A DNA stretch of 64,000 nt from Acidimicrobiales bacterium (lineage in GTDB: Bacteria; Actinomycetota; Acidimicrobiia; Acidimicrobiales; Aldehydirespiratoraceae), in assembly GCA_033344915.1 (NCBI GenBank), contig JAWPML010000001.1:3096369-3160368 (forward strand). Direction: 5' to 3'. Shown piece after piece: positions 1 to 64,000 of the stretch; position 1 is the stretch's first letter; each line of letters opens with the position of its first letter. The notes below the pieces were generated by a model. It was given only the letters and a program-made list of their open reading frames with translations. It did not search any database and had not been told where the DNA came from. The position numbers and the translations under genes were made by a program.

Positions 1-28
1 CGATCTGTGGCTACAAGGTCTGACGCCG

Positions 29-736
29 ATGTGGGAGTCTGAGGCCGTGACGGCGTCAGACTCCCCCGGGCAACAGCGGACCGCGCCCGACGGCGCGGTC
101 TCGATCAACACCGATCCCACCGGCGAGCTGCTCGCCCCCCTCCTCGCGGCCGACACCGGCCCGGCCCGTGAATGGGCCGACGCGGCGGAGCACGACCAGG
201 TCGCCCGGCCCGATCAGCTCGCCGAGGGCGACACCCATCTCAACGTCACCCGCACGTTCTGCTTCGCGGATCTGAGCGGCTTCACCGCGTTCACCCGCGA
301 GCAGGGGCCGCACGCAGCCGTGCGTCACCTCGGCGAGTTCCGGCGGATCACCCGCAACGTCGCGGCGAAACGCGGCGTGCGGGTCGCGAAGTGGCTCGGC
401 GACGGCGTCATGCTCGTGGGCACGGCCCCGACCCCGACCATCGCGCTCGGCATGCACCTCGTGCACCACTTCTCGGACAGCGCCATCCGCGTCCGCGTCG
501 GACTGGCCACCGGCATCGCGCTCCTCTTCGAGGGCGACGACTACATCGGCGAGCCGGTGAACATGGCGGCGAAGCTGTGCAACGCGGCGGCGCCCGGCGA
601 GGTCCTCGCCGTCACGGCCGCCCGCGATCTGCCGGCCTGGGTCGTGTCGGACGGTGAGATCAGCGTGCGGATCAAGGGCGTCGGCGCGGTCGGCGGTGTG
701 CATCGCCTCCGGCTCGACCTACCGTCTGGCGAGTGA
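29..736 (+). CDS. Class III adenylate/guanylate cyclase-domain protein
   Basis: A 235-residue protein with a variable N-terminus of about 70 residues, then one class III nucleotidyl cyclase homology domain (about 73-225). The first metal-binding Asp is D81 in FADLSGFTAF; the second lies in KWLGDG (D125). VNMAAKL carries the transition-state Asn (N178), but the usual Arg four residues on is Lys (K182), so activity may be weak or altered. No membrane segment is seen. The domain would make a cyclic nucleotide from ATP or GTP as a dimer. Its stop overlaps the GTG start of the next gene (GTGA), implying coupling to the acyltransferase. The start is the first ATG; later starts are possible because the N-terminus is unconserved. 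Confidence 0.8.
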   Translation: MWESEAVTASDSPGQQRTAPDGAVSINTDPTGELLAPLLAADTGPAREWADAAEHDQVARPDQLAEGDTHLNVTRTFCFADLSGFTAFTREQGPHAAVRHLGEFRRITRNVAAKRGVRVAKWLGDGVMLVGTAPTPTIALGMHLVHHFSDSAIRVRVGLATGIALLFEGDDYIGEPVNMAAKLCNAAAPGEVLAVTAARDLPAWVVSDGEISVRIKGVGAVGGVHRLRLDLPSGE

Positions 737-2202
737 TCCACCCCCGCCTGACCGCCGTCGCCGCCGGCCTGCTCATCGCCGCCGGGCTCCCGCCGTGGGG
801 CTGGTGGCCGCTCACCCTGATCGGGATCGCGCTCTGGTTCCGGCTGCTCGAGGACGTCAGCAGGCGACGACGCGTCCGACGGTCGCTCGTCGTCGGTCTC
901 CTGTGGTTCACCCCGGGGACGCTGTGGATGTTCGATCTCACGGCCGCCGGGTGGCCGGTGGCGATCATCGTGTTCTCCCTGCTCGCCGCGCTCGCCGGTG
1001 CGCTCACCCCGGCGAGGGGGGCAAGCCGACCGGTGGCCTTCGCCGGGGCCGTGGTGGTCATGGAACTGATCCGCTGGCACGTCCCCTTCGGGGGCGTGCC
1101 GATTGCAACCATCGCCATGGCGACCGTCGGTACGCCATGGGCGATCAGCGCCCAGTTCCTCGGCTCGCTGTTCCTCGTCGCCCTCACGATTCTCATCGCG
1201 GTCGCCGCCCTGCACGCCACCCGCGATCCGCGGGCGCTGGCCGTGGTGGCCGCACTCGTGGCCGGCGGCATGCTGCTCGGGCACCTCGGCGGGGTCGGCG
1301 TCGAGGTCGTGGACGAGATCGACGTCGCCGTCGTGCAGGGCGGCGGCCCCCAGAACACGCGCGCCGACGTCTGCGAGAACCGTCGGGTCTTCGAACGCCA
1401 CGTCGCGGCCACGGAGTCGATCGCCGCGGATGCCGACGTCGATCTCATCCTGTGGCCCGAGGACGTCGTGCACCCGAGCACCAACACCGCTCCCACCCCC
1501 TCGCGCTGCGCCCAGGACCTGCTCCGCCGCGACGAGGCCCTCGGCGAGGTCCAACGGCTCGCGAGGAAGTACGACGCGACCCTCATCGTCGGCTGGTTCG
1601 AGCGCTCGGCCGACGGCACGGCGAACGAGAACTACTCGATCATCATCGAGCCCGACGGCACCATCGGCGACCGCTACGACAAGGTCCGGCTCGTCCCCTT
1701 CGGGGAGTTCGTGCCGCTGCGGTCGTTCATCGAGAACTTCAGCGACGAGGTGCCGGGGCGCGACGTGCGGTCCGGGACCGGCCCGGCCGTCCTCGACAGC
1801 CGCTTCGGCCCGCTCGGGGTGTCGATCTCGTGGGAGGTGTTCTTCGACTATCGCGCCCGCGACGCGATGAACAACGGCGGGCTCGTCCTGCTCAACCCCA
1901 CCAACGGATCGTCGTACTGGCTGACGATCGTGCAGACCCAGCAGGTCGCATCCAGTCGTCTCCGGGCGATCGAGACGGACCGCTGGGTGCTGCAGGCCGC
2001 GCCGACCGGGTTCTCCGCCGTCGTCGCGCCCGACGGCGACGTGGTCCAGCGCACCGCGGTGAGCGAACAAGCCGTGCTCTTCGACACGATCGAGCTGCGC
2101 GAAGGTCGCACGCTCGCGACCGTCGTCGGTCCCTGGCCGATGCTCGCGTTCGCCCTCGCCGCCCTCGGCACCGGCCGGATCAGACCTCGATCGACAGGGT
2201 GA
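733..2202 (+). CDS. lnt: Apolipoprotein N-acyltransferase-like (Lnt), catalytic Cys replaced by Ser
   Basis: A 489-residue membrane protein: about six hydrophobic segments in residues 1-190, then a nitrilase-type domain. In the Lnt family the third acyl chain is added to the N-terminal Cys of lipoproteins with a Glu-Lys-Cys triad. Here Glu is E243 (LILWPEDV) and Lys is K317 ([12 protein letters not shown]). The position of Cys, normally in a CYE/CFE context, reads VSISWEVFF, with Ser at S366 (codon TCG, 1828-1830). The rest of the fold looks intact. Start is GTG overlapping the cyclase stop. It is either a Ser variant, an inactive relative, or a protein with another role. Several lipoproteins in the window would be substrates if it is active. 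Confidence 0.82.
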
Positions 2203-2617
2203 CCGGGCCGTCGTTCACCGACGCCACCGCCATCTCGGCGCGGAAACGGCCCGTCTCCACGATCGCCCCGGCGTCTCGCAGCGAGGCCACGACGTGTTCG
2301 ACCAGCGGTTCGGCCACCTCCGGGCGCGCCGCGTCGGCGTAGCCCGGCCGCCGACCCTTGCGGGTGTCGGCGTACAGCGTGAACTGGCTCACGACCAGGA
2401 TCGGGAGGCCCTCGTCCGCCGCGGATCGGTTCATGGCGCCCTCGACGTCGTCGAAGATCCGCAGGTTCCAGATCTTGTCGGCGAGCTTCTCGGCCTGGGC
2501 GGGGGTGTCGTCGTGGGTCACGCCGACGAACGCCAGGACGCCCGGTCCGATCGAACCGACGACGTCGCCGTCGACCGTCACGGAGGCCCGCCGCACCCGT
2601 TGCACCAACGCTCGCAT
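2180..2617 (-). CDS. dtd: D-aminoacyl-tRNA deacylase
   Basis: A 145-residue protein, the normal full length of DTD. It hydrolyses D-amino acids (and mischarged Gly) from tRNA in the cytosol as a homodimer. Both active-site signatures are present: SQFTLYAD (SQxT motif) in the middle and NDGPVT near the C-terminus. The N-terminus [13 protein letters not shown] is typical. It converges on the acyltransferase gene, and their 3' ends overlap by 23 bases. Start is an ATG matching the family start. Confidence 0.95.
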
Positions 2618-2750
2618 GGTCCCCTTCCTACCCGCCGTCGCCCGCCGACCGGCAACGAGAACGTGCCGAACGTCACCGCGAGTGTGGAAAACCCGCGGTT
2701 CCGGGCATCATTTGACGTCCCCGATTACCCCGCGGAAACCTTGGTGCCCT

Positions 2751-4034
2751 ATGTCCGGACCTGATGCCCAGCTCGACCCGGAGCATCTCCGCATCGCACT
2801 GCTGACGTATCGGGGCAAACCCCACGTGGGCGGCCAGGGTGTCTACGTCCGCCATCTCAGCAAGGCGTTGGTCGATCTCGGCCACACCGTCGAGGTCCTC
2901 GGCGGCCCGCCCTATCCCATCCTCGACGAGCGGGTGCCGCTGGTCGAGCTGCCGTCGCTCGACATCTGGAGCGACCCCCACCCCATGCGCAAGCCCCGCA
3001 TCTGGGAGTGGAAGGACTGGACCGACGTCGCCGAACACGCCTCGTTCAGCACCGGCAACTTCTCCGAGCCGATGGCGTTCAGCCTCCGGGCCTGGCGTCA
3101 CCTCCGCAACCGGCGCAGTGACTTCGACCTGATCCACGACAACCAGACCCTCGGGTGGGGCATCCTCAAGCTCCAGCAGGAGGGGTGGCCGATCCTCGAG
3201 ACGATCCACCACCCGATCACCGTCGACCGCAAGCTCGAGCTCGAACACGCCCGCACGCCGTGGGAGAAGTTCGGCAAGCGTCGCTGGTACTCCTTCACGA
3301 AGATGCAGAGTCAGGTCGCCCAGCGGATGACCCGCATCATGTCGGTGAGCGAATCGTCCAAGGGCGACATCGCGGCCGACCACGGCGTCGACGCCGACCG
3401 GATCCACGTGGTGCCCGTGGGCGTCGATCCGGAGCTGTTCCTTCCCGTCGCGGGCGTCGAACGCCGCCCCGGCCATCTCGTCACCACGGCGTCGGCGGAC
3501 GTGGCGATGAAGGGGCTCAAGTTCCTGCTCGAGGCCGTGGCCAAACTGCGCACCGAGCGCCACATCGAGCTCACCATCATCGGCACGCGTCGGCCCGACT
3601 CCCACGCCTCCACCGTCATGACCAAGCTCGGGCTCGACGACTGTGTCGAGTTCGTGTCGGGCGTGCCCGACCAGCGCATCGTCGAGCTCTACAGCGAAGC
3701 GGAGCTTGCGGTCGTGCCATCGCTCTACGAGGGCTTCTCCCTGCCTGCGATCGAGGCGATGTCGTGCGGCGTGCCGCTCGTCGCCACCACCGGGGGGGCA
3801 CTGCCCGAGGTCACCGGCACCCACAACGAGACGTGCTTCCAGACCGAGCCCGGTGACAGCGAGGCGCTCGCCGCCACCATCCGCACCGCGCTCGACGATC
3901 CCGCCCTGCGCGCAAAGGTCGGCGCCCAGGGTCGTCAGCGCGTCATCGACCAGTGGTCGTGGCGCCACACGGCCCTGCGCACGGTCGAGCAGTACCGCGC
4001 CGTGTTGGACGAACACGCCGGCCGGCGGAGCTGA
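2751..4034 (+). CDS. GT4-family glycosyltransferase
   Basis: A 427-residue cytosolic GT-B enzyme. The N-terminal acceptor domain begins IALLTYRGKPHVGGQGVYV (Gly-rich GT4 loop); the C-terminal donor domain contains PSLYEGFSLPAIEAMSCG, the E-x7-E nucleotide-sugar motif. It should transfer a sugar from a nucleotide donor with retention; donor and acceptor cannot be read from sequence. It is followed after 3 bases by a methyltransferase and then an alpha-toroid protein, so the three probably act on one lipid or glycan. ATG 2751 is chosen because upstream in-frame sequence is unlike the family. Confidence 0.9.
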   Translation: MSGPDAQLDPEHLRIALLTYRGKPHVGGQGVYVRHLSKALVDLGHTVEVLGGPPYPILDERVPLVELPSLDIWSDPHPMRKPRIWEWKDWTDVAEHASFSTGNFSEPMAFSLRAWRHLRNRRSDFDLIHDNQTLGWGILKLQQEGWPILETIHHPITVDRKLELEHARTPWEKFGKRRWYSFTKMQSQVAQRMTRIMSVSESSKGDIAADHGVDADRIHVVPVGVDPELFLPVAGVERRPGHLVTTASADVAMKGLKFLLEAVAKLRTERHIELTIIGTRRPDSHASTVMTKLGLDDCVEFVSGVPDQRIVELYSEAELAVVPSLYEGFSLPAIEAMSCGVPLVATTGGALPEVTGTHNETCFQTEPGDSEALAATIRTALDDPALRAKVGAQGRQRVIDQWSWRHTALRTVEQYRAVLDEHAGRRS

Positions 4035-4037
4035 CCG

Positions 4038-4802
4038 ATGCTCACCGTCGACTACGACCGCTTCGACCTGCACGCGGGCGACCTGCTCCTCGATCTCGGC
4101 TGCGGGTTCGGCCGCCACACCTACGAGGCCCTCGCGCGCGGCGCCCATGTCGTCAGCTGCGACATGGCCCTTCCCGAGCTGGAGGCGATCCGCAACACCG
4201 CCCCGATGCTCATCGACGACGGCCTGTTCGACGGCACGCTGCTGCACCAACAGGTCCAGGGCGACGGCACCCGCCTCCCCTACCCGGACGAGACGTTCGA
4301 CAAGATCATCGCCTCCGAGGTGCTCGAGCACGTCCCCGACGACATCGCCGCCTACGACGAGTTCATGCGGATCCTGAAGCCGGGCGGCACCATCGCGGTG
4401 ACCGTCCCCGCCACGCTCCCCGAGAAGATCTGCTGGAAGATCAGCGACGAGTACCACGCACCCAAGGCCCAGGGCGGCCACGTGCGGATCTACACCGAAG
4501 ACGAGGTGCGCAACAAGCTGCGCGGCGCCGGGCTCGACCCGATCGACTCGCACCGGGCCCACGCCCTGCACTCCCCGTACTGGTGGATTCGCTGCGCCGT
4601 CGGGGTGAACAACGAGGTCGAGGACAACTGGTCCGTGAAGACGTACCACAAGCTCCTGGAATGGGACATCGTGAAGCAGCCGTGGTTGACTCGCACGGCC
4701 GAGAAGGTGCTCAACCCGGTCCTCGGCAAGAGCCTCGTGGTCTACGCCACGAAGTCACCACTTCGTTCGAAGCGCACGCTGGAGGATGCACATGCCGCCT
4801 GA
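4038..4802 (+). CDS. Class I SAM-dependent methyltransferase
   Basis: A 254-residue enzyme with SAM motif I LLDLGCGFGRHTY at about residues 17-29, an acidic post-I position (SCDM), and a UbiE-like ASEVLEHVPDD followed by LKPGGTIAVTVPA. It transfers a methyl group from S-adenosylmethionine; the substrate is unknown. It starts 3 bases after the glycosyltransferase stop, and its 3' end overlaps the next gene by 11 bases, so the three form one translational unit. A role in modifying a glycolipid or polyprenyl-linked glycan is inferred from context. Confidence 0.9.
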   Translation: MLTVDYDRFDLHAGDLLLDLGCGFGRHTYEALARGAHVVSCDMALPELEAIRNTAPMLIDDGLFDGTLLHQQVQGDGTRLPYPDETFDKIIASEVLEHVPDDIAAYDEFMRILKPGGTIAVTVPATLPEKICWKISDEYHAPKAQGGHVRIYTEDEVRNKLRGAGLDPIDSHRAHALHSPYWWIRCAVGVNNEVEDNWSVKTYHKLLEWDIVKQPWLTRTAEKVLNPVLGKSLVVYATKSPLRSKRTLEDAHAA

Positions 4803-5862
4803 GATCCCCGGCGTCCTCTCCGCTGCCCAGGTCCGCCAGACCGCCGACCACATCGCAGAGTGGCAGCTGCCGTCCGGCATGATCCCCTGGTTCCCGGGCG
4901 GCCACGCCGACCCGTGGAACCACATCGAGGCGGCCATGGCGCTCGTGATCGGTGACCGCCGCACGGAAGCCGAGGCCGCCTACCAGTGGCTCGTCGACAT
5001 CCAGCGCGCCGACGGCTCGTGGCACCAGTACTACCTGGAGCACGAGGTCGAGCAGGACAAGCTCGACGCCAACGTGATCGCCTACATCGCCGCCGGCGTC
5101 TGGCATCACTACCTCCACTTCCGCGACCTCGGGTATCTCGAGGAGATGTGGAAGGTCGTCGAGCCGGCGATCGACTTCGTGCTCGACCTCCAGCAGCCCC
5201 GCGGCGAGATCCTGTGGGCCCGCCATCCCGACGGCACCCCGTGGTCGTTCGCCCTCCTCACCGGGTCGTCCTCCATCGCCCACTCGCTGCGCTGCGCCGT
5301 GGCGATCGCCGAGGAGCTGCACCACGAACGGCCCGACTGGGAGCTCTCCGCCGGTCAGCTCGCCCACGCCATCCGCCACGAGCGGGACGAGGCGTTCTCG
5401 CCGAAGCACCGCTGGGCCATGGACTGGTACTACCCGGTCCTCGCCGGCGTGCTCACCGGTGAGCACGGACGGGCCCATCTGGCCGACCGGTTCAACACGT
5501 TCATGCTGGACGACAAGGGCATCCGCTGTGTCTCGGACCGACCGTGGGTCACCACCGCCGAGACGTGCGAGTGCGCGATGGCGCATCTCGGCGTCGGTGA
5601 ACGTGACATCGCCCTCCAGCTCTTCACCGCGGCCCAGGCCACCCGCGAGGACGACGGTCGCTACATCACCGGCATCGTCCATCCCGACGGCACCCTGTTC
5701 CCGCCCGACGAGCGGTCGACCTACTCGTCGGCCGCCGTCCTGCTCGCCGCCGAAGCGATCGCGGGGACGAGCCCGGCCTGGCGCCTCTTCGCGGACCACG
5801 ACTTCCTGCCCGGATTCATCGACGTCGACGCCAGCGACCTCGCCGACCGCCCCGCCGAGTAG
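4792..5862 (+). CDS. Prenyltransferase/terpenoid-cyclase-like alpha-toroid protein
   Basis: A 356-residue protein whose helical repeats resemble the alpha/alpha toroid of squalene-hopene cyclases and prenyltransferase beta subunits. A QW-like motif QRADGSW lies at 71-77. The DxDD motif of cyclases was not seen, so cyclase chemistry is not supported. ATG 4792 is preferred over ATG 4786 because a GGAGG at 4781-4785 is 6 bases upstream. It is the last gene of the GT4-methyltransferase cassette, and a strong hairpin follows 28 bases after the stop. Function unknown; binding or processing of an isoprenoid or oligosaccharide is an inference. Confidence 0.75.
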   Translation: MPPEIPGVLSAAQVRQTADHIAEWQLPSGMIPWFPGGHADPWNHIEAAMALVIGDRRTEAEAAYQWLVDIQRADGSWHQYYLEHEVEQDKLDANVIAYIAAGVWHHYLHFRDLGYLEEMWKVVEPAIDFVLDLQQPRGEILWARHPDGTPWSFALLTGSSSIAHSLRCAVAIAEELHHERPDWELSAGQLAHAIRHERDEAFSPKHRWAMDWYYPVLAGVLTGEHGRAHLADRFNTFMLDDKGIRCVSDRPWVTTAETCECAMAHLGVGERDIALQLFTAAQATREDDGRYITGIVHPDGTLFPPDERSTYSSAAVLLAAEAIAGTSPAWRLFADHDFLPGFIDVDASDLADRPAE

Positions 5863-5890
5863 CGCCCCGGCAGTTCACCCCAGTCGTTCT

Positions 5891-5929
5891 GGTGGGAACT
5901 GATCGGGTCAGGCCCGATCAGTTCCCACC
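5891..5929. repeat. Perfect hairpin, 17-bp arms, 5-nt loop
   Basis: Arms GGTGGGAACTGATCGGG (5891-5907) and its exact complement (5913-5929) enclose TCAGG. It lies just past the toroid gene and could end that transcript, though no T-run follows. On the minus strand its centre reads GGGCCTGACCC, close to the GGGGTCTGACCCC core of the other palindromes here, and supplies the stop of a small minus-strand frame. Confidence 0.8.
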
Positions 5930-6108
5930 AGTTCGACGTTCGTGGGGGTCACCGCGGCCGGGGACCACTTCGCCGGGAGGAGCTGGACGACGACCCACCG
6001 GCCGTCCTCGGCCTGGCGCACCGAACTCGGGCGTGGGAGGGCGCGAGCGAGTTCCCGTGCTTCGTGTCTGCTCGCCGCCGTGGCCAACACGTTCTCGCTA
6101 CAACTCAA
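5908..6108 (-). CDS. Possible small unknown protein ending in the hairpin
   Basis: A 66-codon frame from TTG 6108 (an in-frame GTG start a few codons later is also possible). The translation contains a plausible folded stretch, HEARELARALPRP followed by GRWVVVQLLPAKW. Its last residues (ELVGTDRA) and its TGA are encoded by the palindrome at 5891-5929. No family was recognised and there is no clear ribosome site. It could be a real small protein, a decayed one, or chance. Confidence 0.35.
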   Translation of the reverse strand: MSCSENVLATAASRHEARELARALPRPSSVRQAEDGRWVVVQLLPAKWSPAAVTPTNVELVGTDRA

Positions 6109-6315
6109 CGTCCGCTCCCGTCCCGCCTGGACAAGTGAATGTGGCTTCCAAAGTCACCATCGACCAGGGGAGAGAGCCTGTTGACGCAATGGAGGCGACA
6201 TGCCCAGAAGTCCCGACGGGGGTCCCTGGCGGGGCTGGGTCGAATGGCCCAGGCGGAGGCCGATTCTGTCGACTGGATGACGTTCAGGCCGCCATGATCG
6301 AGCGCTGCGCCGCTG
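6109..6315. other. Intergenic stretch with no convincing gene
   Basis: Between the small minus-strand frame and the lipoprotein stop. Short plus-strand frames exist (for example from ATG 6189), but their composition is unlike the neighbouring genes and nothing recognisable is encoded. No hairpin or promoter was singled out. Confidence 0.5.
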
Positions 6316-7374
6316 TCAGCTCCCGCACTGCTCCGTTGCGATCACGGCCTCGGCGGAGGCAAGCATCTCGTCGACCGATCCGTTGAACGGCGGTTGCATG
6401 ATCCACCCGTAGCCGGCGCACGCCCACCCCAACTCGGCCCCGAGGGTGAAGCCGAGGTTGTCCTCGGGAAGCGGTTCGGTCACCCGCACCGCCACCCCAC
6501 CGATCGTCTCGATCCGCGAGTCCCCCGTGTAGTAGCGGGCCTGCATCGGGTCGAACCAGTCGGTCGGCGCGACGTCGACCACCGAGATCTGACCGGTCAC
6601 CGAGATGAACTGGACATACCCCTCGAGACTCTCGAACGGGGGCGTCTGGGCGATCTCGACATTGCGCATGCCGGCAGCCTCGAGCGCGGCGATGGCATGC
6701 TCCTCGGCCGGGATCGCCACCTCGCGGAACAGCGGCGGCGCCTCTGCGACGCCGAACAACTTCGCCGCCGCGCCGAGGTTGTAGTCGGCGTGCCCGATCA
6801 CGACGCTTTCACCCGCCGATCCTGTCCCTGCCCACAACGACTGGTCGTCGCGGACGAACTCGCCCCGCAGGTCCTCGACCGCGGTCACCACGACGGCCGT
6901 GGGCGCATATGAGATCGAGGGTGCGGCGGCGTCCTGAACGACGAAGGTCGCTCGCGGCCCCGTCCAGGCCACGATCGCCAGGCGCTGCTCGGCGGCGTCC
7001 GCGAGCCGCGCACCACAGTCCAGGCCCATCCGCCGGGCGTATTCGTCGCCATTCGTGGTTCGCTCGGCGAACGGCGCCGCGAGCGGGTCTCCGGACCAGT
7101 CCCCGGACTCGAGTCGGGCATCGGCGACGGCGGCATCGAGCAGGTCGACGACGTCGTCGACCTCGCAGACGACCGCCGGTTGGGTCGTCGTGGTTGTCGT
7201 CGTGCTCGAGGGACTCGTGGTCGTGGTCGTCGTGCTCGTGCTCACGGTCGTGGTGGAGGACGTCGTGGTCGTTGTCGTCGTCGTGGACGTGGTCGGACTC
7301 GACGACGACCCGTCCCCGCATGCTGCGGCGAACACCAGGAGCACGGCAACGCACGCGACCGGCAGGCGGATCAT
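6316..7374 (-). CDS. Secreted lipoprotein with Thr/Ser-rich linker, function unknown
   Basis: A 352-residue predicted lipoprotein: signal peptide MIRLPVACVAVLLVFAAAC with the acylated Cys at about residue 19, then a low-complexity Thr/Ser linker (about 22-65) that would lift the folded part off the membrane. The C-terminal 285 residues are not recognised; five cysteines could form disulfides outside the cell. ATG 7374 is chosen because it opens the signal peptide. The gene follows the methyltransferase at 7452 on the same strand. Confidence 0.75.
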   Translation of the reverse strand: MIRLPVACVAVLLVFAAACGDGSSSSPTTSTTTTTTTTSSTTTVSTSTTTTTTSPSSTTTTTTTQPAVVCEVDDVVDLLDAAVADARLESGDWSGDPLAAPFAERTTNGDEYARRMGLDCGARLADAAEQRLAIVAWTGPRATFVVQDAAAPSISYAPTAVVVTAVEDLRGEFVRDDQSLWAGTGSAGESVVIGHADYNLGAAAKLFGVAEAPPLFREVAIPAEEHAIAALEAAGMRNVEIAQTPPFESLEGYVQFISVTGQISVVDVAPTDWFDPMQARYYTGDSRIETIGGVAVRVTEPLPEDNLGFTLGAELGWACAGYGWIMQPPFNGSVDEMLASAEAVIATEQCGS

Positions 7375-7451
7375 GGCTCCACTGTGCGCCCCCGGCGCCG
7401 ACTGCGACAAGGGCGAAGGTCCCGACCCGCGATCGAGAGCTCCCCGGCGGC

Positions 7452-8081
7452 TCAGATACCGGCGCCGGTGCGTTCGAGCACCCGCAGCGACCCGACCGCG
7501 GCGAGTTCGCGGAAGGCCCCCGACTCCATCGCCCGGCGGTAGATCTCGTAGGGCGGACGCCCACCGTCGGCCGGGTCCGGGAACACGTCGTGGATCAGGA
7601 GCCGGCCGCCGACGACGACATGGGGCACCCAGATCTCGTAGTCGCGGTGAGCGGGATCGTGGCCATGGCCGCCGTCGATGAACAGCAGAGCGAGCGGCGT
7701 CGCCCACACGGAGCCCACCGTCGGTGAGTCGCCGACGAGCGCCACCACGCTTCCCTCGAGCCCGGCATCGTGGATCGTCCGCCGGAAGATCGGCAGCGTG
7801 TCCATCTTGCCGACGGCCGGATCGACGAGATCCGGCTCGTGCCACTCCCAGCCCGCCTGGTTCTCCTCGGACCCTCGATGGTGATCGAGGGCGAAGAGCA
7901 CGCGTCCGCGAGCCTGGGCCGCGGCGCCGATGTAGACACCGGACTTGCCGCAATAGCTGCCGACCTCGAGGAACGGACCGTCGACGTCGACGGCCAGCGC
8001 CGCCTCGTGGAGGGCAACGCCCTCATCCGGCGGCATGAAGCCGCGGGCGGCCTCGGCGAGTTCTCGGAATCGGGGGTCCAC
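7452..8081 (-). CDS. Class I SAM-dependent methyltransferase (Methyltransf_24-like)
   Basis: A 209-residue protein with SAM motif I GPFLEVGSYCGKSGVYIG at about 34-51, an acidic residue at the next strand (ALDHH), and LLFIDGGHGHDP followed by DYEIWVPHVVVGGRLLIHD, typical of Methyltransf_24 enzymes. Its GTG start abuts the stop of the GtrA gene, so the two are co-translated. It resembles in layout the methyltransferase at 24231-24980. Acceptor unknown; linkage with GtrA suggests cell-envelope glycan work. Confidence 0.85.
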   Translation of the reverse strand: MDPRFRELAEAARGFMPPDEGVALHEAALAVDVDGPFLEVGSYCGKSGVYIGAAAQARGRVLFALDHHRGSEENQAGWEWHEPDLVDPAVGKMDTLPIFRRTIHDAGLEGSVVALVGDSPTVGSVWATPLALLFIDGGHGHDPAHRDYEIWVPHVVVGGRLLIHDVFPDPADGGRPPYEIYRRAMESGAFRELAAVGSLRVLERTGAGI

Positions 8082-8564
8082 TCAGGCGACCTCGACCTCG
8101 ATCTCGCTCGGCGCGACCACGCCCCACATCAGCCGGTCGAGCACCAGGTACTTGACGACCCAGACCACGCCGTACGCGCAGAAGTTCACGCCGATGAGCA
8201 CGAAGGAGTTCTCCGTCGCGAAGCCGGCGATCCAGATGCAGAACGTGGAGAACGACAGCCCGATGAGGGCGAGGATCCAGAATGGCGCGATCTCCGAGCG
8301 CACCGAGTTGGCGCCGGACTGCTGCCAGACCCAGTAGCGGCTGAGCAGGTACGCCGGAACGGTGCTGACGACCCAGGCCGTGACGTTCGCCGCGACGCGC
8401 TGCATCTCGATGATCTCGAGGCAGATGAACAGGGTGCCGACGCCGGTGATCACGTTGACCACGGACACGCCGCAGTAGCGGATGAGCTTCGCTCCGTGCT
8501 CTTCCGCGATCGCGCGGAGTTGGGCGACGCGCGAGGACGACATGATGGTGGAGGCTAGCGGCAT
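8082..8564 (-). CDS. GtrA-family membrane protein
   Basis: A 160-residue protein with four predicted transmembrane helices, matching the GtrA family. Members are thought to move polyprenyl-phosphate-linked sugars across the membrane or assist glycosyltransferases. ATG 8564 is preferred over ATG 8543 because AGGAAGGGG lies just upstream. The stop TGA is followed at once by the GTG of the methyltransferase. Confidence 0.88.
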   Translation of the reverse strand: MPLASTIMSSSRVAQLRAIAEEHGAKLIRYCGVSVVNVITGVGTLFICLEIIEMQRVAANVTAWVVSTVPAYLLSRYWVWQQSGANSVRSEIAPFWILALIGLSFSTFCIWIAGFATENSFVLIGVNFCAYGVVWVVKYLVLDRLMWGVVAPSEIEVEVA

Positions 8565-8636
8565 ACCCCTTCCTGTCGGTCGAGACGCCGCCCGTGTTGA
8601 CCTCCCGAGGGCGTGCGGCTGCGGCAGTATGGGCCG

Positions 8637-9491
8637 ATGCAGAAAGACGTCGACGACCTCGTCGACCTCCTCGACCTCGAGGCGATCGAGGTCAACATCT
8701 TCCGGGGTGTCTCGCCCGACGAGAACCGTCAGCGCATCTTCGGCGGCCAAGTCGCCGGTCAGGCGCTCGTCGCCGCGGCGCGCACCGTGGACGACGACCG
8801 GCCCGTCCACTCGCTCCACGCCTACTTCCTGCGACCGGGTGACCCGACCGTGCCGGTGCTCTACGAGGTGGACCGCATCCGCGACGGCCGCTCGTTCACC
8901 ACCCGTCGCGTCGTCGGCATCCAGCACGGCCGGGCGATCTTCAACCTCGCCGCGTCGTTCCACATCGACGAGTCCGGCCTCGAGCACCTCGAGCCGATGC
9001 CGGACGTCCCCGCCGCGGATGACCTGCCGACCCGAGCCGACCGGTTCGCCGCGGCGGGCATCGACGACCCGTTCCCCGATCAGCCCCACCCCCTCGACAT
9101 CCGCTACATCACCAAGAGTCCGCTCCAGCGGCGTGAACCCCTGCCGCCGGTGCAGCAGGTGTGGTTCCGCGCCGACGGGCGGCTGCCGGACAATCAGGTC
9201 CTCCACACCTGCCTGCTCACCTATGCGTCGGACATGACCCTGCTCGACACGAGCCTCCTCCCCCACGGCACCGGCTCCATCGAGGGTGGGATCCAGATGG
9301 CGAGTCTCGATCACGCCATGTGGTTCCACGGCACCTTTCGGGCCGACGAGTGGTTGCTCTACGACCAGCACACCCCAGCCGCGACGGGCGCCCGCGGGCT
9401 CGCCACGGGTCGGGTCTTCACCCACGACGGCCGGCTCATCGCCAACGTCGTGCAGGAAGGCCTCATCCGGCGGACCGTGGCCTCGTCGTGA
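8637..9491 (+). CDS. tesB: Acyl-CoA thioesterase II
   Basis: A 284-residue double-hotdog thioesterase that hydrolyses acyl-CoA to free fatty acid and CoA. The N-terminal hotdog has RIFGGQVAGQALVAA; the C-terminal hotdog has SLDHAMWFH (catalytic Asp) and ends with NVVQEGLIR (catalytic Gln). ATG 8637 is chosen; a CAGTAT box 6 bases upstream suggests leaderless translation. The GTGA overlap with the sugar dehydrogenase joins it to that gene, with no obvious metabolic reason. Confidence 0.92.
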   Translation: MQKDVDDLVDLLDLEAIEVNIFRGVSPDENRQRIFGGQVAGQALVAAARTVDDDRPVHSLHAYFLRPGDPTVPVLYEVDRIRDGRSFTTRRVVGIQHGRAIFNLAASFHIDESGLEHLEPMPDVPAADDLPTRADRFAAAGIDDPFPDQPHPLDIRYITKSPLQRREPLPPVQQVWFRADGRLPDNQVLHTCLLTYASDMTLLDTSLLPHGTGSIEGGIQMASLDHAMWFHGTFRADEWLLYDQHTPAATGARGLATGRVFTHDGRLIANVVQEGLIRRTVASS

Positions 9492-10747
9492 CGCATCGCC
9501 GCCGTCTCGCCCTCATCGCCGCGTTCGCCCTCGCCGCAGCCGCGTGCAGCGACGACGCACCGGGTCCGGCCGAGCCGTCGAACACCACCATTCCGGTGGT
9601 CACGACGACGGGGGGCGCCGCCCCGGCCGACGAGAGCACGTCCACGACATCGACGCCCGCGACCACCACGACCGCCGATCCGCGGTCGGTGAACGGTGAT
9701 CTCACCACTGCTGCGGTCGCCGTCGAGAACGTCGGCACCTACCGCGCCCCGATCGACACGACCGTGGCGCCCAACGGCGAGGTCTGGCTCGCCCTGCGGG
9801 CCGGCCAGATCGTCGTGCTCGATCCGGACACGGGCGAGATCGGCGAACCGATCGTCGACATCAGCGCGGAGACGACGGTCGCGTCCGAGCGCGGCCTGCT
9901 CGGGCTCGCGGTCGACGACGAGGCGCTCTACGTCAACTTCACGGACCGCGACGGCAACACCAACATCGACGCCTTCCTGCTGGCCGACGGTCGCCCGGGC
10001 GACCGTCACCACCTGCTCACGATCGACCAGCCGTTCTCCAACCACAACGGGGGCGCACTCGCCATCGGCCCGGACGGGCACCTCTACATCGGGGTCGGTG
10101 ACGGTGGCAGCGCCAACGACCCGCTCGAGGCCGGGCAGGACCCGAACCAGATCCTCGGGTCGATCCTGCGCATCGACCCGACGCCGGGCGGCGACCGGCC
10201 CTACGAGATCCCCGCCGACAATCCGTTCGCCTCCGGCGAGGACGGCGCCCCCGAGATCTTCATGACCGGGCTTCGCAATCCCTGGCGGATCTCGTTCGAC
10301 CCGGTCACCGACGACTTCTGGATTGCCGATGTCGGCCAGAACGAGTGGGAGGAGATCAACCTCCTGCTCGGGGCCAACGGGTGGGGCGTCGGCGCCAACC
10401 TCGGGTGGGACAACCGGGAGGGCACCCACCGGTTCGAGGGCGAACGACCGGAGGGCAACGTCGACCCGGTCTACGAGTACCCCCACGACGGCGGCCCGCC
10501 GAGCGGCTGCTCGATCAGTGGGGGCGTCGTCTACCGGGGCCTCGCCATTCCGGAACTCGTCGGCGCCTATGTGTTCGGCGACTACTGCCGGTCCACGGTG
10601 TGGGCGATCGCGATCCAGGACGGTGCGGTCGTCTTCCGGGACCTCGGCGGCGACATCGAACGGCTCGTCGGCATCACGACCGACGCGCAGGGCGAACTGC
10701 TGGCCATCACGCTGTCGGGTGCCATCGAACGCATCGTGCCGGCGTGA
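9488..10747 (+). CDS. Lipoprotein PQQ-type glucose/sorbosone dehydrogenase
   Basis: A 419-residue predicted lipoprotein: signal peptide ending FALAAAAC (Cys about 20), Thr/Ser linker to about 66, then a six-bladed beta-propeller of the soluble aldose dehydrogenase family. Signatures include ERGLLGLAVD, NHNGGALAIGPDGHLYIGVG, DGGSANDP and GSILRIDP. Such enzymes oxidise aldoses outside the cell with pyrroloquinoline quinone; PQQ genes are not in this window. GTG start overlaps the tesB stop, and its own stop overlaps the next GTG. Confidence 0.85.
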   Translation: MTHRRRLALIAAFALAAAACSDDAPGPAEPSNTTIPVVTTTGGAAPADESTSTTSTPATTTTADPRSVNGDLTTAAVAVENVGTYRAPIDTTVAPNGEVWLALRAGQIVVLDPDTGEIGEPIVDISAETTVASERGLLGLAVDDEALYVNFTDRDGNTNIDAFLLADGRPGDRHHLLTIDQPFSNHNGGALAIGPDGHLYIGVGDGGSANDPLEAGQDPNQILGSILRIDPTPGGDRPYEIPADNPFASGEDGAPEIFMTGLRNPWRISFDPVTDDFWIADVGQNEWEEINLLLGANGWGVGANLGWDNREGTHRFEGERPEGNVDPVYEYPHDGGPPSGCSISGGVVYRGLAIPELVGAYVFGDYCRSTVWAIAIQDGAVVFRDLGGDIERLVGITTDAQGELLAITLSGAIERIVPA

Positions 10748-11739
10748 CCCGACAGGCGGCGGCCGCCACGCTCGTGGGCTTGGCGCTGGTCGCCGGCGGG
10801 TGCTCGGGCACCGACCGGCCCGAGCTGACCGACACGACCTTGCCGCCGACCACGAGCGCGGCATCCACGACATCGACCACCACGGCGACCTCGACGACTG
10901 AGCCGCCGTCCGCTCACCCGGCGGCCCCGAACGGCCGCGTCTACCCGTCGGTTCCGGGGGATGCCGAGGAGGCCGCCGGCCGGCTCTACGAGCTCGAGGA
11001 TCTGCTCGACACCACCGATCCGAACGGGCCGGAGTGGCCGGATCTCGCCCACGAACAGCAGATGCTCTATCGCGTGATCGGCCGCGATCTGGAGTGGATC
11101 GCCATCACGTTGGACGGGGCGCCGGAGGAGCATCGCTGGGTGATCGAACGCCACCTCGCCGCTCGCCGCGCCATCGCGGACATCGGCGGCGGGTCCGGCG
11201 AACCTCCGCAGAACGCGCCGGCATGGGAGATCATCGAGCCGCTGTCGGCGGAGGAACTCCGCGCCCTCTACGAAGAGGCCGAGGCCGACACGGGCGTCCA
11301 CTGGAGCTTCCTGGCGGCGATCAACCTGCTGGAGACGGGCTTCGGTCGCATCGACGGCCTGTCGACGGCCGGCGCCCAGGGGCCGATGCAGTTCCTGCCG
11401 ACGACGTGGGAAGAGGTGAGCGACGGCGACATCGACGATCCCGCCGACGCCATCCCCGCGGCGGCGCGATATCTCGTGCGCCGGGGCGGGCCCGACGACA
11501 TGCACCGGGCGCTGTGGGGCTACAACAATTCGGACGCCTACGTCGCCGCCGTCACCCACTACGCGACGCTGTTCGCCGCCGACGATCGCTCGTTCCTCGC
11601 CGCGCACGACTGGGAGATCCACTACTCGGCCGCGATCGGCGATCTGTGGTTCCCCGTCGGGTACCGCCTCGAGGAGCCACAGCCGACGTCGGACTATCTC
11701 GAGGACGCGCCCTGGTCGGCGCCACCGCCGCGCTCCTGA
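10744..11739 (+). CDS. Lipoprotein lytic transglycosylase (SLT-like)
   Basis: A 331-residue predicted lipoprotein: signal peptide ending LALVAGGC (Cys about 20), Thr/Ser linker, a helical middle region, then a lysozyme-like domain (about 190-290). INLLETGFGRI supplies the catalytic Glu and AQGPMQFLPTTWEEV is the SLT motif. It would cleave peptidoglycan glycan strands at the outer face of the membrane. It is third in a tesB-dehydrogenase-transglycosylase run joined by 4-base overlaps. Confidence 0.85.
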   Translation: MTRQAAAATLVGLALVAGGCSGTDRPELTDTTLPPTTSAASTTSTTTATSTTEPPSAHPAAPNGRVYPSVPGDAEEAAGRLYELEDLLDTTDPNGPEWPDLAHEQQMLYRVIGRDLEWIAITLDGAPEEHRWVIERHLAARRAIADIGGGSGEPPQNAPAWEIIEPLSAEELRALYEEAEADTGVHWSFLAAINLLETGFGRIDGLSTAGAQGPMQFLPTTWEEVSDGDIDDPADAIPAAARYLVRRGGPDDMHRALWGYNNSDAYVAAVTHYATLFAADDRSFLAAHDWEIHYSAAIGDLWFPVGYRLEEPQPTSDYLEDAPWSAPPPRS

Positions 11740-11743
11740 CCTC

Positions 11744-11749
11744 TACGCT
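11744..11749 (+). promoter_or_regulatory. TACGCT -10 box, leaderless, for the GNAT gene
   Basis: TACGCT is followed by CGGCCC and then ATG 11756. A 6-base gap puts transcription start at the initiation codon, and there is no ribosome site. Confidence 0.6.
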
Positions 11750-11755
11750 CGGCCC

Positions 11756-12202
11756 ATGGTCGACACCTACATCGCCACGGAAGTCACGGACGAACTGCGC
11801 GAGGCGATGGACCGCCTGGTCCCCCAGCTCTCGAAGTCGAACCCGCCGCCGACGAACGAGGCACTCCAGGAGATGATCGACTCCGACGCGTCGATCCTGT
11901 TCATGTGCCGCGACGAGACCGGGATCCTCGGCACGCTCACGCTCATCCTGTTCCGGATCCCCACCGGCATCCGGGCGTGGATCGAGGACGTCATCGTCGA
12001 CGAAGCCGCCCGCGGCAAGGGCGTGGGCCGCATCCTGAACGAGGCGGCGATCGAGCACGCCTTCGCCAACGGCGCCATCACCGTGGACCTCACCTCGCGC
12101 CCGTCACGCGAAGCCGCCAACCGCCTCTACCAGCGCATCGGCTTCGTCCAGCGCGACACCAACGTCTACCGCTACGCCCCACCCGACCAACTCCAGAGTT
12201 GA
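11756..12202 (+). CDS. GNAT-family N-acetyltransferase
   Basis: A 148-residue single-domain acetyltransferase. The acetyl-CoA loop is seen in IEDVIVDEAARGKGVGRILNEAA (Q/RxxGxG/A pattern), followed by SRPSREAANRLYQRIGF, the usual C-terminal GNAT motif. Substrate unknown. It starts at ATG 11756 straight after a TACGCT box. Its stop codon is also the first part of the palindrome that separates it from the convergent aldehyde dehydrogenase. Confidence 0.88.
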   Translation: MVDTYIATEVTDELREAMDRLVPQLSKSNPPPTNEALQEMIDSDASILFMCRDETGILGTLTLILFRIPTGIRAWIEDVIVDEAARGKGVGRILNEAAIEHAFANGAITVDLTSRPSREAANRLYQRIGFVQRDTNVYRYAPPDQLQS

Positions 12203-12275
12203 GACACCCGGGGTCAGAGTCCCGTCCCATCTCGCCGAAGAAAGTGGGACGGGGCTCTGACCCCGGCGTCTCAAC
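12198..12275. repeat. GGGGTCAGA palindrome filling the gap between two stop codons
   Basis: Left arm 12198-12229 (GTTGAGACACCCGGGGTCAG, then AGTCCCGTCCCA) pairs almost perfectly with 12245-12275. It begins at the GNAT stop and ends on the first base of the aldehyde dehydrogenase stop. The right arm, 12244-12267, is identical over 24 bases to 43770-43793. It probably acts as a bidirectional terminator as well as being a dispersed repeat. Confidence 0.85.
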
Positions 12276-13714
12276 TAGGCGGGGAGGAGGACGGACTGGA
12301 TCTCGGTGAAGGGGCCGAAGCCCTCGGGGCCGAGCTCGCGGCCGATGCCGGACTTCTTGAAGCCGCCGAACGGGCTGGCCATGTCGAGGATCGCGGCGCT
12401 GTTGACGGCGACCACGCCGGTGCGGATCTGGCCGGCGATCGTGGCCGCCCGGTCGAGATCCTGGGTCCACACCGAACCGCTGAGGCCGTAGTCCGAATCG
12501 TTCGCGATCACGATCGCCTCGTCCACGGTGTCGTAGCCGATGCACGACAGCACCGGCCCGAAGATCTCCTCGCGAGCGATGGTCATGTCGTTCGTGACAT
12601 CGCGGAACACGGTCGGCTCGACGTAGAAGCCGGTCTCGAACTGGGACGCGAGGTTGCCGCCCGTGACCGCGACCGCGCCGGCATCCTTGCCGGCCTGGAG
12701 GTAGCCGGCGACCTTGTCGTGCTGACGCTTCGCGACGAGCGGGCCGAGCACGATCTCGGGATCCGTCGGGTCACCGTAGGGCAGCGCCGCGACCGCCGCG
12801 CCGAGCGCCTCGGTGATCTCGTCGTAGCGCGTGTTGGGCACGAGGATGCGGGTCTGCGCGCCGCAGGCCTGGCCCGTGTTGAGCATGCCGGACATCACGA
12901 GGTCGCCCATGACCGCGTCGAGGTCGACGTCGTCCAACACGATCGCGGCGGACTTCCCGCCGAGCTCGAGCGTGCACCGCTTGATCTGCTCGCCGCAGAT
13001 CGACGCGACGATCGACCCGGTCAGCGCCGACCCGGTGAAGCTCACCTTGTCGATGTCCGGGTGACGCACGAGGTACTCGCTGCCGACCCGGTCGGCGGAC
13101 ACGACGTTGACGACTCCCGGCGGTAGCCCCGCCTCCGCCGCGCACTCCCCGATCAGGTGGCCGTGCAGGGGCGTCTCCGGTGCGGTCTTGAGCACCATCG
13201 TCGAACCGGTCGCGATGACCGGGCCGAGCTTCATGGCGGCGATGAACAGCGGCACGTTCCACGGCACGACGCCCGCACACACGCCGACCGGCTGCTTGTT
13301 GACCAGCACCCGCTGACCGAGCGAACCCTGACGCTGTTCCTGCCAGGCATAGTTCTTGCCGACGTTGACGTACTGGTCGAGCACCATCGTCGATGCGAAG
13401 ACCTGCATCATCATCGACTGGGTGGTCGGCGTGCCGACCTCGGCGGTGATCACGTCGGCGAACTCCTGGGCCCGGCCCTGGATCGCCTGGGAGAACCGGC
13501 TGAGTGCCTCGACCCGCTCGTCGGGCGTCCACTGTCGCCACTCGCCGTTGAACGCCGCCACGGAGCTGGCGACCGCCCGGTCGATGTCCGCCGGGCCGCA
13601 ATCCGGCACGCTGCCGATCGTCCGCTCCGTCGCCGGATTGATCACCTCGATGCGGTCGCCGGTCGTGGCCGCGACATGGTCGTTGTCGATGAAGATCGTG
13701 GTCTGCTCGTCCAT
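12275..13714 (-). CDS. NAD(P)-dependent aldehyde dehydrogenase
   Basis: A 479-residue enzyme of the aldehyde dehydrogenase superfamily, normal length. PWNVPLF binds the cofactor, LELGGKSAAIVLDD carries the general-base Glu, and GQACGAQTR carries the catalytic Cys. It oxidises an aldehyde to the acid; the substrate is not evident. ATG 13714 is chosen because TACTGT lies 6 bases upstream (leaderless) and the protein then starts MDEQTTIFID. It is transcribed towards the acetyltransferase. Confidence 0.92.
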   Translation of the reverse strand: MDEQTTIFIDNDHVAATTGDRIEVINPATERTIGSVPDCGPADIDRAVASSVAAFNGEWRQWTPDERVEALSRFSQAIQGRAQEFADVITAEVGTPTTQSMMMQVFASTMVLDQYVNVGKNYAWQEQRQGSLGQRVLVNKQPVGVCAGVVPWNVPLFIAAMKLGPVIATGSTMVLKTAPETPLHGHLIGECAAEAGLPPGVVNVVSADRVGSEYLVRHPDIDKVSFTGSALTGSIVASICGEQIKRCTLELGGKSAAIVLDDVDLDAVMGDLVMSGMLNTGQACGAQTRILVPNTRYDEITEALGAAVAALPYGDPTDPEIVLGPLVAKRQHDKVAGYLQAGKDAGAVAVTGGNLASQFETGFYVEPTVFRDVTNDMTIAREEIFGPVLSCIGYDTVDEAIVIANDSDYGLSGSVWTQDLDRAATIAGQIRTGVVAVNSAAILDMASPFGGFKKSGIGRELGPEGFGPFTEIQSVLLPA

Positions 13715-13720
13715 GCCGCG

Positions 13721-13726
13721 ACAGTA
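13721..13726 (-). promoter_or_regulatory. TACTGT -10 box, leaderless, for the aldehyde dehydrogenase
   Basis: On the minus strand TACTGT is followed by CGCGGC and then ATG 13714, the 6-base leaderless spacing. Confidence 0.6.
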
Positions 13727-13882
13727 GTGACACGTTCCCGTCGTGCCCATTTGGGGGCGCCCGGGAAAGATTTTCGAAAGATGTCAGTTGGATGACGGAA
13801 CAGGCGGCCGGAGACCGGCTATCGTGTCTTCGGCGGGATGGGCGCTCTCCCCCCAACGGGCGACCCAACAGGAGTTTTCACC

Positions 13883-14026
13883 GTGAATCTCAAGGATCAG
13901 AGCAGTGGCTACGTCCTCGCCAACGGCGTCGACCGGGCGACCGCCGATGAGTTACGAAAAAGCAACGAGGGCGTCGTCGTGAGCCGCAATGTCGATGGCA
14001 CGTACCGCGTCACGAGAGGACGCTGA
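13883..14026 (+). CDS. Small unknown protein, 47 residues
   Basis: A 47-residue soluble protein starting at GTG 13883, with AGGAG at 13880 minus about 10 bases giving a good ribosome site. The sequence starts VNLKDQSSGYVLANG and ends RNVDGTYRVTRGR. It has no signal peptide or membrane segment and is not recognised. A TATCGT box about 60 bases upstream may be its promoter. It has its own leader and ribosome site, unlike its leaderless neighbours. Confidence 0.6.
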   Translation: MNLKDQSSGYVLANGVDRATADELRKSNEGVVVSRNVDGTYRVTRGR

Positions 14027-14043
14027 CCAGCCCTCGGCGCCGA

Positions 14044-14049
14044 TAGCGT
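14044..14049 (+). promoter_or_regulatory. TAGCGT -10 box, leaderless, for the PAC2 gene
   Basis: TAGCGT, 7 bases (TGCCGTC), then GTG 14057. No ribosome site lies in between. Confidence 0.55.
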
Positions 14050-14056
14050 TGCCGTC

Positions 14057-14956
14057 GTGTCGACGCACGCCGAATCCCCTGCGCATGTCCGCTGGCTCGC
14101 CAACGTCCCCGAGCTGCGATCTCCCATCCTGATCACGGCCTTCGAAGGCTGGAACGATGCGGGCGACGCCGCCAGCATCGCGGCCGGTCATCTGGCCGAT
14201 CGCTGGGACAGCTCGGCGCTCGCCGAGATCGACGCCGAGTTCTTCTACGACTTCAGCACCACGCGTCCGCTCGTCCAGCTCGACGACGAACGCCGGCGCT
14301 CGCTCACCTGGCCGACGAACATGTTCCGCGCCTGCCGGGTCGCCGGCGCGAAACGCGACGCCATCGTGCTGATCGGCCTCGAGCCGCAGCTGCGCTGGCG
14401 CACGTTCTGTGAGCAGGTGCTCGCCACGGCCCGGGCCCTCGACGTCAGCCAGATCATCACCCTCGGCGCACTGCTGGCCGATGTCCCCCACTCCCGCCCG
14501 GTCGAGGTCTACGGATCGTCCGAGCACGAGGGCCTGAGGCGCGAGCTCGACCTCGAACCCTCCACCTACGAGGGGCCGACCGGCATCGTCGGCGTGCTGT
14601 CCTCGATGTGTCGCGAGGCGGAGATCCCGACCGCATCGGTGTGGGCCGCCGTGCCCTCCTACGTGCCGGGTGCCCCGTCACCCAAGGCCGCCCTCGCGCT
14701 GGTCGAGCGGGTGTGCGACGTGATGAGCACCTCCGTGTACTCCACCGATCTCGAGATCGCCGCCGCAACCTACGAACGCCAGGTCGATGAGCTCGTCGCC
14801 GAGGACGAGGACACCGCGGGCTATGTCGCCGACCTCGAAGAGGCCTGGGACGAAGCCGAGGAGAGCGACGAGGAGATCATCGAGGAAGAGGAACTCGACG
14901 ACGACCCCGAGACCCTCCTCGCCGAGGTCGAACAGTTCCTCCGCGACAACGAGTGA
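14057..14956 (+). CDS. PAC2-family protein
   Basis: A 299-residue protein of the PAC2 family, whose eukaryotic members are proteasome-assembly chaperones and whose actinobacterial members are of unknown role. Family features are ILITAFEGWNDAGDAAS near the N-terminus and the VPSYVPGAPSPKAALAL stretch, followed by an acidic coiled tail (about 245-299). GTG start directly follows a TAGCGT box. A 20-base segment including the last codons and stop is duplicated downstream. Confidence 0.88.
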   Translation: MSTHAESPAHVRWLANVPELRSPILITAFEGWNDAGDAASIAAGHLADRWDSSALAEIDAEFFYDFSTTRPLVQLDDERRRSLTWPTNMFRACRVAGAKRDAIVLIGLEPQLRWRTFCEQVLATARALDVSQIITLGALLADVPHSRPVEVYGSSEHEGLRRELDLEPSTYEGPTGIVGVLSSMCREAEIPTASVWAAVPSYVPGAPSPKAALALVERVCDVMSTSVYSTDLEIAAATYERQVDELVAEDEDTAGYVADLEEAWDEAEESDEEIIEEEELDDDPETLLAEVEQFLRDNE

Positions 14957-15000
14957 CGCGTCAGCGGCACGAGTCGACCAACAACGAGTGACGCGTCAGC
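14946..15000. repeat. 20-bp direct repeat including the PAC2 stop codon
   Basis: ACAACGAGTGACGCGTCAGC occurs at 14946-14965 and again at 14981-15000. The first copy holds the last two codons and TGA of the PAC2 gene. It looks like a small tandem duplication. Confidence 0.8.
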
Positions 15001-15073
15001 ACCTCACCCCCTTGCGTTCTGGGTGAACATACGGTCGAAATCCGCGCCCCCGTTCACCCAGAACGGGGGAGGT
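15001..15073. repeat. Imperfect inverted repeat with GTTCTGGGTGAAC arms
   Basis: CGTTCTGGGTGAAC (15015-15028) pairs with GTTCACCCAGAACG (15052-15065), and flanking C- and G-runs extend the stem with a short insertion. It separates the convergent PAC2 and lipase genes and provides the lipase stop and last codons. The CGTTCTGGGTGAACG unit recurs at about 63976-63990. Confidence 0.7.
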
Positions 15074-15905
15074 GGGTGTCGACCCAGGTGATCATCTCGT
15101 CGATGATCGTCATGCGAGAGGGCTCGTTGTAGATCTCGTGGCGCAGGCCCGGGTAGACGATCCGGGTGACGTTGTCGAGGGTCTCGAAGATCTCGGAGGC
15201 CTCGACGGGGACGAGTCGGTCATCGGCGCCGTGCTGGACGAGCGTGGGCATGGTGACGTTGGCGATGCCCTCGCGGGCCTCCTGGATCGCCTTCATCAGC
15301 TCCCACCCGAGACGGGCCGTGGGGAACGGCACGCGGTACGGATCCGCATAGAAGACCTCGCCGACCGTCTCGTCGGTCGACAACAGCGCCGGGTCGCCGG
15401 GCTCCTTGATCTCGATCGTCGGCATGATCCGACCGATGAGCGGCGCCGCGACCCGCAGATGGGTCGGGATCTCGGCGCCGAGCGCGGGACCGGACAGCAC
15501 GAGCAGATCGGGCTGCGTCCGCTGGTCGACCACATAGCGGGTCGCCATGAGACCGCCCATCGAGTGGCCGAGAAGCACCGTGGGGATCCCGAGAGCGCTC
15601 AGCTCGGTCATGTGGTCCTCGACGTCGTCGGTGAACTGGGACCAGCGGTCACAGTGACCGCGCCGACCACCGCTGCGGCCGTAGCCGCGATGGTCGATGG
15701 CGACGACGTCGTAGCCGGCGTCGGCCATGCGCCGTCCGACGTGTTCGTAGCGGCCGCTGTGCTCCGCAATGCCGTGCAGCAACAGGACCGCGGCCTTCGC
15801 CTCGCCGCTCGGCTGCCAGCGACGACGCAACTGCACGAGGCCATCGCGGGTGGTGCCGTGGTCGACGGTCGATGTGACGGGTTCGTACGCAGTGGGCGTG
15901 GTCAC
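15054..15905 (-). CDS. Alpha/beta hydrolase, monoacylglycerol-lipase type
   Basis: A 283-residue serine hydrolase resembling bacterial and mammalian monoacylglycerol lipases. The oxyanion strand is LLLHGIAEHSGRY, the nucleophile elbow is GHSMGG, the acid is in HGADDRLVP, and the catalytic His is in GLRHEIYNEP. It would cleave monoacylglycerols or related esters; no signal peptide is seen. GTG start overlaps the NUDIX stop. Its C-terminal LPRSG and stop are encoded by an inverted repeat. Confidence 0.88.
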   Translation of the reverse strand: MTTPTAYEPVTSTVDHGTTRDGLVQLRRRWQPSGEAKAAVLLLHGIAEHSGRYEHVGRRMADAGYDVVAIDHRGYGRSGGRRGHCDRWSQFTDDVEDHMTELSALGIPTVLLGHSMGGLMATRYVVDQRTQPDLLVLSGPALGAEIPTHLRVAAPLIGRIMPTIEIKEPGDPALLSTDETVGEVFYADPYRVPFPTARLGWELMKAIQEAREGIANVTMPTLVQHGADDRLVPVEASEIFETLDNVTRIVYPGLRHEIYNEPSRMTIIDEMITWVDTHLPRSG

Positions 15906-16606
15906 TCGTGATCTCCAGGTTCACCCCGCCACGGGGGCGTGCGGGGACGGTCGAACTGTACGGCCAGATCGTCGCCGCGGATCGCGGCGAATGCCTGATC
16001 CGCCCACAGGTCCGCGTTGGCGACGGGTTCGGGCAAGGCGTCGCGGCGGAACCATCCGACATCGCGACACTCGAGCGGGTGGGGGGTGAGTTCCCCGCCG
16101 GTCATCCGGCAGTGGAACACGAGGGAGACGAGGGGAATGCGGGTGAAGCCGCGACGCTGGCCGTCGAGGATGGCGATCGGACGGACGACCTCGCACTCGA
16201 TCCCGGTCTCCTCCCAGACCTCCTTCACGACGACCTCCGCCGGCGAGTAGCCCACGTCGGCCCAGCCGGTCGGGTAGAGCCACACACCCGAGTCGGCCCG
16301 CTGGATCATCAGGAGCTCGCCGTCGTCGTTACCGACCACGGCGCCGACCGTGATCTTCGGCGTGACGTAACCCGCCACGCCGGAGCCGACCCGGTCGAGC
16401 CACTCCTGGACCTGTTCCTCGGGATGGAACCCGCCCTCGACATGGGACCGGATGTCGGCCGCAACCGCGAGTACTTCCTCGAAGCGCTCGCGCTCGTAGA
16501 GATTGTCGGTGAAGCCAAGCCCGGTGCGAGCCGTGGCCGACAGGGTCTCGGCCCAGCGCAACAGCTCGCGCTCCGTGGCGCGGCGAGGCGCAGGGGAATC
16601 GGTCAC
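15902..16606 (-). CDS. NUDIX hydrolase with N-terminal helical domain
   Basis: A 234-residue protein. Residues 1-80 form a helical extension like that of NUDIX enzymes acting on ADP-ribose or CDP-choline type substrates; the NUDIX fold follows (about 85-215). The box lies in GWADVGYSPAEVVVKEVWEETG, with Glu residues for metal binding. It would split a nucleoside diphosphate linked to another group; substrate unknown. GTG 16606 is preceded by TAGGGT with 7 bases between. It is coupled to the lipase by a 4-base overlap. Confidence 0.85.
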   Translation of the reverse strand: MTDSPAPRRATERELLRWAETLSATARTGLGFTDNLYERERFEEVLAVAADIRSHVEGGFHPEEQVQEWLDRVGSGVAGYVTPKITVGAVVGNDDGELLMIQRADSGVWLYPTGWADVGYSPAEVVVKEVWEETGIECEVVRPIAILDGQRRGFTRIPLVSLVFHCRMTGGELTPHPLECRDVGWFRRDALPEPVANADLWADQAFAAIRGDDLAVQFDRPRTPPWRGEPGDHE

Positions 16607-16613
16607 AGCTCGA

Positions 16614-16619
16614 ACCCTA
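16614..16619 (-). promoter_or_regulatory. TAGGGT -10 box, leaderless, for the NUDIX-lipase operon
   Basis: On the minus strand TAGGGT, then TCGAGCT, then GTG 16606. Confidence 0.55.
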
Positions 16620-16655
16620 CGCTCAGTCCGGAGACCCGACGACCGATGGGAGGGG

Positions 16656-17699
16656 ATGTCCGCAAGCTACGAGGCCGCGCATCGGGCCCGCATGATCCAA
16701 CGGGCCCGCATCCCGTTGCGGTTGGCGATCCCCGTGACCTCGGTGATGGCGGTCGGCGTGCCCCTGACGATGGGGCTCTGGCTGATCGCCTTCGGCGGCG
16801 CCGCTGCGGTCGTCATCCTCGCGTTCGCTGTCGTCGCGATGGAGCGCGGCGGCGAAGGTTTCGAGCAGTGCCTCCACATCCTGAACGCCATCGTGCTCTC
16901 CCTCGTCGCGCTCGCCGTGTTCCAGATGGACATCACCCCGGTGATCGCCGTCTACTTCCCGCTCCTGCTGCTGCTCACGACCGCGTACACGCTCGGTGCC
17001 CGCCAGGCGGTCCTGTGGGGGGTGCCCAGCATCGTCCTCGTGATCATGACCACGCTCGGGCCGGCACCGGAGCCCCGTGAGATCTCGAACATCGCGACGC
17101 TGGTCGTGCGCATCGGCGTGTTGGGCTCGGTGCTCGTCTTCGGTGTGTTCACCCGTCGGTCCCACGACCATCAGGCCCGCGAGCTCGACCGGCTCGCCAA
17201 CACGGACACGCTCACCGGTCTCGCGAACCGCATGGCCTTCGATCGAGAGCTCGGGGCGGCGCTGGCCCGCGCCGATCGATCCGGGGCCACCGGCGCGGTC
17301 GTCTTCGTGGACATCGACGGCATGAAGATGGTGAACGACACCTACGGGCACGGCGTCGGCGACCGCTTCCTGTGCGAGATCGCCGAACGGATCAACGCCG
17401 TCACCCGCTCGATCGACACTCCCGCCCGGATCGGCGGCGACGAGTTCGTCATCCTGCTCCCCGAGGTCAATCCGGCGACGGGCAGCGGGGCGTTCACCGC
17501 GAAGCTGATGGCCAACCTGACGCATCCGTGGCGCTGGGCGTCATTCGAGCTCTGCCCCGCCGCAAGCATCGGCGTGACCACCTTCAGCAGCGGCGACTCG
17601 GCCGACAAGGTGCTGCGCCGGGCCGATCACGCCATGTACGAGGCGAAGCACGCCGGGGGCGGGCACGTGGTCGAACACGCCGCGGAACTCGAGCGATAA
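16656..17699 (+). CDS. Membrane diguanylate cyclase (GGDEF)
   Basis: A 347-residue protein with about five transmembrane helices in residues 20-165 and a cytosolic GGDEF domain (about 185-340). The active site reads RIGGDEFVILL. Exactly five residues upstream is RSID, a canonical RxxD product-inhibition site, so it should make cyclic di-GMP under feedback control. VFVDIDGMKMVNDTYGH binds metal and nucleotide. ATG 16656 is chosen for its GGGAGGGG ribosome site. No EAL domain is attached; a GGDEF-EAL protein is encoded at 58227-61526. Confidence 0.92.
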   Translation: MSASYEAAHRARMIQRARIPLRLAIPVTSVMAVGVPLTMGLWLIAFGGAAAVVILAFAVVAMERGGEGFEQCLHILNAIVLSLVALAVFQMDITPVIAVYFPLLLLLTTAYTLGARQAVLWGVPSIVLVIMTTLGPAPEPREISNIATLVVRIGVLGSVLVFGVFTRRSHDHQARELDRLANTDTLTGLANRMAFDRELGAALARADRSGATGAVVFVDIDGMKMVNDTYGHGVGDRFLCEIAERINAVTRSIDTPARIGGDEFVILLPEVNPATGSGAFTAKLMANLTHPWRWASFELCPAASIGVTTFSSGDSADKVLRRADHAMYEAKHAGGGHVVEHAAELER

Positions 17700-17774
17700 C
17701 CGCGGCGTCCGGCTCCGGGGCGCCGCATTCCGGGGAACGCTGTAGCGCGGATCGGCGTCGAATCGGTTAGACGG

Positions 17775-18242
17775 GTGACGATGGACGCAGCCGGCGACAG
17801 CAAGGGATTCGAGCAGTTCGTGCTCGAGGTCGAACCACAGCTGCGCCGCGCCCTCGCGGGTCATCTCGCGGACGGCACGGTGGCCGATGCCGTCGCCGCC
17901 GCGCTCGCATACGCCTGGGAGAACCGGGATCGGGTGCTCGCGATGGAACGTCCCGCCGGCTACCTCTACCGGGTGGCGCAGTCCAGCGCCCGTCGTCGCA
18001 AGCAGGGTTGGCTGCCGTGGTCAGGGGAGAACGATCTTCCCGACGTCGAGCCGGGCCTCCCCGACGCGCTCGCCGCACTCCCGGCCGGTCAGGCCCGGGC
18101 GGTGTGGTTGGTGACGGCCTGCGGGTGGACACACACCGAAGCCGCCGACGCCCTCGGCGTCTCCGCGTCGACCATCTCGACCCAGGTCAACCGAGCCCTG
18201 CACAAACTGCGAACGAGCTTGGGAGTGATGACCGATGGGTGA
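17775..18242 (+). CDS. ECF-type RNA polymerase sigma factor, short
   Basis: A 155-residue protein with a weakly conserved region 2 (ALAYAWENRDRV, then RPAGYLYRVAQSSARRRK) and a clear region 4 helix-turn-helix, TEAADALGVSASTISTQVNRAL. It should direct RNA polymerase to a small regulon. The start could be GTG 17775 or ATG 17781. Its stop overlaps by 8 bases the gene for a single-pass membrane protein, as in sigma/anti-sigma or sigma/sensor pairs. Confidence 0.8.
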   Translation: MTMDAAGDSKGFEQFVLEVEPQLRRALAGHLADGTVADAVAAALAYAWENRDRVLAMERPAGYLYRVAQSSARRRKQGWLPWSGENDLPDVEPGLPDALAALPAGQARAVWLVTACGWTHTEAADALGVSASTISTQVNRALHKLRTSLGVMTDG

Positions 18243-20496
18243 CCTCGACGACCAACTGCGCCACCTCGCCGAGCGGCGCGCCGACCGGACACCGGTGACG
18301 AGAGCTGCCGACGCGATGTCGGCCCCCGCGCGGCGCGCGCCGCGCTGGGGTTACGCGGCCGTTGCTGCAGCGCTCGTGGCGATCGCCGGCATCGGGTTCG
18401 CGGCATTCGGCGATGATGGGCCGGACGTGCGCGCCGACGACCGCAACGACGAGGTCGCGATGCTGCAGCATCTGACGATCTCCTCGTTGGGTGTGGAGCT
18501 GGACGTGCCCGCCTCGTGGGTGCCATCCGTCGGGGAAGATACGTTCCAGGCAGAGGGCGACGACGGCTACGTCGAACTCGAACTCCGGCCACCGTCCGGG
18601 GACGCCACCTTCGACGCGGTGACCGTCGACGGCGAAACGGGACGGCGGCGTGTCGATGCAGCCGGCAATGTCACGATCGAGGTCGACCGCCCGAATCTCA
18701 CGACTCGCGACGTGCTCCACTTCCCGCTCTGGATCACGGGCACGCCGGCGCACATCGACGCGATCGTGGAGTCGATCCGGTGGCTGCCACCGGAGGAGCC
18801 GGCCCAGGCCGAGACGACGACCGTCGACGCGGTCGACTTCGGGGTGCGCATCGAGATCCCCGCCCACTGGGAGCCGATCGAGGACGGCCGCACGTGGGGC
18901 GGAGACGACGGCTGGGTGGCGGTCGACGTCCTCCCCAGCACGGACGTCGGCCCGTTCCTCGACAGTCTCGGCGTCACCGAGGACGAGGTCGACATCGGCG
19001 ACACGACCGTCCTGGGGAGCACCGCCACCCTCGTCACCACCCGCGATGCGATCGAGCTCGAATTCGGAACGTTCGCGGTGAGCGGCGCGATCGTCCCCAC
19101 CCCCGCGCCGGTTCTCCAGCACGACGAGGCGTGGGACCAGATCGTGATCGGGGGCGATGCCGACCATCTCGCCGACATCCTGGCCAGCGCGGAATGGATC
19201 GGCTCGACCGGACCGACGCCACCGCCCACCGATGGCGAGCGCCTCGACGTCGAGGCGCCCGACCCGGCGGCGACCTACGACCTCGTGGCCGGCACCAGCG
19301 AGGGCGTGGAGTTCCGCGACCTGCACAGCAACCGAGTCGACCGGATGCTCGTGGGGCCGACGCAACTCGCGTTCTACGTCGGCGGCTACGTCGTGCACGA
19401 GGCGGACGACGAAAGCCACAGCGCGCCGCCGATCACCGTGTGGCACGAGGCCGGCAGCTACGTCATCGATCTCGGCGACGGGTTCCGCCAGACCCAGCTG
19501 CGCGACGTTGCGCTGGTCGACGGCGTGGCGAAGGCGCTCGTGACGAAGCAGACCGGCGCGACCATCGAGGACTGGGTGGACGACCTGCTGATCGTCGATC
19601 TCGCGACCGGAGACGTCGAGCGCCTCACCGCAGCCGGAAGTTGGGAGGTCGGGGCGAGCGCCGTGCGTTTCGCCGACGGCGCCATCGCCATGGCGATGGG
19701 ACTCGGCGGTGAGACCTGGATCGAGGTGATCGACCACGATGGCGACCCGCTCTGGCGTACGGAGCCGTCGATCGAGGAACCAGGCCTGCTGTGGACGCGG
19801 GGCGACATCGCCACGGCCTACGACGCGAGGGTCACGCCGACGGGTGAACGGTCGATCGAGCTCGTCTCGTACGACCTCCAGACCGGCGACGAGGTCGTCC
19901 GGACCCTCCGGCAACTGTCCGTCGAACCGGGCACCGACCTCGCCGACGGCTGGTGTCGTCGGGCCGTTGCCTACCAGGACATCGCGTGTCAACAGTCCGG
20001 CGGTCCACCGATCTACGTCGCGCTCGACCTCGGCCTGATCCATCCCGGGCCCGAGCCCGGCCTCACCGAAGGCGCGCCAACCACCGTCGATCGTGAGGTC
20101 AGCGCGACGTTCCCGGACCGCCACCCGTGCGGCCTCGGCGGCGGCAGCGGCCCGGGGGACGTGCTGTCGTCCACGGAGATCGCACTCGACAACGGTCTCA
20201 CCATGACGGTCTGGGTCTGGACCGATTGGCGAGCAGCCGATGACGTCCGGGTGATGATGCAGGGCAACCTTCCCGACTGGCGTTCCCCGGCCATCGAGAT
20301 CGGCCGATTCACCGACGTGACGCAGCCGGTCACGGTCACTCCGCTGGAGGCCGATTCGCCCTTCGCCGATCGAGGGGTCCTCTCCATCTTCGTGCCCGAC
20401 GAGATCTCCACGGCGCAGACGCCGACCGGCTTCTCCGCGATCGTCGACTTCGATGGCTGTGAGCTCGTTGTCACGAGCTCCGGCATCGTCAACTGA
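18235..20496 (+). CDS. Single-pass membrane protein coupled to the ECF sigma factor
   Basis: A 753-residue protein: a cytosolic N-terminus of about 37 residues that begins LDDQLRHLAERRADRTPV, one transmembrane helix (about 40-58), then a large, mostly beta, outside region of nearly 700 residues with two related-looking segments near PASWVPSV and PAHWEPIE. The short inner segment could bind the sigma factor, but no zinc-binding anti-sigma motif is seen. The 8-base overlap with the sigma gene supports a functional pair. The outer domain is not recognised. Confidence 0.65.
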   Translation: MGDLDDQLRHLAERRADRTPVTRAADAMSAPARRAPRWGYAAVAAALVAIAGIGFAAFGDDGPDVRADDRNDEVAMLQHLTISSLGVELDVPASWVPSVGEDTFQAEGDDGYVELELRPPSGDATFDAVTVDGETGRRRVDAAGNVTIEVDRPNLTTRDVLHFPLWITGTPAHIDAIVESIRWLPPEEPAQAETTTVDAVDFGVRIEIPAHWEPIEDGRTWGGDDGWVAVDVLPSTDVGPFLDSLGVTEDEVDIGDTTVLGSTATLVTTRDAIELEFGTFAVSGAIVPTPAPVLQHDEAWDQIVIGGDADHLADILASAEWIGSTGPTPPPTDGERLDVEAPDPAATYDLVAGTSEGVEFRDLHSNRVDRMLVGPTQLAFYVGGYVVHEADDESHSAPPITVWHEAGSYVIDLGDGFRQTQLRDVALVDGVAKALVTKQTGATIEDWVDDLLIVDLATGDVERLTAAGSWEVGASAVRFADGAIAMAMGLGGETWIEVIDHDGDPLWRTEPSIEEPGLLWTRGDIATAYDARVTPTGERSIELVSYDLQTGDEVVRTLRQLSVEPGTDLADGWCRRAVAYQDIACQQSGGPPIYVALDLGLIHPGPEPGLTEGAPTTVDREVSATFPDRHPCGLGGGSGPGDVLSSTEIALDNGLTMTVWVWTDWRAADDVRVMMQGNLPDWRSPAIEIGRFTDVTQPVTVTPLEADSPFADRGVLSIFVPDEISTAQTPTGFSAIVDFDGCELVVTSSGIVN

Positions 20497-20511
20497 CCGG
20501 TCGGAACGCCC

Positions 20512-22800
20512 TCAGGCGTCGGCGGCGATCGCAGTCAGGATCGCGAGCTCGATCTCGCGCTGATAGCTGTCCTCGACGATCTTCTCGCCGTTCGGGTCGA
20601 GGACGTAGAACGAGTCGACCACGTCGTCGCCGAGGGTCTGCACCTTGGCCGTGTAGATGTCGAGGTCGAGATCCGCGATCGCCCGGGTGATCCGGTAGAG
20701 CAGGCCGATGGAGTCCGGGCCGCGCACCTCGAGCACCGTGTAGGTCGACGACAGTTCGTTGTCGAGGATCACCTGCGGGTCGCTGAGCCGGGCGGTGGTC
20801 ACCTTCTGATACCGATAGTTGCGGGCCCGCTGGATCAGGCGGGCTCGGACGGCGAGGCGACCGCGCAGGGCACGGCGCACGTCCTCCTCCACCTGCTTGG
20901 GACGTTCGTCGAGCCCGATGCCACCGCCGACCCGCAGCACCTCGAGGGCGCGGCCGCCTTCGGTGTGGAGCTGCGCCTCGAGGATGTCGACGCCGTGGAG
21001 GGCGAGCGCCCCGGCGACGCGGGAGAAGGTGCCACGGCGGTCCTCGGTCATCACGGTGAGCTCGTGACCGCGCAGCTCGACGTTCTCCTCCCCCGCGAGC
21101 AGCCGGTCGAGCAGGTCCGGCGACGGGAAGGCGGACGGCACGACGTTGCCGCCGCTCTGCAGATAGTGACTCGTGCGGGTGACGAGGTCCCTGACCAGCT
21201 CGGCCTTCCAGCCGTTCCAGGCGGACTGGCTCGTGGCGATCGAGTCCGCTTCGGTGAGTGCGCCGAGCAGCTCGAGGGTGGTGACCGACTCGATCTCCTC
21301 GGCGACGAAGCGGATCGTGTCCTCGTCCTCCAGGTCGCGCCGCGAGGCGACATCGGGCAGGAGCAGGTGATGACGGACGAGCGCGGCGAGCACCTCGACG
21401 TCGGCCGGCGGATAGCCCATGCGTTGGGCGATGCGACGCACGAGGTCGACGCCCACCTCGGAGTGGTCGCCCGGATACCCCTTGCCGATGTCGTGGAAGA
21501 GCCCACCGAGGACCAGCAGGTCCGGGCGTTCGACGCGATCGGCGATGCTGGCGGCCTCCGCGGCAGCCTCCATGAGGTGCCGGTCCACGGTGTAGCGGTG
21601 GTAGGCGTTGCGCTGGGGACGGCTGCGGTTCGGCGCCCACTCCGGCAACAGGCGCGAGAGCAGGTCGACCTGGTCGAGCGCTTCGAGCGTGCGGATCGAT
21701 TCGAAGCCGAGCAGCAACAGGTCGACGAGCACCTCACGGGCCTCGTCCGGCCAGGGATCCGGCAGGTGCGGGGAGTTGTCGGCGAGGCGGTCGAGCACGG
21801 ACCGCTCGATGAACACGTCCTCGCGCGCGGCGATGTGGGCGACCCGCAACGGCAGGACCGGGTCGGTCGCGACCGGAGCGTCCTCCACGAGGTGGAGTGT
21901 CTCGTCGACGATGCGGATGCCGTGGCCCATCTCCCGCACCTTCGAGCGCCAGCGGCGGCGGTTGCTGCGCAGATGCATCCGGTGGAGGACGGCGTCGGTG
22001 ATCCACGCGACCGTGCGGGCCGCTTGGGAGACGTCGGCCATGAGATCGTCGGCATCGCCGTAGCCGAGAGCGGCCGCGACGTCGTCCTGGTCCTGCAGGA
22101 GCAGCACGTTCGAGTGGCGCCCGGTCGAACGGTGGAGCTCGACGCGGGCCGAGAGAATCGTGTCGTGGGGACCGACGAGGCCCTGGCGTTCGGACTCCTC
22201 CATGAGCCCGTCGTCGGCCAGGTCGATCCAGTGCAGGGCGTGGACGTCGCGCAGACCACCGCGCGAGAGCTTGAGATCGGGCTCGAGGAGGAACGCGACC
22301 TCGCCCGCCTCCGCGTGGCGCTGCTTCGTCCCCTCGGCGATCAGGGTGAGCATCCGGTCGGCGTTGTCGTGCCACTGGGCACGGGACTTCGTGGCGAGCT
22401 CCTCGACGAGCCGGGGATCGCCGCCGATCAGTCGGATGTCGAGCAGGGAAGTGGCCGTGTCGAGATCGGACGACGCGAGATCGAGGGCCTCGTCCACGGT
22501 GCGCACGGCGTGGCCGAGCTTCATGCCGGTGTCCCAGATCGGGTACCAGATGCGCTCCGCCACCTCGGCGACGTGGCCCGAGTCGTTGTGGATGAGCAGC
22601 AGATCGAGGTCCGACCCCATGCTGAGATCGCCGCGCCCGTAGCCACCGACCGCCGCCAGGGCAACGCCCTCCATCTCGCCGACGCCGCCGACGACATCCT
22701 GCAGCCACGCGTCGATCTCGGCGGTGTAGGCGCGCGACAGCCCGGTGCCGACGAGGGACGAGTCGGCGAGAACCGCCGACGTGGCAGGGATGGCGTTCAT
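20512..22800 (-). CDS. glnD: PII uridylyltransferase / uridylyl-removing enzyme
   Basis: A 762-residue bifunctional nitrogen sensor. The nucleotidyltransferase motif is GGYGRGDLSMGSDLDLL (about 52-68), the HD hydrolase motif is FHDIGKGYPGDH (about 434), and two ACT domains for glutamine sensing lie in the last 190 residues. It modifies PII proteins according to glutamine. Slightly shorter than the E. coli enzyme. It lies downstream of amt on the same strand, but the usual glnK between them is missing; a tandem palindrome occupies the gap. Confidence 0.93.
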   Translation of the reverse strand: MNAIPATSAVLADSSLVGTGLSRAYTAEIDAWLQDVVGGVGEMEGVALAAVGGYGRGDLSMGSDLDLLLIHNDSGHVAEVAERIWYPIWDTGMKLGHAVRTVDEALDLASSDLDTATSLLDIRLIGGDPRLVEELATKSRAQWHDNADRMLTLIAEGTKQRHAEAGEVAFLLEPDLKLSRGGLRDVHALHWIDLADDGLMEESERQGLVGPHDTILSARVELHRSTGRHSNVLLLQDQDDVAAALGYGDADDLMADVSQAARTVAWITDAVLHRMHLRSNRRRWRSKVREMGHGIRIVDETLHLVEDAPVATDPVLPLRVAHIAAREDVFIERSVLDRLADNSPHLPDPWPDEAREVLVDLLLLGFESIRTLEALDQVDLLSRLLPEWAPNRSRPQRNAYHRYTVDRHLMEAAAEAASIADRVERPDLLVLGGLFHDIGKGYPGDHSEVGVDLVRRIAQRMGYPPADVEVLAALVRHHLLLPDVASRRDLEDEDTIRFVAEEIESVTTLELLGALTEADSIATSQSAWNGWKAELVRDLVTRTSHYLQSGGNVVPSAFPSPDLLDRLLAGEENVELRGHELTVMTEDRRGTFSRVAGALALHGVDILEAQLHTEGGRALEVLRVGGGIGLDERPKQVEEDVRRALRGRLAVRARLIQRARNYRYQKVTTARLSDPQVILDNELSSTYTVLEVRGPDSIGLLYRITRAIADLDLDIYTAKVQTLGDDVVDSFYVLDPNGEKIVEDSYQREIELAILTAIAADA

Positions 22801-22828
22801 GGCAGTTCCATTACATCAGCCCGACAAC

Positions 22829-22918
22829 GAGAAAGTACGGGGGTCAGACCCCCGTACTTTCTCAGAGCCCCGTGCATTCTCGAGAAGGTACGGGGGTCTG
22901 ACCCCGGCGTACTTTCTC
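22829..22918. repeat. Two tandem palindromes with GGGGTC(A/T)GACCCC core
   Basis: The first, 22829-22863, is a perfect 35-base palindrome: GAGAAAGTACGGGGGTC, a central A, and the exact complement. The second, 22882-22918, has the same arms with two changes and a GGGGTCTGACCCC centre. The second ends on the amt stop codon (22917-22919). They fill the amt-glnD gap and may attenuate transcription into glnD. Confidence 0.9.
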
Positions 22919-24116
22919 AGTCGAGGTAGGCGGTTTCGGCGTGTTGGGTCTGGTCGAGGCCGGTGATCTCGTCCTCGTCCGACGCCCGGAGGCCCATGAC
23001 CGAGTCGAGCACCTTCGCGATGGCGTAGGTGACGGCGAACGAGAACGCCATCACCGACACGATCGCGATCACCTGACTGAGGACCAGGGCGCTGTCCCCG
23101 AAGAACACCCCGTCGACACCGTTGATCCGCGAGTCGGCGAAGAAGCCGAGCAGCACGCCACCGACGATGCCGCCGACCATGTGGATGCCGACGACGTCGA
23201 GCGAGTCGTCGTAGCCGTATGCGGTCTTGAGCTGGATGGCGAAGTAGCAGCACACGGAGGCGACGGCACCGAAGATGATCGGCGAGAGCCCGCCGACATA
23301 GCCGGCCGCCGGCGTGATGGCCACGAGGCCGGCAACGACACCCGAGGCACCGCCCAGCGTCGTCGCGTGGCCGTCGCGCACCTTCTCGATGAGCAGCCAG
23401 GCGATCATGCCGGCCGAAGCCGCCACGAACGTGTTGAGCAGTGCCTGCACCGCGACACCGTCGGCCGCACCGGCCGAGCCGGCGTTGAAACCGAACCAGC
23501 CGAACCAGAGGATGCCCGCACCGAGCATGACGAACGTGAGGTTGTGGGGCGGCATCGCGGTGTCGGGCCAGCCCTTGCGCTTGCCGAGGACCAGCACGAG
23601 GGCCAGCGATGCGACACCGGCGTTGATGTGGATGGCGGTGCCGCCGGCGAAGTCGATGGCGGCCGGGTCGAGCTTGCTGTGGTGCCAGCCGGTGTACACC
23701 CAGTAGGTCACCGGCGTGTAGACGAGGATCGACCAGAGGGGGACGAAGATCGCCCAGGCCGAGAACTTCATGCGGTCGGCCACCGCGCCGGAGATGAGCG
23801 CCGGGGTGATGGCCGCGAACGTCATGAAGAACGCCACGCCGATGAGCGCTTCGGGATTGCCGGTCAGGTCCTTCAGGCCGGCGGCGTCGAAGTTGCCGAT
23901 GATGGCCTCGAGGCCCTCACCGTCGCCGCTGTTGCCCAGCGAGAAGGTGAACAGCACCCACAGCAGCGGCACGATGCCGAGGCAGTAGGTGTTCATGTTG
24001 AGCATGTTGAGCACGTTCTTCGAGCGGACCATGCCGCCGTAGAACAACGCGAGTCCCGGCACCATGAACAGCACGAGCGCCGTGCTCATCAACATCCAGG
24101 CGGTGTTGCCTTCCAT
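22917..24116 (-). CDS. amt: Ammonium transporter
   Basis: A 399-residue Amt/Mep/Rh-family channel with about 11 transmembrane helices. The twin pore histidines are in GGTAIHINAGVASLALVL and DVVGIHMVGGIVGG. The cytosolic C-terminal tail is present (KVLDSVMGLRASDEDEITG), where PII proteins normally dock. ATG 24116 has the ribosome site GGGAGGGAAC. glnD follows after a repeat, without a glnK gene. Confidence 0.93.
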   Translation of the reverse strand: MEGNTAWMLMSTALVLFMVPGLALFYGGMVRSKNVLNMLNMNTYCLGIVPLLWVLFTFSLGNSGDGEGLEAIIGNFDAAGLKDLTGNPEALIGVAFFMTFAAITPALISGAVADRMKFSAWAIFVPLWSILVYTPVTYWVYTGWHHSKLDPAAIDFAGGTAIHINAGVASLALVLVLGKRKGWPDTAMPPHNLTFVMLGAGILWFGWFGFNAGSAGAADGVAVQALLNTFVAASAGMIAWLLIEKVRDGHATTLGGASGVVAGLVAITPAAGYVGGLSPIIFGAVASVCCYFAIQLKTAYGYDDSLDVVGIHMVGGIVGGVLLGFFADSRINGVDGVFFGDSALVLSQVIAIVSVMAFSFAVTYAIAKVLDSVMGLRASDEDEITGLDQTQHAETAYLD

Positions 24117-24230
24117 TCGTGTTCCCTCCCCGTGATCGCGGTGTATCCGCGAACGAACGGGGGTCAACGTACGGATCGACTGTTTCCGGATTGTTTCGGG
24201 AACCTGATGCGTCTGTTTCTTCGGCCGGGC

Positions 24231-24980
24231 TCAGTACGGCCAGTCGCGGGTGGTGTGGCCCAAGATCCGCGTCAGCGGATACAGCTTTGCCGTCAGCAGG
24301 ACCTTGATGATCACGTTGCGGACGAACCAGGGCAGCTGGACGATCTGGCGGAGCAGATTCGTGATCCGTTCGCCACCACCGAGGCGCTCGCGGCGGTACT
24401 CCGCCATCGACTGTGACCGGCCGACGTAGCGCCACTCGCCGGACAGGAACCGCGTGGACAGCAGGGCGAGGGTGACCCCGATCGAGCTGAACGAATCGTG
24501 GATGAGCAGCACCCCGCCGCCCGAGACCCGGTCGCCCCAGTCCACGATGTCGGCCCGCGCCGGCCCGAAGCGGTGGGCCCCGTCGATGTAGAGCAGGTCG
24601 ATCTCACCGTCCACGTCGGCGAGGGCTTCGTCACTCATCTTGCGGACATGGTCGACCCGGTCGCGCACGCCGGCCCGCGTGAGGTTCGCGTTGTAGACGC
24701 TGTGGTCGTCGTCGCCGCGTTCCTGATCCGCTTCGATCTCCTGGGGACCGCGATCGCTGCCGGCGTGGGGGTCGATCGACACGATCTCGACCCCGTCCTC
24801 TGCGGCCGAGGCGAGCACGATCAGGGACCGGGCCCGAAAGCTGCCGATCTCCACGATGCGGGTGCCGGCGCCGAGATCCGCGGCCCGCTCATAGAGACGC
24901 GCGGCCTGGTCGTCGGTCATCCACCCTTCGACGTCGGCGACCGAGGCCAACACGTCGGGAAAGGGAGGTCGGTCGGACAC
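24231..24980 (-). CDS. Class I SAM-dependent methyltransferase (Methyltransf_24-like)
   Basis: A 249-residue protein with GTRIVEIGSFRARSLIVLASAA as SAM motif I, SIDPH as the acidic second motif, and LLYIDGAHRFGPARADIVDWGD followed by GGGVLLIHDSF. The C-terminal 60 residues are basic and hydrophobic (WFVRNVIIKVLLTAKLYPLTR), perhaps membrane-bound. GTG 24980 follows TAGGCT by 8 bases. Substrate unknown; its layout matches the enzyme at 7452-8081. Confidence 0.8.
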   Translation of the reverse strand: MSDRPPFPDVLASVADVEGWMTDDQAARLYERAADLGAGTRIVEIGSFRARSLIVLASAAEDGVEIVSIDPHAGSDRGPQEIEADQERGDDDHSVYNANLTRAGVRDRVDHVRKMSDEALADVDGEIDLLYIDGAHRFGPARADIVDWGDRVSGGGVLLIHDSFSSIGVTLALLSTRFLSGEWRYVGRSQSMAEYRRERLGGGERITNLLRQIVQLPWFVRNVIIKVLLTAKLYPLTRILGHTTRDWPY

Positions 24981-25002
24981 GAGGCAGCAGCCTAGCGACG
25001 GG

Positions 25003-25302
25003 TCAGTCGAGCAGTTCTCCGGCGCGCCGGAAGATCCGCGACCGGGGCACGGCGTCGACACAGCCGGCGGCGAGCGCGCCGTCGAGCGCGTCGGTGTCGA
25101 CATGGGCGCCGTAGGCGACGACGGGCGGACCGAGCGCGACCAGGGCGCCGAGATCGGCGCCGAGGGCGAGGTCGACGACGATGAGGTCCGCGGCGCCGAG
25201 CGCGACGTCGCCCTCGTCGCGCACCACCGTGACCTCCGGCGCGGCGGAGCGGAAGCGCCCGCCGTCCATGAGGTCGCGGGTGAGCACGACGAGCCCGCTC
25301 AC
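25003..25302 (-). CDS. Small receiver-like alpha/beta protein, function unknown
   Basis: A 99-residue protein starting at GTG 25302, which overlaps the stop of the upstream gene (GTGA). Alternating hydrophobic strands (SGLVVLTRDL, LIVVDLAL, PPVVAYGAHV) and AAGCVDAVPRSR near the end look like a shrunken response-regulator fold. The phosphate-accepting Asp arrangement cannot be confirmed. It is always read with the 157-residue partner. Confidence 0.55.
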   Translation of the reverse strand: MSGLVVLTRDLMDGGRFRSAAPEVTVVRDEGDVALGAADLIVVDLALGADLGALVALGPPVVAYGAHVDTDALDGALAAGCVDAVPRSRIFRRAGELLD

Positions 25303-25772
25303 GTGGCGGCCTCGCGCCGGCGCCGGAGGTGCACATGGGCCCGCGCCGCGCCCCACAGCAGGCCCGGCTCGTGCAACGACTCGTCGATGTCGGCGAACGC
25401 GGCCGGGCCGAAGTCGTAGACGTCGTCGCGGAAGTTCTCCTGCGCGAACGCGTCGCGGATCACGGGGGGCACGCCGACCGCGCGCAGGTGTTCGGTCAGT
25501 GGTCGGGTCGATGCCCGGATGGCGGCGAGCGGGCTCCCGGCCCCGGCGTCCGGGTCGGCCAGCAGGATGCGCTCCAGCTCGGGGTCGAGCAACGCCAGCA
25601 CATCGGACACGGCAGCGTCGACCCCATCGGCGGCGACGCCGGCCGCGGCGCAGAGGGCGACCGCACGAGCACGCAACCAGCGCGGCGCCGCGGCCCGCAC
25701 GCGGGCGAGCAGGTCGGTGGAGATCTCGACGAGGCGCGCCTCGTCGTCAGCCAGCGTCGGCTCCGTGGTCAC
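25299..25772 (-). CDS. Unknown 157-residue protein
   Basis: An Ala-rich, mainly helical, soluble protein starting at GTG 25772 (TTEPTLADDEARLVEIST), with a more conserved-looking C-terminal part (FGPAAFADIDESLHEPGLLWG) and a basic tail. No family recognised. It is divergent from aconitase X; the two promoters overlap. It is coupled to the receiver-like gene by a 4-base overlap. Confidence 0.6.
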   Translation of the reverse strand: MTTEPTLADDEARLVEISTDLLARVRAAAPRWLRARAVALCAAAGVAADGVDAAVSDVLALLDPELERILLADPDAGAGSPLAAIRASTRPLTEHLRAVGVPPVIRDAFAQENFRDDVYDFGPAAFADIDESLHEPGLLWGAARAHVHLRRRREAAT

Positions 25773-25780
25773 GGTGGCGA

Positions 25781-25790
25781 ATACTACGGT
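25781..25790. promoter_or_regulatory. Overlapping divergent -10 boxes
   Basis: On the plus strand TACGGT (25785-25790) precedes ATG 25798 by 7 bases. On the minus strand TAGTAT (25786-25781) precedes GTG 25772 by 8 bases. The boxes share two bases, so only one polymerase could use the site at a time. Confidence 0.55.
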
Positions 25791-25797
25791 GACGCCG

Positions 25798-27072
25798 ATG
25801 CGACTCACCCTGACGGACGCCGATCAGGCGATGCTCGCCGGTGAGCGCGGCGACGCCACGGCAATGGCCATGCGGGTGGTGACCCGCGTCGCGGACACGA
25901 TGGAGGCGGCCGAACTGCTCTCGATCGAGGGTGCCCACATCGACAGTTGTCTGTACCTCGGCCAGGCCGGTCTCGACTTCGCGCGGGCACTGGCGGCCGG
26001 GGGCGCGCAGGTGTGTGTGCCCACCACCCTCAACGTGTCGTCGCTCGACCTCCTCCATCCGGACCTCTACCGGGGCGACGCCGACGCGGCCGACGACAGC
26101 CGGGCACTGATGACCCTCTACGAGGACATGGGCTGCCGGCCGACGTGGACGTGCGCGCCCTACCAGCTCGAGGACCGCCCGGCGTTCGGCCAGCACGTCG
26201 CCTGGGCCGAGTCGAACGCCATCGTGTTCGCCAACTCCGTGCTCGGCGCCCGCACCCATCGCTACGGCGACTTCATCGACATCTGCTCGGCGATCACGGG
26301 GCGCGCCCCGGCCGCCGGCCTGCACCTGGACGCCAACCGACGGGGCGAGATCGTGTTCCGGCTCGTCGGCGTCCGCGACGAACTGCTGCACCACGACGCG
26401 CTCGCGCCGGTGCTCGGCTCCCTCGTCGGGCACCGGGCCGGTGCGCGCGTCCCGGTGATCGTCGGTCTGCCGCCGGAGGTGCCCGAGCACCGGCTGAAGG
26501 CGCTCGGCGCGGCGGCCGCGTCGACCGGCGCCGTCGGGCTCTTCCACGCCGTCGGCATCACGCCGGAGGCACCCACCCTCGAGGCCGCGCTCGGCGGACG
26601 TCCGCCGACGGCGACCGTCGACATCACGCCCGCCGACCTGCGCGCCGCGCGCGACGCGCTGAGCACCACGGTGGACACGTCCGGCCCGCTCGGCGCGGTC
26701 TCGCTCGGCACACCGCACTACTCCGTGACCGAGTTCGGTCGCCTGCGCGATGCCCTCGCCGGGCGGGTCGTGTCACCCGACGTCGAGTGCTTCGTCAACA
26801 CCGGCCGCGATGTCCTCCACGAGATCTCGCTGCGGGGCTGGCAGGCCGAGCTGGAGCAGGCCGGCGTGCAGATCGTCACCGACACGTGCACCTACATCAC
26901 GCCGATCATGGCGGACGTCCGCACCTACGCCATGACCGACTCGGCGAAGTGGGCGCACTACGCGCCCGGGAACCTGGGCATCGATGTGGTGTTCGGCAGC
27001 GTCGACGACTGCGCCGACTCCGCCGTCACCGGCCGGCTCGTGTTCCGCGACGAGATGTGGGCCGACGCGTGA
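25798..27072 (+). CDS. Aconitase X, large (catalytic) subunit
   Basis: A 424-residue AcnX catalytic domain: LTLTDADQAMLAGERG at the N-terminus, IEGAHIDSCLYLG, VPTTLNVSSLDLLH, and near the end CFVNTGRDVLHE and TDTCTYITPIM, with cysteines suited to an iron-sulfur or metal centre. Bacterial AcnX enzymes split into two subunits have been shown to dehydrate cis-3-hydroxy-L-proline; others act in mevalonate metabolism. The small subunit follows with a 4-base overlap, and a pyrroline-carboxylate-reductase-type protein is encoded next, supporting the hydroxyproline role (inferred). Confidence 0.85.
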   Translation: MRLTLTDADQAMLAGERGDATAMAMRVVTRVADTMEAAELLSIEGAHIDSCLYLGQAGLDFARALAAGGAQVCVPTTLNVSSLDLLHPDLYRGDADAADDSRALMTLYEDMGCRPTWTCAPYQLEDRPAFGQHVAWAESNAIVFANSVLGARTHRYGDFIDICSAITGRAPAAGLHLDANRRGEIVFRLVGVRDELLHHDALAPVLGSLVGHRAGARVPVIVGLPPEVPEHRLKALGAAAASTGAVGLFHAVGITPEAPTLEAALGGRPPTATVDITPADLRAARDALSTTVDTSGPLGAVSLGTPHYSVTEFGRLRDALAGRVVSPDVECFVNTGRDVLHEISLRGWQAELEQAGVQIVTDTCTYITPIMADVRTYAMTDSAKWAHYAPGNLGIDVVFGSVDDCADSAVTGRLVFRDEMWADA

Positions 27073-27494
27073 CCGTTCGCCCCCACCGGGTCGTGGTCGC
27101 CGGCGAGGCATCCGGCGCCGTGCTCGCCCTCGACGAGCCGGTGAGCTTCTGGGGCGGACTCTGCGCCGAGGACGGTCGCGTGATCGACGAGCACCACCCG
27201 CAAATCGGCGCCTGCGTGACGGACACGATCCTGGTGATGCGCAGCGGACGGGGATCGAGCTCGGCGAGCACCGTGCTCGCCGAGATGGCGCGGCTCGGCA
27301 CCGCCCCCGCCGCGATCGTCATGATCGACGCCGACGAGATCCTCGCCACCGGATCGATCGTCGCCGACGAGCTCTACGGCCGCCCCGTCCCGATCGTCCT
27401 CGTCACCGAGGCCGACTACCCCACCATCGCCGCCGCAACCACCGCGACCCTGTCCCCCGACGGCACCCTCACCCCCGCTTCACCTGGGGTCTGA
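27069..27494 (+). CDS. Aconitase X, small (swivel) subunit
   Basis: A 141-residue AcnX swivel domain: AVLALDEPVSFWGGL, DEHHPQIGACVTDTILVMRSGRGSSSASTV, then IVMIDADEILATGSIVADEL and PIVLVTEADY. The SGRGSSS loop is the substrate-binding loop of the family. GTG start overlaps the large-subunit stop. The last residues (TPASPGV) and the stop lie inside a GGGGTCTGACCCC repeat, so the original C-terminus was replaced or trimmed there. Confidence 0.85.
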   Translation: MTVRPHRVVVAGEASGAVLALDEPVSFWGGLCAEDGRVIDEHHPQIGACVTDTILVMRSGRGSSSASTVLAEMARLGTAPAAIVMIDADEILATGSIVADELYGRPVPIVLVTEADYPTIAAATTATLSPDGTLTPASPGV

Positions 27495-27507
27495 CCCCCG
27501 CTTCACC
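27472..27507. repeat. GGGGTCTGACCCC element flanked by direct repeats
   Basis: CCCCCGCTTCACC occurs at 27472-27484 and 27495-27507 around the core GGGGTCTGACCCC (27486-27498). The TGA in the core is the stop of the aconitase-X small subunit. The CTTCACC flank is the same as in the palindrome at 36791-36843. Confidence 0.8.
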
Positions 27508-27513
27508 TCGCCG

Positions 27514-28458
27514 CTACCGCTCGCCGAACGCGAGCTTGGCGGCGGCGACGTCCTCCAGGGCGAGGCCGACGGACTTGAACACGGTGATCTCGTCGTCCGA
27601 CCGTCGTCCGGGATGGGTACCGCGCACGAGGTCGGCGAGATCGGCCTGGATCGCATCCGTGGTGATCACCCCGGATGCAAGGGGCTGCGCCAGGTCGCCG
27701 GCCAGGATGGCGTCGTCGCGGGTGTCCACGAACAGCGAGCCCCGCACGACGACGGCATCGTCCGACTCGCGCATCTCGGCGTTGAACGCCCCGACGAGGT
27801 CGACATGGGCGCCCGGCTGCAGCAGGTCACCACGGATCAGCGGCTCGCGGGATCCCGTGACGGCGCTGATGACATCGGCGGTCGCGACCGCGGCATCGAG
27901 CTCGCCGGCCACGACGGCCGGGTAGCCCGCGGCGACGAGCTCCTCGACCACCGCGGCCGCGGCGTCGGCCCGGCGGCCCCATATCTCGATCCGTTCGTAG
28001 TCCCGGACGGCGGCGTGGGCCTGGGCGGCCATCGGGGCGAGCGCGCCCGATCCCACGACGAGCAGGCGGCGCGCATCGGGCCGAGCCAGCCGTTTCGCCG
28101 CTGCCGCGCTGGCGGCGGCCGTGCGCCGCGTCGTGAGCTCGTTGCCCGCGCACGCGCCGAGCAGCGATCCGGTCGCCGCGTCGAACAGCAGCACGCCCGC
28201 CTGCACCGTCGGCAGGCCCTGCGCGCCGTTGTCGGGATAGACGGTGACCGCCTTCAAGGCGATGACGTCACCGATGATCCACGCCGGCTTCAGCAGGAAC
28301 GCCCCATCGGCGGCGCCCGGCACCGGGACCGTGTGGACCGTCCGCGTCGGCGACGCACCGTCCGGGTGGGTGACGGCGTCCTCGACCGCGCCGATGAGCG
28401 CGTCCCACGGCAGCGCCGCGGCGACGGCGCCATCGTCGAGGAACACCGGCGCGGTCAT
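27514..28458 (-). CDS. Ornithine cyclodeaminase/mu-crystallin-family reductase
   Basis: A 314-residue NAD(P)-binding protein. GACAGNELTTRRTAAASAAA and the Rossmann stretch RRLLVVGSGALAPMAAQAHA, with ITVFKSVGLALEDVAAAKLA at the end, are family hallmarks. Members include ornithine cyclodeaminase and delta-1-pyrroline-2-carboxylate reductase. Next to aconitase X the reductase is more likely: dehydrated cis-3-hydroxyproline gives pyrroline-2-carboxylate, which it would reduce to proline. Its ATG overlaps the stop of the selenoprotein candidate (ATGA), so the two are co-translated. Confidence 0.85.
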   Translation of the reverse strand: MTAPVFLDDGAVAAALPWDALIGAVEDAVTHPDGASPTRTVHTVPVPGAADGAFLLKPAWIIGDVIALKAVTVYPDNGAQGLPTVQAGVLLFDAATGSLLGACAGNELTTRRTAAASAAAAKRLARPDARRLLVVGSGALAPMAAQAHAAVRDYERIEIWGRRADAAAAVVEELVAAGYPAVVAGELDAAVATADVISAVTGSREPLIRGDLLQPGAHVDLVGAFNAEMRESDDAVVVRGSLFVDTRDDAILAGDLAQPLASGVITTDAIQADLADLVRGTHPGRRSDDEITVFKSVGLALEDVAAAKLAFGER

Positions 28459-29018
28459 TCGGGGATCCAGGCTTCGGTCGGCACGCCGAGACCGTCCGCG
28501 ATGCGGTTCGCGTACGCGTAGTAGGCCGTGACCTCCACGATGTCGAGGATGTCGCGATCCGAGAAGCCGACGTCACGCAACGCAACCACATCCGCCTCGA
28601 CCATCGCCCCCGGCGTCACGGTGAGCTTCACCGCGTACGCGAGCATCGCCCGGCGGGCCTCCGAGAGGTCCGCGGTTCGCCAGTCCGCCTCGACCGCGGC
28701 GAGCAGCTCGTCGTCCTTGAGCAGCCGGCGCAGACCGCGCCGATGGTGGACGATTCAATAGTGACATTCGTTCTCCAGGCTGACGACGAGCGCGATCAAC
28801 TCGCGCTCGACCTTGCGGAGCGACCCCGTCCCCGCCATCGCCGATGTGTAGAGCCCGCTGTGCGCCGCAAGACCACGCGGGTTGAGGGAATGAATCGCCA
28901 TGATGTGATCGACGCGGTCGTGGTCGCGATCGACGACCTGTTCGCGGAGCGGGGCGAGGTCGCCGTCCCACCGGTCGTCCGGCACGGTCTCGATCCACGG
29001 GCCATCGTTCGCGGGCAT
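28455..29018 (-). CDS. AhpD-like peroxidase-related selenoprotein candidate (in-frame TGA = Sec88)
   Basis: Read through one TGA (28755-28757), this is a complete 187-residue member of the AhpD/carboxymuconolactone-decarboxylase family, of the 'uncharacterised peroxidase-related' type. Before the TGA: AGTGSLRKVERELIALVVSL, then ENECHY; after it IVHHRRGLRRLLKDDELL and then AMLAYAVKLTVTPGAMVEAD and GFSDRDILDIVEVTAYYAYA. The TGA falls on the second Cys of the redox motif C-x2-C-x3-H, giving C85-H-Y-U88-x3-H92. AhpD-like selenoproteins have been predicted from marine metagenomes. ATG 29018 is chosen; ATG 29036 is in frame. If TGA were a stop, the product would lack the active site. A nonsense-mutated pseudogene is the main alternative. 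Confidence 0.82.
28726..28757 (-). promoter_or_regulatory. SECIS-like hairpin directly after the in-frame UGA
   Basis: On the minus strand, 12 bases after UGA (28757-28755), CGGCGC-GGUCU-GCGCCG forms a perfect 6-bp stem with a GGUCU loop (28742-28726). Counting U of UGA as 1, the loop puts G at 23 and U at 24, the bases SelB needs in the E. coli fdhF element; codons 7-8 after UGA are GGU CUG in both. The bulged U17 of fdhF is G here. Confidence 0.75.
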
Positions 29019-29070
29019 CGCCGCATCACAGCACATCCTCGGGGGGAAGCGGGAGGTTGACGCGCGGGAC

Positions 29071-29086
29071 ATAACATATTAGTTAT
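29071..29086. promoter_or_regulatory. ATAAC-N6-GTTAT operator between the ArsR and selenoprotein genes
   Basis: ATAACATATTAGTTAT is an inverted repeat and the only AT-rich stretch nearby. It ends one base before the ArsR ATG (29087) and overlaps likely -10 boxes in both directions (CATATT 6 bases before ATG on plus, TATGTT on minus). The regulator probably binds it and controls both genes. Confidence 0.65.
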
Positions 29087-29416
29087 ATGGCTATGCCCGC
29101 GCTGGCCGACACCGACCGCGACCTCGAAGCGACGCTGAAGGCGCTCGCGAGCGCCCGCCGCCTCCAGATCCTCGAATGGTTGAAGGATCCGGTCGCCCAC
29201 TTTCCGCCCCAGGAACACGGCGATCCGATCGTCGACGGCGCCTGCAACCAGTTCATCGCCGACAAACTCGGCGTCAGCCAGCCCGCGGCGAGTCGCCACC
29301 TGAAGGTGCTCACCGACGCCGGACTCATCATCGCGACCCCCCGCCAGGGCTGGGTCTACTACCGCCGCGACGACGACGCGCTCGACACGGTCAAGCGAGA
29401 CCTGCACGATCTCTGA
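29087..29416 (+). CDS. ArsR-family winged-helix regulator
   Basis: A 109-residue DNA-binding protein. The winged helix spans about 12-100: LKALASARRLQILEWLKD, the recognition helix in NQFIADKLGVSQPAASRHLK, and the wing in GLIIATPRQGWVYYRR. An insertion (about 38-58) holds PQEHGDPIVDGAC with one Cys and two His-type ligands nearby, so metal or redox sensing is possible but not shown. It overlaps a short palindromic operator and sits at the head of the SDR-HyuAB operon, divergent from the selenoprotein candidate. Confidence 0.88.
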   Translation: MAMPALADTDRDLEATLKALASARRLQILEWLKDPVAHFPPQEHGDPIVDGACNQFIADKLGVSQPAASRHLKVLTDAGLIIATPRQGWVYYRRDDDALDTVKRDLHDL

Positions 29417-29426
29417 GAGGACGCTC

Positions 29427-30239
29427 ATGACAACCGGATACGAATCACTCGACGGCAAGGCGGTGCTGGTCACCGGCGCGGGCAAGGGCATCGGCCGCGC
29501 CCTCGCCCAGCGCTTCGCCGGCGTCGGTTGTCGGGTCGGCGTGAACGATGTCGACGCAGCCGACGCCGACGCGACCGCCGCGGCGATCAACGACGGTGGC
29601 GGCACCGCCCTCGCCCTCGCCGCCGATGTGTCCGACGGCGCCGCGGTCGAGACGATGTTCGACGCGTTCATCGCCGAGTTCGGCACCATCGACGTCCTCG
29701 TCAACAACGCCGGCCTCGTCAGCCCGATGCTGCACTTCTTCGAGGCCGACGAAGCCTGGTGGCGCCGCATCGTCGACGTGAACCTCACCGGTCACTTCCT
29801 CACGTCGCACCGCGCTGCTCGGGTGATGGCGAAGAACGGCGGTGGCGTCATCCTCAACATGTCCTCCGGCGGCGCCACCCGCGCCCATCGCAGCTTCACC
29901 GCCTACGACGCGACCAAGGGCGGCATCGAGGCGCTCACCCGGGCGATGGCGCTCGACCTCGGCCCGTACAACATCCGGGTCAACGCGCTCATGCCGGGAT
30001 CGATCGACACCAGCGGTCTCTCGGTCGAGGACCGCGTCCACCGGGGCGAGAACGTGCCGCTCGGGCGGATCGGCGAGCCGTCCGACATGACCGGCGCCGC
30101 CCTGTTCCTCGCCTCGGACGACGCCTCCTACATCACCGGTGACGTCATCAAGATCGACGGCGGCATGCTCGCCCAGCAGCGGTCGGCGACCGTCGACATC
30201 AAGCCGCCGTCCGAGTTTCCCGCGATCGAGGACCTGTAG
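29427..30239 (+). CDS. Short-chain dehydrogenase/reductase
   Basis: A 270-residue classical SDR. The cofactor motif is TGAGKGIG (about 16-23), NNAG is present, and the catalytic Ser and Tyr-x3-Lys lie in NMSSGGAT and AYDATKGG. It oxidises or reduces a small alcohol or ketone with NAD(P). A GAGAGGACGC ribosome site precedes ATG 29427. First enzyme gene in the run SDR-HyuA-HyuB-FAD oxidoreductase. Confidence 0.92.
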   Translation: MTTGYESLDGKAVLVTGAGKGIGRALAQRFAGVGCRVGVNDVDAADADATAAAINDGGGTALALAADVSDGAAVETMFDAFIAEFGTIDVLVNNAGLVSPMLHFFEADEAWWRRIVDVNLTGHFLTSHRAARVMAKNGGGVILNMSSGGATRAHRSFTAYDATKGGIEALTRAMALDLGPYNIRVNALMPGSIDTSGLSVEDRVHRGENVPLGRIGEPSDMTGAALFLASDDASYITGDVIKIDGGMLAQQRSATVDIKPPSEFPAIEDL

Positions 30240-30242
30240 ACC

Positions 30243-32318
30243 ATGGGCGCACGCATCGGCGCCGACGTCGGAGGGACATTCACCGACATCGTGATCGAAC
30301 GCGCCGACGGGAGCCTCCACTCCACCAAGGTGCTGACGACGCACGACGCGCCGGAGCGAGGCATCCTCGACGGCATCGGCCAGGTCGCGGCGGAGGTCGG
30401 CGTCGACCTCGCCGAGGTCGATCAGATCATCCACGGCACGACGCTCGCGACCAATGCGCTCATCGAGCGGCGGGGCGCCCGCACCGCGCTCGTCACGACC
30501 GCCGGCTTCCGCGACGTGATCGAGACCCGCACCGAGAGCCGGTTCGAGCAGTACGACCTCGACATCGTGCTTCCCGCGCCGCTCATCGAACGCAAGGATC
30601 GGCTCACGGTCACCGAACGGCTCAACGCCCGCGGCGAGATCCTGCTGCCCTTCGACGAGAACGAGGCCCGTGCGGTGATCGCGACCATCGGCGCCGGCGG
30701 CTACGAGTCCGTCGCCGTCGGGTTCATCCACGCCTACCGCAACGCCGCCCACGAGGAGCGCTTCCGGGATCTCCTCCTCACCGAGCTGGCGGACATCGCC
30801 GTGTCGATCTCCAGCGAGGTGTCTCCCCAGATGCGGGAGTACGAGCGCTTCAACACCGTCTGCGCGAACGCCTACGTCCAGCCCCTCATGGCCTCGTATC
30901 TCGTCCGGTTGCGCGACGAGCTGGCAGCCCGCGGCGCGACGGCGCCGCTCTACCTGATCCACTCCGGCGGCGGCCTGATGTCGGTCGAGTCGGCCGCGGC
31001 CTTCCCGGTGCGCCTCGTGGAGTCCGGTCCGGCGGGCGGCGCGATCTTCGCGGCCGACCTCGCCCATCGCTGCGGCCGCGACCGCGTGCTCTCCTACGAC
31101 ATGGGCGGCACCACGGCGAAGATCAGCCTGATCGAGGACTACACGCCGCAGACGGCGAAGACCTTCGAGGTCGACCGGTCGGCCCGGTTCAAGAAGGGAT
31201 CGGGCATGCCCATCTCGATCCCCGTGATCGAGATGATCGAGATCGGCGCGGGCGGGGGATCCATCGCCAGCGTCGACGCCCTCGGGCAGATCCGCATCGG
31301 CCCCCACAGCGCCGGCAGCGAGCCGGGGCCGGCGGCGTACGACCTCGGTGGCACGGACGCGACCGTGACGGATGCGAACGTCGAACTCGGCCGGCTCCAT
31401 CCGGACACCTTCGGGGCGACCGACATCACCCTCTCGCCGACCAACGCGGCGCGGGCGATCGACGACGGCGTCGGGCAGGCCCTCGGGCTCGACACCCACA
31501 CCGCGGCGATCGGCATCGCGGAGGTCGTGGACGAGAACATGACCAACGCCGCGCGCGTCCACGCGGTCGAGAACGGCCGCGATCTCGTCGGCTACACCAT
31601 GATCGCGTTCGGGGGCGGTGCGCCGCTCCACGCCGCCCGCCTCATGGACAAGCTCGGCCTCGACGAGTTGATCGTCCCGTCCGGGGCCGGGGTGGGGTCC
31701 GCCATCGGCTTCCTGCGGGCGCCCTTCAGCTACGAGGCGGTCCGCAGCTTCTACACGACCACCTCGGACTTCGACGCGGCCGGCGCCAACGAGATGCTCG
31801 CCGAGCTCGCCGCCGAGGCGACCGACTTCGTGCGGGCCGGCACCGACGCCCCGGTCACGATCACCCGCCAGGTCGCCATGCGCTACAAGGGCCAGGGCTG
31901 GGAGATCCCGGTGGCGATCGGCGACGGCGAGTTCGACGAGTTCGCGGCCGAGGCGCTCGCCACCGCCTTCACGAAGGCGTACATCGAGTTCTTCGGCCGG
32001 GCGATCGACGACCTGGCCATCGAGGCGGTGAGCTGGGCCGTGCGCGTGTCGTCCGTGGAGGACGCTCCCGACCCGGTCGCCCTGTCGAGCGATGCCGACG
32101 CCGCGGTCGCGGTGTCCGCCACCCGACCGATTTACGACCCGGCCGAACGGGTCGACAGCGAGGCTGCGGTCGTGCACCGCGACGCGGTGCCCGTCGGCGC
32201 CCGCGTCGAGGGCCCCGCGGTCATCGTCGAGCAGCAGACGACCACGGTGCTCGCCGGCCATCATGTCGCCGTGGTGCAACCGGACGGTTCGCTGCTCGTC
32301 ACGAGGAGAGCTTCGTGA
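30243..32318 (+). CDS. hyuA: Hydantoinase/oxoprolinase family protein, subunit A
   Basis: A 691-residue ATP-dependent amidohydrolase subunit of the HyuA/ATP-dependent oxoprolinase type. The N-terminal ASKHA fold begins RIGADVGGTFTDIVIERADG, with HGTTLATNALIER, SYDMGGTTAKIS and IGAGGGSIAS as phosphate-binding loops. With HyuB it opens a cyclic amide such as hydantoin, N-methylhydantoin, 5-oxoproline or a carboxylated ketone. It starts 3 bases after the SDR stop, and HyuB overlaps by 4 bases. The acceptor is not known. Confidence 0.9.
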   Translation: MGARIGADVGGTFTDIVIERADGSLHSTKVLTTHDAPERGILDGIGQVAAEVGVDLAEVDQIIHGTTLATNALIERRGARTALVTTAGFRDVIETRTESRFEQYDLDIVLPAPLIERKDRLTVTERLNARGEILLPFDENEARAVIATIGAGGYESVAVGFIHAYRNAAHEERFRDLLLTELADIAVSISSEVSPQMREYERFNTVCANAYVQPLMASYLVRLRDELAARGATAPLYLIHSGGGLMSVESAAAFPVRLVESGPAGGAIFAADLAHRCGRDRVLSYDMGGTTAKISLIEDYTPQTAKTFEVDRSARFKKGSGMPISIPVIEMIEIGAGGGSIASVDALGQIRIGPHSAGSEPGPAAYDLGGTDATVTDANVELGRLHPDTFGATDITLSPTNAARAIDDGVGQALGLDTHTAAIGIAEVVDENMTNAARVHAVENGRDLVGYTMIAFGGGAPLHAARLMDKLGLDELIVPSGAGVGSAIGFLRAPFSYEAVRSFYTTTSDFDAAGANEMLAELAAEATDFVRAGTDAPVTITRQVAMRYKGQGWEIPVAIGDGEFDEFAAEALATAFTKAYIEFFGRAIDDLAIEAVSWAVRVSSVEDAPDPVALSSDADAAVAVSATRPIYDPAERVDSEAAVVHRDAVPVGARVEGPAVIVEQQTTTVLAGHHVAVVQPDGSLLVTRRAS

Positions 32319-33928
32319 GCGATCAACGGGAGCTCCACAACCAGGTGATGTGGAACCGCCTCGTCTCGGTCGTCGAGGAGCAGGCGCTCACCCTGGTGCG
32401 CACCGCCTTCTCCACCTCCGTGCGCGAGGCGGGCGATCTCTCGGCCGGCGTCTTCGATCGCCGCGGTCGGATGGTCGCCCAAGCCGTCACGGGCACCCCC
32501 GGCCACGTGAACACGATGGCCGCCGCGGTCCCCCACTTCATCAACGACATCGGCCCCGAGCGCATCCACCCCGGCGACGTCTACGTCACGAACGACCCGT
32601 GGAAGGGCACGGGCCACCTCCACGACATCACGGTCGCCACCCCGGTCTTCGTCGGCGACACGCTGATCGGCTTCTTCGCGTCGACGGCGCACGTCGTCGA
32701 CATCGGCGGCCGGGGCTACGGGCCCGACGCACGCGAGGTCTACGAGGAAGGGCTGCGGATCCCGATCCTCAAGTGGGTCGACCGGGGCGAACTGAATCAG
32801 GACCTCGTGACGATCGTCCGCCAGAACGTGCGCGAAGCGGACCAGGTCGTCGGCGACATCCACGGCCTCGCCGCATCGAACGAGACCGGACGCCGCCGGC
32901 TGCTCGCCATGCTCGAGGAGTTCGGTCTCAGCGATCTCGACGACCTGGCGACCTTCGTGTTCGCGCGAACCGAACGGGCGACGCTGGAGGCGTTGCGCAA
33001 CGTCCCGAACGGGACCTATCGCAATGAGATGCAGGTGGACGGCTACGACGCGACCCTCACCCTCGCCGTCACGATCACGGTCACCGACGGCGGGATGCAT
33101 GCCGACTTCACCGGCACCTCCCCCACCAGCGCGTTCGGCGTGAACGTTCCCCTCACCTACGCCCAGGCGTACTTCACCTACGGGATGCTCGTCGCGCTGG
33201 CTCCCGAGCTGCCCAACAACTTCGCGTCGCTCGCACCGTTCACCGTCTCGGCACCGCCTGGCGTGATCCTCAACGCCGAACACCCGGACCCGGTGGCCGT
33301 GCGTCACGTGATCGGGCATTTCGTCACCGACCTCTGTCTCGGTGCGATCGCCGAGGCGCGACCCGACCGCATCCCGGCCGAAGGTGCCGGCGCTCTCTGG
33401 AACTTCCAGGCCTCGGCCCGCAGCGCCTCGGCCGATGACCCCAAGCCGCCCGTCGAGATCCTCATGTTCAACAGCGGCGGCACGGGCGCCCGGCCCGGTC
33501 TCGACGGCCTGACGGCCACGGCGTTCCCGTCCGGCGTCCGCACGATGTCGGCCGAGGCCACCGAGCAGGTCGGCCCGATCGTGATCTGGCGCAAGGAGAT
33601 CCGACCGGACTCCGGCGGCGCCGGCCGCCAACGCGGCGGCCTCGGTCAGGTCATCGAGGTCGGGCCGGCCGACGGCTACCTGTTCGAGTTCTCCGCGATG
33701 TTCGATCGGGTGGAGAACCCGGCCCGCGGCCGAGCCGGCGGCGAGGACGGCGCACCCGGCGCCGTCTACCTGGACGACGGCACGCCGTTCGCGACGAAGG
33801 GCAAGCAGACGGTGCCGGCCGATCGGCGGCTCGTCATGGAGCTGCCCGGTGGCGGCGGCTTCGGCGACCCGGCGGAGCGCGACCCGGCGGCCGACGAGAA
33901 CGACCGGAAGCAGGGATACCGCACATGA
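32315..33928 (+). CDS. hyuB: Hydantoinase/oxoprolinase family protein, subunit B
   Basis: A 537-residue HyuB-type protein of normal length. Typical stretches are GDVYVTNDPWKGTGHLHDIT, GFFASTAHVVDIGGRG, IPAEGAGALWNFQ and PDSGGAGRQRGGLGQV. It supplies the hydrolase half of the two-subunit, ATP-dependent cyclic-amide-opening enzyme. GTG start overlaps the HyuA stop, and the next ATG overlaps its own stop, so subunits are made in equal amounts. Confidence 0.9.
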   Translation: MSDQRELHNQVMWNRLVSVVEEQALTLVRTAFSTSVREAGDLSAGVFDRRGRMVAQAVTGTPGHVNTMAAAVPHFINDIGPERIHPGDVYVTNDPWKGTGHLHDITVATPVFVGDTLIGFFASTAHVVDIGGRGYGPDAREVYEEGLRIPILKWVDRGELNQDLVTIVRQNVREADQVVGDIHGLAASNETGRRRLLAMLEEFGLSDLDDLATFVFARTERATLEALRNVPNGTYRNEMQVDGYDATLTLAVTITVTDGGMHADFTGTSPTSAFGVNVPLTYAQAYFTYGMLVALAPELPNNFASLAPFTVSAPPGVILNAEHPDPVAVRHVIGHFVTDLCLGAIAEARPDRIPAEGAGALWNFQASARSASADDPKPPVEILMFNSGGTGARPGLDGLTATAFPSGVRTMSAEATEQVGPIVIWRKEIRPDSGGAGRQRGGLGQVIEVGPADGYLFEFSAMFDRVENPARGRAGGEDGAPGAVYLDDGTPFATKGKQTVPADRRLVMELPGGGGFGDPAERDPAADENDRKQGYRT

Positions 33929-35127
33929 ACCACCGTCCGCCGGGCCGCGACGGGTACGACGTCGTCATCATCGGGGGCGCGGTGATGGGCTCGTCCGCGG
34001 CGTGGTTCCTCTCCGCGAATCCCGACTTCGACGGCTCGGTCCTGGTCGTCGAACGCGACCCGTCCTACGAGTTCACGTCCACGGCGCACACGAACAGCTG
34101 CATGCGCCAGCAGTTCTCCAACGAGGTCAACATCCGGATCTCGCAGTTCGCCGCCGACTTCGTGAGGAACTTCCGCAGCCATCTCGGCGACGACCCCGAG
34201 GTGCCGAACATCCCGGTCGATCACTTCGGCTACCTGTACCTGGCCGACACCGAGTCGTTCGCGGCCACACTGCGGCACAACCAGGAGCTCCAGGCGAGCT
34301 GGGGCGCGGGGACGAAGATCCTGTCGCCCGCCGAGATCGCCGCGGCCTACCCCTTCTACGACCTCGACGGGATCGTGTGCGGGAGTCACAACCTCGTCGA
34401 CGAGGGCTACTTCGATTCGGGGACGATGTTCGACTGGTGGCGGCGCAAGGCGCGCCAGAACGGGGTCGAGTACGTCGCCAACGAGGTGGTCGGGATCTCG
34501 CACGACGCCCGCCGAGTGCAGTCGGTCGAGTTGGCGTCCGGCGAGTCCGTCGCCTGCGGCACCGTGGTGAACGCGGCCGGCCCGCGAGCGATCGAGGTCG
34601 CCCGGATGATCGACGCCGAGCTGCCGGTCGAGCCCCGCAAGCGGTTCTCGTTCGTCTTCGACGCCGCCGAGCCGCTCGACCGGCGCCTCCCGCTCACGAT
34701 CGACCCGTCGGGGGTCCACGTGCGCAGCGACGGCGACGCCTACATGGCCGGCTGCCCGCCCGATGTCGACCCGCCGGTCGACTACGACGACTTTGCGATG
34801 GACCACGACATCTGGGAGGACAAGGTGTGGCCGGCGATCGCCAACCGCATCCCGGCATTCGAGCGAGTGAAGGTCACCAGCCGGTGGGCCGGCCACTACG
34901 CGTACAACACGCTCGACCAGAACGTGATCATCGGCCCGCACCACGAGATCGAGAACTTCGTGTTCATGAACGGCTTCTCGGGTCATGGGATGCAGCAATC
35001 GCCGGCGGTCGGCCGGGGCGTGAGCGAGTGGATCACCTACGGCGAGTTCCGGTCGCTCGACCTGTCGCCGCTCGGGTACCACCGCATCGCGGCGAACGAG
35101 CCGTTCGTCGAAACCGCCGTCATCTAG
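33925..35127 (+). CDS. DadA/sarcosine-oxidase-like FAD oxidoreductase
   Basis: A 400-residue flavoprotein with the dinucleotide motif VVIIGGAVMGSSAAWFL at the N-terminus, VVERDPSYEFTSTAHTN for FAD contacts, and a C-terminal GYHRIAANEP. GFSGHGMQQSPAVGRG is the conserved flavin-binding region of the D-amino-acid and sarcosine dehydrogenase family. It should oxidise a secondary or primary amine of an amino acid. After ring opening by HyuAB, an N-methylated or D-amino acid would be a logical substrate (inference). Confidence 0.88.
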   Translation: MNHRPPGRDGYDVVIIGGAVMGSSAAWFLSANPDFDGSVLVVERDPSYEFTSTAHTNSCMRQQFSNEVNIRISQFAADFVRNFRSHLGDDPEVPNIPVDHFGYLYLADTESFAATLRHNQELQASWGAGTKILSPAEIAAAYPFYDLDGIVCGSHNLVDEGYFDSGTMFDWWRRKARQNGVEYVANEVVGISHDARRVQSVELASGESVACGTVVNAAGPRAIEVARMIDAELPVEPRKRFSFVFDAAEPLDRRLPLTIDPSGVHVRSDGDAYMAGCPPDVDPPVDYDDFAMDHDIWEDKVWPAIANRIPAFERVKVTSRWAGHYAYNTLDQNVIIGPHHEIENFVFMNGFSGHGMQQSPAVGRGVSEWITYGEFRSLDLSPLGYHRIAANEPFVETAVI

Positions 35128-35130
35128 GGT
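35125..35130 (+). promoter_or_regulatory. TAGGGT -10 box, leaderless, for the TPP enzyme
   Basis: TAGGGT begins at the stop codon of the FAD oxidoreductase; six bases (CGGCCG) then lead to ATG 35137. It could give the TPP enzyme its own transcript inside the operon. Confidence 0.5.
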
Positions 35131-35136
35131 CGGCCG

Positions 35137-36783
35137 ATGGCGCGCACCGGGGGGCAGATCGTGGTCGACAGTCTCGTCGCCCACGGCGTGACGACGACGT
35201 TCGGCGTGCCGGGCGAGAGCTATCTCGCGGTGCTCGACGCGCTGCACGACACCGACATCCAGGTGATCACGTGCCGCCAGGAAGGCGGCGCCGCGTACAT
35301 GGCCGAGGCCTGGGCGAAGCTCACCGGACGGGTCGGCGTGTGTCTCGTGACGCGCGGCCCCGGTGCGACCAACGCGTCGATCGGCATCCACGCGGCGATG
35401 CAGGCATCCACGCCCATGGTGATGCTCGTCGGTCAGGTGTCCACCCACGAACAGGGCCGGGAGGCGTTCCAGGAGATCGACTACCGGGCCATGTTCGGTG
35501 GCGTCGCGAAGTGGGCGACGGAGATGGGTTCGGCGGACGAGGCATCGGCCGTGATGGCGGAGGCGTTCCACGCCGCGGCCGCCGGTCGCCCCGGCCCCGT
35601 CGTGGTCGCGCTTCCCGAGGACGTGCTCGGCGCCGTGAGCGGAGCCGATCCGGTGGCGCCGCTCCCCGTCGACCCGCAGGCGCCGGCCGAGGATGAGGTC
35701 GACGCCGTACTCGACGCGCTGGCCGGCGCCGAGCGGCCAGTGCTGCTCGCGGGCGGCGGCGGCTGGACCGACGACGCCCGGGCGGACCTCCGCGCCGTGG
35801 CCGAGGCGCATGAGGTCCCGGTGGTCGTGACGTTCCGCCGCCACGACCTGATGGACAACACGAGCGCGAGCTACGTCGGCGAGGCGGGCGTCGCCATGCC
35901 GCCACCGGTGCGGGCGACGCTCGAGGAGGCGGACTGCGTCATCGCCCTCGGCGCCCGGTTCGGCGAGATGACCACGGCCGCCTGGTCGATCTGGCCCGTC
36001 GGTGACCCGGGCGTCACCCTCGTGCACGTCCACCCGGACCCGGGCCAGCACGGCAAGATCCACACGCCGACCGTGGCGATCGCCGCTCGGCCGGCCGCGA
36101 TGCTCGCCGCCCTGCGGGCCCGCACCGCGGCCCCGCCCGTCCACGGCGCGTGGCGCGAGGCCCGCCGCGACGCCTACGTCGCGTCGCTCGACGCGCCGGC
36201 GCAACCCGGCCCGCTCGACATGGGCGAGGTGATGGCCTGGCTGCGGGCCAACCTGCCGTCCGACGCGGTGCTGACCAACGGCGCCGGCAACTTCTCGGTC
36301 TGGCCCAACAAGTTCTTCGTCTACGGGCCCGAGGCACGGCTCCTCGCGCCCCAGGCGGGCTCGATGGGCTACGGCCTCCCGGCGGCCGTCGCCGCGAAGG
36401 TGGCCGACCCGGCCCGCACGGTCGTGTGCTTCGCCGGGGACGGCGACGTCCAGATGAACATCCAGGAGCTCGGCACCGGGCTCCAGCACGATGCCCAACC
36501 GATCGTCCTCGTGGTCGACAACGGCATGTACGGCACGATTCGCATGCACCAGGAGCGTCACTTCCCCGAGCGGGTCGTCGGCACCGACATCGTCAACCCG
36601 GACTTCGTCGCCCTGGGCCGGGCCTACGGCATGCACGCCGAACGGGTCGACGCCACCGCGGACTTCCCCGCCGCGTTCGGACGCGCCCAGGCGTCAACGA
36701 CCGGCGCGCTGTTGCACCTTCGAGTCGACCCCGATCAGCTGACCCCGACGCAGTCGATCGCCCAGGCCCGCGGTGAGCGATGA
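35137..36783 (+). CDS. Thiamine-pyrophosphate enzyme, acetolactate-synthase-like
   Basis: A 548-residue three-domain TPP enzyme. TTFGVPGESYLAVLDAL and CRQEGGAAYMAEAWA carry the activating Glu; GDGDVQMNIQELGT with a later DNGMYG forms the Mg-TPP motif. It resembles acetolactate synthase and related decarboxylases or lyases, but there is no small regulatory subunit, and its place after hyuAB and an amine oxidoreductase suggests a catabolic 2-oxo-acid reaction. It converges on livF with a palindrome in between. Confidence 0.88.
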   Translation: MARTGGQIVVDSLVAHGVTTTFGVPGESYLAVLDALHDTDIQVITCRQEGGAAYMAEAWAKLTGRVGVCLVTRGPGATNASIGIHAAMQASTPMVMLVGQVSTHEQGREAFQEIDYRAMFGGVAKWATEMGSADEASAVMAEAFHAAAAGRPGPVVVALPEDVLGAVSGADPVAPLPVDPQAPAEDEVDAVLDALAGAERPVLLAGGGGWTDDARADLRAVAEAHEVPVVVTFRRHDLMDNTSASYVGEAGVAMPPPVRATLEEADCVIALGARFGEMTTAAWSIWPVGDPGVTLVHVHPDPGQHGKIHTPTVAIAARPAAMLAALRARTAAPPVHGAWREARRDAYVASLDAPAQPGPLDMGEVMAWLRANLPSDAVLTNGAGNFSVWPNKFFVYGPEARLLAPQAGSMGYGLPAAVAAKVADPARTVVCFAGDGDVQMNIQELGTGLQHDAQPIVLVVDNGMYGTIRMHQERHFPERVVGTDIVNPDFVALGRAYGMHAERVDATADFPAAFGRAQASTTGALLHLRVDPDQLTPTQSIAQARGER

Positions 36784-36790
36784 CAACCAA

Positions 36791-36843
36791 GGTGAAGCAG
36801 GGGTCAGACCCCAGTTGAAGCGGGGTCTGACCCCTGCTTCACC
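36791..36843. repeat. Perfect 22-bp inverted repeat between two stop codons
   Basis: Arms 36791-36812 (GGTGAAGCAGGGGTCAGACC, then CC) and 36822-36843 are exact complements around a 9-base loop, AGTTGAAGC. Each arm carries a GGGGTC(A/T)GACCCC core. It begins 8 bases after the TPP-enzyme stop and ends one base before the livF stop. Likely a two-way terminator and a member of the dispersed palindrome family. Confidence 0.9.
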
Positions 36844-37578
36844 TCAGCCTTCGCCGAGGTAGCTGGCGCGTAGGTCGGGGTTGGCGAGGAGCTTGTCGGC
36901 GGTGTCGTCGAGGACGACGCGGCCCGTCTGGAGCACCCAGCCCCGGTCGGCGATCGAGAGCGCCATGTTGGCGTTCTGCTCCACCATGAAGATGGCGACG
37001 CCTTCCTCGTGGATCTGCTGGATCAGCTCGAAGTTCGTCTGCACGAGCGCCGGCGCGAGACCCATCGACGGCTCGTCCATCAGCAGCACCCGGGGGCGGG
37101 CCATGAGGGCACGACCCATCGCCACCATCTGTTGTTCGCCACCGGAGAGCGTGCCCGACTTCTGGTTCAGCCGCTCCTTCACCCGGGGGAACATCTCGTA
37201 GACGCGCTCGAGGTCGGCCTCGATCCCGTCGCGGTCGTTGCGCAGGTAGGCACCGAGCTCGAGGTTCTCCTTGACCGACAGGCGCTTGAAGAGCCGTCGG
37301 TTCTCCGGGACCATCGTGACGCCCCGCTCCACGAGATACGAGGTGGGCTTGCCGTTGACGACCTCGCCGTCGAGCACCACCTCACCGTCGGTGGGCGTCA
37401 CCATGCCGAGCAGCGTCTTGAGCGTCGTCGACTTGCCGGACGCGTTGCCGCCGAGAAGACAGACGAGTTCGCCCGGATAGATAGCGAGCTCCACGTCCTT
37501 GAGGATGTGGACGGCGCCATAGTGGGTGTTGATGCCCCGCATCTCGAGCAGCGGCGTCGCGCCGTTCTGGTCGCTCAC
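36844..37578 (-). CDS. livF: Branched-chain amino-acid-type ABC transporter ATPase
   Basis: A 244-residue ABC ATPase. Walker A is GGNASGKST (Asn and Ala replacing the more common P/G residues), the signature is LSGGEQQMVAMGRAL, and Walker B is VLLMDEPSMGLAP. With LivG it powers uptake of branched-chain amino acids or related amides. Last gene of livHMGF, joined to livG by a 4-base overlap. Confidence 0.93.
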   Translation of the reverse strand: MSDQNGATPLLEMRGINTHYGAVHILKDVELAIYPGELVCLLGGNASGKSTTLKTLLGMVTPTDGEVVLDGEVVNGKPTSYLVERGVTMVPENRRLFKRLSVKENLELGAYLRNDRDGIEADLERVYEMFPRVKERLNQKSGTLSGGEQQMVAMGRALMARPRVLLMDEPSMGLAPALVQTNFELIQQIHEEGVAIFMVEQNANMALSIADRGWVLQTGRVVLDDTADKLLANPDLRASYLGEG

Positions 37579-38372
37579 GACGCGGTCCCCTCGATCGGTC
37601 GCCCGAGGTAGGCCTCGATCACGCCGGGATCGTTCGAGACCTCGTCGTAGGAGCCCTGGGCGATGGTCTCACCGTGGTCGAGCACGACGACACGGTCGGA
37701 GACGTCGCGTACCACCTTCATGTCGTGCTCGATCATGACGATCGTGAAGCCCCACTCGCTGCGGAGCTTGCCGATGAGCGTGGTGAGCTCCTCCGACTCC
37801 TTGGGGTTCATGCCGGCGACCGGCTCGTCCAGCAGGATGATCTCGGGGCGGGTGGCCATCGCGCGGGCGATCTCGAGCCGGCGGCGGTTGGCGTACGACA
37901 GCACCGACGCCGTCTGCTCCAGCCGGTAGCCCACGAGGCGACTCCCGAAGAACCCCAGCACCTTCTCGCCGTACTCGCGAATCTCCTGCTCCTCCCGCCG
38001 GAACGAGGACGTGTTGAAGAGCGATCCGAAGACACCGACCTTGGTGCGGCAGTGCTGCGCCACCATGACGTTCTCGAGGATCGTCATGTTGGCGAAGAGG
38101 CGGACGTTCTGGAACGTGCGAGCGATCCCGCGCGCCGTCACCTGGTTGGGGTCCAGACCGAGGAGCGAGTCACCGCGGTAGACGATGTTGCCCGAGGTCG
38201 GCCGCACCATGCCGGAGATCATGTTGAAGAACGTGGTCTTGCCCGCGCCGTTGGGCCCGATGACCGAGACGATCTCGCCCTTGTCGACATGGAAGTCGAG
38301 GTCGCTGAGCGCGTTGAGACCACCGAAGGTCACGCTCAGATTCTTGATCTCGAGGAGTCGTTCGCCACTCAT
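37575..38372 (-). CDS. livG: Branched-chain amino-acid-type ABC transporter ATPase
   Basis: A 265-residue ABC ATPase with Walker A GPNGAGKTT, signature region LSYANRRRLEIARAMA and Walker B IILLDEPVAGMNP. It has the longer insert between Walker A and the signature typical of LivG (NVMVAQHCRT onward). ATG 38372 overlaps the livM stop. Confidence 0.93.
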   Translation of the reverse strand: MSGERLLEIKNLSVTFGGLNALSDLDFHVDKGEIVSVIGPNGAGKTTFFNMISGMVRPTSGNIVYRGDSLLGLDPNQVTARGIARTFQNVRLFANMTILENVMVAQHCRTKVGVFGSLFNTSSFRREEQEIREYGEKVLGFFGSRLVGYRLEQTASVLSYANRRRLEIARAMATRPEIILLDEPVAGMNPKESEELTTLIGKLRSEWGFTIVMIEHDMKVVRDVSDRVVVLDHGETIAQGSYDEVSNDPGVIEAYLGRPIEGTAS

Positions 38373-40261
38373 GCCGGTGCCAATCCGTCGTTGCCCTCGG
38401 GCGGGGCCCAGGCTTCGGGGTCGACCTCGGCCTCGGCCTCGGCTTCGTCGCGGTCGACCTCACCGCGCAGCCAGGCGTCCTGCAGGAACTCGTCCAGGTG
38501 GAGCTCGCGGCTTCGGCGGACGTTGGGGATCAGCCCCTCCGGCCGTTTCAGCATCATCCAGACCAGCAGGGCGCCGTAGATGAGCAGCTTGTACTCGGAG
38601 AACTCCGCCATGAGGCCCGGCTGGTTCGGGCCACCGAGGATCCCGACGAGCACGAACGCGCCGGCGATCACGCCGGCGATCCGACCCATGCCGCCGACGA
38701 TCACGATCACGAGGATGACGATCGACACGAGGATCTTGAAGCTCGACTCGAAGACCGAGCCGACCTTCGCCGCGAAGACGGCGCCCGCGAACGAGGCGAG
38801 GATGGCGCCGGTGACGAAGGCCTGGAGCTTGGCGTTCACGGTGTTGATGCCCATCGCCTCGGCGACCGACTCGTCCTCGCGCACCGCCATCCAGGCCCGG
38901 CCGATCCGCGAGTTCTCGAGACGCCAGCTGACATAGATCGCGATCGCGACGAAGAACATCACGACATAGAGGATGTGTTGGGGATTCGTCCCCATCAGGT
39001 CCACTTCGAGCTTCGGGAACGTCCAGCCGACGAGGGGCAGCGTCCACCCGCCGATGTGGAGATCGGGCCCCGGAACGCTGAGCACTCCCTGGGCCCCGCC
39101 CGTCAACCCCGACGCCCAGTCGGAGCGCACGGTCAGCCGGATGATCTCACCGAATCCGAGCGTGACGATGGCCAGATAGTCGCCCCGCATCCGGATGACC
39201 GGCGCGCCGATGAACAGGCCCGCCAGGGTGGCCATGCCGACGACGATGAAGATCGCGAGCCAGAACGGATAGGCGGGCGTCAGGCCCGGTGAGGTGGGCG
39301 AGGTCAGGATGGCGATCGTGTAGCCGCCGACCGCGTAGAACGCGACATAGCCGAGATCGAGGATGCCCGCGAGTCCGACCACGATGTTGAGCCCGAGGGC
39401 GAGCAGCACGAACAGACCGACGTTGACCAACAGGTCGTTGGTGAGCCGTCCGAGGAACATCGGGAGGACGATCGCGGCGAACGCGACCGCAACCACCGAC
39501 ACGGAGTTGACGGCGATCGGCCGGGCCTCACGGGCCGTGTTGAAGACCGCCGTGCCCTTCTTCACCTGGCCGCCGAGCCACAACACGAACACCGCGGCGA
39601 CGATGGCGAGCGCGATCGCACCCTTCGGCTCCAGCCCACCGAGCGGGTGATAGAGCCACTTCACGACGCCCTCGAGCTTGAACTCCTCGCTCAGGTCGTC
39701 GATCAACGACTCGACCGCGGCCGCGCCGATCACGGTGACGAGAACAGCGCGGACGACCCGCAGCACGATCGGCGGGAGCAGGCGCATCAGGCCACCGAGG
39801 AATCCGAGCGCCGTCGCGGCCACTGTCCAGAGCACCACGCCGTCGGCGACGCTTCCGTTCCGGGTGAGCAGGTCCAGCAGCGCCTGGTTCCAGTTGACCA
39901 GCGGGTCGCTCAGGTCGCGGCTGTCGAGGAGGTAGACGAGCAGCGACAGACACAGGCCGCCGATCAGACCGACGGCGGCGCCCGCGACGAGTTCGCGCCC
40001 ACCGGGTTTGGCCTGCACCATGCCCTCGAGAACCGGCTCGTAGGTGACGGCGAACCCGACCGCCAGCGGCACCCACAGAAGCGAGAGGTAGCCCATCGAC
40101 AACCACGGTTCGACGATGACACGACCGTTCAGCCCGTCCGGCATGCCGGTCAGGGAGATGAAGACGAGGGTGAACCCAAGGACGAGCCCGTAGCGGACGA
40201 CCTTGCGCCAGTCCTGGTCGAACGCCGAGCGAGCCGGACCGAAGTGCGGTGCGTCGTTCAT
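38369..40261 (-). CDS. livM: Branched-chain amino-acid-type permease, N-terminally extended
   Basis: A 630-residue membrane protein. The LivM permease domain spans about 275-580 (LLALGLNIVVGLAGILDLGY, then GDYLAIVTLGFGEIIRLTV and the EAA-like loop GRAWMAVREDESVAEAMGIN). The first 270 residues add about seven hydrophobic helices, making it roughly 200 residues longer than the E. coli protein. The acidic tail (DEAEAEAEVDPEAW) is unusual. Start ATG overlaps the livH stop. Confidence 0.88.
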   Translation of the reverse strand: MNDAPHFGPARSAFDQDWRKVVRYGLVLGFTLVFISLTGMPDGLNGRVIVEPWLSMGYLSLLWVPLAVGFAVTYEPVLEGMVQAKPGGRELVAGAAVGLIGGLCLSLLVYLLDSRDLSDPLVNWNQALLDLLTRNGSVADGVVLWTVAATALGFLGGLMRLLPPIVLRVVRAVLVTVIGAAAVESLIDDLSEEFKLEGVVKWLYHPLGGLEPKGAIALAIVAAVFVLWLGGQVKKGTAVFNTAREARPIAVNSVSVVAVAFAAIVLPMFLGRLTNDLLVNVGLFVLLALGLNIVVGLAGILDLGYVAFYAVGGYTIAILTSPTSPGLTPAYPFWLAIFIVVGMATLAGLFIGAPVIRMRGDYLAIVTLGFGEIIRLTVRSDWASGLTGGAQGVLSVPGPDLHIGGWTLPLVGWTFPKLEVDLMGTNPQHILYVVMFFVAIAIYVSWRLENSRIGRAWMAVREDESVAEAMGINTVNAKLQAFVTGAILASFAGAVFAAKVGSVFESSFKILVSIVILVIVIVGGMGRIAGVIAGAFVLVGILGGPNQPGLMAEFSEYKLLIYGALLVWMMLKRPEGLIPNVRRSRELHLDEFLQDAWLRGEVDRDEAEAEAEVDPEAWAPPEGNDGLAPA

Positions 40262-41385
40262 GCCCGATCCTCCGACGAGAGGCGCTCACCGAACAGGCCG
40301 GTGGGCTTGACGAGAAGGACGTAGATCAGCACGAGGAACGCGACGGCGTCCTTCAGCTGGGTGTGGCCCGAGACGCCGAGCGGCTCGAGGATGAGCTGCG
40401 GCGCGAGCGACTCGGAACCACCGAGGGTCAACCCGCCGGCCATGGCGCCACCGAGGTTTCCGATGCCGCCGACCACGGCGGCGCTGAACGCCTTGATGCC
40501 GGGCAGGAAACCGGTGAACTCGGTGACCGAACCGAACAGAATCCCCCAGAGAATGCCGGCGACGCCGGCCATGGCACCGCCGATCGCGAACGTGGTCACG
40601 ATCGTGCGGTCCACGTCGATGCCCATCAGGGAGGCGATCTCCTTGTCCTCTGCGACCGCGCGCATCGCCTTGCCGGTCTTGGTCTGCTCGACGAGATACC
40701 ACAGCCCCGCCATCGCCGCGGCGGCGACGAGGACCACGAGGATCTTCTGTCCCTCGATCTGGAGCCACGAGGGCCCGTACCGGTCCGTCATCCACGACGG
40801 GAGTTGCGGATAGCGCTTGGCGCCGGGGCCGAGCAGCAGGGCGGAGGTGTTCTGGATGAAGAAGGAGACGCCGATCGAGGTGATCAGCGGAATGAGACGG
40901 GGGGCGCCGCGCAGCGGGCGATACGCGATGCGCTCCATCACCACGGCGGTCAGGGTGGCGCAGATGATCGACACGAGGACCGCCACGAGGATCGCCACGA
41001 TGAAGGCGTCTTCCCAGACGCCCGCCTCGAACAACTTGTTGGACGTGATCAGCCCGGTCATGGCGCCCACCATGAAGACCTCGCCGTGGGCGAAATTGAT
41101 GAACCCGAGGACGCCGTAGACCATCGAGTAGCCGAGCGCGATGAGCCCGTACATCGAGCCCTGGCTCAGGCCGGAGACCACCAGCCCCCGGAAGGCATCC
41201 CAGTCGAGGCGGTTCGCGTCCTCGTTGAGGAAGCGGGTGAGGGGATTGTCCGGACCCACGAACTGCTGCACCAGAAAGGCGAAGAGTCCAAAGACGACCA
41301 ACGACGTGAGCAGCACGCGAAGGAAGGTCAGGAACCAGTCGACTTTGGTTCGCGGCACCATTCGTGGCCGCGTTGTTGTGGTCAA
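40258..41385 (-). CDS. livH: Branched-chain amino-acid-type permease
   Basis: A 375-residue permease with about eight transmembrane helices: GSMYGLIALGYSMVYGVLGF, NFAHGEVFMVGAM, then the cytosolic loop GKAMRAVAEDKEIASLMGID that contacts the ATPases, and VGGIGNLGGAMAGG. TTG 41385 is chosen because AGGGGGA lies just before it; ATG 41361 is an alternative with no ribosome site. First gene after the hairpin that separates it from the binding-protein gene. Confidence 0.88.
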   Translation of the reverse strand: MTTTTRPRMVPRTKVDWFLTFLRVLLTSLVVFGLFAFLVQQFVGPDNPLTRFLNEDANRLDWDAFRGLVVSGLSQGSMYGLIALGYSMVYGVLGFINFAHGEVFMVGAMTGLITSNKLFEAGVWEDAFIVAILVAVLVSIICATLTAVVMERIAYRPLRGAPRLIPLITSIGVSFFIQNTSALLLGPGAKRYPQLPSWMTDRYGPSWLQIEGQKILVVLVAAAAMAGLWYLVEQTKTGKAMRAVAEDKEIASLMGIDVDRTIVTTFAIGGAMAGVAGILWGILFGSVTEFTGFLPGIKAFSAAVVGGIGNLGGAMAGGLTLGGSESLAPQLILEPLGVSGHTQLKDAVAFLVLIYVLLVKPTGLFGERLSSEDRA

Positions 41386-41426
41386 GCTTCCCCCTGTCGC
41401 ATCCCGGGACGCCGGAGCGTACACGC

Positions 41427-41464
41427 GGAGAACCCCCGGCCACCAGAGTGGCCGGGGGTTCTCC
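41427..41464. terminator. Strong hairpin between the livJ-type gene and livH
   Basis: A perfect 17-bp stem GGAGAACCCCCGGCCAC (41427-41443) with loop CAGA and its complement to 41464. No T-run follows on the minus strand. It probably protects the binding-protein mRNA and lowers transcription into livHMGF, giving excess binding protein. Confidence 0.7.
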
Positions 41465-41486
41465 CTACGGGTTGCCTACTGCTGGC

Positions 41487-42920
41487 TTACGCCGGCGCGA
41501 ACTCGAAAGCGACGTTGGCCTTGCCGGCCTCGATGTCGCTCGAGTCTTCGTGATGGACGATGGTGATCTTCTGCGAGCCGCAGTCACCGAAGTCGTCACA
41601 GTTGATGGTGCCGATGAGACCGCTGTAGCCCGTGAGCCCGTTGAGGTACTCGCGGATGCCGGCTCGATCGATGATCAGGTTGCCGTCGGCGTCCACGTAG
41701 GAAGCCGCGGAGACCGCATCGAGGAGCATTGCGGTGGCGTCATAGCTGTGACCCCAGAAGGCGGCCGACGGGGGCTCGCCCACCACCGAGTTGTACTCGG
41801 CCAGGACGTCGGCGGCGTTCTCGCCGGTCGACTCGTTCACGTTCTCACCGAAGCGGACGTCCGGACCGGACATGTACATGCCCTCGGACGCCGGGTCCTC
41901 CATGAAGTTGTCGACGAGGAGCCCGTCAGCGGCGAGCAGCTGGGTGTTCTCGAGGCCCGACACGCCCGGAGCCTGGGCAGCGATGAAGTTGCCCTCCGGC
42001 GGGAAGATCGGGAAGAACAGGGCCTGCGGCGAGTTGCCGGCGACCTCGGTGAGGACCGGGACCATGTCGGTGTCGCCCTTGGCGACCGACGTGAACCCGG
42101 CGTTCTCGCCGCCCAGCGCCACGAAGGCGTCCATGAACGCCTGCGAGAGACCCTGGGTGTACGGGTCGCCGTCGTGGATGGCGGCGGCCGTGGTCAGTTC
42201 GAGCACGTTGTACACGAAGTCGGCCATCGCGGCGCCCTGGAACAGGTCGTTGTGGGCCGTGCGGTAATAGCCGGGGCGATAGCTCTCGTTCGCGTTGCCC
42301 TGGAGATCGGACGTCAGCGACGGCGAGGTGTTCGAGCCGGAGATCATCACGAGACCAGCGTCGCTGATCAGCGGGGCCGCGGAGGCCGCCGCACCCGAGC
42401 ACGAGGTGCCGATGACACCGACGACCTGCTCGTCAGCCACGATCTGCTGCGCAGCCGCCTGACCACCCTCAGCCGAGCAGAGGTCGTCGAGACCCTCGCC
42501 CGAGGTGACACCGAAGCCGTGGATGTCGCCATAGTGCGACACGGCCAGCTCGATGCCGGCCTGGTTCGGGATACCGAGGAACGCCACGTCGCCCGTGATC
42601 GCGTTCAACGAACGGATCTGGACTTCGGAGCCGGGCTCGACCGTGACCGTGCCGAGCGAACCGTCGCCGAGGTGGTCCATGTCGCCACCGTCGTCTTCGG
42701 CCATGTCGTCGCCACCGTCTGCGGTGCCGTCGTCTTCGGCCATGTCGTCACCGGCATCGTCACCGGCGTCGTCACCACCGTCGTCGCCGCCGTCGTCACC
42801 GGCATCGTCGCCGGCGTCGTCGCCCGCACTGGTGTCGTCGTCATCACCGCACGCGGCGGCAATGAGCGAGAAGGACAGCAGCACGGCAAGCAGCATGAGG
42901 AGCTTGCGTGAAAGCTTCAT
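41487..42920 (-). CDS. livJ: Branched-chain amino-acid-type substrate-binding lipoprotein with Asp-rich linker
   Basis: A 477-residue predicted lipoprotein. The signal peptide ends SLIAAAC (Cys about 24), then a strongly acidic, Asp/Gly-rich linker (about 25-80; repeated GDDAGDD, MAEDDG), then a type I periplasmic-binding fold with FLGIPNQAGIELAV, VGVIGTSCSGAAASAAPL and AAFWGHSYDATAMLLDAV. It should capture an amino acid or amide for LivHMGF. ATG 42920 has ribosome site GGAGGGG. Linker composition is shared with the lipoprotein at 45645. Confidence 0.9.
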   Translation of the reverse strand: MKLSRKLLMLLAVLLSFSLIAAACGDDDDTSAGDDAGDDAGDDGGDDGGDDAGDDAGDDMAEDDGTADGGDDMAEDDGGDMDHLGDGSLGTVTVEPGSEVQIRSLNAITGDVAFLGIPNQAGIELAVSHYGDIHGFGVTSGEGLDDLCSAEGGQAAAQQIVADEQVVGVIGTSCSGAAASAAPLISDAGLVMISGSNTSPSLTSDLQGNANESYRPGYYRTAHNDLFQGAAMADFVYNVLELTTAAAIHDGDPYTQGLSQAFMDAFVALGGENAGFTSVAKGDTDMVPVLTEVAGNSPQALFFPIFPPEGNFIAAQAPGVSGLENTQLLAADGLLVDNFMEDPASEGMYMSGPDVRFGENVNESTGENAADVLAEYNSVVGEPPSAAFWGHSYDATAMLLDAVSAASYVDADGNLIIDRAGIREYLNGLTGYSGLIGTINCDDFGDCGSQKITIVHHEDSSDIEAGKANVAFEFAPA

Positions 42921-43074
42921 AGGTGATTCCCCTCCATTGGGAGTCATGTGTGGATTCACGATCGGCTCCACACGGCCACTGAGTTGATCGCAGAGCATAG
43001 AACAGCTCCGCCGGCAAATGTGTGCGCCGGCCGGAATCTCGTCACCGAGCGTGATCGGGTTCTCGGGGCGGCGT

Positions 43075-43752
43075 TCAGCGGGCGCGGGAGACGATCTCGT
43101 CGACCGGGCCGATCATGCCGGTGTAGAACGGGCCGAACTCGGCGTACTTCGCCGACGCCGTGTCGTAGCGCATCGTGTAGACGGTGTCCTTGAGGTCGTC
43201 GACCCGCACGCCGAAGAGGGTGACGCCCCATTCCCAGTCGTCGAGGCCCGTCGACGCGGTGATCAACTGGACGATGCGGCCGGCGAACTGCCGGCCCGAC
43301 GTGCCGTGCTCCATCATGAGCGCCTTGCGCTCGTCGTAGTCGAGCTCGTACCAGTTCTGATCGACGTTGCGCCGCTTCGTCATGGGGTAGAAGCACCAGG
43401 CGTTCTTGCCCTCGGGCGGCAGCTCCGGGTACAGGCGCATGTTCGCCATCTCCTCGGGCAGACCCTTCGCGTACTCGGAGAGTTCGGTGATCGACACGAA
43501 GCTGTCGACGACCACGAGACCGGCGTCGACCAGGCCGCTCTGGAGGTCACGCAGCTTCCAGGCATCGGCGTGCAACGCCATGAAGCACAGCGACGCCTTG
43601 TGCCCGAGTACCGCGACGGTCACGACCTGCACCTCGGCGGCCTGGGCGGCCTGGACGGCGGCGATCACCGCCGCGTCGTCGGTCTGCGGGCCGCGCTCGC
43701 AGAACAGATGGACGACGGCAACACCCTCGGACGTGGTGACGGGATCGAGCAT
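43075..43752 (-). CDS. hemQ: Coproheme decarboxylase (HemQ, chlorite-dismutase family)
   Basis: A 225-residue protein matching actinobacterial HemQ. It oxidatively decarboxylates coproheme to heme b in the coproporphyrin-dependent pathway. CFYPMTKRRN carries the conserved Tyr-Pro-Met-x-Lys-Arg propionate-binding loop, and HGTSGRQFAGRIVQLITAST includes the proximal-side His region. ATG 43752 is 6 bases after TAGACT, a leaderless layout. Confidence 0.93.
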   Translation of the reverse strand: MLDPVTTSEGVAVVHLFCERGPQTDDAAVIAAVQAAQAAEVQVVTVAVLGHKASLCFMALHADAWKLRDLQSGLVDAGLVVVDSFVSITELSEYAKGLPEEMANMRLYPELPPEGKNAWCFYPMTKRRNVDQNWYELDYDERKALMMEHGTSGRQFAGRIVQLITASTGLDDWEWGVTLFGVRVDDLKDTVYTMRYDTASAKYAEFGPFYTGMIGPVDEIVSRAR

Positions 43753-43758
43753 GGTGCG

Positions 43759-43764
43759 AGTCTA
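43759..43764 (-). promoter_or_regulatory. TAGACT -10 box, leaderless, for hemQ
   Basis: On the minus strand TAGACT, CGCACC, then ATG 43752. Confidence 0.6.
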
Positions 43765-43769
43765 CGAAG

Positions 43770-43793
43770 GTGGGACGGGGCTCTGACCCCGGC
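43770..43793. repeat. Single-arm copy of the GGGGCTCTGACCCC element
   Basis: GTGGGACGGGGCTCTGACCC (then CGGC) is identical over 24 bases to 12244-12267, where it is one arm of a full palindrome. Here the partner arm is missing. Confidence 0.8.
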
Positions 43794-43833
43794 AACGCTG
43801 CGCGTTGCGTGAAGTTCGGCTGCGCCGAACTTC
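43792..43833. repeat. Two consecutive perfect hairpins with TGC loops
   Basis: GCAACGC-TGC-GCGTTGC (43792-43808), two bases, then GAAGTTCGGC-TGC-GCCGAACTTC (43811-43833). Both stems are perfect and both loops are TGC. They follow the half element and precede the aminotransferase promoter. Confidence 0.85.
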
Positions 43834-43851
43834 CGGCGCCCTCCTCCCGGC

Positions 43852-43857
43852 TAGCGT
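43852..43857 (+). promoter_or_regulatory. TAGCGT -10 box, leaderless, for the aminotransferase
   Basis: TAGCGT, 7 bases (CCGGCGC), then ATG 43865. Confidence 0.55.
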
Positions 43858-43864
43858 CCGGCGC

Positions 43865-44797
43865 ATGAGCCGCAGCACCCATCAGGCGTTGGCCGACGAG
43901 CGCAACGCAACGGTCGAGATCTTCATCAACGGGGAGTTCTTCCCCCGCGACGAGGCGAAGATCTCGGTGTTCGACAGCGGGTTCCTCGTGGGCGACGGGA
44001 TCTGGGAGGGGATCCGTCTCCACCACGGCCGTTTCGCCCACCTCGACCGGCACCTCGATCGGCTGTTCGCCAGCGCCGCGGCCATCGATCTCGACATCGG
44101 GCTCGACCGTGACGGCGTGACTGCCGCCCTCCAGGCGACGATCGACCGCAACGACATGCACGACTCGGTCCACGTGCGGCTCATGATCACCCGCGGCGAC
44201 AAGAAGACCCCGAGTCAGCACCCGTCGAACAACGTCGGTGGGCCGAACATCGTGATCATCGCCGAGCACAAGGCGGCCGATCCCGACGTGCGCGACAAGG
44301 GCATCTCACTCTTCACGGCCACGGTGCGGCGACCGCCGCCCGACACCCTCGACCAGAAGCTCAACTGCCACTCGAAGCTCCACGAGGTCATCGCCCTGAT
44401 CCAGGCGACGAAGGCCGGGGCCGACGAGGCGCTGATGCTCGACCCCACGGGCGCCGTGGCCACCTGCAACGCGACCAACTTCTTCATCATCGCCAAGGGC
44501 GAACTCTGGACGGCGACCGGTCAGTACAACCTGAACGGCATCACCTCGGCGCTGATCTGCGAGGTCGCCGAGGCGGCCGGGATCCCGGTCCACAAGGCGC
44601 CGTTCTCGCTGACGGACGTCTACGCGGCGGACGAGGCGTTCGTGACCGGCACGTTCGGCGGGCTCACGCCCGTCCACACGATCGACGGCCGCACCATCGG
44701 CGACGGCGCCCAGGGACCGATGACGATCCGTCTGCGCGAGCTCTACGAGGCAGCCATCGCGGTGGACATCGAGACAGACGTGGAGGGTGGCTCGTGA
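43865..44797 (+). CDS. Class IV PLP aminotransferase (branched-chain/D-amino-acid type)
   Basis: A 310-residue fold-type IV enzyme. ISVFDSGFLVGDGIWEGI opens the fold, LDQKLNCHSKLHEV carries the likely PLP Lys (K165), and TGTFGGLTPV forms the phosphate-binding end. The Glu that normally contacts the PLP ring nitrogen (in a G-x-x-x-E-x5-N-x-F context) appears replaced: AVATCNATNFFI has Thr there. Substrate uncertain. It overlaps or abuts a sulfotransferase-like gene, the same two domains that are fused in some plant proteins. Confidence 0.85.
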   Translation: MSRSTHQALADERNATVEIFINGEFFPRDEAKISVFDSGFLVGDGIWEGIRLHHGRFAHLDRHLDRLFASAAAIDLDIGLDRDGVTAALQATIDRNDMHDSVHVRLMITRGDKKTPSQHPSNNVGGPNIVIIAEHKAADPDVRDKGISLFTATVRRPPPDTLDQKLNCHSKLHEVIALIQATKAGADEALMLDPTGAVATCNATNFFIIAKGELWTATGQYNLNGITSALICEVAEAAGIPVHKAPFSLTDVYAADEAFVTGTFGGLTPVHTIDGRTIGDGAQGPMTIRLRELYEAAIAVDIETDVEGGS

Positions 44798-44825
44798 GCG
44801 ATCCGAGCGGTCCGGGGGTCTGCGC

Positions 44826-45551
44826 ATGCAGGATGTGAAACGCATCCAGTGCTGGTCGGGTCCCCGCAACATCTCGACGGCGCTCATGTACTCGTGGCGG
44901 GAGCGGCCGGACACCACGGTGATCGACGAGCCCTTCTACGCCCACTACCTGACCCTCGACGACCGCGGCCATCCCGGCGTCGAGGACACGCTGGCGAGCC
45001 AGTCGACGGATGCGGACGAGGTGATCCGCGATGTCGTCCTCGGGCCGTGCCCCACGCCGGTGCTCTACATCAAGAACATGGCGCACCACCTGAAGGGCGT
45101 CGACCGCAGCCATCTCGCCCACACGGAGAACATCCTCCTCTGCCGCGACCCGCGCGAGATGCTCGCCTCGTTGTCGATCCAGCTCCCCGACTGCGATCTC
45201 TACGACACCGGTCTGGTCGAGTCGGTGGAGCTGCTCGATGCCGTGCTCGACGCGGGGAGACGGCCCTTCGTGATCGATTCGCAGGTGCTGCTGCGCGATC
45301 CGGCCGGCGTGCTCGAGCAGGTCTGCGACCATGTCGGACTGGCGTTCGATCCGACCGTGCTGTCGTGGGAGGCCGGGCCCGTACCCGAGGACGGGGTGTG
45401 GGCGACGTACTGGTACGACAACGTCCACGCGTCGACGGGATTCGCCCCGTACCGACCGAAAAGCCGCCGGGTTCCGGACCATCTGGCGTCCGTCGTGGCC
45501 GAGGCCATGCCTCTCTACGAGCGCCTGCTGGAGTTCGCCGTCGGGGCCTGA
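44826..45551 (+). CDS. Sulfotransferase-like P-loop protein
   Basis: A 241-residue protein beginning IQCWSGPRNISTALMYSWRE, where SGPRNIST replaces the PAPS-binding P-loop of sulfotransferases, and later LLCRDPREMLASLSIQ, a match to the 3'-phosphate-binding RDPR motif. PAPS-dependent sulfation is possible but unproven. ATG 44826 (GGGGG upstream) is preferred; GTG 44787 would overlap the aminotransferase by 11 bases. Adjacent pairing with a class IV aminotransferase suggests a shared pathway. Confidence 0.75.
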   Translation: MQDVKRIQCWSGPRNISTALMYSWRERPDTTVIDEPFYAHYLTLDDRGHPGVEDTLASQSTDADEVIRDVVLGPCPTPVLYIKNMAHHLKGVDRSHLAHTENILLCRDPREMLASLSIQLPDCDLYDTGLVESVELLDAVLDAGRRPFVIDSQVLLRDPAGVLEQVCDHVGLAFDPTVLSWEAGPVPEDGVWATYWYDNVHASTGFAPYRPKSRRVPDHLASVVAEAMPLYERLLEFAVGA

Positions 45552-45552
45552 G

Positions 45553-45577
45553 GTGGCCCCGCAAAACCAAAGGCCAC
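45553..45577. terminator. Weak hairpin after the sulfotransferase-like gene
   Basis: GTGGCC (45553-45558) pairs with GGCCAC (45572-45577) around an A-rich loop. A TACGCT box follows about 10 bases on and may start the binding-protein transcript. Confidence 0.4.
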
Positions 45578-45644
45578 GGTTGAGAGCTACGCTTTTCGAA
45601 TCACTTCGTGGCGGGACACTCCCGTCGCCTCCTGGAGGAGAGAC

Positions 45645-46676
45645 ATGATGAAGAGCACGAACCGCCTCTGGCGGATTCTGGCCCTGCTGCTTGCGTTCAC
45701 GCTCGTGGCTGCCGCTTGCGGCGATGACGACGACACCAACACCGGCAGCGGCGACGATGCCGGAGACGACGCCGGTGATGACGGTGGCGATGACGGCGAC
45801 GACATGGCCGAGGATGACGCCGGCGACGACATGGCCGACGACGACATGGCCGACGACGGTGGCGACGACATGGCCGCCGACGACGACATGGCCGACGACG
45901 GTGGCGACGACATGGCCGCCGACGACGACATGGCCGATGACGGTGGCGAGATGGCCTTCGACCTCGAGGGTCGCACCGTGAGCGTCGGCGTGGAGAACGC
46001 CTATCTCCCCTTCAACTACGTGCCGGTCGGTGGCAGCGAAGGTGAAGGATGGGACTACGACGCCTGGCGCGAGATCTGCCGCCTGATCAACTGTGTGGCC
46101 GAGTTCGTCGTGGCCGGTTGGCCCGACGTCATCGACCAGGTCGCCCAGGGCGAGCTCGACACCGCCGCGGACGGCATCTCGATCACCCCGGAGCGGGCCG
46201 AGATCGTCGCCTACTCCCAGGCCTACATGACGGTGGACCAGAAGTTCATCAAGAAGCTCGGCGACGACCGCTTCAACTCCGCTGACGACGTCGTGAACAG
46301 CGACGCCCTCGTGGGCACCCAGGTGGGCACCACCAACTACGAGCTCGCGGAGAGCCTCGTGGGCGCCGACCGCATCTCGGCGTACGACCAGTTCGGTGTC
46401 GCCGTGCAGGCGCTGATCGCCGGGGACGTCGACGTCGTCATCATCGATGACGCCGCCGGCCAGGGCTATGTCGGCGAGAACGCCGACCAGGTCGAGCTCG
46501 TCGACGACGCGCTGCAGGCCGATCCGCTGGGCTTCATCTTCCCGCAGGACACCGACCTGATCCCCGCCGTCGACTACGCGATCGATCAGATGCGTGAGAG
46601 CGGCTTCCTGCAGGAACTCGGCGAGAAGTACTTCACCGACGCCTTCTCCGTCACCTACGACGACATCGAGGGCTGA
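45645..46676 (+). CDS. Polar amino-acid-type substrate-binding lipoprotein with Asp-rich repeats
   Basis: A 343-residue predicted lipoprotein: signal peptide ending TLVAAAC (Cys about 25), an extremely acidic linker (about 26-102) built from repeats such as GDDMAADDDMADDG, then a type II solute-binding fold with VSVGVENAYLPFNYV, DGISITPERAEIVAYS and VGTQVGTTNYELAES. It should deliver an amino acid to the permease encoded next. ATG 45645 has the ribosome site GGAGGAGAGAC. No ATPase gene of this system is in the window. Confidence 0.9.
   Translation: MMKSTNRLWRILALLLAFTLVAAACGDDDDTNTGSGDDAGDDAGDDGGDDGDDMAEDDAGDDMADDDMADDGGDDMAADDDMADDGGDDMAADDDMADDGGEMAFDLEGRTVSVGVENAYLPFNYVPVGGSEGEGWDYDAWREICRLINCVAEFVVAGWPDVIDQVAQGELDTAADGISITPERAEIVAYSQAYMTVDQKFIKKLGDDRFNSADDVVNSDALVGTQVGTTNYELAESLVGADRISAYDQFGVAVQALIAGDVDVVIIDDAAGQGYVGENADQVELVDDALQADPLGFIFPQDTDLIPAVDYAIDQMRESGFLQELGEKYFTDAFSVTYDDIEG
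45858..45950 (+). repeat. 42-bp tandem repeat coding for the Asp-rich linker
   Basis: A 42-base unit starting GGTGGCGACGACATGGCC occurs at 45858-45899 and 45900-45941, with a partial third copy from 45942. It encodes the acidic repeats of the lipoprotein linker, and slippage would change linker length without shifting frame. Confidence 0.85.
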
Positions 46677-46701
46677 TCGAGCGCTCGCTCGTCTGAACTG
46701 A

Positions 46702-46743
46702 CAGAGTGCGTCGGGCGGAAACGCCCGGCGCACTCTGCGTTTT
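46702..46743 (+). terminator. Rho-independent terminator/attenuator
   Basis: A 16-bp stem (CAGAGTGCGTCGGGCG with one G-T pair), GAAA loop, complementary arm to 46737, then CGTTTT. It lies between the binding-protein and permease genes, so only part of the transcription should reach the permease. Confidence 0.85.
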
Positions 46744-46753
46744 GGGGAGGGAC

Positions 46754-47584
46754 ATGAAGGAGAGCAAGCTGCCGGAAGGGGTCGTCGTCACCGCCAGCCG
46801 CGTCCCGCTCGCCGGGTTCCGTCTGTCCAGCCAGGCGATCCAGTGGTGGCTCGTCGGCATGCTGGCGATCATCGGCTGGATGGTGATCCAGGTTCTCACC
46901 TCGGACAACTACCGCGAAGCGTGGGACAACATCTCGCCCGGGCTCGAGACCACGCTGTACCTGACCCTGATCTCGTTCCTGATCGCGATGCCGCTGGGCC
47001 TGTTCATCGGCATGGCGCGCCTCTCGAAGAACCGCTTCGTCAACACCGTCGCCCAGATCTACATCGAGTTCATGCGGGGCATCCCGATGATCGTGTGGAT
47101 CTTCATCGTGGCCTTCGTCGTCACCCCGGAACTCGCCGATTTCCTGGGCCGGCGAACCCGCGACTTCCCACCCCTCTATCGCGGTGTCGCGGCGCTCTGC
47201 CTCTTCTACGCCGCCTTCATCGCCGAGGTGTTCCGGGCCGGGATCCAGTCGGTCGATTCCGGGCAGGTCGAAGCGGCCCGCGCCATCGGGTTGAGTCGCT
47301 ACCGCACCCAGCGCCACATCGTGCTCCCCCAGGCACTGCGCAATGCGCTCCCGGCGCTCGGCAACGACTTCATCGCGCTGATGAAGGACACCTCGCTCGT
47401 CTCGGTGATCGCCGTCGCCGAGGTCACCCAACGGGCCCGGATCTATGTCGGTTCGAGCTTCCGGACCCGCGAGGCGTACTTCATCCTCGCCGTCATCTAC
47501 GTCACGATGACCCTCGCGCTGAGCCTGCTGCTCCAGTGGTGGGAGCGACGGCTGGAGATCCCCGGCCGCATCGAGGACGAGTGA
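46754..47584 (+). CDS. Polar amino-acid ABC transporter permease
   Basis: A 276-residue HisM/GlnP-type permease with five or more transmembrane helices. LETTLYLTLISFLIAMPLG begins the domain, YIEFMRGIPMIVWIF is typical, and the EAA loop is VEAARAIGLSRYRTQRHIVLP. ATG 46754 has ribosome site GGGAGGGAC. It follows its binding protein and an attenuator; fdhD converges right after it, leaving no room for an ATPase gene, which must lie elsewhere or be shared. Confidence 0.9.
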   Translation: MKESKLPEGVVVTASRVPLAGFRLSSQAIQWWLVGMLAIIGWMVIQVLTSDNYREAWDNISPGLETTLYLTLISFLIAMPLGLFIGMARLSKNRFVNTVAQIYIEFMRGIPMIVWIFIVAFVVTPELADFLGRRTRDFPPLYRGVAALCLFYAAFIAEVFRAGIQSVDSGQVEAARAIGLSRYRTQRHIVLPQALRNALPALGNDFIALMKDTSLVSVIAVAEVTQRARIYVGSSFRTREAYFILAVIYVTMTLALSLLLQWWERRLEIPGRIEDE

Positions 47585-47585
47585 C

Positions 47586-48380
47586 TCAGTCGACGTAGAC
47601 GGTCAACGAGCCGTCGCGGGCGAAGCCGGCGAGTTGGAGGCCGGCTCGCTCCGCCGTGGCCACCGCGAGCGCGGTCGGCGCACTCACGGCCACGAGGGCC
47701 CGGAACCCGGCCGCCCACGCCTTGTGCACCAGCTCGAAACTGGCCCGGCCACTCACGACGACGGCCCGGCCCGTCAAGGGCACGTTGCCATCGAGCAGAC
47801 TCCGACCGACCAGCTTGTCGACGGCATTGTGACGGCCCACGTCCTCCCGCACGAGCGAGATCGAACCGGCCGGCTCCACGATGCCCGCCGCGTGCACCGC
47901 GCCCGTCGACTCGAAGAGATCCTGGGCCGGACGCAGGAGATCCGGCGCCGCGGCGAGCACCGGCCAGTCCACCGGATCGCCGCTCACCGGGGCGAGGCGG
48001 GCCGCGAGCTCATCGATGTCGTCGGTGCCGCAGAACCCGCAGGAGGACGTGACCGCCGCGAGACGGGGCACCGGCTCGGGCGCCACGCCGCCGGTCGACA
48101 CCGTGACGATGTTGAACGCCGTCGCCGCCGCCGATCCGTTGGCGCAGTACTTCACCTCGACCACCGGATGACCGTCGAGCAGCCCTTCGTTGTGACAGAA
48201 CCCGACGGCGAGCTCGAAGTCGTTGCCCGGGGTCCGCATCGTCGTGGCGACGCGGACGCCGTCGAGCTCGATCGCGAGCGGCTCCTCGGTGGCGAGCATC
48301 GCCGGCGATCGGCCCGCGTCGGGGTCGGTCGGCGACCACTTGCGCACCAGGCGCCGCTCACTGCGTGACCTCGGACTCAC
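47586..48380 (-). CDS. fdhD: Formate dehydrogenase sulfurtransferase FdhD
   Basis: A 264-residue FdhD. It moves sulfur from a cysteine desulfurase to the molybdenum cofactor of formate dehydrogenase. The essential Cys pair is in SSCGFCGTDD; MRTPGNDFELAVGF and EDVGRHNAVDKLVG are family stretches. GTG 48380 follows TACGCT by 7 bases. No formate dehydrogenase genes are in the window. Its presence implies one elsewhere, and such enzymes often carry selenocysteine. Confidence 0.92.
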   Translation of the reverse strand: MSPRSRSERRLVRKWSPTDPDAGRSPAMLATEEPLAIELDGVRVATTMRTPGNDFELAVGFCHNEGLLDGHPVVEVKYCANGSAAATAFNIVTVSTGGVAPEPVPRLAAVTSSCGFCGTDDIDELAARLAPVSGDPVDWPVLAAAPDLLRPAQDLFESTGAVHAAGIVEPAGSISLVREDVGRHNAVDKLVGRSLLDGNVPLTGRAVVVSGRASFELVHKAWAAGFRALVAVSAPTALAVATAERAGLQLAGFARDGSLTVYVD

Positions 48381-48387
48381 GCGCGTC

Positions 48388-48393
48388 AGCGTA
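48388..48393 (-). promoter_or_regulatory. TACGCT -10 box, leaderless, for fdhD
   Basis: On the minus strand TACGCT, GACGCGC, then GTG 48380. Confidence 0.55.
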
Positions 48394-48436
48394 CGACGAC
48401 CGTGCCGCCCATGACCCGCATCGACGGAACCGGCGC

Positions 48437-49609
48437 TCAGCCGAGCGGCGGCGGGCTGAACCCGTCGGGCACGATCACATCGTCGGGGGTGAGGTCGGCG
48501 ATGGAGTCGACGCCGATGCCCCGCAGGGTGGCATCGATGCCGCCGCGCAGGATGTCGAGCACGTTCTCGACGCCGGCCTGGCCGTTGGCGGCGAGTCCCC
48601 AGAGATACGCACGACCGATGAGCACCGCGTCGGCGCCGAGCGCGCAGGCCTTCACGACGTCGGAGCCGCGGCGCACGCCACCGTCGAGCACGACCTCGAC
48701 GTCGCTGCCGACGGCCGCCACGATCTCGGGCAGCATGCGAATCGACGCGGGTGCGCCGTCGACGTTGTTGCCGCCGTGGTTCGAGACGGACAGGCACGTG
48801 GCCCCGGCGTCGACCGCCCGGCGGGCCTCGTCGGCCCGCACCACGCCCTTGACCATGAACGGCCCGTCCCACTGGTCGCGCAACCAGGCGACGTCGTCCC
48901 AGGTGGGCGGCGGCGTGCCCATCCAGGTGCCGTAGGCCTCGAAGAACACCGGGGGCTTCTCGTCGCCGGTGACGAAGTTGGGCACGGTCAGGCGCGGGAT
49001 CTGGCCCGACTTCGCCCAGGTCCAGGCCCACCTCGGATTGCGAACCACGTCGAACGCGTGGGGCAGGAGTTCCTTGATGGTGAACGACTGCGGGATGGCC
49101 GGGCTGCCCCAGTCGCGACCGTGGGAGAACGACCAGTCGAGGGTGAGGATGAGGCCCACTGCGCCGGCCGCCTTGGCCCGCTCGATGCGGGCGAGCATGG
49201 AGTCCTTGTCGCCGGCCCAGTAGATCTGGAAGAAGAGCTGCGAATTGACCGCGGCGACCTCTTCGATCGGCTTCGACGCGAACGACGAGAGTCCGGCGGG
49301 GATCCCACGATTCGCGGCGCCTGCGGCAACGGCGACCTCGCCGTCGGGATGCACCGCCTGCACGCCGGTGGGAGAGATGATCACCGGCATCGACGCGGAC
49401 TGCCCCATAACGGTGACGTCCATCGACCGCTCGGCGGCCTGTCCTGCGGTGACGGGACGGAAGCCGATCTCGTCGAAGGCCGCCACGTTGTCGCGCATCG
49501 ACACGCCGGCTTCGGCGCCCGCGATCAGCGCGCCGTAGACCGACGTGGGGAGTCGCTTCTCGGCCCGTTCCTGTGCGACGGCGACCGTTTCGAACCAGGG
49601 ATTTGCCAC
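48437..49609 (-). CDS. mftD: Mycofactocin system FMN-dependent enzyme MftD
   Basis: A 390-residue FMN enzyme of the alpha-hydroxy-acid dehydrogenase family that matches MftD closely: NPWFETVAVAQERAEKRLP at the start, SLPVIISPTGVQA-like ASMPVIISPTGVQAVHPDGE, FSHGRDWGSP, SVSNHGGNNVDG with the active-site His, and AYLWGLAANGQAGVENVLDI near the end. MftD oxidatively deaminates the MftC/MftE-derived AHDP to give premycofactocin. GTG 49609 follows TACCGT by 6 bases. It lies about 7 kb from mftABC, beside fdhD. Confidence 0.92.
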   Translation of the reverse strand: MANPWFETVAVAQERAEKRLPTSVYGALIAGAEAGVSMRDNVAAFDEIGFRPVTAGQAAERSMDVTVMGQSASMPVIISPTGVQAVHPDGEVAVAAGAANRGIPAGLSSFASKPIEEVAAVNSQLFFQIYWAGDKDSMLARIERAKAAGAVGLILTLDWSFSHGRDWGSPAIPQSFTIKELLPHAFDVVRNPRWAWTWAKSGQIPRLTVPNFVTGDEKPPVFFEAYGTWMGTPPPTWDDVAWLRDQWDGPFMVKGVVRADEARRAVDAGATCLSVSNHGGNNVDGAPASIRMLPEIVAAVGSDVEVVLDGGVRRGSDVVKACALGADAVLIGRAYLWGLAANGQAGVENVLDILRGGIDATLRGIGVDSIADLTPDDVIVPDGFSPPPLG

Positions 49610-49615
49610 ACGAGA

Positions 49616-49621
49616 ACGGTA
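49616..49621 (-). promoter_or_regulatory. TACCGT -10 box, leaderless, for mftD
   Basis: On the minus strand TACCGT, TCTCGT, then GTG 49609; this fixes the start. Confidence 0.6.
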
Positions 49622-49709
49622 CCGGCGACCGGCCGGATCGCGCCCCTCGCGCAAAACGGCGAACGCCGCGCTCCGAGGAGCGCGGCGCCGGAACCGGAAT
49701 TCGGGCGGA

Positions 49710-49889
49710 CTATTCCTCTTCGTCGAGCCCGTCCACGACGTCCTTGGCCTTGTCGACGGCCATGTCGACCTTGTCGTCGTGCTCGTCGGGCACCTTGTCC
49801 TTGATGACCTCGGCGGCCTTGTCGATGCCGTCTTCGACCTTGTCGGCGTTGCCGCCGATGAGGCCCTTCAGCTTGTCGAGAATTCCCAT
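49710..49889 (-). CDS. Small acidic helical protein, MT0933-antitoxin-like
   Basis: A 59-residue protein, MGILDKLKGLIGGNADKVED followed by alternating Asp-Lys helical repeats (DKAAEVIKDK, DKVDMAVDKA) and an acidic end. It resembles the Rv0909/MT0933 'antitoxin' family of actinobacteria. No toxin gene is next to it, so a toxin-antitoxin role is unsupported here. ATG 49889 has ribosome site AGGAG, 7 bases upstream. Confidence 0.75.
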   Translation of the reverse strand: MGILDKLKGLIGGNADKVEDGIDKAAEVIKDKVPDEHDDKVDMAVDKAKDVVDGLDEEE

Positions 49890-50006
49890 GGTGGGGCTCC
49901 TGTGTCGATGGTGTCTCCCTGACGATGGTCAGGAAGGGCGCTGGCAGGCTACACGGCTAACGTCGCCGACGCCGGGGAACACCCGACGTGCGAGAGGGGA
50001 ACGCCG

Positions 50007-51203
50007 ATGCCAGGACCATTGGAAGGAATCCGGGTCGTCGACATGACGCAGGTCATCGCCGGTCCACTGGCGTGCATGTTGCTGAGCGATCTCGGCGCCG
50101 ACGTGGTCAAGGTCGAGCCGCCGGCGTTCGGCGATCTGACCCGACTGGCCCAGTTCGCGAAGGGCGGGCTCAACAGCTCGGTCGTCAACAACAACCGCGG
50201 CAAGCAGTCGATCCAGGTCGACATCCAGCAGCCGGCCGGCCGTGACCTCGTGCTCGACCTCATCCGCGACGCCGACGTCGTCGTCCAGAACATGCGGCCC
50301 GGGGTGATGGAGCGACTCGGTGTCGGGTGGGAAGGCGCATCGGCCGTCAACCCCGACATCATCTACTGCTCGATGTCGGGCTACGGGGCCAGCGGGCCGT
50401 ACGCCGATCGCGCCGTCTACGACCCGATCGTCCAGGCGATGGCCGGGTACGTCGCCCTCCAGGTGAACCCGCAGGTGCCGATCCCCGACCTCGTGCGCAA
50501 CGGGGTGGTCGACAAGGCGGCGGCGTGGATGGCGGCGCTGTCCATCACGTCGGCGCTGCACGCACGAGGCGAGGGAAAGGGGGGCCAGCACATCGAGCTG
50601 TCGATGCTCGACATCGCCGTGCAGTTCCTCTGGCCCGACGGCGGCATGGCCGACACCATGCTCGACCCCGACATCCCCCGGGGCATGCGGCTCAGCGAGA
50701 TCTACACGCTCAGCCAATGCGCCGACGGCCATGTCGTCTACTTCGTGATCACCGATGCCCAGTTCCAGGGGCTCTTTCGGGCGCTGGGCCACGAGGAATG
50801 GATCGAGACCTACGGCACCACGGCCGACCGCGAGGGCAAGCAGGAAGAACTCGGCGGGCTGATCGGCAACGCCTTCCTCGAGTGGAAAGTGGGTGACCTC
50901 CTGCCCCGCATGCACGAGCACTCGGTGCCGTGCGGTCACGTCAACCAGATGGAGGACCTGCCCACGGATCCGCAGATCGTGCACTCGGGCACGTTCGTGG
51001 AGTGGGACCACGAGACGGCCGGGCGCATCCGAAGCCCCCGGATGTCCGCCGTCTTCGGGGGCACACCGGTCGAGTTCAAGGCCGCCGCGCCCCTGCTCAA
51101 CGAGCACGTCGACGACGTGCTGGACCGTATCGGCATCACCGCCGATCAGAAGCAGGCGCTCCTCGCGGCGGGGGTGATCAAGGCCCCACCGGCTGACGCG
51201 TGA
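50007..51203 (+). CDS. CaiB/BaiF family III CoA-transferase
   Basis: A 398-residue family III CoA-transferase: PLEGIRVVDMTQVIAGPLAC, LGADVVKVEPP, and the catalytic Asp in AVYDPIVQAMAG (D139). It moves CoA between carboxylic acids, often in the breakdown of branched, steroid or aromatic acids. Ribosome site GAGAGGGGAAC precedes ATG 50007. Its 3' end overlaps the convergent VOC gene by 26 bases. No neighbouring CoA pathway gene identifies the substrate. Confidence 0.9.
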   Translation: MPGPLEGIRVVDMTQVIAGPLACMLLSDLGADVVKVEPPAFGDLTRLAQFAKGGLNSSVVNNNRGKQSIQVDIQQPAGRDLVLDLIRDADVVVQNMRPGVMERLGVGWEGASAVNPDIIYCSMSGYGASGPYADRAVYDPIVQAMAGYVALQVNPQVPIPDLVRNGVVDKAAAWMAALSITSALHARGEGKGGQHIELSMLDIAVQFLWPDGGMADTMLDPDIPRGMRLSEIYTLSQCADGHVVYFVITDAQFQGLFRALGHEEWIETYGTTADREGKQEELGGLIGNAFLEWKVGDLLPRMHEHSVPCGHVNQMEDLPTDPQIVHSGTFVEWDHETAGRIRSPRMSAVFGGTPVEFKAAAPLLNEHVDDVLDRIGITADQKQALLAAGVIKAPPADA

Positions 51204-51906
51204 CGCAATACGGGAGCCCGGCCGGGTCCTCCAACACGATCCAGTGTTCGAACGTGGCGAGTCGCGTCGACCCGAGCTCGACGTGCAGCGCCGCGACGTC
51301 CTCGCGACCGTCACCGGCCGACACGTCGAGGTGGGCGCGGGCGGTGGTCTCGGGCGCGTCGTCGGCCAACCGCTGGAACAGGAGCCGGTAGGGCAGACCG
51401 TCGGGTTGCTCGAGGCGCCGGAACTCCGTCGATGACGGCCGCAGCGTCCATCCGAGCAGCGCCGACCAGAACCCGACCTCGGCCGCGAACGAGGCGGCGG
51501 GCACGTCGATCGCGATCTGGTCGAGCCGGCTCGGCGGCGAACCGACCGGCGCGGGGACGCGGCGTTCGCCTCCGTCGGCGACGACACAGAACCCGAGACC
51601 GGCCGGCGAACGGAGGACGACATGGCCCGGGTCGGCGACGACGACCGCGCCGAGCGCCGTCGCCTCGTCGGCCGCCGCCCGCACGTCGTCGACGTGGAGG
51701 TCGAGGTGGATGCCCGACGTGTCGTCCCCGGTCCGCTGCACCCGCACCACCGGATCGCCGGTGTCGGGGACGAGCGTCGCGAACTCGCCGTCGGGTCCTC
51801 GCCGGGCCGACATCGTGGTCCCGGTGGCGTCCATCCAGAACCGGCTTGCGGCATCGAACCGGTCGGCGGCCAGGTCGACGAAGGCGGTGATCCAGCGAAG
51901 CTCCAC
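51178..51906 (-). CDS. VOC-superfamily protein with two glyoxalase-like modules
   Basis: A 242-residue protein with two VOC modules (about 1-112 and 125-240), each ending in the family's GLGFCVVA / GLPYCVTR type strand. Such proteins bind a metal and act as lyases, dioxygenases or antibiotic-binding proteins; the metal ligands here are partly changed and the role is unknown. GTG 51906 is 6 bases after TACGCT (51918-51913, minus), which fixes the start. Confidence 0.78.
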   Translation of the reverse strand: MELRWITAFVDLAADRFDAASRFWMDATGTTMSARRGPDGEFATLVPDTGDPVVRVQRTGDDTSGIHLDLHVDDVRAAADEATALGAVVVADPGHVVLRSPAGLGFCVVADGGERRVPAPVGSPPSRLDQIAIDVPAASFAAEVGFWSALLGWTLRPSSTEFRRLEQPDGLPYRLLFQRLADDAPETTARAHLDVSAGDGREDVAALHVELGSTRLATFEHWIVLEDPAGLPYCVTRQPVGP

Positions 51907-51912
51907 CGCCTC

Positions 51913-51918
51913 AGCGTA
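51913..51918 (-). promoter_or_regulatory. TACGCT -10 box, leaderless, for the VOC gene
   Basis: On the minus strand TACGCT, GAGGCG, then GTG 51906. Confidence 0.6.
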
Positions 51919-51951
51919 GACAGGCGAAGCACCGGGATCGCCGGGTTTCGG

Positions 51952-51957
51952 TACCCT
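51952..51957 (+). promoter_or_regulatory. TACCCT -10 box, leaderless, for the BI-1 gene
   Basis: TACCCT, GGTGGGC, then ATG 51965. Confidence 0.55.
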
Positions 51958-51964
51958 GGTGGGC

Positions 51965-52672
51965 ATGTCCTACCCCGAACTCGACCTCCGACCCGTTGCC
52001 GAACTGGACGACACGACCCGCGGCGACTTCGTCGTGCGTGTCTACCAGCACCTCGTGGCCGCGATCGTCGTGTTCGCCGGCATCGAGGCGCTGTTCCTGA
52101 ACACCCCCATCGCCGAAGGCATCTTCGACTTCGCCACGAGCGGCGGGATGAGCTGGTTGCTCATCCTCGGTCTGTTCATGGTCGGCCAGTGGATCGTCGC
52201 CAACTCCGCGGCGGACCTGCTCAACCCGCAGAAGCAGTACGCCGCGCTCTTCGGCAGCGCTGCCCTCTATGCCGTCCTGTTCGCGCCGATGCTGCACTAC
52301 ATCTTCCGCTACCGCAGCGACGGCGGCACCACGGTTGCGGCCGCGGGCCTGATCACCGCCATCGCGTTCGCCGGTCTCACCGTGGTCGGCTTCGTCACCC
52401 GCAAGGATCTCTCGTTCCTGCGGCCGATCACGATGTACGGCTTCGTGTGCGCGGGCGTGCTGATCGTCGGGGCGATCCTGTTCGGCTTCAACCTCGGCGT
52501 GTGGTTCTCCGTCGCGATGATCGCCCTGTCGGGCGTCGCGATCCTGTGGCAGACCCAGACCATCATCCGGAAGTTCCCGAGCCAGGCCCATGTGGCCGCC
52601 GCGCTCGGGCTCTTCTCGTCCGTGATGACGATGTTCTGGTACGTGCTGCGCCTGTTCGTCGGCCGCGACTGA
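51965..52672 (+). CDS. Bax inhibitor-1/YccA-family membrane protein
   Basis: A 235-residue protein with about seven transmembrane helices and the BI-1 layout: a soluble N-terminus (TRGDFVVRVYQHLVAAIVVF), a central helix pair, and LFGFNLGVWFSVAMIALSGV near the end. Bacterial members act as pH-sensitive calcium leak channels or interact with membrane proteases such as FtsH. It converges on lon with only 3 bases between the stops. Confidence 0.82.
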   Translation: MSYPELDLRPVAELDDTTRGDFVVRVYQHLVAAIVVFAGIEALFLNTPIAEGIFDFATSGGMSWLLILGLFMVGQWIVANSAADLLNPQKQYAALFGSAALYAVLFAPMLHYIFRYRSDGGTTVAAAGLITAIAFAGLTVVGFVTRKDLSFLRPITMYGFVCAGVLIVGAILFGFNLGVWFSVAMIALSGVAILWQTQTIIRKFPSQAHVAAALGLFSSVMTMFWYVLRLFVGRD

Positions 52673-52675
52673 GCC

Positions 52676-55003
52676 TCAGGCCGCGAGCGCGACCGCCAGC
52701 GCTTCGCTGACGGTCGAAACGAGATGGATCGTCACCTCGTCGCGCACGGTCTCGGGGATGTCGTCGACATCGCGGCCGTTGGCGATCGGCAGGATCACGT
52801 CGGTGACACCGGCCCGGTGGGCGGCGAGCACCTTCTCCTTCACGCCGCCGATCGGCAGGACGCGGCCCTGCAGCGTGACCTCGCCGGTCATCGCCACGTC
52901 GCCCCGCACCCGCCGCCCGGTCAGCAGGCTGACGAGGGCAACCGTCATCGTGACACCGGCGGACGGGCCGTCCTTCGGCGTGGCGCCGGCCGGGAAGTGC
53001 ACATGGATCCGTCGATCCTCGGGAAGGTCGATGCCGATCCGCTCGGCGTTGGCCCGGAGGTAGCTCAGGGCGATCTGACCCGACTCCTGCATCACGTCGC
53101 CCAGCTGGCCGGTGAGGGTCAACCCCTCCCCCGGCAGGACCGCGGTCTCGACGAACAACACGTCGCCCCCGGCGCCGGTGACCGCGAGGCCTGTGGCCAC
53201 GCCGGGATCAGCCGTGCGCTCGGCCGGGTCTTCGCGCAACGCCGGGCGTCCGAGCGCGTCCTCGAGCTCGGCCTCGTCGATCACGATCGGTGTGGCCTCG
53301 CCGGTGGCGACGCGGGTCGCGGCGCGGCGCACGAGACGGTCGAGCCGGCGCTCGAGCGAGCGCACGCCGGCCTCACGGGTGTAGTCGCCCACGATGGTGC
53401 GGACGAGATCGTCGTCCACGACAACCTCCTCGGGCCGCACCGCGTTCTGTTCGAACACCCGGGGAAGCAGGTGGTCGCGGGCGATCTCGATCTTCTCGTC
53501 CTCGCTGTAACCACGGAGGGGGATCACCTCCATGCGGTCGAGCAACGGGGCCGGCAGCCGCTCGATCTCGTTGGCCGTGGCGATGAACACCACGTCGCTC
53601 AGGTCGAGGTCGACCTCCAGATAGTGATCGCGGAACGTGTCGTTCTGCTCCGGGTCGAGCACCTCGAGCAGCGCAGCCGACGGGTCCCCGCGATAGTCCT
53701 GGCCGACCTTGTCGATCTCGTCGAGTAGCACGACCGGGTTCATCGCCCCGGCCTCGGTGAGGGCCCGCACGATACGGCCGGGCCGGGCGCCGACATAGGT
53801 GCGGCGGTGGCCCCGGATCTCGGCCTCGTCGTGGATTCCGCCGAGCGACATGCGGACGAACTCCCGCCCGAGGGTGCGGGCGACCGAACGACCGAGTGAC
53901 GTCTTGCCGACGCCGGGTGGTCCGGCGAGGGCGAGGATGGTGCCGCCCCGGGCCGGGGTGCCGTCGACCTCGCGCTCCTCGCGGAGGCGGCGCACGGCGA
54001 GGAACTCGACAATGCGTTCCTTGACGTCGTCGAGCCCGGTGTGGTCGTCGTCGAGCACGCCGCGGGCCCGAGCGAGATCGAGATCGTCCTCGGAGCGGTT
54101 CGTCCACGGGATCTCGAACATGGTGTCGAGCCAGGTGCGGATCCAGGACGACTCCTGGCTCTGCGGACCCTGCTGTTCCAGCCGTTCGATCTCCTTGCCG
54201 ATGGCGTCGGTGACCGCCTCGGCCACACCCCCGTCGATGAGGGCAACGAGCTGTTCGCGGTACGCACCCACGGCATCGCCGTCGCCCTCGCCCAGCTCGT
54301 TCTGGATCGCCGCGAGCTGGCGGCGGAGGACGGCCTCGCGCTGCGACGAGTCGATCTCGTCGCTCACCGAGCGATTGATGTCGCCGTTCACCTCGGCCTC
54401 GACCGCAGCGGCCTCCGCCCAGTCGATCGCCAGGCGGAGTCGGGCATCGGTGTTGGTGGCCTCGAGCAGCTCGATGCGCTGCTCGGTGGACAGCTCCGGC
54501 CACCAGGCGATCGTGTCGGCGAGCGCGCCCGGGTCCTCGACATCGTGGAGCAGGCGCGCCATGGGCGCGCCGCCGATGGCCCGGAGCAGTCGGGTCGCTG
54601 CGGCGCGATAGCGGTCGGCGAGCGCGACCGTGTCGGCCGTCGCCGGCCCGGGGTCGACGACGGTGGTCTCGACGACGAGGGAGCCGCCGTCGTCCAGCGA
54701 ACCGCGACCGACGCGCACGCGGGCGACGCCCCGGATCACGAGGCCGTCGCCGCCGCCGGGAAGCTGTCCCCGCTGCTCGATGTGGGCCAGCGTGCCGATC
54801 GCCTGGGAGGCCTCGGCGTCACGGGGAACCAGCACGACGTGGTCGTCGTGTCCGGGCGCAGCCGCCACCGCGGCCACCGCCTCGGGCGACTCGACCTTGA
54901 TGGTCACGACCATCTCCGGCAGCACCACGCCGGACGTGGGAACGACGGGGACGGTGCGGATCGCACCCGGTCCCGGGGCGGTGGTGGAGGCATCAGTGGA
55001 CAT
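52676..55003 (-). CDS. lon: ATP-dependent Lon protease
   Basis: A 775-residue bacterial LonA. The N-terminal substrate-binding domain (1-200) is followed by a helical region, an AAA+ module with Walker A GPPGVGKTS (about 366) and Walker B PVVLLDEIDKV, and the serine protease domain with catalytic Ser in PKDGPSAGVTM (S681) and Lys in GGVKEKVLAAHR (K722). It degrades damaged and regulatory proteins. ATG 55003; the upstream CAGTAT gives a short leader. It is divergent from an RHH-like regulator. Confidence 0.95.
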   Translation of the reverse strand: MSTDASTTAPGPGAIRTVPVVPTSGVVLPEMVVTIKVESPEAVAAVAAAPGHDDHVVLVPRDAEASQAIGTLAHIEQRGQLPGGGDGLVIRGVARVRVGRGSLDDGGSLVVETTVVDPGPATADTVALADRYRAAATRLLRAIGGAPMARLLHDVEDPGALADTIAWWPELSTEQRIELLEATNTDARLRLAIDWAEAAAVEAEVNGDINRSVSDEIDSSQREAVLRRQLAAIQNELGEGDGDAVGAYREQLVALIDGGVAEAVTDAIGKEIERLEQQGPQSQESSWIRTWLDTMFEIPWTNRSEDDLDLARARGVLDDDHTGLDDVKERIVEFLAVRRLREEREVDGTPARGGTILALAGPPGVGKTSLGRSVARTLGREFVRMSLGGIHDEAEIRGHRRTYVGARPGRIVRALTEAGAMNPVVLLDEIDKVGQDYRGDPSAALLEVLDPEQNDTFRDHYLEVDLDLSDVVFIATANEIERLPAPLLDRMEVIPLRGYSEDEKIEIARDHLLPRVFEQNAVRPEEVVVDDDLVRTIVGDYTREAGVRSLERRLDRLVRRAATRVATGEATPIVIDEAELEDALGRPALREDPAERTADPGVATGLAVTGAGGDVLFVETAVLPGEGLTLTGQLGDVMQESGQIALSYLRANAERIGIDLPEDRRIHVHFPAGATPKDGPSAGVTMTVALVSLLTGRRVRGDVAMTGEVTLQGRVLPIGGVKEKVLAAHRAGVTDVILPIANGRDVDDIPETVRDEVTIHLVSTVSEALAVALAA

Positions 55004-55053
55004 TCGTAATCCGATCGCTCATACTGTTGATTACACGCTTACAACCTCTGAGG

Positions 55054-55064
55054 ATACGACGTAT
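55054..55064. promoter_or_regulatory. ATACG-A-CGTAT palindrome in the lon divergent promoter
   Basis: An 11-base palindrome 4 bases before the RHH-like gene's ATG and 51 bases from the lon ATG, in an unusually AT-rich stretch (55004-55067). A candidate binding site for the adjacent regulator. Confidence 0.5.
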
Positions 55065-55067
55065 TCC

Positions 55068-55601
55068 ATGTCTCCACCCCGCGGTTCCCGGTCCCGCCGA
55101 AGTCAACCGGCCACTCCCCCGCCCGTCACCACCGACGCGCTCGGCGCCTGGTTCGCCGCGGCGCTTCCGGAGGGCTGGTTCGCCGCAGCACCCCGGGTCC
55201 GCCACGACAGCGACGAGATCCTCGTCACCGGCGATCTCGGCCCCCCGGGCGCCGGGCTCTCGCACGACCAGCAGATCGTCGCCTTTCGCGAGGCGACGCG
55301 CGAGCAACGCATGGCGATCGCCGATGCCGCGCAGGCGGAGTTCGGCCGCACCGTCAGTTGGGGCGTGGAGTGCGGAGACACGGAGGTGCGCTTCACCACG
55401 GTCAACGCGCCGGCGATGACCCGCCTGCGGCTCGAGGAACGGCAGGTGCTCGACACGCTGATCGACGGCGGGATCGCCCGCAGCCGCAGCGAAGCACTCG
55501 CCTGGTGCGTCCGGCTCGTGGGCGAGCACGAGGACGACTGGATCGCCGAACTCCGTGAAGCCGTCGAGCGGGTCAAGGAGGTGCGCGACCAGCGGGCCTG
55601 A
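55068..55601 (+). CDS. Protein with C-terminal ribbon-helix-helix-like segment
   Basis: A 177-residue protein. A basic, disordered N-terminus (SPPRGSRSRRSQP) is followed by an unrecognised domain (about 20-110) and then MTRLRLEERQVLDTLIDGG with IARSRSEALAWCVRLVGE, which fits a ribbon-helix-helix DNA-binding fold, and a charged helix. It starts at ATG 55068 next to a palindrome and is divergent from lon, so it may regulate lon or itself (inference). Confidence 0.6.
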   Translation: MSPPRGSRSRRSQPATPPPVTTDALGAWFAAALPEGWFAAAPRVRHDSDEILVTGDLGPPGAGLSHDQQIVAFREATREQRMAIADAAQAEFGRTVSWGVECGDTEVRFTTVNAPAMTRLRLEERQVLDTLIDGGIARSRSEALAWCVRLVGEHEDDWIAELREAVERVKEVRDQRA

Positions 55602-55607
55602 CCCCGG

Positions 55608-56600
55608 TCAGCCGGCGAAGTAGTCGGCCCAGTCGTCGAGCGGGCCGTCCGGCGTGCCCGCCTCGATCGTCACGAGGTCGCCGCCGATCGTCAGCGCGTC
55701 GGCGACCGCACCGGCCGGATCGTGGTCCAGCTCGTGGGCGAAAAATCCGGCGGTGATCCCCCGCACGATGGGCCCGTAGTCCGTGTCGTCATCGAGGATC
55801 CCGAGAAGGTGATTGCCGCCGACCAGGGTGACGAACATGCGGCGGTTCGCCTGGGTGAACGCCCACGACCCGATACCGCTGGCGATCGGCACGATCCGGT
55901 CCTCGTCACCGTGCAGCACCATCACGGCGACGTCGTCGCGGACCTCGCCGAACCCGGCGCTCATGACGACGGCGGCGTCGACGCGAAGATCGCCGTCCGG
56001 ACTGAGCGCAGCGCCCGCGGTGGTGAGCCCGCCGAGCGAGTGCCCGATGACGCCGATGCGCTCCGGGTCGATGAGCGGTCCGAACTCCGGGTCGTCGAGC
56101 ATCGAGTCGATCACGAACGTGACATCACCGACCTGACCGGCGATGTCGCCGGCGTTGGCGAACCCGCTGTCCTGGTTCGTGAGCGGGAAGGCGGGCGACG
56201 CGACGACGAAGCCGGCGGCCGCGAGGTGCTCGCGCAGCATGACATGACTGCGGGGATGGCCGGTGAGACCGTGGTTGAAGATGATCAGGGGCCGCACGTC
56301 GTCCGTGTCGAGGGCGTCGACCCAGACGTCGAGCGTGCGCTCCGGCAACTCCGGCTGGTCGCCGGTGGCCGGCGTGACGCGCGTGTCGTCGACGAACACC
56401 CGGGTGGCGTTGACGACGACCGGCGGCACCGTCGTCGTGGTGGTCGTCGTGGTCGTCGTCGTCGTGCTGGTCGTCGTGGACGGGTCCGCGACGGTCGTGG
56501 TGGTGGTCGACGTCGGGGCGGCGTCGTCCGCCGTGTCGTCGCTGCAGGCGGCGGCGACCAGACCGAGCGCGAGCGCGACCGCGAGGAACCGACGCGTCAT
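55608..56600 (-). CDS. Alpha/beta hydrolase lipoprotein coupled to mftC
   Basis: A 330-residue predicted lipoprotein: signal peptide ending LGLVAAAC (Cys about 19), a Thr-rich linker (about 32-60), then a dienelactone/PAF-acetylhydrolase-like fold with IIFNHGLTGHPRSH (oxyanion), GVIGHSLGGLTTAG (nucleophile Ser), HGDEDRIVP (acid) and a late His in LVGGNHLLG. It would cleave an ester or lactone outside the membrane. Its ATG overlaps the mftC stop, an unusual partner for the mycofactocin genes. Confidence 0.82.
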   Translation of the reverse strand: MTRRFLAVALALGLVAAACSDDTADDAAPTSTTTTTVADPSTTTSTTTTTTTTTTTTVPPVVVNATRVFVDDTRVTPATGDQPELPERTLDVWVDALDTDDVRPLIIFNHGLTGHPRSHVMLREHLAAAGFVVASPAFPLTNQDSGFANAGDIAGQVGDVTFVIDSMLDDPEFGPLIDPERIGVIGHSLGGLTTAGAALSPDGDLRVDAAVVMSAGFGEVRDDVAVMVLHGDEDRIVPIASGIGSWAFTQANRRMFVTLVGGNHLLGILDDDTDYGPIVRGITAGFFAHELDHDPAGAVADALTIGGDLVTIEAGTPDGPLDDWADYFAG

Positions 56601-57781
56601 TTACGGCCGAGGAAGGCGACCGGGGTCGGCCGAGAGTGGTCCGCCCCGACCGGGCGGAGCGCCTGATCGGCCGCCTCGACGAGCGGCTCGCCGTGCCCGA
56701 GCACACACTCGGGGTCGGGGCCGTCGAGCGGGATGCCGGTGAAGAACTTGGCGGCCATGCAGCCACCCTGGCACGCGTCGAAGTGGCCGCAGGACGCACA
56801 CGCGCCGGCGGACTGGGGCTCGCGGAGCTCCAGGAAGAGGTCGCTCTCCTGCCACACCTTGCGGAACCCGCCCTCGTCACGGACGGAGCCGGCGAGGAAC
56901 TCGTCGTGCAGGACGAAGGGGCAGGCGTAGACGTCGCCGAGCGGGTCGATCAGGCACACCACCCGGCCGGCACCGCAGAGGTTGAGCCCGGGCAGCGCCT
57001 CGCCGAGGGCCGAGAGGTGGAAGAACGAGTCGCCGGTCAACACGTCGGGACGCTCGAGCAGCCAGTGGTACAGGTCGCGCTGCTGCTGGTCCGTGGGGTG
57101 CAGCTCGTGCCAGCTGTCCGCACCACGACCGGACGGCCGGAAGCGGGTCAGGCGGAGCTGGGCGCCGTAGCGGTCGGCCATCGCCTTGAACTCGTCGACC
57201 TGGGGGATGTTGTGGCGGGTCATCACGACGGAGATCTTGAACTCGCCGAACCCGGCATCGTGGAGATGCTCCATCGCCTGCACCGCGGTGGCGAACGAGC
57301 CCTCGCCTCGCACGTGGTCGTTGGTGGCGGCATCGGCGCCGTCGATCGAGATCTGGACGTCCACATAGTCCATGCCGGCGAGCTTCCGGGCGACGTCGGC
57401 GTCGATGCGCGAACCGTTGGTCGAGAACTTCACGCCGACGCCGTGATCGACCGCGTACTCCACGAGATGCCAGAAGTCCGGCCGGATCGTGGGCTCGCCG
57501 CCACCGATGTTGATGTAGAAGACCTGCATCCGCTCCAGCTCGTCGATGACGGCCTCGGCCTCCGCGGTGGTCAGCTCACGCGGGTCACGGCGGCCGCTCG
57601 ACGAGAGGCAATGCACGCACTGGAGGTTGCACGCATACGTGAGTTCCCAGGTGAGACAGATCGGGGCGTCGAGGCCCCGCTTCATCTGGTCGCCGAGACC
57701 GCTCTGCTTGACCGGCGACAGCACGAGGTTGTCCGGACGAGGCTCGGTGATGTCGGGCGAGGACAGGTCGGACAGGGTCAT
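56597..57781 (-). CDS. mftC: Mycofactocin radical SAM maturase MftC
   Basis: A 394-residue radical SAM/SPASM protein. The cluster motif is YACNLQCVHC (C51, C55, C58), then NIGGGEPTIR, and C-terminal auxiliary-cluster cysteines in CGAGRVVC, CPFV and CASCGHFDACQGGC. MftC decarboxylates and cross-links the last Val-Tyr of MftA. ATG overlaps the mftB stop. The order mftA-mftB-mftC is canonical. Confidence 0.95.
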   Translation of the reverse strand: MTLSDLSSPDITEPRPDNLVLSPVKQSGLGDQMKRGLDAPICLTWELTYACNLQCVHCLSSSGRRDPRELTTAEAEAVIDELERMQVFYINIGGGEPTIRPDFWHLVEYAVDHGVGVKFSTNGSRIDADVARKLAGMDYVDVQISIDGADAATNDHVRGEGSFATAVQAMEHLHDAGFGEFKISVVMTRHNIPQVDEFKAMADRYGAQLRLTRFRPSGRGADSWHELHPTDQQQRDLYHWLLERPDVLTGDSFFHLSALGEALPGLNLCGAGRVVCLIDPLGDVYACPFVLHDEFLAGSVRDEGGFRKVWQESDLFLELREPQSAGACASCGHFDACQGGCMAAKFFTGIPLDGPDPECVLGHGEPLVEAADQALRPVGADHSRPTPVAFLGRK

Positions 57782-58044
57782 GCGGCCACCAGGAAGTCGG
57801 ATGCGGCGAGCGACGCGAGCGCCTTCTCGAAGGAGGGCCAGCGCCGGGGGTCGATGCCGACGGCGTCGAAGGCCTCCCGCGCCGTCGCGTGCTGGTCGAG
57901 CGACTCCACGAGGGTGACGAGCTCGGGCGCGCGCAGGAAGTTCAGACGCCGGTTGCCGTAGTGGTAGGCCAGCGCACCGAAGGGTTCGGGACGCAGGGCG
58001 ACACGCTCGTGCAACCGGTACGACGACGAGGCGTCGAAGGTCAC
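57778..58044 (-). CDS. mftB: Mycofactocin chaperone MftB
   Basis: An 88-residue peptide chaperone with the PqqD-like RiPP recognition fold: YRLHERVALRPEPFGALAYH at the N-terminus, NRRLNFLRAPELVTLVESL, and a helical C-terminus. It binds the MftA leader and presents it to MftC. GTG 58044 is chosen because it lies 4 bases after the mftA stop; longer in-frame starts would run through mftA. Confidence 0.92.
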   Translation of the reverse strand: MTFDASSSYRLHERVALRPEPFGALAYHYGNRRLNFLRAPELVTLVESLDQHATAREAFDAVGIDPRRWPSFEKALASLAASDFLVAA

Positions 58045-58048
58045 GGCT

Positions 58049-58165
58049 CTAGTAGACGCCGCACATTCCGTCGATGGAGATCTCCTCGACGAGCAGCTCT
58101 TCCTCGACGAGTTCGTCCTCGTTCGAGTCGTCCGCGGTCTGATCCTGAACGTCGGTGGGTTCCAT
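58049..58165 (-). CDS. mftA: Mycofactocin precursor peptide MftA
   Basis: A 38-residue precursor, too short for routine gene finding. The acidic leader (EDELVEEELLVEE) is followed by the invariant core ending ISIDGMCGVY, whose terminal Val-Tyr becomes the redox cofactor. AGGAGG lies 8 bases before ATG 58165, one of the strongest ribosome sites in the window. mftB starts 4 bases after the TAG. Confidence 0.97.
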   Translation of the reverse strand: MEPTDVQDQTADDSNEDELVEEELLVEEISIDGMCGVY

Positions 58166-58226
58166 GACGGCCTCCTGGGTCGATGCGGGCATCGATGAAC
58201 GTGCCTGAAACTACAGCGTAGGCCGG
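58166..58226 (-). promoter_or_regulatory. mftA leader with candidate promoter and small stem
   Basis: On the minus strand TACGCT (58220-58215) and TGTAGTTT lie upstream, then TCGATG-CCCG-CATCGA can form a 6-bp stem just before the AGGAGG ribosome site. The stem could hide or expose that site; no regulator gene (mftR) is in the window. Confidence 0.45.
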
Positions 58227-61200
58227 TCAGACACGAGCGAGGCGAGGCACGTCCTCGGCCGGAACCGCCTTCGACCACAGCCAACCCTGGGCCCGACGGC
58301 AACCGAGCTCGAGGAGCATCTCGGCCTGCGCCGTCTCCTCGACGCCTTCGGCGACGACATCGAGGCCGAGGCCCCGGCTCAGCCAGATGATCGTGCGCAC
58401 GATCTCCCGGTCGGTCGAACTGGTCACGATGCCGCTGACGAAGGACCGGTCGATCTTGAGTGTGTCGACCGGCAGATGCTTGAGGCGGGCGAGCGAACTG
58501 AACCCGGTGCCGAAGTCGTCCACCGCCACCTCGACGCCGAGGTCGCGCACGGCCTGGAGAGCGTCGATCGCACTGTCGGCGTCGAGCATCAGGGAACGCT
58601 CGGTGATCTCCACACACAACAGGCTCGCGGGCACCTCGTGCGCGTCGAGCGCCCGTGAGATCTGCTCGGCGAGCTCACCGGACTGGAGTTGGGCGGCCGC
58701 CACATTCACCCGGATGCGGGTCTCGAAGCCGTCGGCGACCCAGCGCTGGAGCGTCTCGAAGCTGCGGCCGAGCACGAGCCGGCTCAACTCGGGGGCGAGG
58801 CCGATCTCCTCGGCGGTGTCGATGAACCGCGCGGCCTCGATCACGCCCTCGGTCGGGTGGTCCCAGCGGACGAGCGCCTCGACGCCCACGATCTCGTTCG
58901 TGATGAGGTCGTACTCGGGCTGGAACCACGGCAGGAACTCTCCGGCGGCAACGCCCCGACGGAGGTCCGTCTCGAGGTGGAGCCGATCGCGCAGCGTGGC
59001 TCGATGGGCCTCGTCGAAGAACTCGTAGCGGTCACGCCCCTTCGTCTTGGCGTCGTACAGGGCGGCGTCGGCGTGGCGCAGCACGGCCTCCACGTCGTCG
59101 CCACCGGATGATCTGGCGATGCCCACGCTGCAGGTCGGGATCACCGTCGTGCCGTGGACGATGATGGGCTCGCGGATGACCTCGATCAGCCGTTGTGCCG
59201 TCACCGCGAGCTCCATGTCCGAGTCGCCGTGCACGAGCACGGCGAACTCGTCGCCGCCGAATCGGGCCACCACGTCCGAGCCGCGAAGGGAGCGCCGGAT
59301 CCGTTCGGCGATCGCCACCAGCACGGCGTCCCCGGCGCTGTGACCGAGCGAGTCGTTGACCACCTTGAACCGGTCGACGTCGATCATGAGCAGTGCGCCG
59401 CGGCCGCCGGTGGCGAGCTGGCCCGTGAACTCGTCGGCGAGCTTGCGGCGGTTGGCGAGGCCGGTCAACGCGTCATGGGTGGCGTCGTACTCGAGCTGCG
59501 CCCGGCTGCTGACCACGTCGATGAACTGACGAATCTGGCCGATGACCTGTTGCAACAGTGCCCGCTCGACGGGCGTCCATTCGCGGTCGCGCAACGAGCA
59601 CACGCCGAGGAGGAGGGCGATGCCCGGCGAGCGGAAGGGCACGACCAGCATGGAGAACTCGGATCCCGCCACAGCTTCGGCGGGCAGGCGGATCCCGTCG
59701 GGCAGCTGGCGCGACCGGGTCTCGGTGGGCCGACCGGAGTCGAGAACGCGCTGACAGTGCGCCTGAAAGACGGACTTGTCGAGCCCCGGGCCCGTGGGCT
59801 CCAGGCTCTCGCCGTCGCGACTCCAGGAGTGCACGGTGCCGTCGGAGCTCCCGAGGTACTCCGCGAACGAGATGACATCGGTGTCGAGCGCCTCCCCCAG
59901 CTCGCCGAGGGCCCACGTGATCACGTCGGCGGAGTCGACGACGGACCGATCGAGGAAGCGGGCACCGAGCCGGAGCTGGAGGTCGTCGAGGACCTGCCGG
60001 TACTCCTGCTGACGCTCCTCGGCCGCCCGCGCCCGGGCCTGGAGGATCACCCCGGCGAGATCCGTCAGGGTCCGCAGCTCGTCGGCCGGGAGCTCCGCTC
60101 CCACGCGGTCACCGGTGAGGGTCAACACCGCTCGGACATCGTCACCGACCGCGGTCGGGACGATCATCGTGGCCGCGGTGGTGACCCGCCCCCAGGCGGC
60201 GAGTACGTCCTCCGGCTGCAGGACGAAGGGCTCGTGCCACGTCTGAACGTCCCCAGGCAGGTCGAACTCGGTCGGGAGCTGCGGCCGAGTGCCGTCGGAC
60301 CACTCCATGACCACGGACACCTGTCCGACCGCCGGCTCGATCTCGGCGAAACGAACCCGGCGCGCCCCGAACACGCCGCCGATCCGTTCGAGGGCGGCCT
60401 GCGCCGTCTCGTCCACCGTCGCCGCGGTCGCGTTGAGGAAGGACTCCGCGATCTCGGTCCGTGCCTGCTCGACCACACCGCGGCGAACGAGGTCGAGTTC
60501 CGCACCCATGCGCATGCGGAACTGTCCCAACATCGCGACGGCGTTCGTCACGAGTTCGAGCGCCGTGTCGGCGAGCGGCCGATTGTCGATCCGGCCGACG
60601 ACGAACACGCCGACGAGCTCACCCTCGACGATGCCCGGAACGACCACCCCGCTGTTGAACCCGGCGACGAGATCTTCGACGTCCGGAACCGTGTTGAACT
60701 CGTCGAAGCGATAGATGCCGCCCTGACCGAGGTGCTCGACCGCCGCAGCCGACAGATCCCGATGGCCGGGATCGGCCTCACCGGACTCCGCCCACTCGAG
60801 CAGGAAGTGCAGGCGACCCTCGGCCCACTCGTACGTGCGCATCGCCGTCGCCCCGACGTAGCGGCCGACCGTCTCGAGCACCTCGTCCAGCAGCTCGCGC
60901 GCTTCGCCGATCCCTCCCTCGTGGAGCCGCCCGCCGACGCGGGCCAGGATCTCGGCCACGTCGGCCCGCTGACGAAGCTCTTCGCGGGCGTCGTGATGAC
61001 GCATGTGGCGCCACAGGATCTCGCCACACAGCTGGACGGCCATGCGGTCGCTGTCGTCGAGGTCATCCAGGTCGGGTGCCAGCACGGCCACCGCACCGGA
61101 CACGATGTCCTCGTCGAAGATCGGCGTCACGAGCATCGACGCGCCATCCCCGATCTGGCGCATCAACGTGCCGAAGTCGTTGTCGAAGTCGTCGGGGGTG

Positions 61201-61526
61201 AGAAGCATGGACTCGCCTCTCGATCGCAGCGGAGCGCCGGGCGGGAGCAGGTCCTCACCGACGCGCAGCTGGGGGTCGCGCACCAGACCCGTGGGTCCCC
61301 ACAGTGCCGACACGTGGGCCCCGTCGTCCTCGAATCGCATGATGGCGGTGACATACGCGTCGAAGCCCTCCGCCAGGATCCGAAGGGCGCGGCCGTAGCC
61401 CTCGAGCGCGTCGTCGAGTCCCGCGCCCGCCAACGCCCGACCGACGGCGTCGGCGACGGCCAGGCCATCGCGTCCGTGGCCCGGAGCGGGGGCGGGCGAT
61501 GGAATGTCGTGGTCGGCCGAGGTCAC
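58227..61526 (-). CDS. Multi-GAF GGDEF-EAL cyclic di-GMP protein
   Basis: A 1099-residue soluble protein. Residues 1-670 hold about three or four GAF-like sensor regions joined by helices (for example LEYDATHDALTGLANRR marks the junction at about 680). The GGDEF domain has RFGGDEFAVLV (about 758), with RGSD five residues before it, an intact inhibition site. The EAL domain has VGVEALVRWDHP (about 884) and VAVDDFGTGFSSL (about 1004). Both activities look possible. The C-terminal QGWLWSKAVP departs from the usual QGYxF pattern. Confidence 0.9.
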   Translation of the reverse strand: MTSADHDIPSPAPAPGHGRDGLAVADAVGRALAGAGLDDALEGYGRALRILAEGFDAYVTAIMRFEDDGAHVSALWGPTGLVRDPQLRVGEDLLPPGAPLRSRGESMLLTPDDFDNDFGTLMRQIGDGASMLVTPIFDEDIVSGAVAVLAPDLDDLDDSDRMAVQLCGEILWRHMRHHDAREELRQRADVAEILARVGGRLHEGGIGEARELLDEVLETVGRYVGATAMRTYEWAEGRLHFLLEWAESGEADPGHRDLSAAAVEHLGQGGIYRFDEFNTVPDVEDLVAGFNSGVVVPGIVEGELVGVFVVGRIDNRPLADTALELVTNAVAMLGQFRMRMGAELDLVRRGVVEQARTEIAESFLNATAATVDETAQAALERIGGVFGARRVRFAEIEPAVGQVSVVMEWSDGTRPQLPTEFDLPGDVQTWHEPFVLQPEDVLAAWGRVTTAATMIVPTAVGDDVRAVLTLTGDRVGAELPADELRTLTDLAGVILQARARAAEERQQEYRQVLDDLQLRLGARFLDRSVVDSADVITWALGELGEALDTDVISFAEYLGSSDGTVHSWSRDGESLEPTGPGLDKSVFQAHCQRVLDSGRPTETRSRQLPDGIRLPAEAVAGSEFSMLVVPFRSPGIALLLGVCSLRDREWTPVERALLQQVIGQIRQFIDVVSSRAQLEYDATHDALTGLANRRKLADEFTGQLATGGRGALLMIDVDRFKVVNDSLGHSAGDAVLVAIAERIRRSLRGSDVVARFGGDEFAVLVHGDSDMELAVTAQRLIEVIREPIIVHGTTVIPTCSVGIARSSGGDDVEAVLRHADAALYDAKTKGRDRYEFFDEAHRATLRDRLHLETDLRRGVAAGEFLPWFQPEYDLITNEIVGVEALVRWDHPTEGVIEAARFIDTAEEIGLAPELSRLVLGRSFETLQRWVADGFETRIRVNVAAAQLQSGELAEQISRALDAHEVPASLLCVEITERSLMLDADSAIDALQAVRDLGVEVAVDDFGTGFSSLARLKHLPVDTLKIDRSFVSGIVTSSTDREIVRTIIWLSRGLGLDVVAEGVEETAQAEMLLELGCRRAQGWLWSKAVPAEDVPRLARV

Positions 61527-61639
61527 GGGTGCTCCGAAGGAGGGTCAGTAGGAGAATCGGCCTGCTGAGCGCCGTCATTAGGTTCACCGACAGGCGCCAA
61601 CTACCTTCGTCGGCGCACCTCGCACGCAAGGAAGCACGC

Positions 61640-62677
61640 ATGGAACTCGACATCATGGCGACCGCGACGGGCCTGCGGGACATGCAACGGCACGCGAAGG
61701 CCGTCGAGGACGCCGGATTCGCGACCATGTGGCTCACCGAGGGCGGTCGCACGGCGTATCTCTCGGCGGCCGCCGCCGGGCTCGCCACCGAACGACTCGG
61801 GATCGGCACGGCCGTGGCCGTGGCGTTCCCCCGCAGCCCGATGATCACCGCGTCGATCGCGTGGGAGCTCGCGGACAACACCGGCGGGCGGTTCACCCTC
61901 GGCCTCGGGACGCAGATCAAGGCCCACATCGAGCGGCGCTACTCGGCCGAGTACGCGCCTCCCGGCCCCCGCATGAAGGAGTACGTCGAGTCCCTCCACG
62001 CCATCTTCCGCGCCTTCCGCGGTGAGGAGAAGCTGCACTTCGACGGCGACTTCTACTCGTTCAGCCTGCTGCCGGCGCAATGGTCACCCGGTCCGATCGA
62101 CGCGCCGGACCCCCCGATCTTCGTCAGCGCCGTCCTGCCCTGGATGAGCCGGATGGCCGGCGAGATCTGCGACGGCATCCACATCCACCCGTTCAACTCG
62201 GCGCAGTACCTCACCGACGTGCAACGTCCCCACGTCGAGGAGGGCGTGGCGCGCGCCGGCCGCGACCTGGCCGATGTGACGTTCGAGATCCCGGTCATGA
62301 CGCCGGTGGGCGACACGGACGAGGAGCTGGCGGAGACCCGCGAGGCGGCCCGCCAGATGATCGCCTTCTACGGCTCCACCCGCACCTACTCGCCCGTCTT
62401 CGAGACGCACGGATTCGACGGCCTGTCCGATCAGCTCCACGCCAAACAACGCGAGGGCGATCTCGCCGGCCTGGTGGGCCTGATCACCGACGACGTGCTC
62501 GACCACTACACCGTGTCGGGCAGCTGGTCGACGCTCGGGGCCAATCTCGTGGAGCGCTACCGCGACGTCGCGCCGACGGCTCGGCTCATGACCTACACGG
62601 CGTCCAGCCAGCTGCGGAAGCACCCGGATGTCCTGGACCGCTGGGCCCAGGTCGCCCGCGACGTCGCGAACGCCTGA
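61640..62677 (+). CDS. LLM-class F420-dependent oxidoreductase
   Basis: A 345-residue luciferase-like TIM-barrel protein: MELDIMATATGLRDMQRHAK, FATMWLTEGGRTAYLSAAAA, TERLGIGTAVAVAFPRSPM and FTLGLGTQIKAHIERRYSAE. These are typical of a family common in mycobacteria and assigned to coenzyme F420. Substrate unknown. ATG 61640 has ribosome site AAGGAAG. It stands alone between the GGDEF-EAL gene and a membrane protein. Confidence 0.88.
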   Translation: MELDIMATATGLRDMQRHAKAVEDAGFATMWLTEGGRTAYLSAAAAGLATERLGIGTAVAVAFPRSPMITASIAWELADNTGGRFTLGLGTQIKAHIERRYSAEYAPPGPRMKEYVESLHAIFRAFRGEEKLHFDGDFYSFSLLPAQWSPGPIDAPDPPIFVSAVLPWMSRMAGEICDGIHIHPFNSAQYLTDVQRPHVEEGVARAGRDLADVTFEIPVMTPVGDTDEELAETREAARQMIAFYGSTRTYSPVFETHGFDGLSDQLHAKQREGDLAGLVGLITDDVLDHYTVSGSWSTLGANLVERYRDVAPTARLMTYTASSQLRKHPDVLDRWAQVARDVANA

Positions 62678-62698
62678 GCCGAGCGGTCCGGCGGTCAC

Positions 62699-63433
62699 TC
62701 ACGCCGTGGACGGGGCCTCGGCCTCCATCGTCGAACGCGTGTGCCACAGGAAGGCGGCACCCATCACGGTGCAGACCACGCCGAGACCGGCGAGCAGTCC
62801 GGCGATGCCGAGGGCGAGTTGCAGGGCGCTGTGGGTCACCGCTCCGACGCCGAGCTCGCCGACCAACGCGTGCACGGTGCCGCTCCACGCCAGTTCGCGA
62901 GCCGGCCCGTCGAGGATGTCGGTCCGGTTGAAATCGGTCCAGTAGCGGCCGTCGACGGCAACCGTGTAGGCGCCGGGCTCGAGCACCTCGCCCTGATACG
63001 CCTCGACCACACCGTTGTAGGTGCCGTCGGGGTCCAGCGCGCCGGACTCGATGCCGGCGTCGATCGTCGCCTGGTCCAGGACGACCGTCTGCTCACCATG
63101 GAGCGTGTGGTAGACGATCGTGCCCATCTGGACCATGTACTCCGTGGCCGAATTGACCAGCGGATCGCCCGGGTCGAGGTCGCCGTCGACGATCGGGAAC
63201 GCCCAGTCGTCCTCGACCAGGCTGAGGATCGCCTCGCCCCCCTCGACCTGACCGCGGTCGATCAGCTGACCGTCGTCGTTGTAGGTGAGCGTGACGCCCT
63301 GGGCCGAGCTGAATGCGCTCAGGGAGTCGTAGCCGGCCTGCGCCTTGCTGTACGCGACGCCGGCACCGACGAAGTAGCCGACACCGACGACGATGAGGAA
63401 AACGCCGAGGACGCCGAGTGGTTTCTTGAGCAT
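62699..63433 (-). CDS. Two-helix membrane protein, function unknown
   Basis: A 244-residue protein with an N-terminal transmembrane helix (LGVLGVFLIVVGVGYFVGAG, about 6-26), an outside domain of about 160 residues containing YNDDGQLIDRGQVEGGEAIL and WTDFNRTDILDGPARELAWS, and a C-terminal helix (about 205-230) followed by a short acidic tail. No family recognised; the outer part is acidic and may be structural. Confidence 0.65.
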   Translation of the reverse strand: MLKKPLGVLGVFLIVVGVGYFVGAGVAYSKAQAGYDSLSAFSSAQGVTLTYNDDGQLIDRGQVEGGEAILSLVEDDWAFPIVDGDLDPGDPLVNSATEYMVQMGTIVYHTLHGEQTVVLDQATIDAGIESGALDPDGTYNGVVEAYQGEVLEPGAYTVAVDGRYWTDFNRTDILDGPARELAWSGTVHALVGELGVGAVTHSALQLALGIAGLLAGLGVVCTVMGAAFLWHTRSTMEAEAPSTA

Positions 63434-63551
63434 GGGGGTGTGCCTTTCGTTGCGCTCGTGAAAGGAGTCACGAACTCACGAAAGAGGACTCTGCCGGTGT
63501 CCCGGCGGGCTCGGCAGGGCCGAAGGTCCCGGCTCGGCGATCCGTGGCGCT

Positions 63552-63920
63552 CTAGTTCTCGGCGTCGACGGCGTGGGCCCGCAGCATCTGGAGCGGGACG
63601 ACCTCGAGCGCCCGCTCGTGGGTGGCGGTCAGCCGGACCGGCGCGGCGGCCCCGGCCAGCGCCGCCTCCAGCCAGCGGGCCGCGCAGACGCACCAGCCGT
63701 CGCCGGGTTGCAGGCCGGCGAATCCCCACTCGGGGCGGGGTGTCGACAGGTCGTTGCCCGCCTCCTTCGAGAACTCCAGGAAGCGCGTGGTCACCGTCGT
63801 GCAGACCGTGTGGGAACCGACGTCCTCCTCCGACGTGTTGCAGCACCCGTCACGGAAGAACCCCGTGACGGGATCGGTCCCACAGTCCGCGAGCTCCCCG
63901 CCGAGCACGTTCTTGGCCAT
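63552..63920 (-). CDS. DUF2237 family protein
   Basis: A 122-residue protein matching DUF2237 over its whole length: NVLGGELADCGTDPVTGFFR, DGCCNTSEEDVGSHTVCTTV, GNDLSTPRPEWGFAGLQPGD, GWCVCAARWLEA and THERALEVVPL. Six conserved cysteines and a His suggest metal or cluster binding, but the function is not known. ATG 63920. Confidence 0.88.
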   Translation of the reverse strand: MAKNVLGGELADCGTDPVTGFFRDGCCNTSEEDVGSHTVCTTVTTRFLEFSKEAGNDLSTPRPEWGFAGLQPGDGWCVCAARWLEAALAGAAAPVRLTATHERALEVVPLQMLRAHAVDAEN

Positions 63921-63940
63921 GGCCCATCAAACCACGGCAG

Positions 63941-63946
63941 TAGATT
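63941..63946 (+). promoter_or_regulatory. TAGATT -10 box, leaderless, for the gene at the window end
   Basis: TAGATT, CCCAACC (7 bases), then ATG 63954. Confidence 0.5.
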
Positions 63947-63953
63947 CCCAACC

Positions 63954-64000
63954 ATGACCCACCCCCCTACCCCCTCGTTCTGGGTGAACGGAGGCGCGGA
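63954..64000 (+). CDS. Partial gene start, runs off the window
   Basis: An open frame from ATG 63954 reads THPPTPSFWVNGGA to the edge. The start is supported only by the TAGATT box. Part of it (about 63976-63990) is the CGTTCTGGGTGAACG unit also seen at 15015-15065, so it may be a repeat rather than a gene. Confidence 0.3.
   Translation, partial: MTHPPTPSFWVNGGA

Follow-up and report, generated by a model that had tools for sequence, protein, structure and literature searches.

A conserved in-frame UGA in an AhpD-like gene of Acidimicrobiales, very probably read as selenocysteine

The gene at positions 28455–29018 (minus strand) very probably encodes a selenoprotein of AhpD fold, in which the UGA at codon 88 would be read as selenocysteine (Sec), as judged from sequence comparison. 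It lies in a window of 64,000 nucleotides, the whole stretch of DNA analysed, from an Acidimicrobiales genome assembled as one contig of 4.48 Mb (completeness 96.25). What lifts this assignment above chance is the conservation of the UGA together with that of the hairpin behind it, and not the hairpin alone.

Reading frame and conservation of the UGA

The ATG-initiated frame of 564 bases runs from 29018 to 28455 on the minus strand and comprises 188 codons, among which codons 88 and 188 are the only stops, both TGA; read through, it yields a protein of 187 residues with Sec88. The internal TGA (28755–28757, minus) stands at the second Cys of a C-x2-C-x3-H motif, which here becomes C85-H-Y-U88-I-V-H-H92, and is followed by 99 further codons of open frame. 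The read-through protein matches TIGR01926 (peroxidase-related enzyme) over residues 36–181, on both flanks of the TGA, with 145.6 bits (cut-off 81.8), and matches PF02627 with 49.5 bits (cut-off 23). Relatives of TIGR01926 without stops elsewhere in the same genome are weaker, none scoring above the cut-off. An in-frame ATG lies six codons upstream (29036), and a Met in frame ahead of the start is also seen in several orthologues; translation may begin at 29036 instead of 29018. These results agree with the initial annotation, made from the letters of the window, which had placed the TGA exactly at the second Cys and had the frame running on for 99 codons with family similarity. It had also expected gene callers to split the gene, and the mechanical list of open reading frames does break it in pieces, one of which, 105 amino acids long, terminates at the TGA. 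Its wording 'probable new selenoprotein' holds for the selenoprotein, whereas 'new' is true of the gene only, the AhpD-like CxxU family being already known.

A scan of 397 genomes of the order at a match threshold of E ≤ 1e-25 returned 73 rows in 69 genomes, and a TGA lies inside 69 of the 73 rows. Its position at the second Cys was verified in 33 fetched rows, the window's own included, and the other 36 have one TGA inside the match. The four rows without TGA are two tandem paralogues with an SxxW motif (genomes G106 and G138), in which Ser replaces the first Cys and the Sec position is Trp (TGG); a fragment at a contig end that stops before codon 88 (G308); and a Cys form, CHYC, of 39% identity in G018, the only matching genome without selA. 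No Cys form was found among the rows of at least 64% identity from these 397 genomes, and this absence among close orthologues suggests that selenium is needed in them rather than optional. All 80 named loci, of 65–82% identity, likewise carry the TGA at the site; they are the best 80 of at least 248 relatives, a set biased to near relatives and overlapping that of the order scan. Among these best 80, the labels are mostly Acidimicrobiales, Acidimicrobiia, Acidimicrobiaceae, Actinomycetota and Microthrix, with a few 'bacterium' and one Planctomycetaceae. The last of these (L090, PBOU01000167.1, labelled Planctomycetaceae bacterium RS383) has 39 bases after the TGA identical to those of L092, labelled Acidimicrobiaceae, so that its contig is likely to be mislabelled or misbinned. 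One orthologue, at G052:C83:25849-26382, carries a TAG besides its TGA, which may reflect a broken gene or an assembly error.

The wider scan of the phylum (396 genomes, E ≤ 1e-20) gave 38 rows in 33 genomes, and the motif was read in 29 fetched loci. A TGA occurs in 16 of the 38 rows, 12 of which were fetched and are mostly C-x2-U, with Ala for the first Cys in L162; of the 22 rows without TGA, 17 were fetched and all 17 have CLYC, encoded with TGC or TGT. The structural homologues 3c1l, 2pfx and 6k40 also have their second Cys at the aligned Sec position. The alignment of homologues that had been proposed as a check thus places Cys exactly at Sec88, in the three structures, in 17 of 17 CLYC loci and in the CHYC form of G018. 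The recurrence of this TGA in many further genomes rules out a sequencing error for TGC or TGT, which had been named beforehand as a possible refutation.

A tandem SxxW paralogue (TGG) beside the selenoprotein gene is seen at L067:2803-3903 (plus strand), with a matching gene in L068; the L067 frame has a long acidic N-terminal stretch as well. From its sequence the paralogue looks like an inactive partner, because the first Cys has also been lost to Ser. Scanned viral contigs gave two pattern matches and no relative, and scanned phage records gave no match. A match was obtained in 43 plasmid records, and among the five matches listed only the neighbouring gene of the ornithine cyclodeaminase/mu-crystallin family (OCD) was matched.

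Predicted SECIS hairpin and decoding machinery

The element assigned as a bacterial SECIS, on the grounds of fold, codon conservation and covariation, occupies 28726–28742 (minus). It begins 12 bases past the UGA and consists of six base pairs (28742–28737 with 28731–28726; CGGCGC/GCGCCG) closed by the loop GGUCU (28736–28732); folding reproduced the perfect stem, loop and distance initially described. Codons 7–8 after the UGA are GGU CUG, the same as in the fetched E. coli fdhF sequence. The four bacterial SECIS rules of PMC13188914 call for a loop of 3–9 nt with G in its first two positions, a stem of 4–16 bp, 16–37 nt from UGA to loop and an energy of −7.5 or lower. Scored by these rules, as had been suggested, the hairpin conforms to all four, with a loop of 5 nt that starts with GG, a stem of 6 bp, a UGA–loop spacing of 18 nt and −12.3 kcal/mol.

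Hairpin stability was rejected as proof of a SECIS: the element folds with no greater stability than shuffled sequences do (z of −0.27, −0.97 and −1.25 for three lengths), and a loose stem-loop with at least six Watson–Crick pairs follows 93 of the 1,395 TGA triplets in the window. Only one of these triplets, the TGA of Sec88, has the exact element behind it in the fdhF position. At gathering scores, Rfam gave no match in the 64-kb window, and no tRNA was found there either.

Codon usage across the element is far more constrained. Codons 94–96 are CGC GGT CTG (R94, G95 and L96) in 33 of 33 sequences, and among 50 sites of degenerate residues at which at least 30 of the 33 sequences share the same residue, these three show zero variation and have the three lowest codon entropies, R93 and R97 being within the lowest six. 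All 81 distinct elements of the close subfamily contain GGT CTG; they were drawn from the order, named-locus and phylum sets and picked by the CHYU-x2-HH motif, not by the hairpin. The fixation of GGT CTG is a feature of this close subfamily: at this place eight of eight more distant TGA loci (L158–L163, L165 and L166) lack it. Stem pairing holds in 96.1% of the cells of the alignment, and the covariation score of 0.094 exceeds the shuffled mean of 0.061, with none of 500 shuffles as high. Three pairs have changes on both sides, the same number as when the 3′ arm is slid by +2; the slid register offers seven further pair types against six in the real one, but has 39.1% of cells paired and a score of 0.060 against 0.094. 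The stem falls within conserved Arg codons, and covariation is modest, supporting evidence rather than proof.

The genome was searched, as the initial annotation had advised, for selA, selB, selC and selD, and all four are present. The profile search found selB with 275.7 bits (cut-off 242.25; 2–338 of 581 model positions matched) and, adjoining it, selA with 384.8 bits (cut-off 267.9). The gene for tRNA-Sec (selC) scores 64 bits in Rfam (gathering 47) and is also called by ARAGORN with the anticodon tca, and selD scores 359.8 bits (cut-off 125) with one in-frame UGA. SelD itself is thus encoded by a selenoprotein gene (G000:C1:1225971-1226897, minus; L186), with the UGA in G-U-G-C-K and one predicted hairpin loop, GGUCG. 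Two further UGA-containing genes, AhpD-related and above the cut-off of their family NF041238 (CFYU), lie at G000:C1:36115-37098 (L187) and 2664785-2665702 (L188), with predicted hairpin loops GGUCU and CGUGC. The five-base loops of the four UGA genes of the genome all have G and U at loop positions 2–3, as would suit recognition by one SelB. Across the order, selA is present in 237 of 397 genomes, 169 of them without this selenoprotein gene; 68 of the 69 genomes matching the selenoprotein also have selA, the exception being G018 with its CHYC form (the Fisher test of this co-occurrence ignores shared ancestry).

Two readings would dispense with Sec. That the gene is broken, its TGA being a genuine stop, an error of sequencing or the mutation of a pseudogene, has as its sole point in favour the splitting of the frame by the mechanical list, with its piece ending at the TGA, and is extremely improbable given the TGA in 69 of 73 rows, its recurrence at the same site throughout the 80 named loci (best 80 of at least 248; 65–82% identity) and residues beyond it, His92 among them, that are invariant in 33 of 33 sequences. 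Decoding of the UGA as tryptophan or another ordinary amino acid could draw on the tandem paralogue of two genomes with TGG at the aligned position, but that paralogue has also exchanged its first Cys for Ser and looks inactive. Against such decoding stand as well the hairpin with its frozen codons, the Sec machinery in the genome, the co-occurrence with selA, the Cys in homologues and the termination of the frame itself by TGA near the ends of orthologues, which together leave this reading very unlikely.

Active site, gene neighbourhood and probable reaction

Across all 33 sequences, no variation occurs at Glu73, Cys85, Tyr87, position 88 or His92, which conform to the catalytic pattern E-x11-C-x-[HY]-C-x3-H, with Sec for the second Cys. 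Their spacing is the same as that of Glu36, Cys48, Tyr50, Cys51 and His55, the catalytic residues of PA0269 according to PMC3141380. In a structure model predicted with Cys at position 88 (pLDDT 87.6), Glu73 lies in helix 69–83, Cys85 just before helix 86–100, and Tyr87, position 88 and His92 inside the latter, a predicted arrangement that matches the two-helix motif of the AhpD family. In a fold search with the model, 37 PDB chains reached E ≤ 0.001; 6k40 and 3c1l ranked highest, and PA0269 (2ijc and 2o4d) was among the 37. The closest solved structures are the peroxidase-related 6k40, 3c1l, 2prr and 2pfx, with 6k40 and 3c1l at 33–36% identity and E of about 1e-8. The debrominase Bmp8 (6ohi and 6ohj) ranks beside PA0269, with a TM-score of about 0.71, 21–22% identity and E of 2e-5, and M. 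tuberculosis AhpD follows behind it at E of 0.04 or worse. Because Bmp8 matches the model better than does M. tuberculosis AhpD, homology leaves the chemistry unsettled, and a Bmp8-like chemistry would be possible.

The likeliest function of the enzyme, as far as sequence can indicate, is that of either a selenol/thiol peroxidase or a disulfide/selenenyl-sulfide reductase, and direct peroxidase activity is favoured with some reserve. In the proposed sequence of events, SelB with Sec-tRNA would bind the GGUCU hairpin 12 bases past the UGA, and Sec would be inserted at position 88, where it would take the place of the second Cys in the AhpD site E-x11-C-x-[HY]-C-x3-H. The selenolate of Sec88 would then most likely reduce a peroxide or similar electrophile, and Cys85 would convert the selenenic acid so formed into a selenenyl-sulfide. 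From this state the enzyme would presumably be regenerated by a donor, either a thiol of the cell or a lipoyl group.

The selenoprotein stop codon overlaps the ATG (ATGA) of a downstream gene on the same strand, a Δ1-pyrroline-2-carboxylate reductase of the OCD family (27514–28458, minus; NF004793, 354.4 bits, cut-off 322; PF02423). Convergent to this pair are the genes of both aconitase X (AcnX) subunits on the plus strand, the large subunit at 25798–27072 (PF04412, 435.6 bits; start inferred) and the small, or swivel, subunit at 27069–27494 (PF01989, 88.5 bits). The large subunit scores 410 bits against NF051439; the cut-off of 700, which it does not reach, applies to a model of 555 positions in which the small subunit is included. 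The two-chain AcnX function is here a putative one, assigned by homology only, the precedent concerning an enzyme of single-chain form. Divergent from the selenoprotein gene, an ArsR-type regulator (29087–29416, plus; NF033788, 58.3 bits, cut-off 55; no Pfam match at 1e-10) opens a run of plus-strand genes that continues with a short-chain dehydrogenase (SDR; 29427–30239; profile matches), the A-type (30243–32318; PF01968 and PF05378) and B-type (32315–33928; PF02538, 489.8 bits) subunits of a hydantoinase/oxoprolinase, an FAD-dependent, DAO-type oxidoreductase (33925–35127; PF01266, 175 bits) and a thiamine-pyrophosphate enzyme (35137–36783; NF006052, 717.1 bits, cut-off 539). This divergent run (29087–36783) is partly conserved beside the selenoprotein gene, with HyuA in 6 of the 80 named loci (best 80 of at least 248).

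In the same best 80 of at least 248 relatives, AcnX is found in the flanks of 26 loci, in 25 of them downstream and in opposite orientation, and OCD in the flanks of 16, of which 13 have it downstream on the same strand; AcnX is present in 20 of the 63 named loci that have at least 3.5 kb of downstream sequence. Across the order, AcnX occurs in 42 of 394 genomes, and the selenoprotein accompanies it in 35 of these 42 against 33 of the 352 others, a comparison that ignores shared ancestry, leaves out G018 and takes the selenoprotein list from the 397-genome draw, treated as the same set as the 394. The two genes lie within 6 kb of each other in 16 of the 34 genomes compared, many of whose contigs are short. 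Because the neighbour is absent from most loci, AcnX may stand outside the core task of the enzyme. An AhpD-related CFYU gene adjoins the selenoprotein gene on the opposite strand in L036, L040 and L045, where its UGA was read, and by tblastn a CFYU gene adjoins it, again on the opposite strand, in L093, L101, L103, L108, L109 and L139, none of which six has AcnX in its flank.

A gene pair with ahpC is the mark of the M. tuberculosis type of AhpD and not a rule across AhpD-like proteins in general; here no ahpC occurs among the ten neighbouring genes that were examined (24231–36783). This absence weighs against a selenium-dependent disulfide reductase or adaptor that feeds a peroxiredoxin or other partner instead of acting as a direct peroxidase, a role for which the co-occurrence with AcnX and the precedent of M. 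tuberculosis AhpD, described as an adaptor for AhpC in PMC3141380, would speak and which is considered rather doubtful. A selenoprotein whose reaction is a Bmp8-like reductive dehalogenation, or a conversion of pyrroline metabolites from the neighbouring pathway, rather than peroxide reduction is suggested by the fold match to Bmp8 ahead of M. tuberculosis AhpD, PMC7918430 describing Bmp8 as an enzyme that dehalogenates and that decarboxylates a bromopyrrole acid, and by the pyrroline-related context that the AcnX and reductase genes provide. The Bmp8 match nevertheless ranks below the peroxidase-related 6k40 and 3c1l in both identity and E-value, and AcnX neighbours just 26 of the 80 named loci (best 80 of at least 248), so that a reaction of this kind is judged unlikely. 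A peroxidase remains the preferred reading. A broader and speculative proposal, to which little credence is given at present, would have the gene mark a selenium-dependent step in an island of pyrroline/hydroxyproline catabolism of the Acidimicrobiales. A Sec-only AhpD-like subfamily would there cooperate with pyrroline-2-carboxylate reductase and with AcnX as the cis-3-hydroxyproline dehydratase, acting on some product of their pathway or shielding the enzymes of that pathway, and in one genus this subfamily would have acquired an inactive tandem partner of SxxW type.

Comparison with known systems

Published accounts of AhpD-like CxxU selenoproteins go back to 2005, and the window gene, by its sequence, is assigned to that known kind (COG2128/TIGR01926; AhpD-like 1 of marine surveys), with which it has in common the domain family, the CxxU motif and a UGA with a bacterial SECIS. 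The initial annotation had acknowledged that Cys homologues and AhpD-like selenoproteins were known, in accordance with three publications, which give 27 sequences from the Sargasso Sea (PMC1088965), 299 from the GOS survey (PMC2398784) and an entry in a 2026 table with the example MCB9421940.1 (PMC13188914). The likeness is set at the level of family and motif, and in their available parts these accounts (PMC1088965, PMC2398784 and PMC13188914) name neither Acidimicrobiia nor an AcnX neighbourhood. Among the open-licence papers listed, no report was found of an AhpD-like selenoprotein in this order or of the neighbourhood with AcnX and pyrroline-2-carboxylate reductase; none of them names aconitase X together with AhpD, and a single proteomics paper on C. 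difficile mentions pyrroline-2-carboxylate and AhpD, each of them once. What makes the gene noteworthy beyond the known kind is the strict conservation of the UGA in the order together with the link to genes of hydroxyproline breakdown. Mechanical gene calling here splits the gene of a conserved enzyme with a predicted selenocysteine, seen both in a genome assembled as one contig and in related genomes; selA is common in this order of Actinomycetota (237 of 397 genomes), and the recurrent AcnX neighbourhood offers a concrete lead to the substrate of AhpD-like selenoproteins.

The E. coli fdhF SECIS shares with the window hairpin GGU CUG at codons 7–8 and G-G-U at positions 22–24, counted from the U of the UGA. 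The description of the element as fdhF-like accordingly stands as to these codons and the identical placement of G23 and U24, but fails for the unpaired U in the upper stem of fdhF, which has no counterpart in the uninterrupted 6-bp stem of the window hairpin; E. coli SelB needs this unpaired U. AhpD_rel_CFYUT (NF041238; hypothetical protein 1 of the Sargasso Sea) is also an AhpD-type CxxU selenoprotein, with two UGA copies in the same genome, but it is longer (357 positions) and has a CFYU motif, and the window gene, scoring 37.1 bits against a cut-off of 175, is not a member. PA0269 and M. tuberculosis AhpD both have Cys at the second motif position, where the window gene has the predicted Sec.
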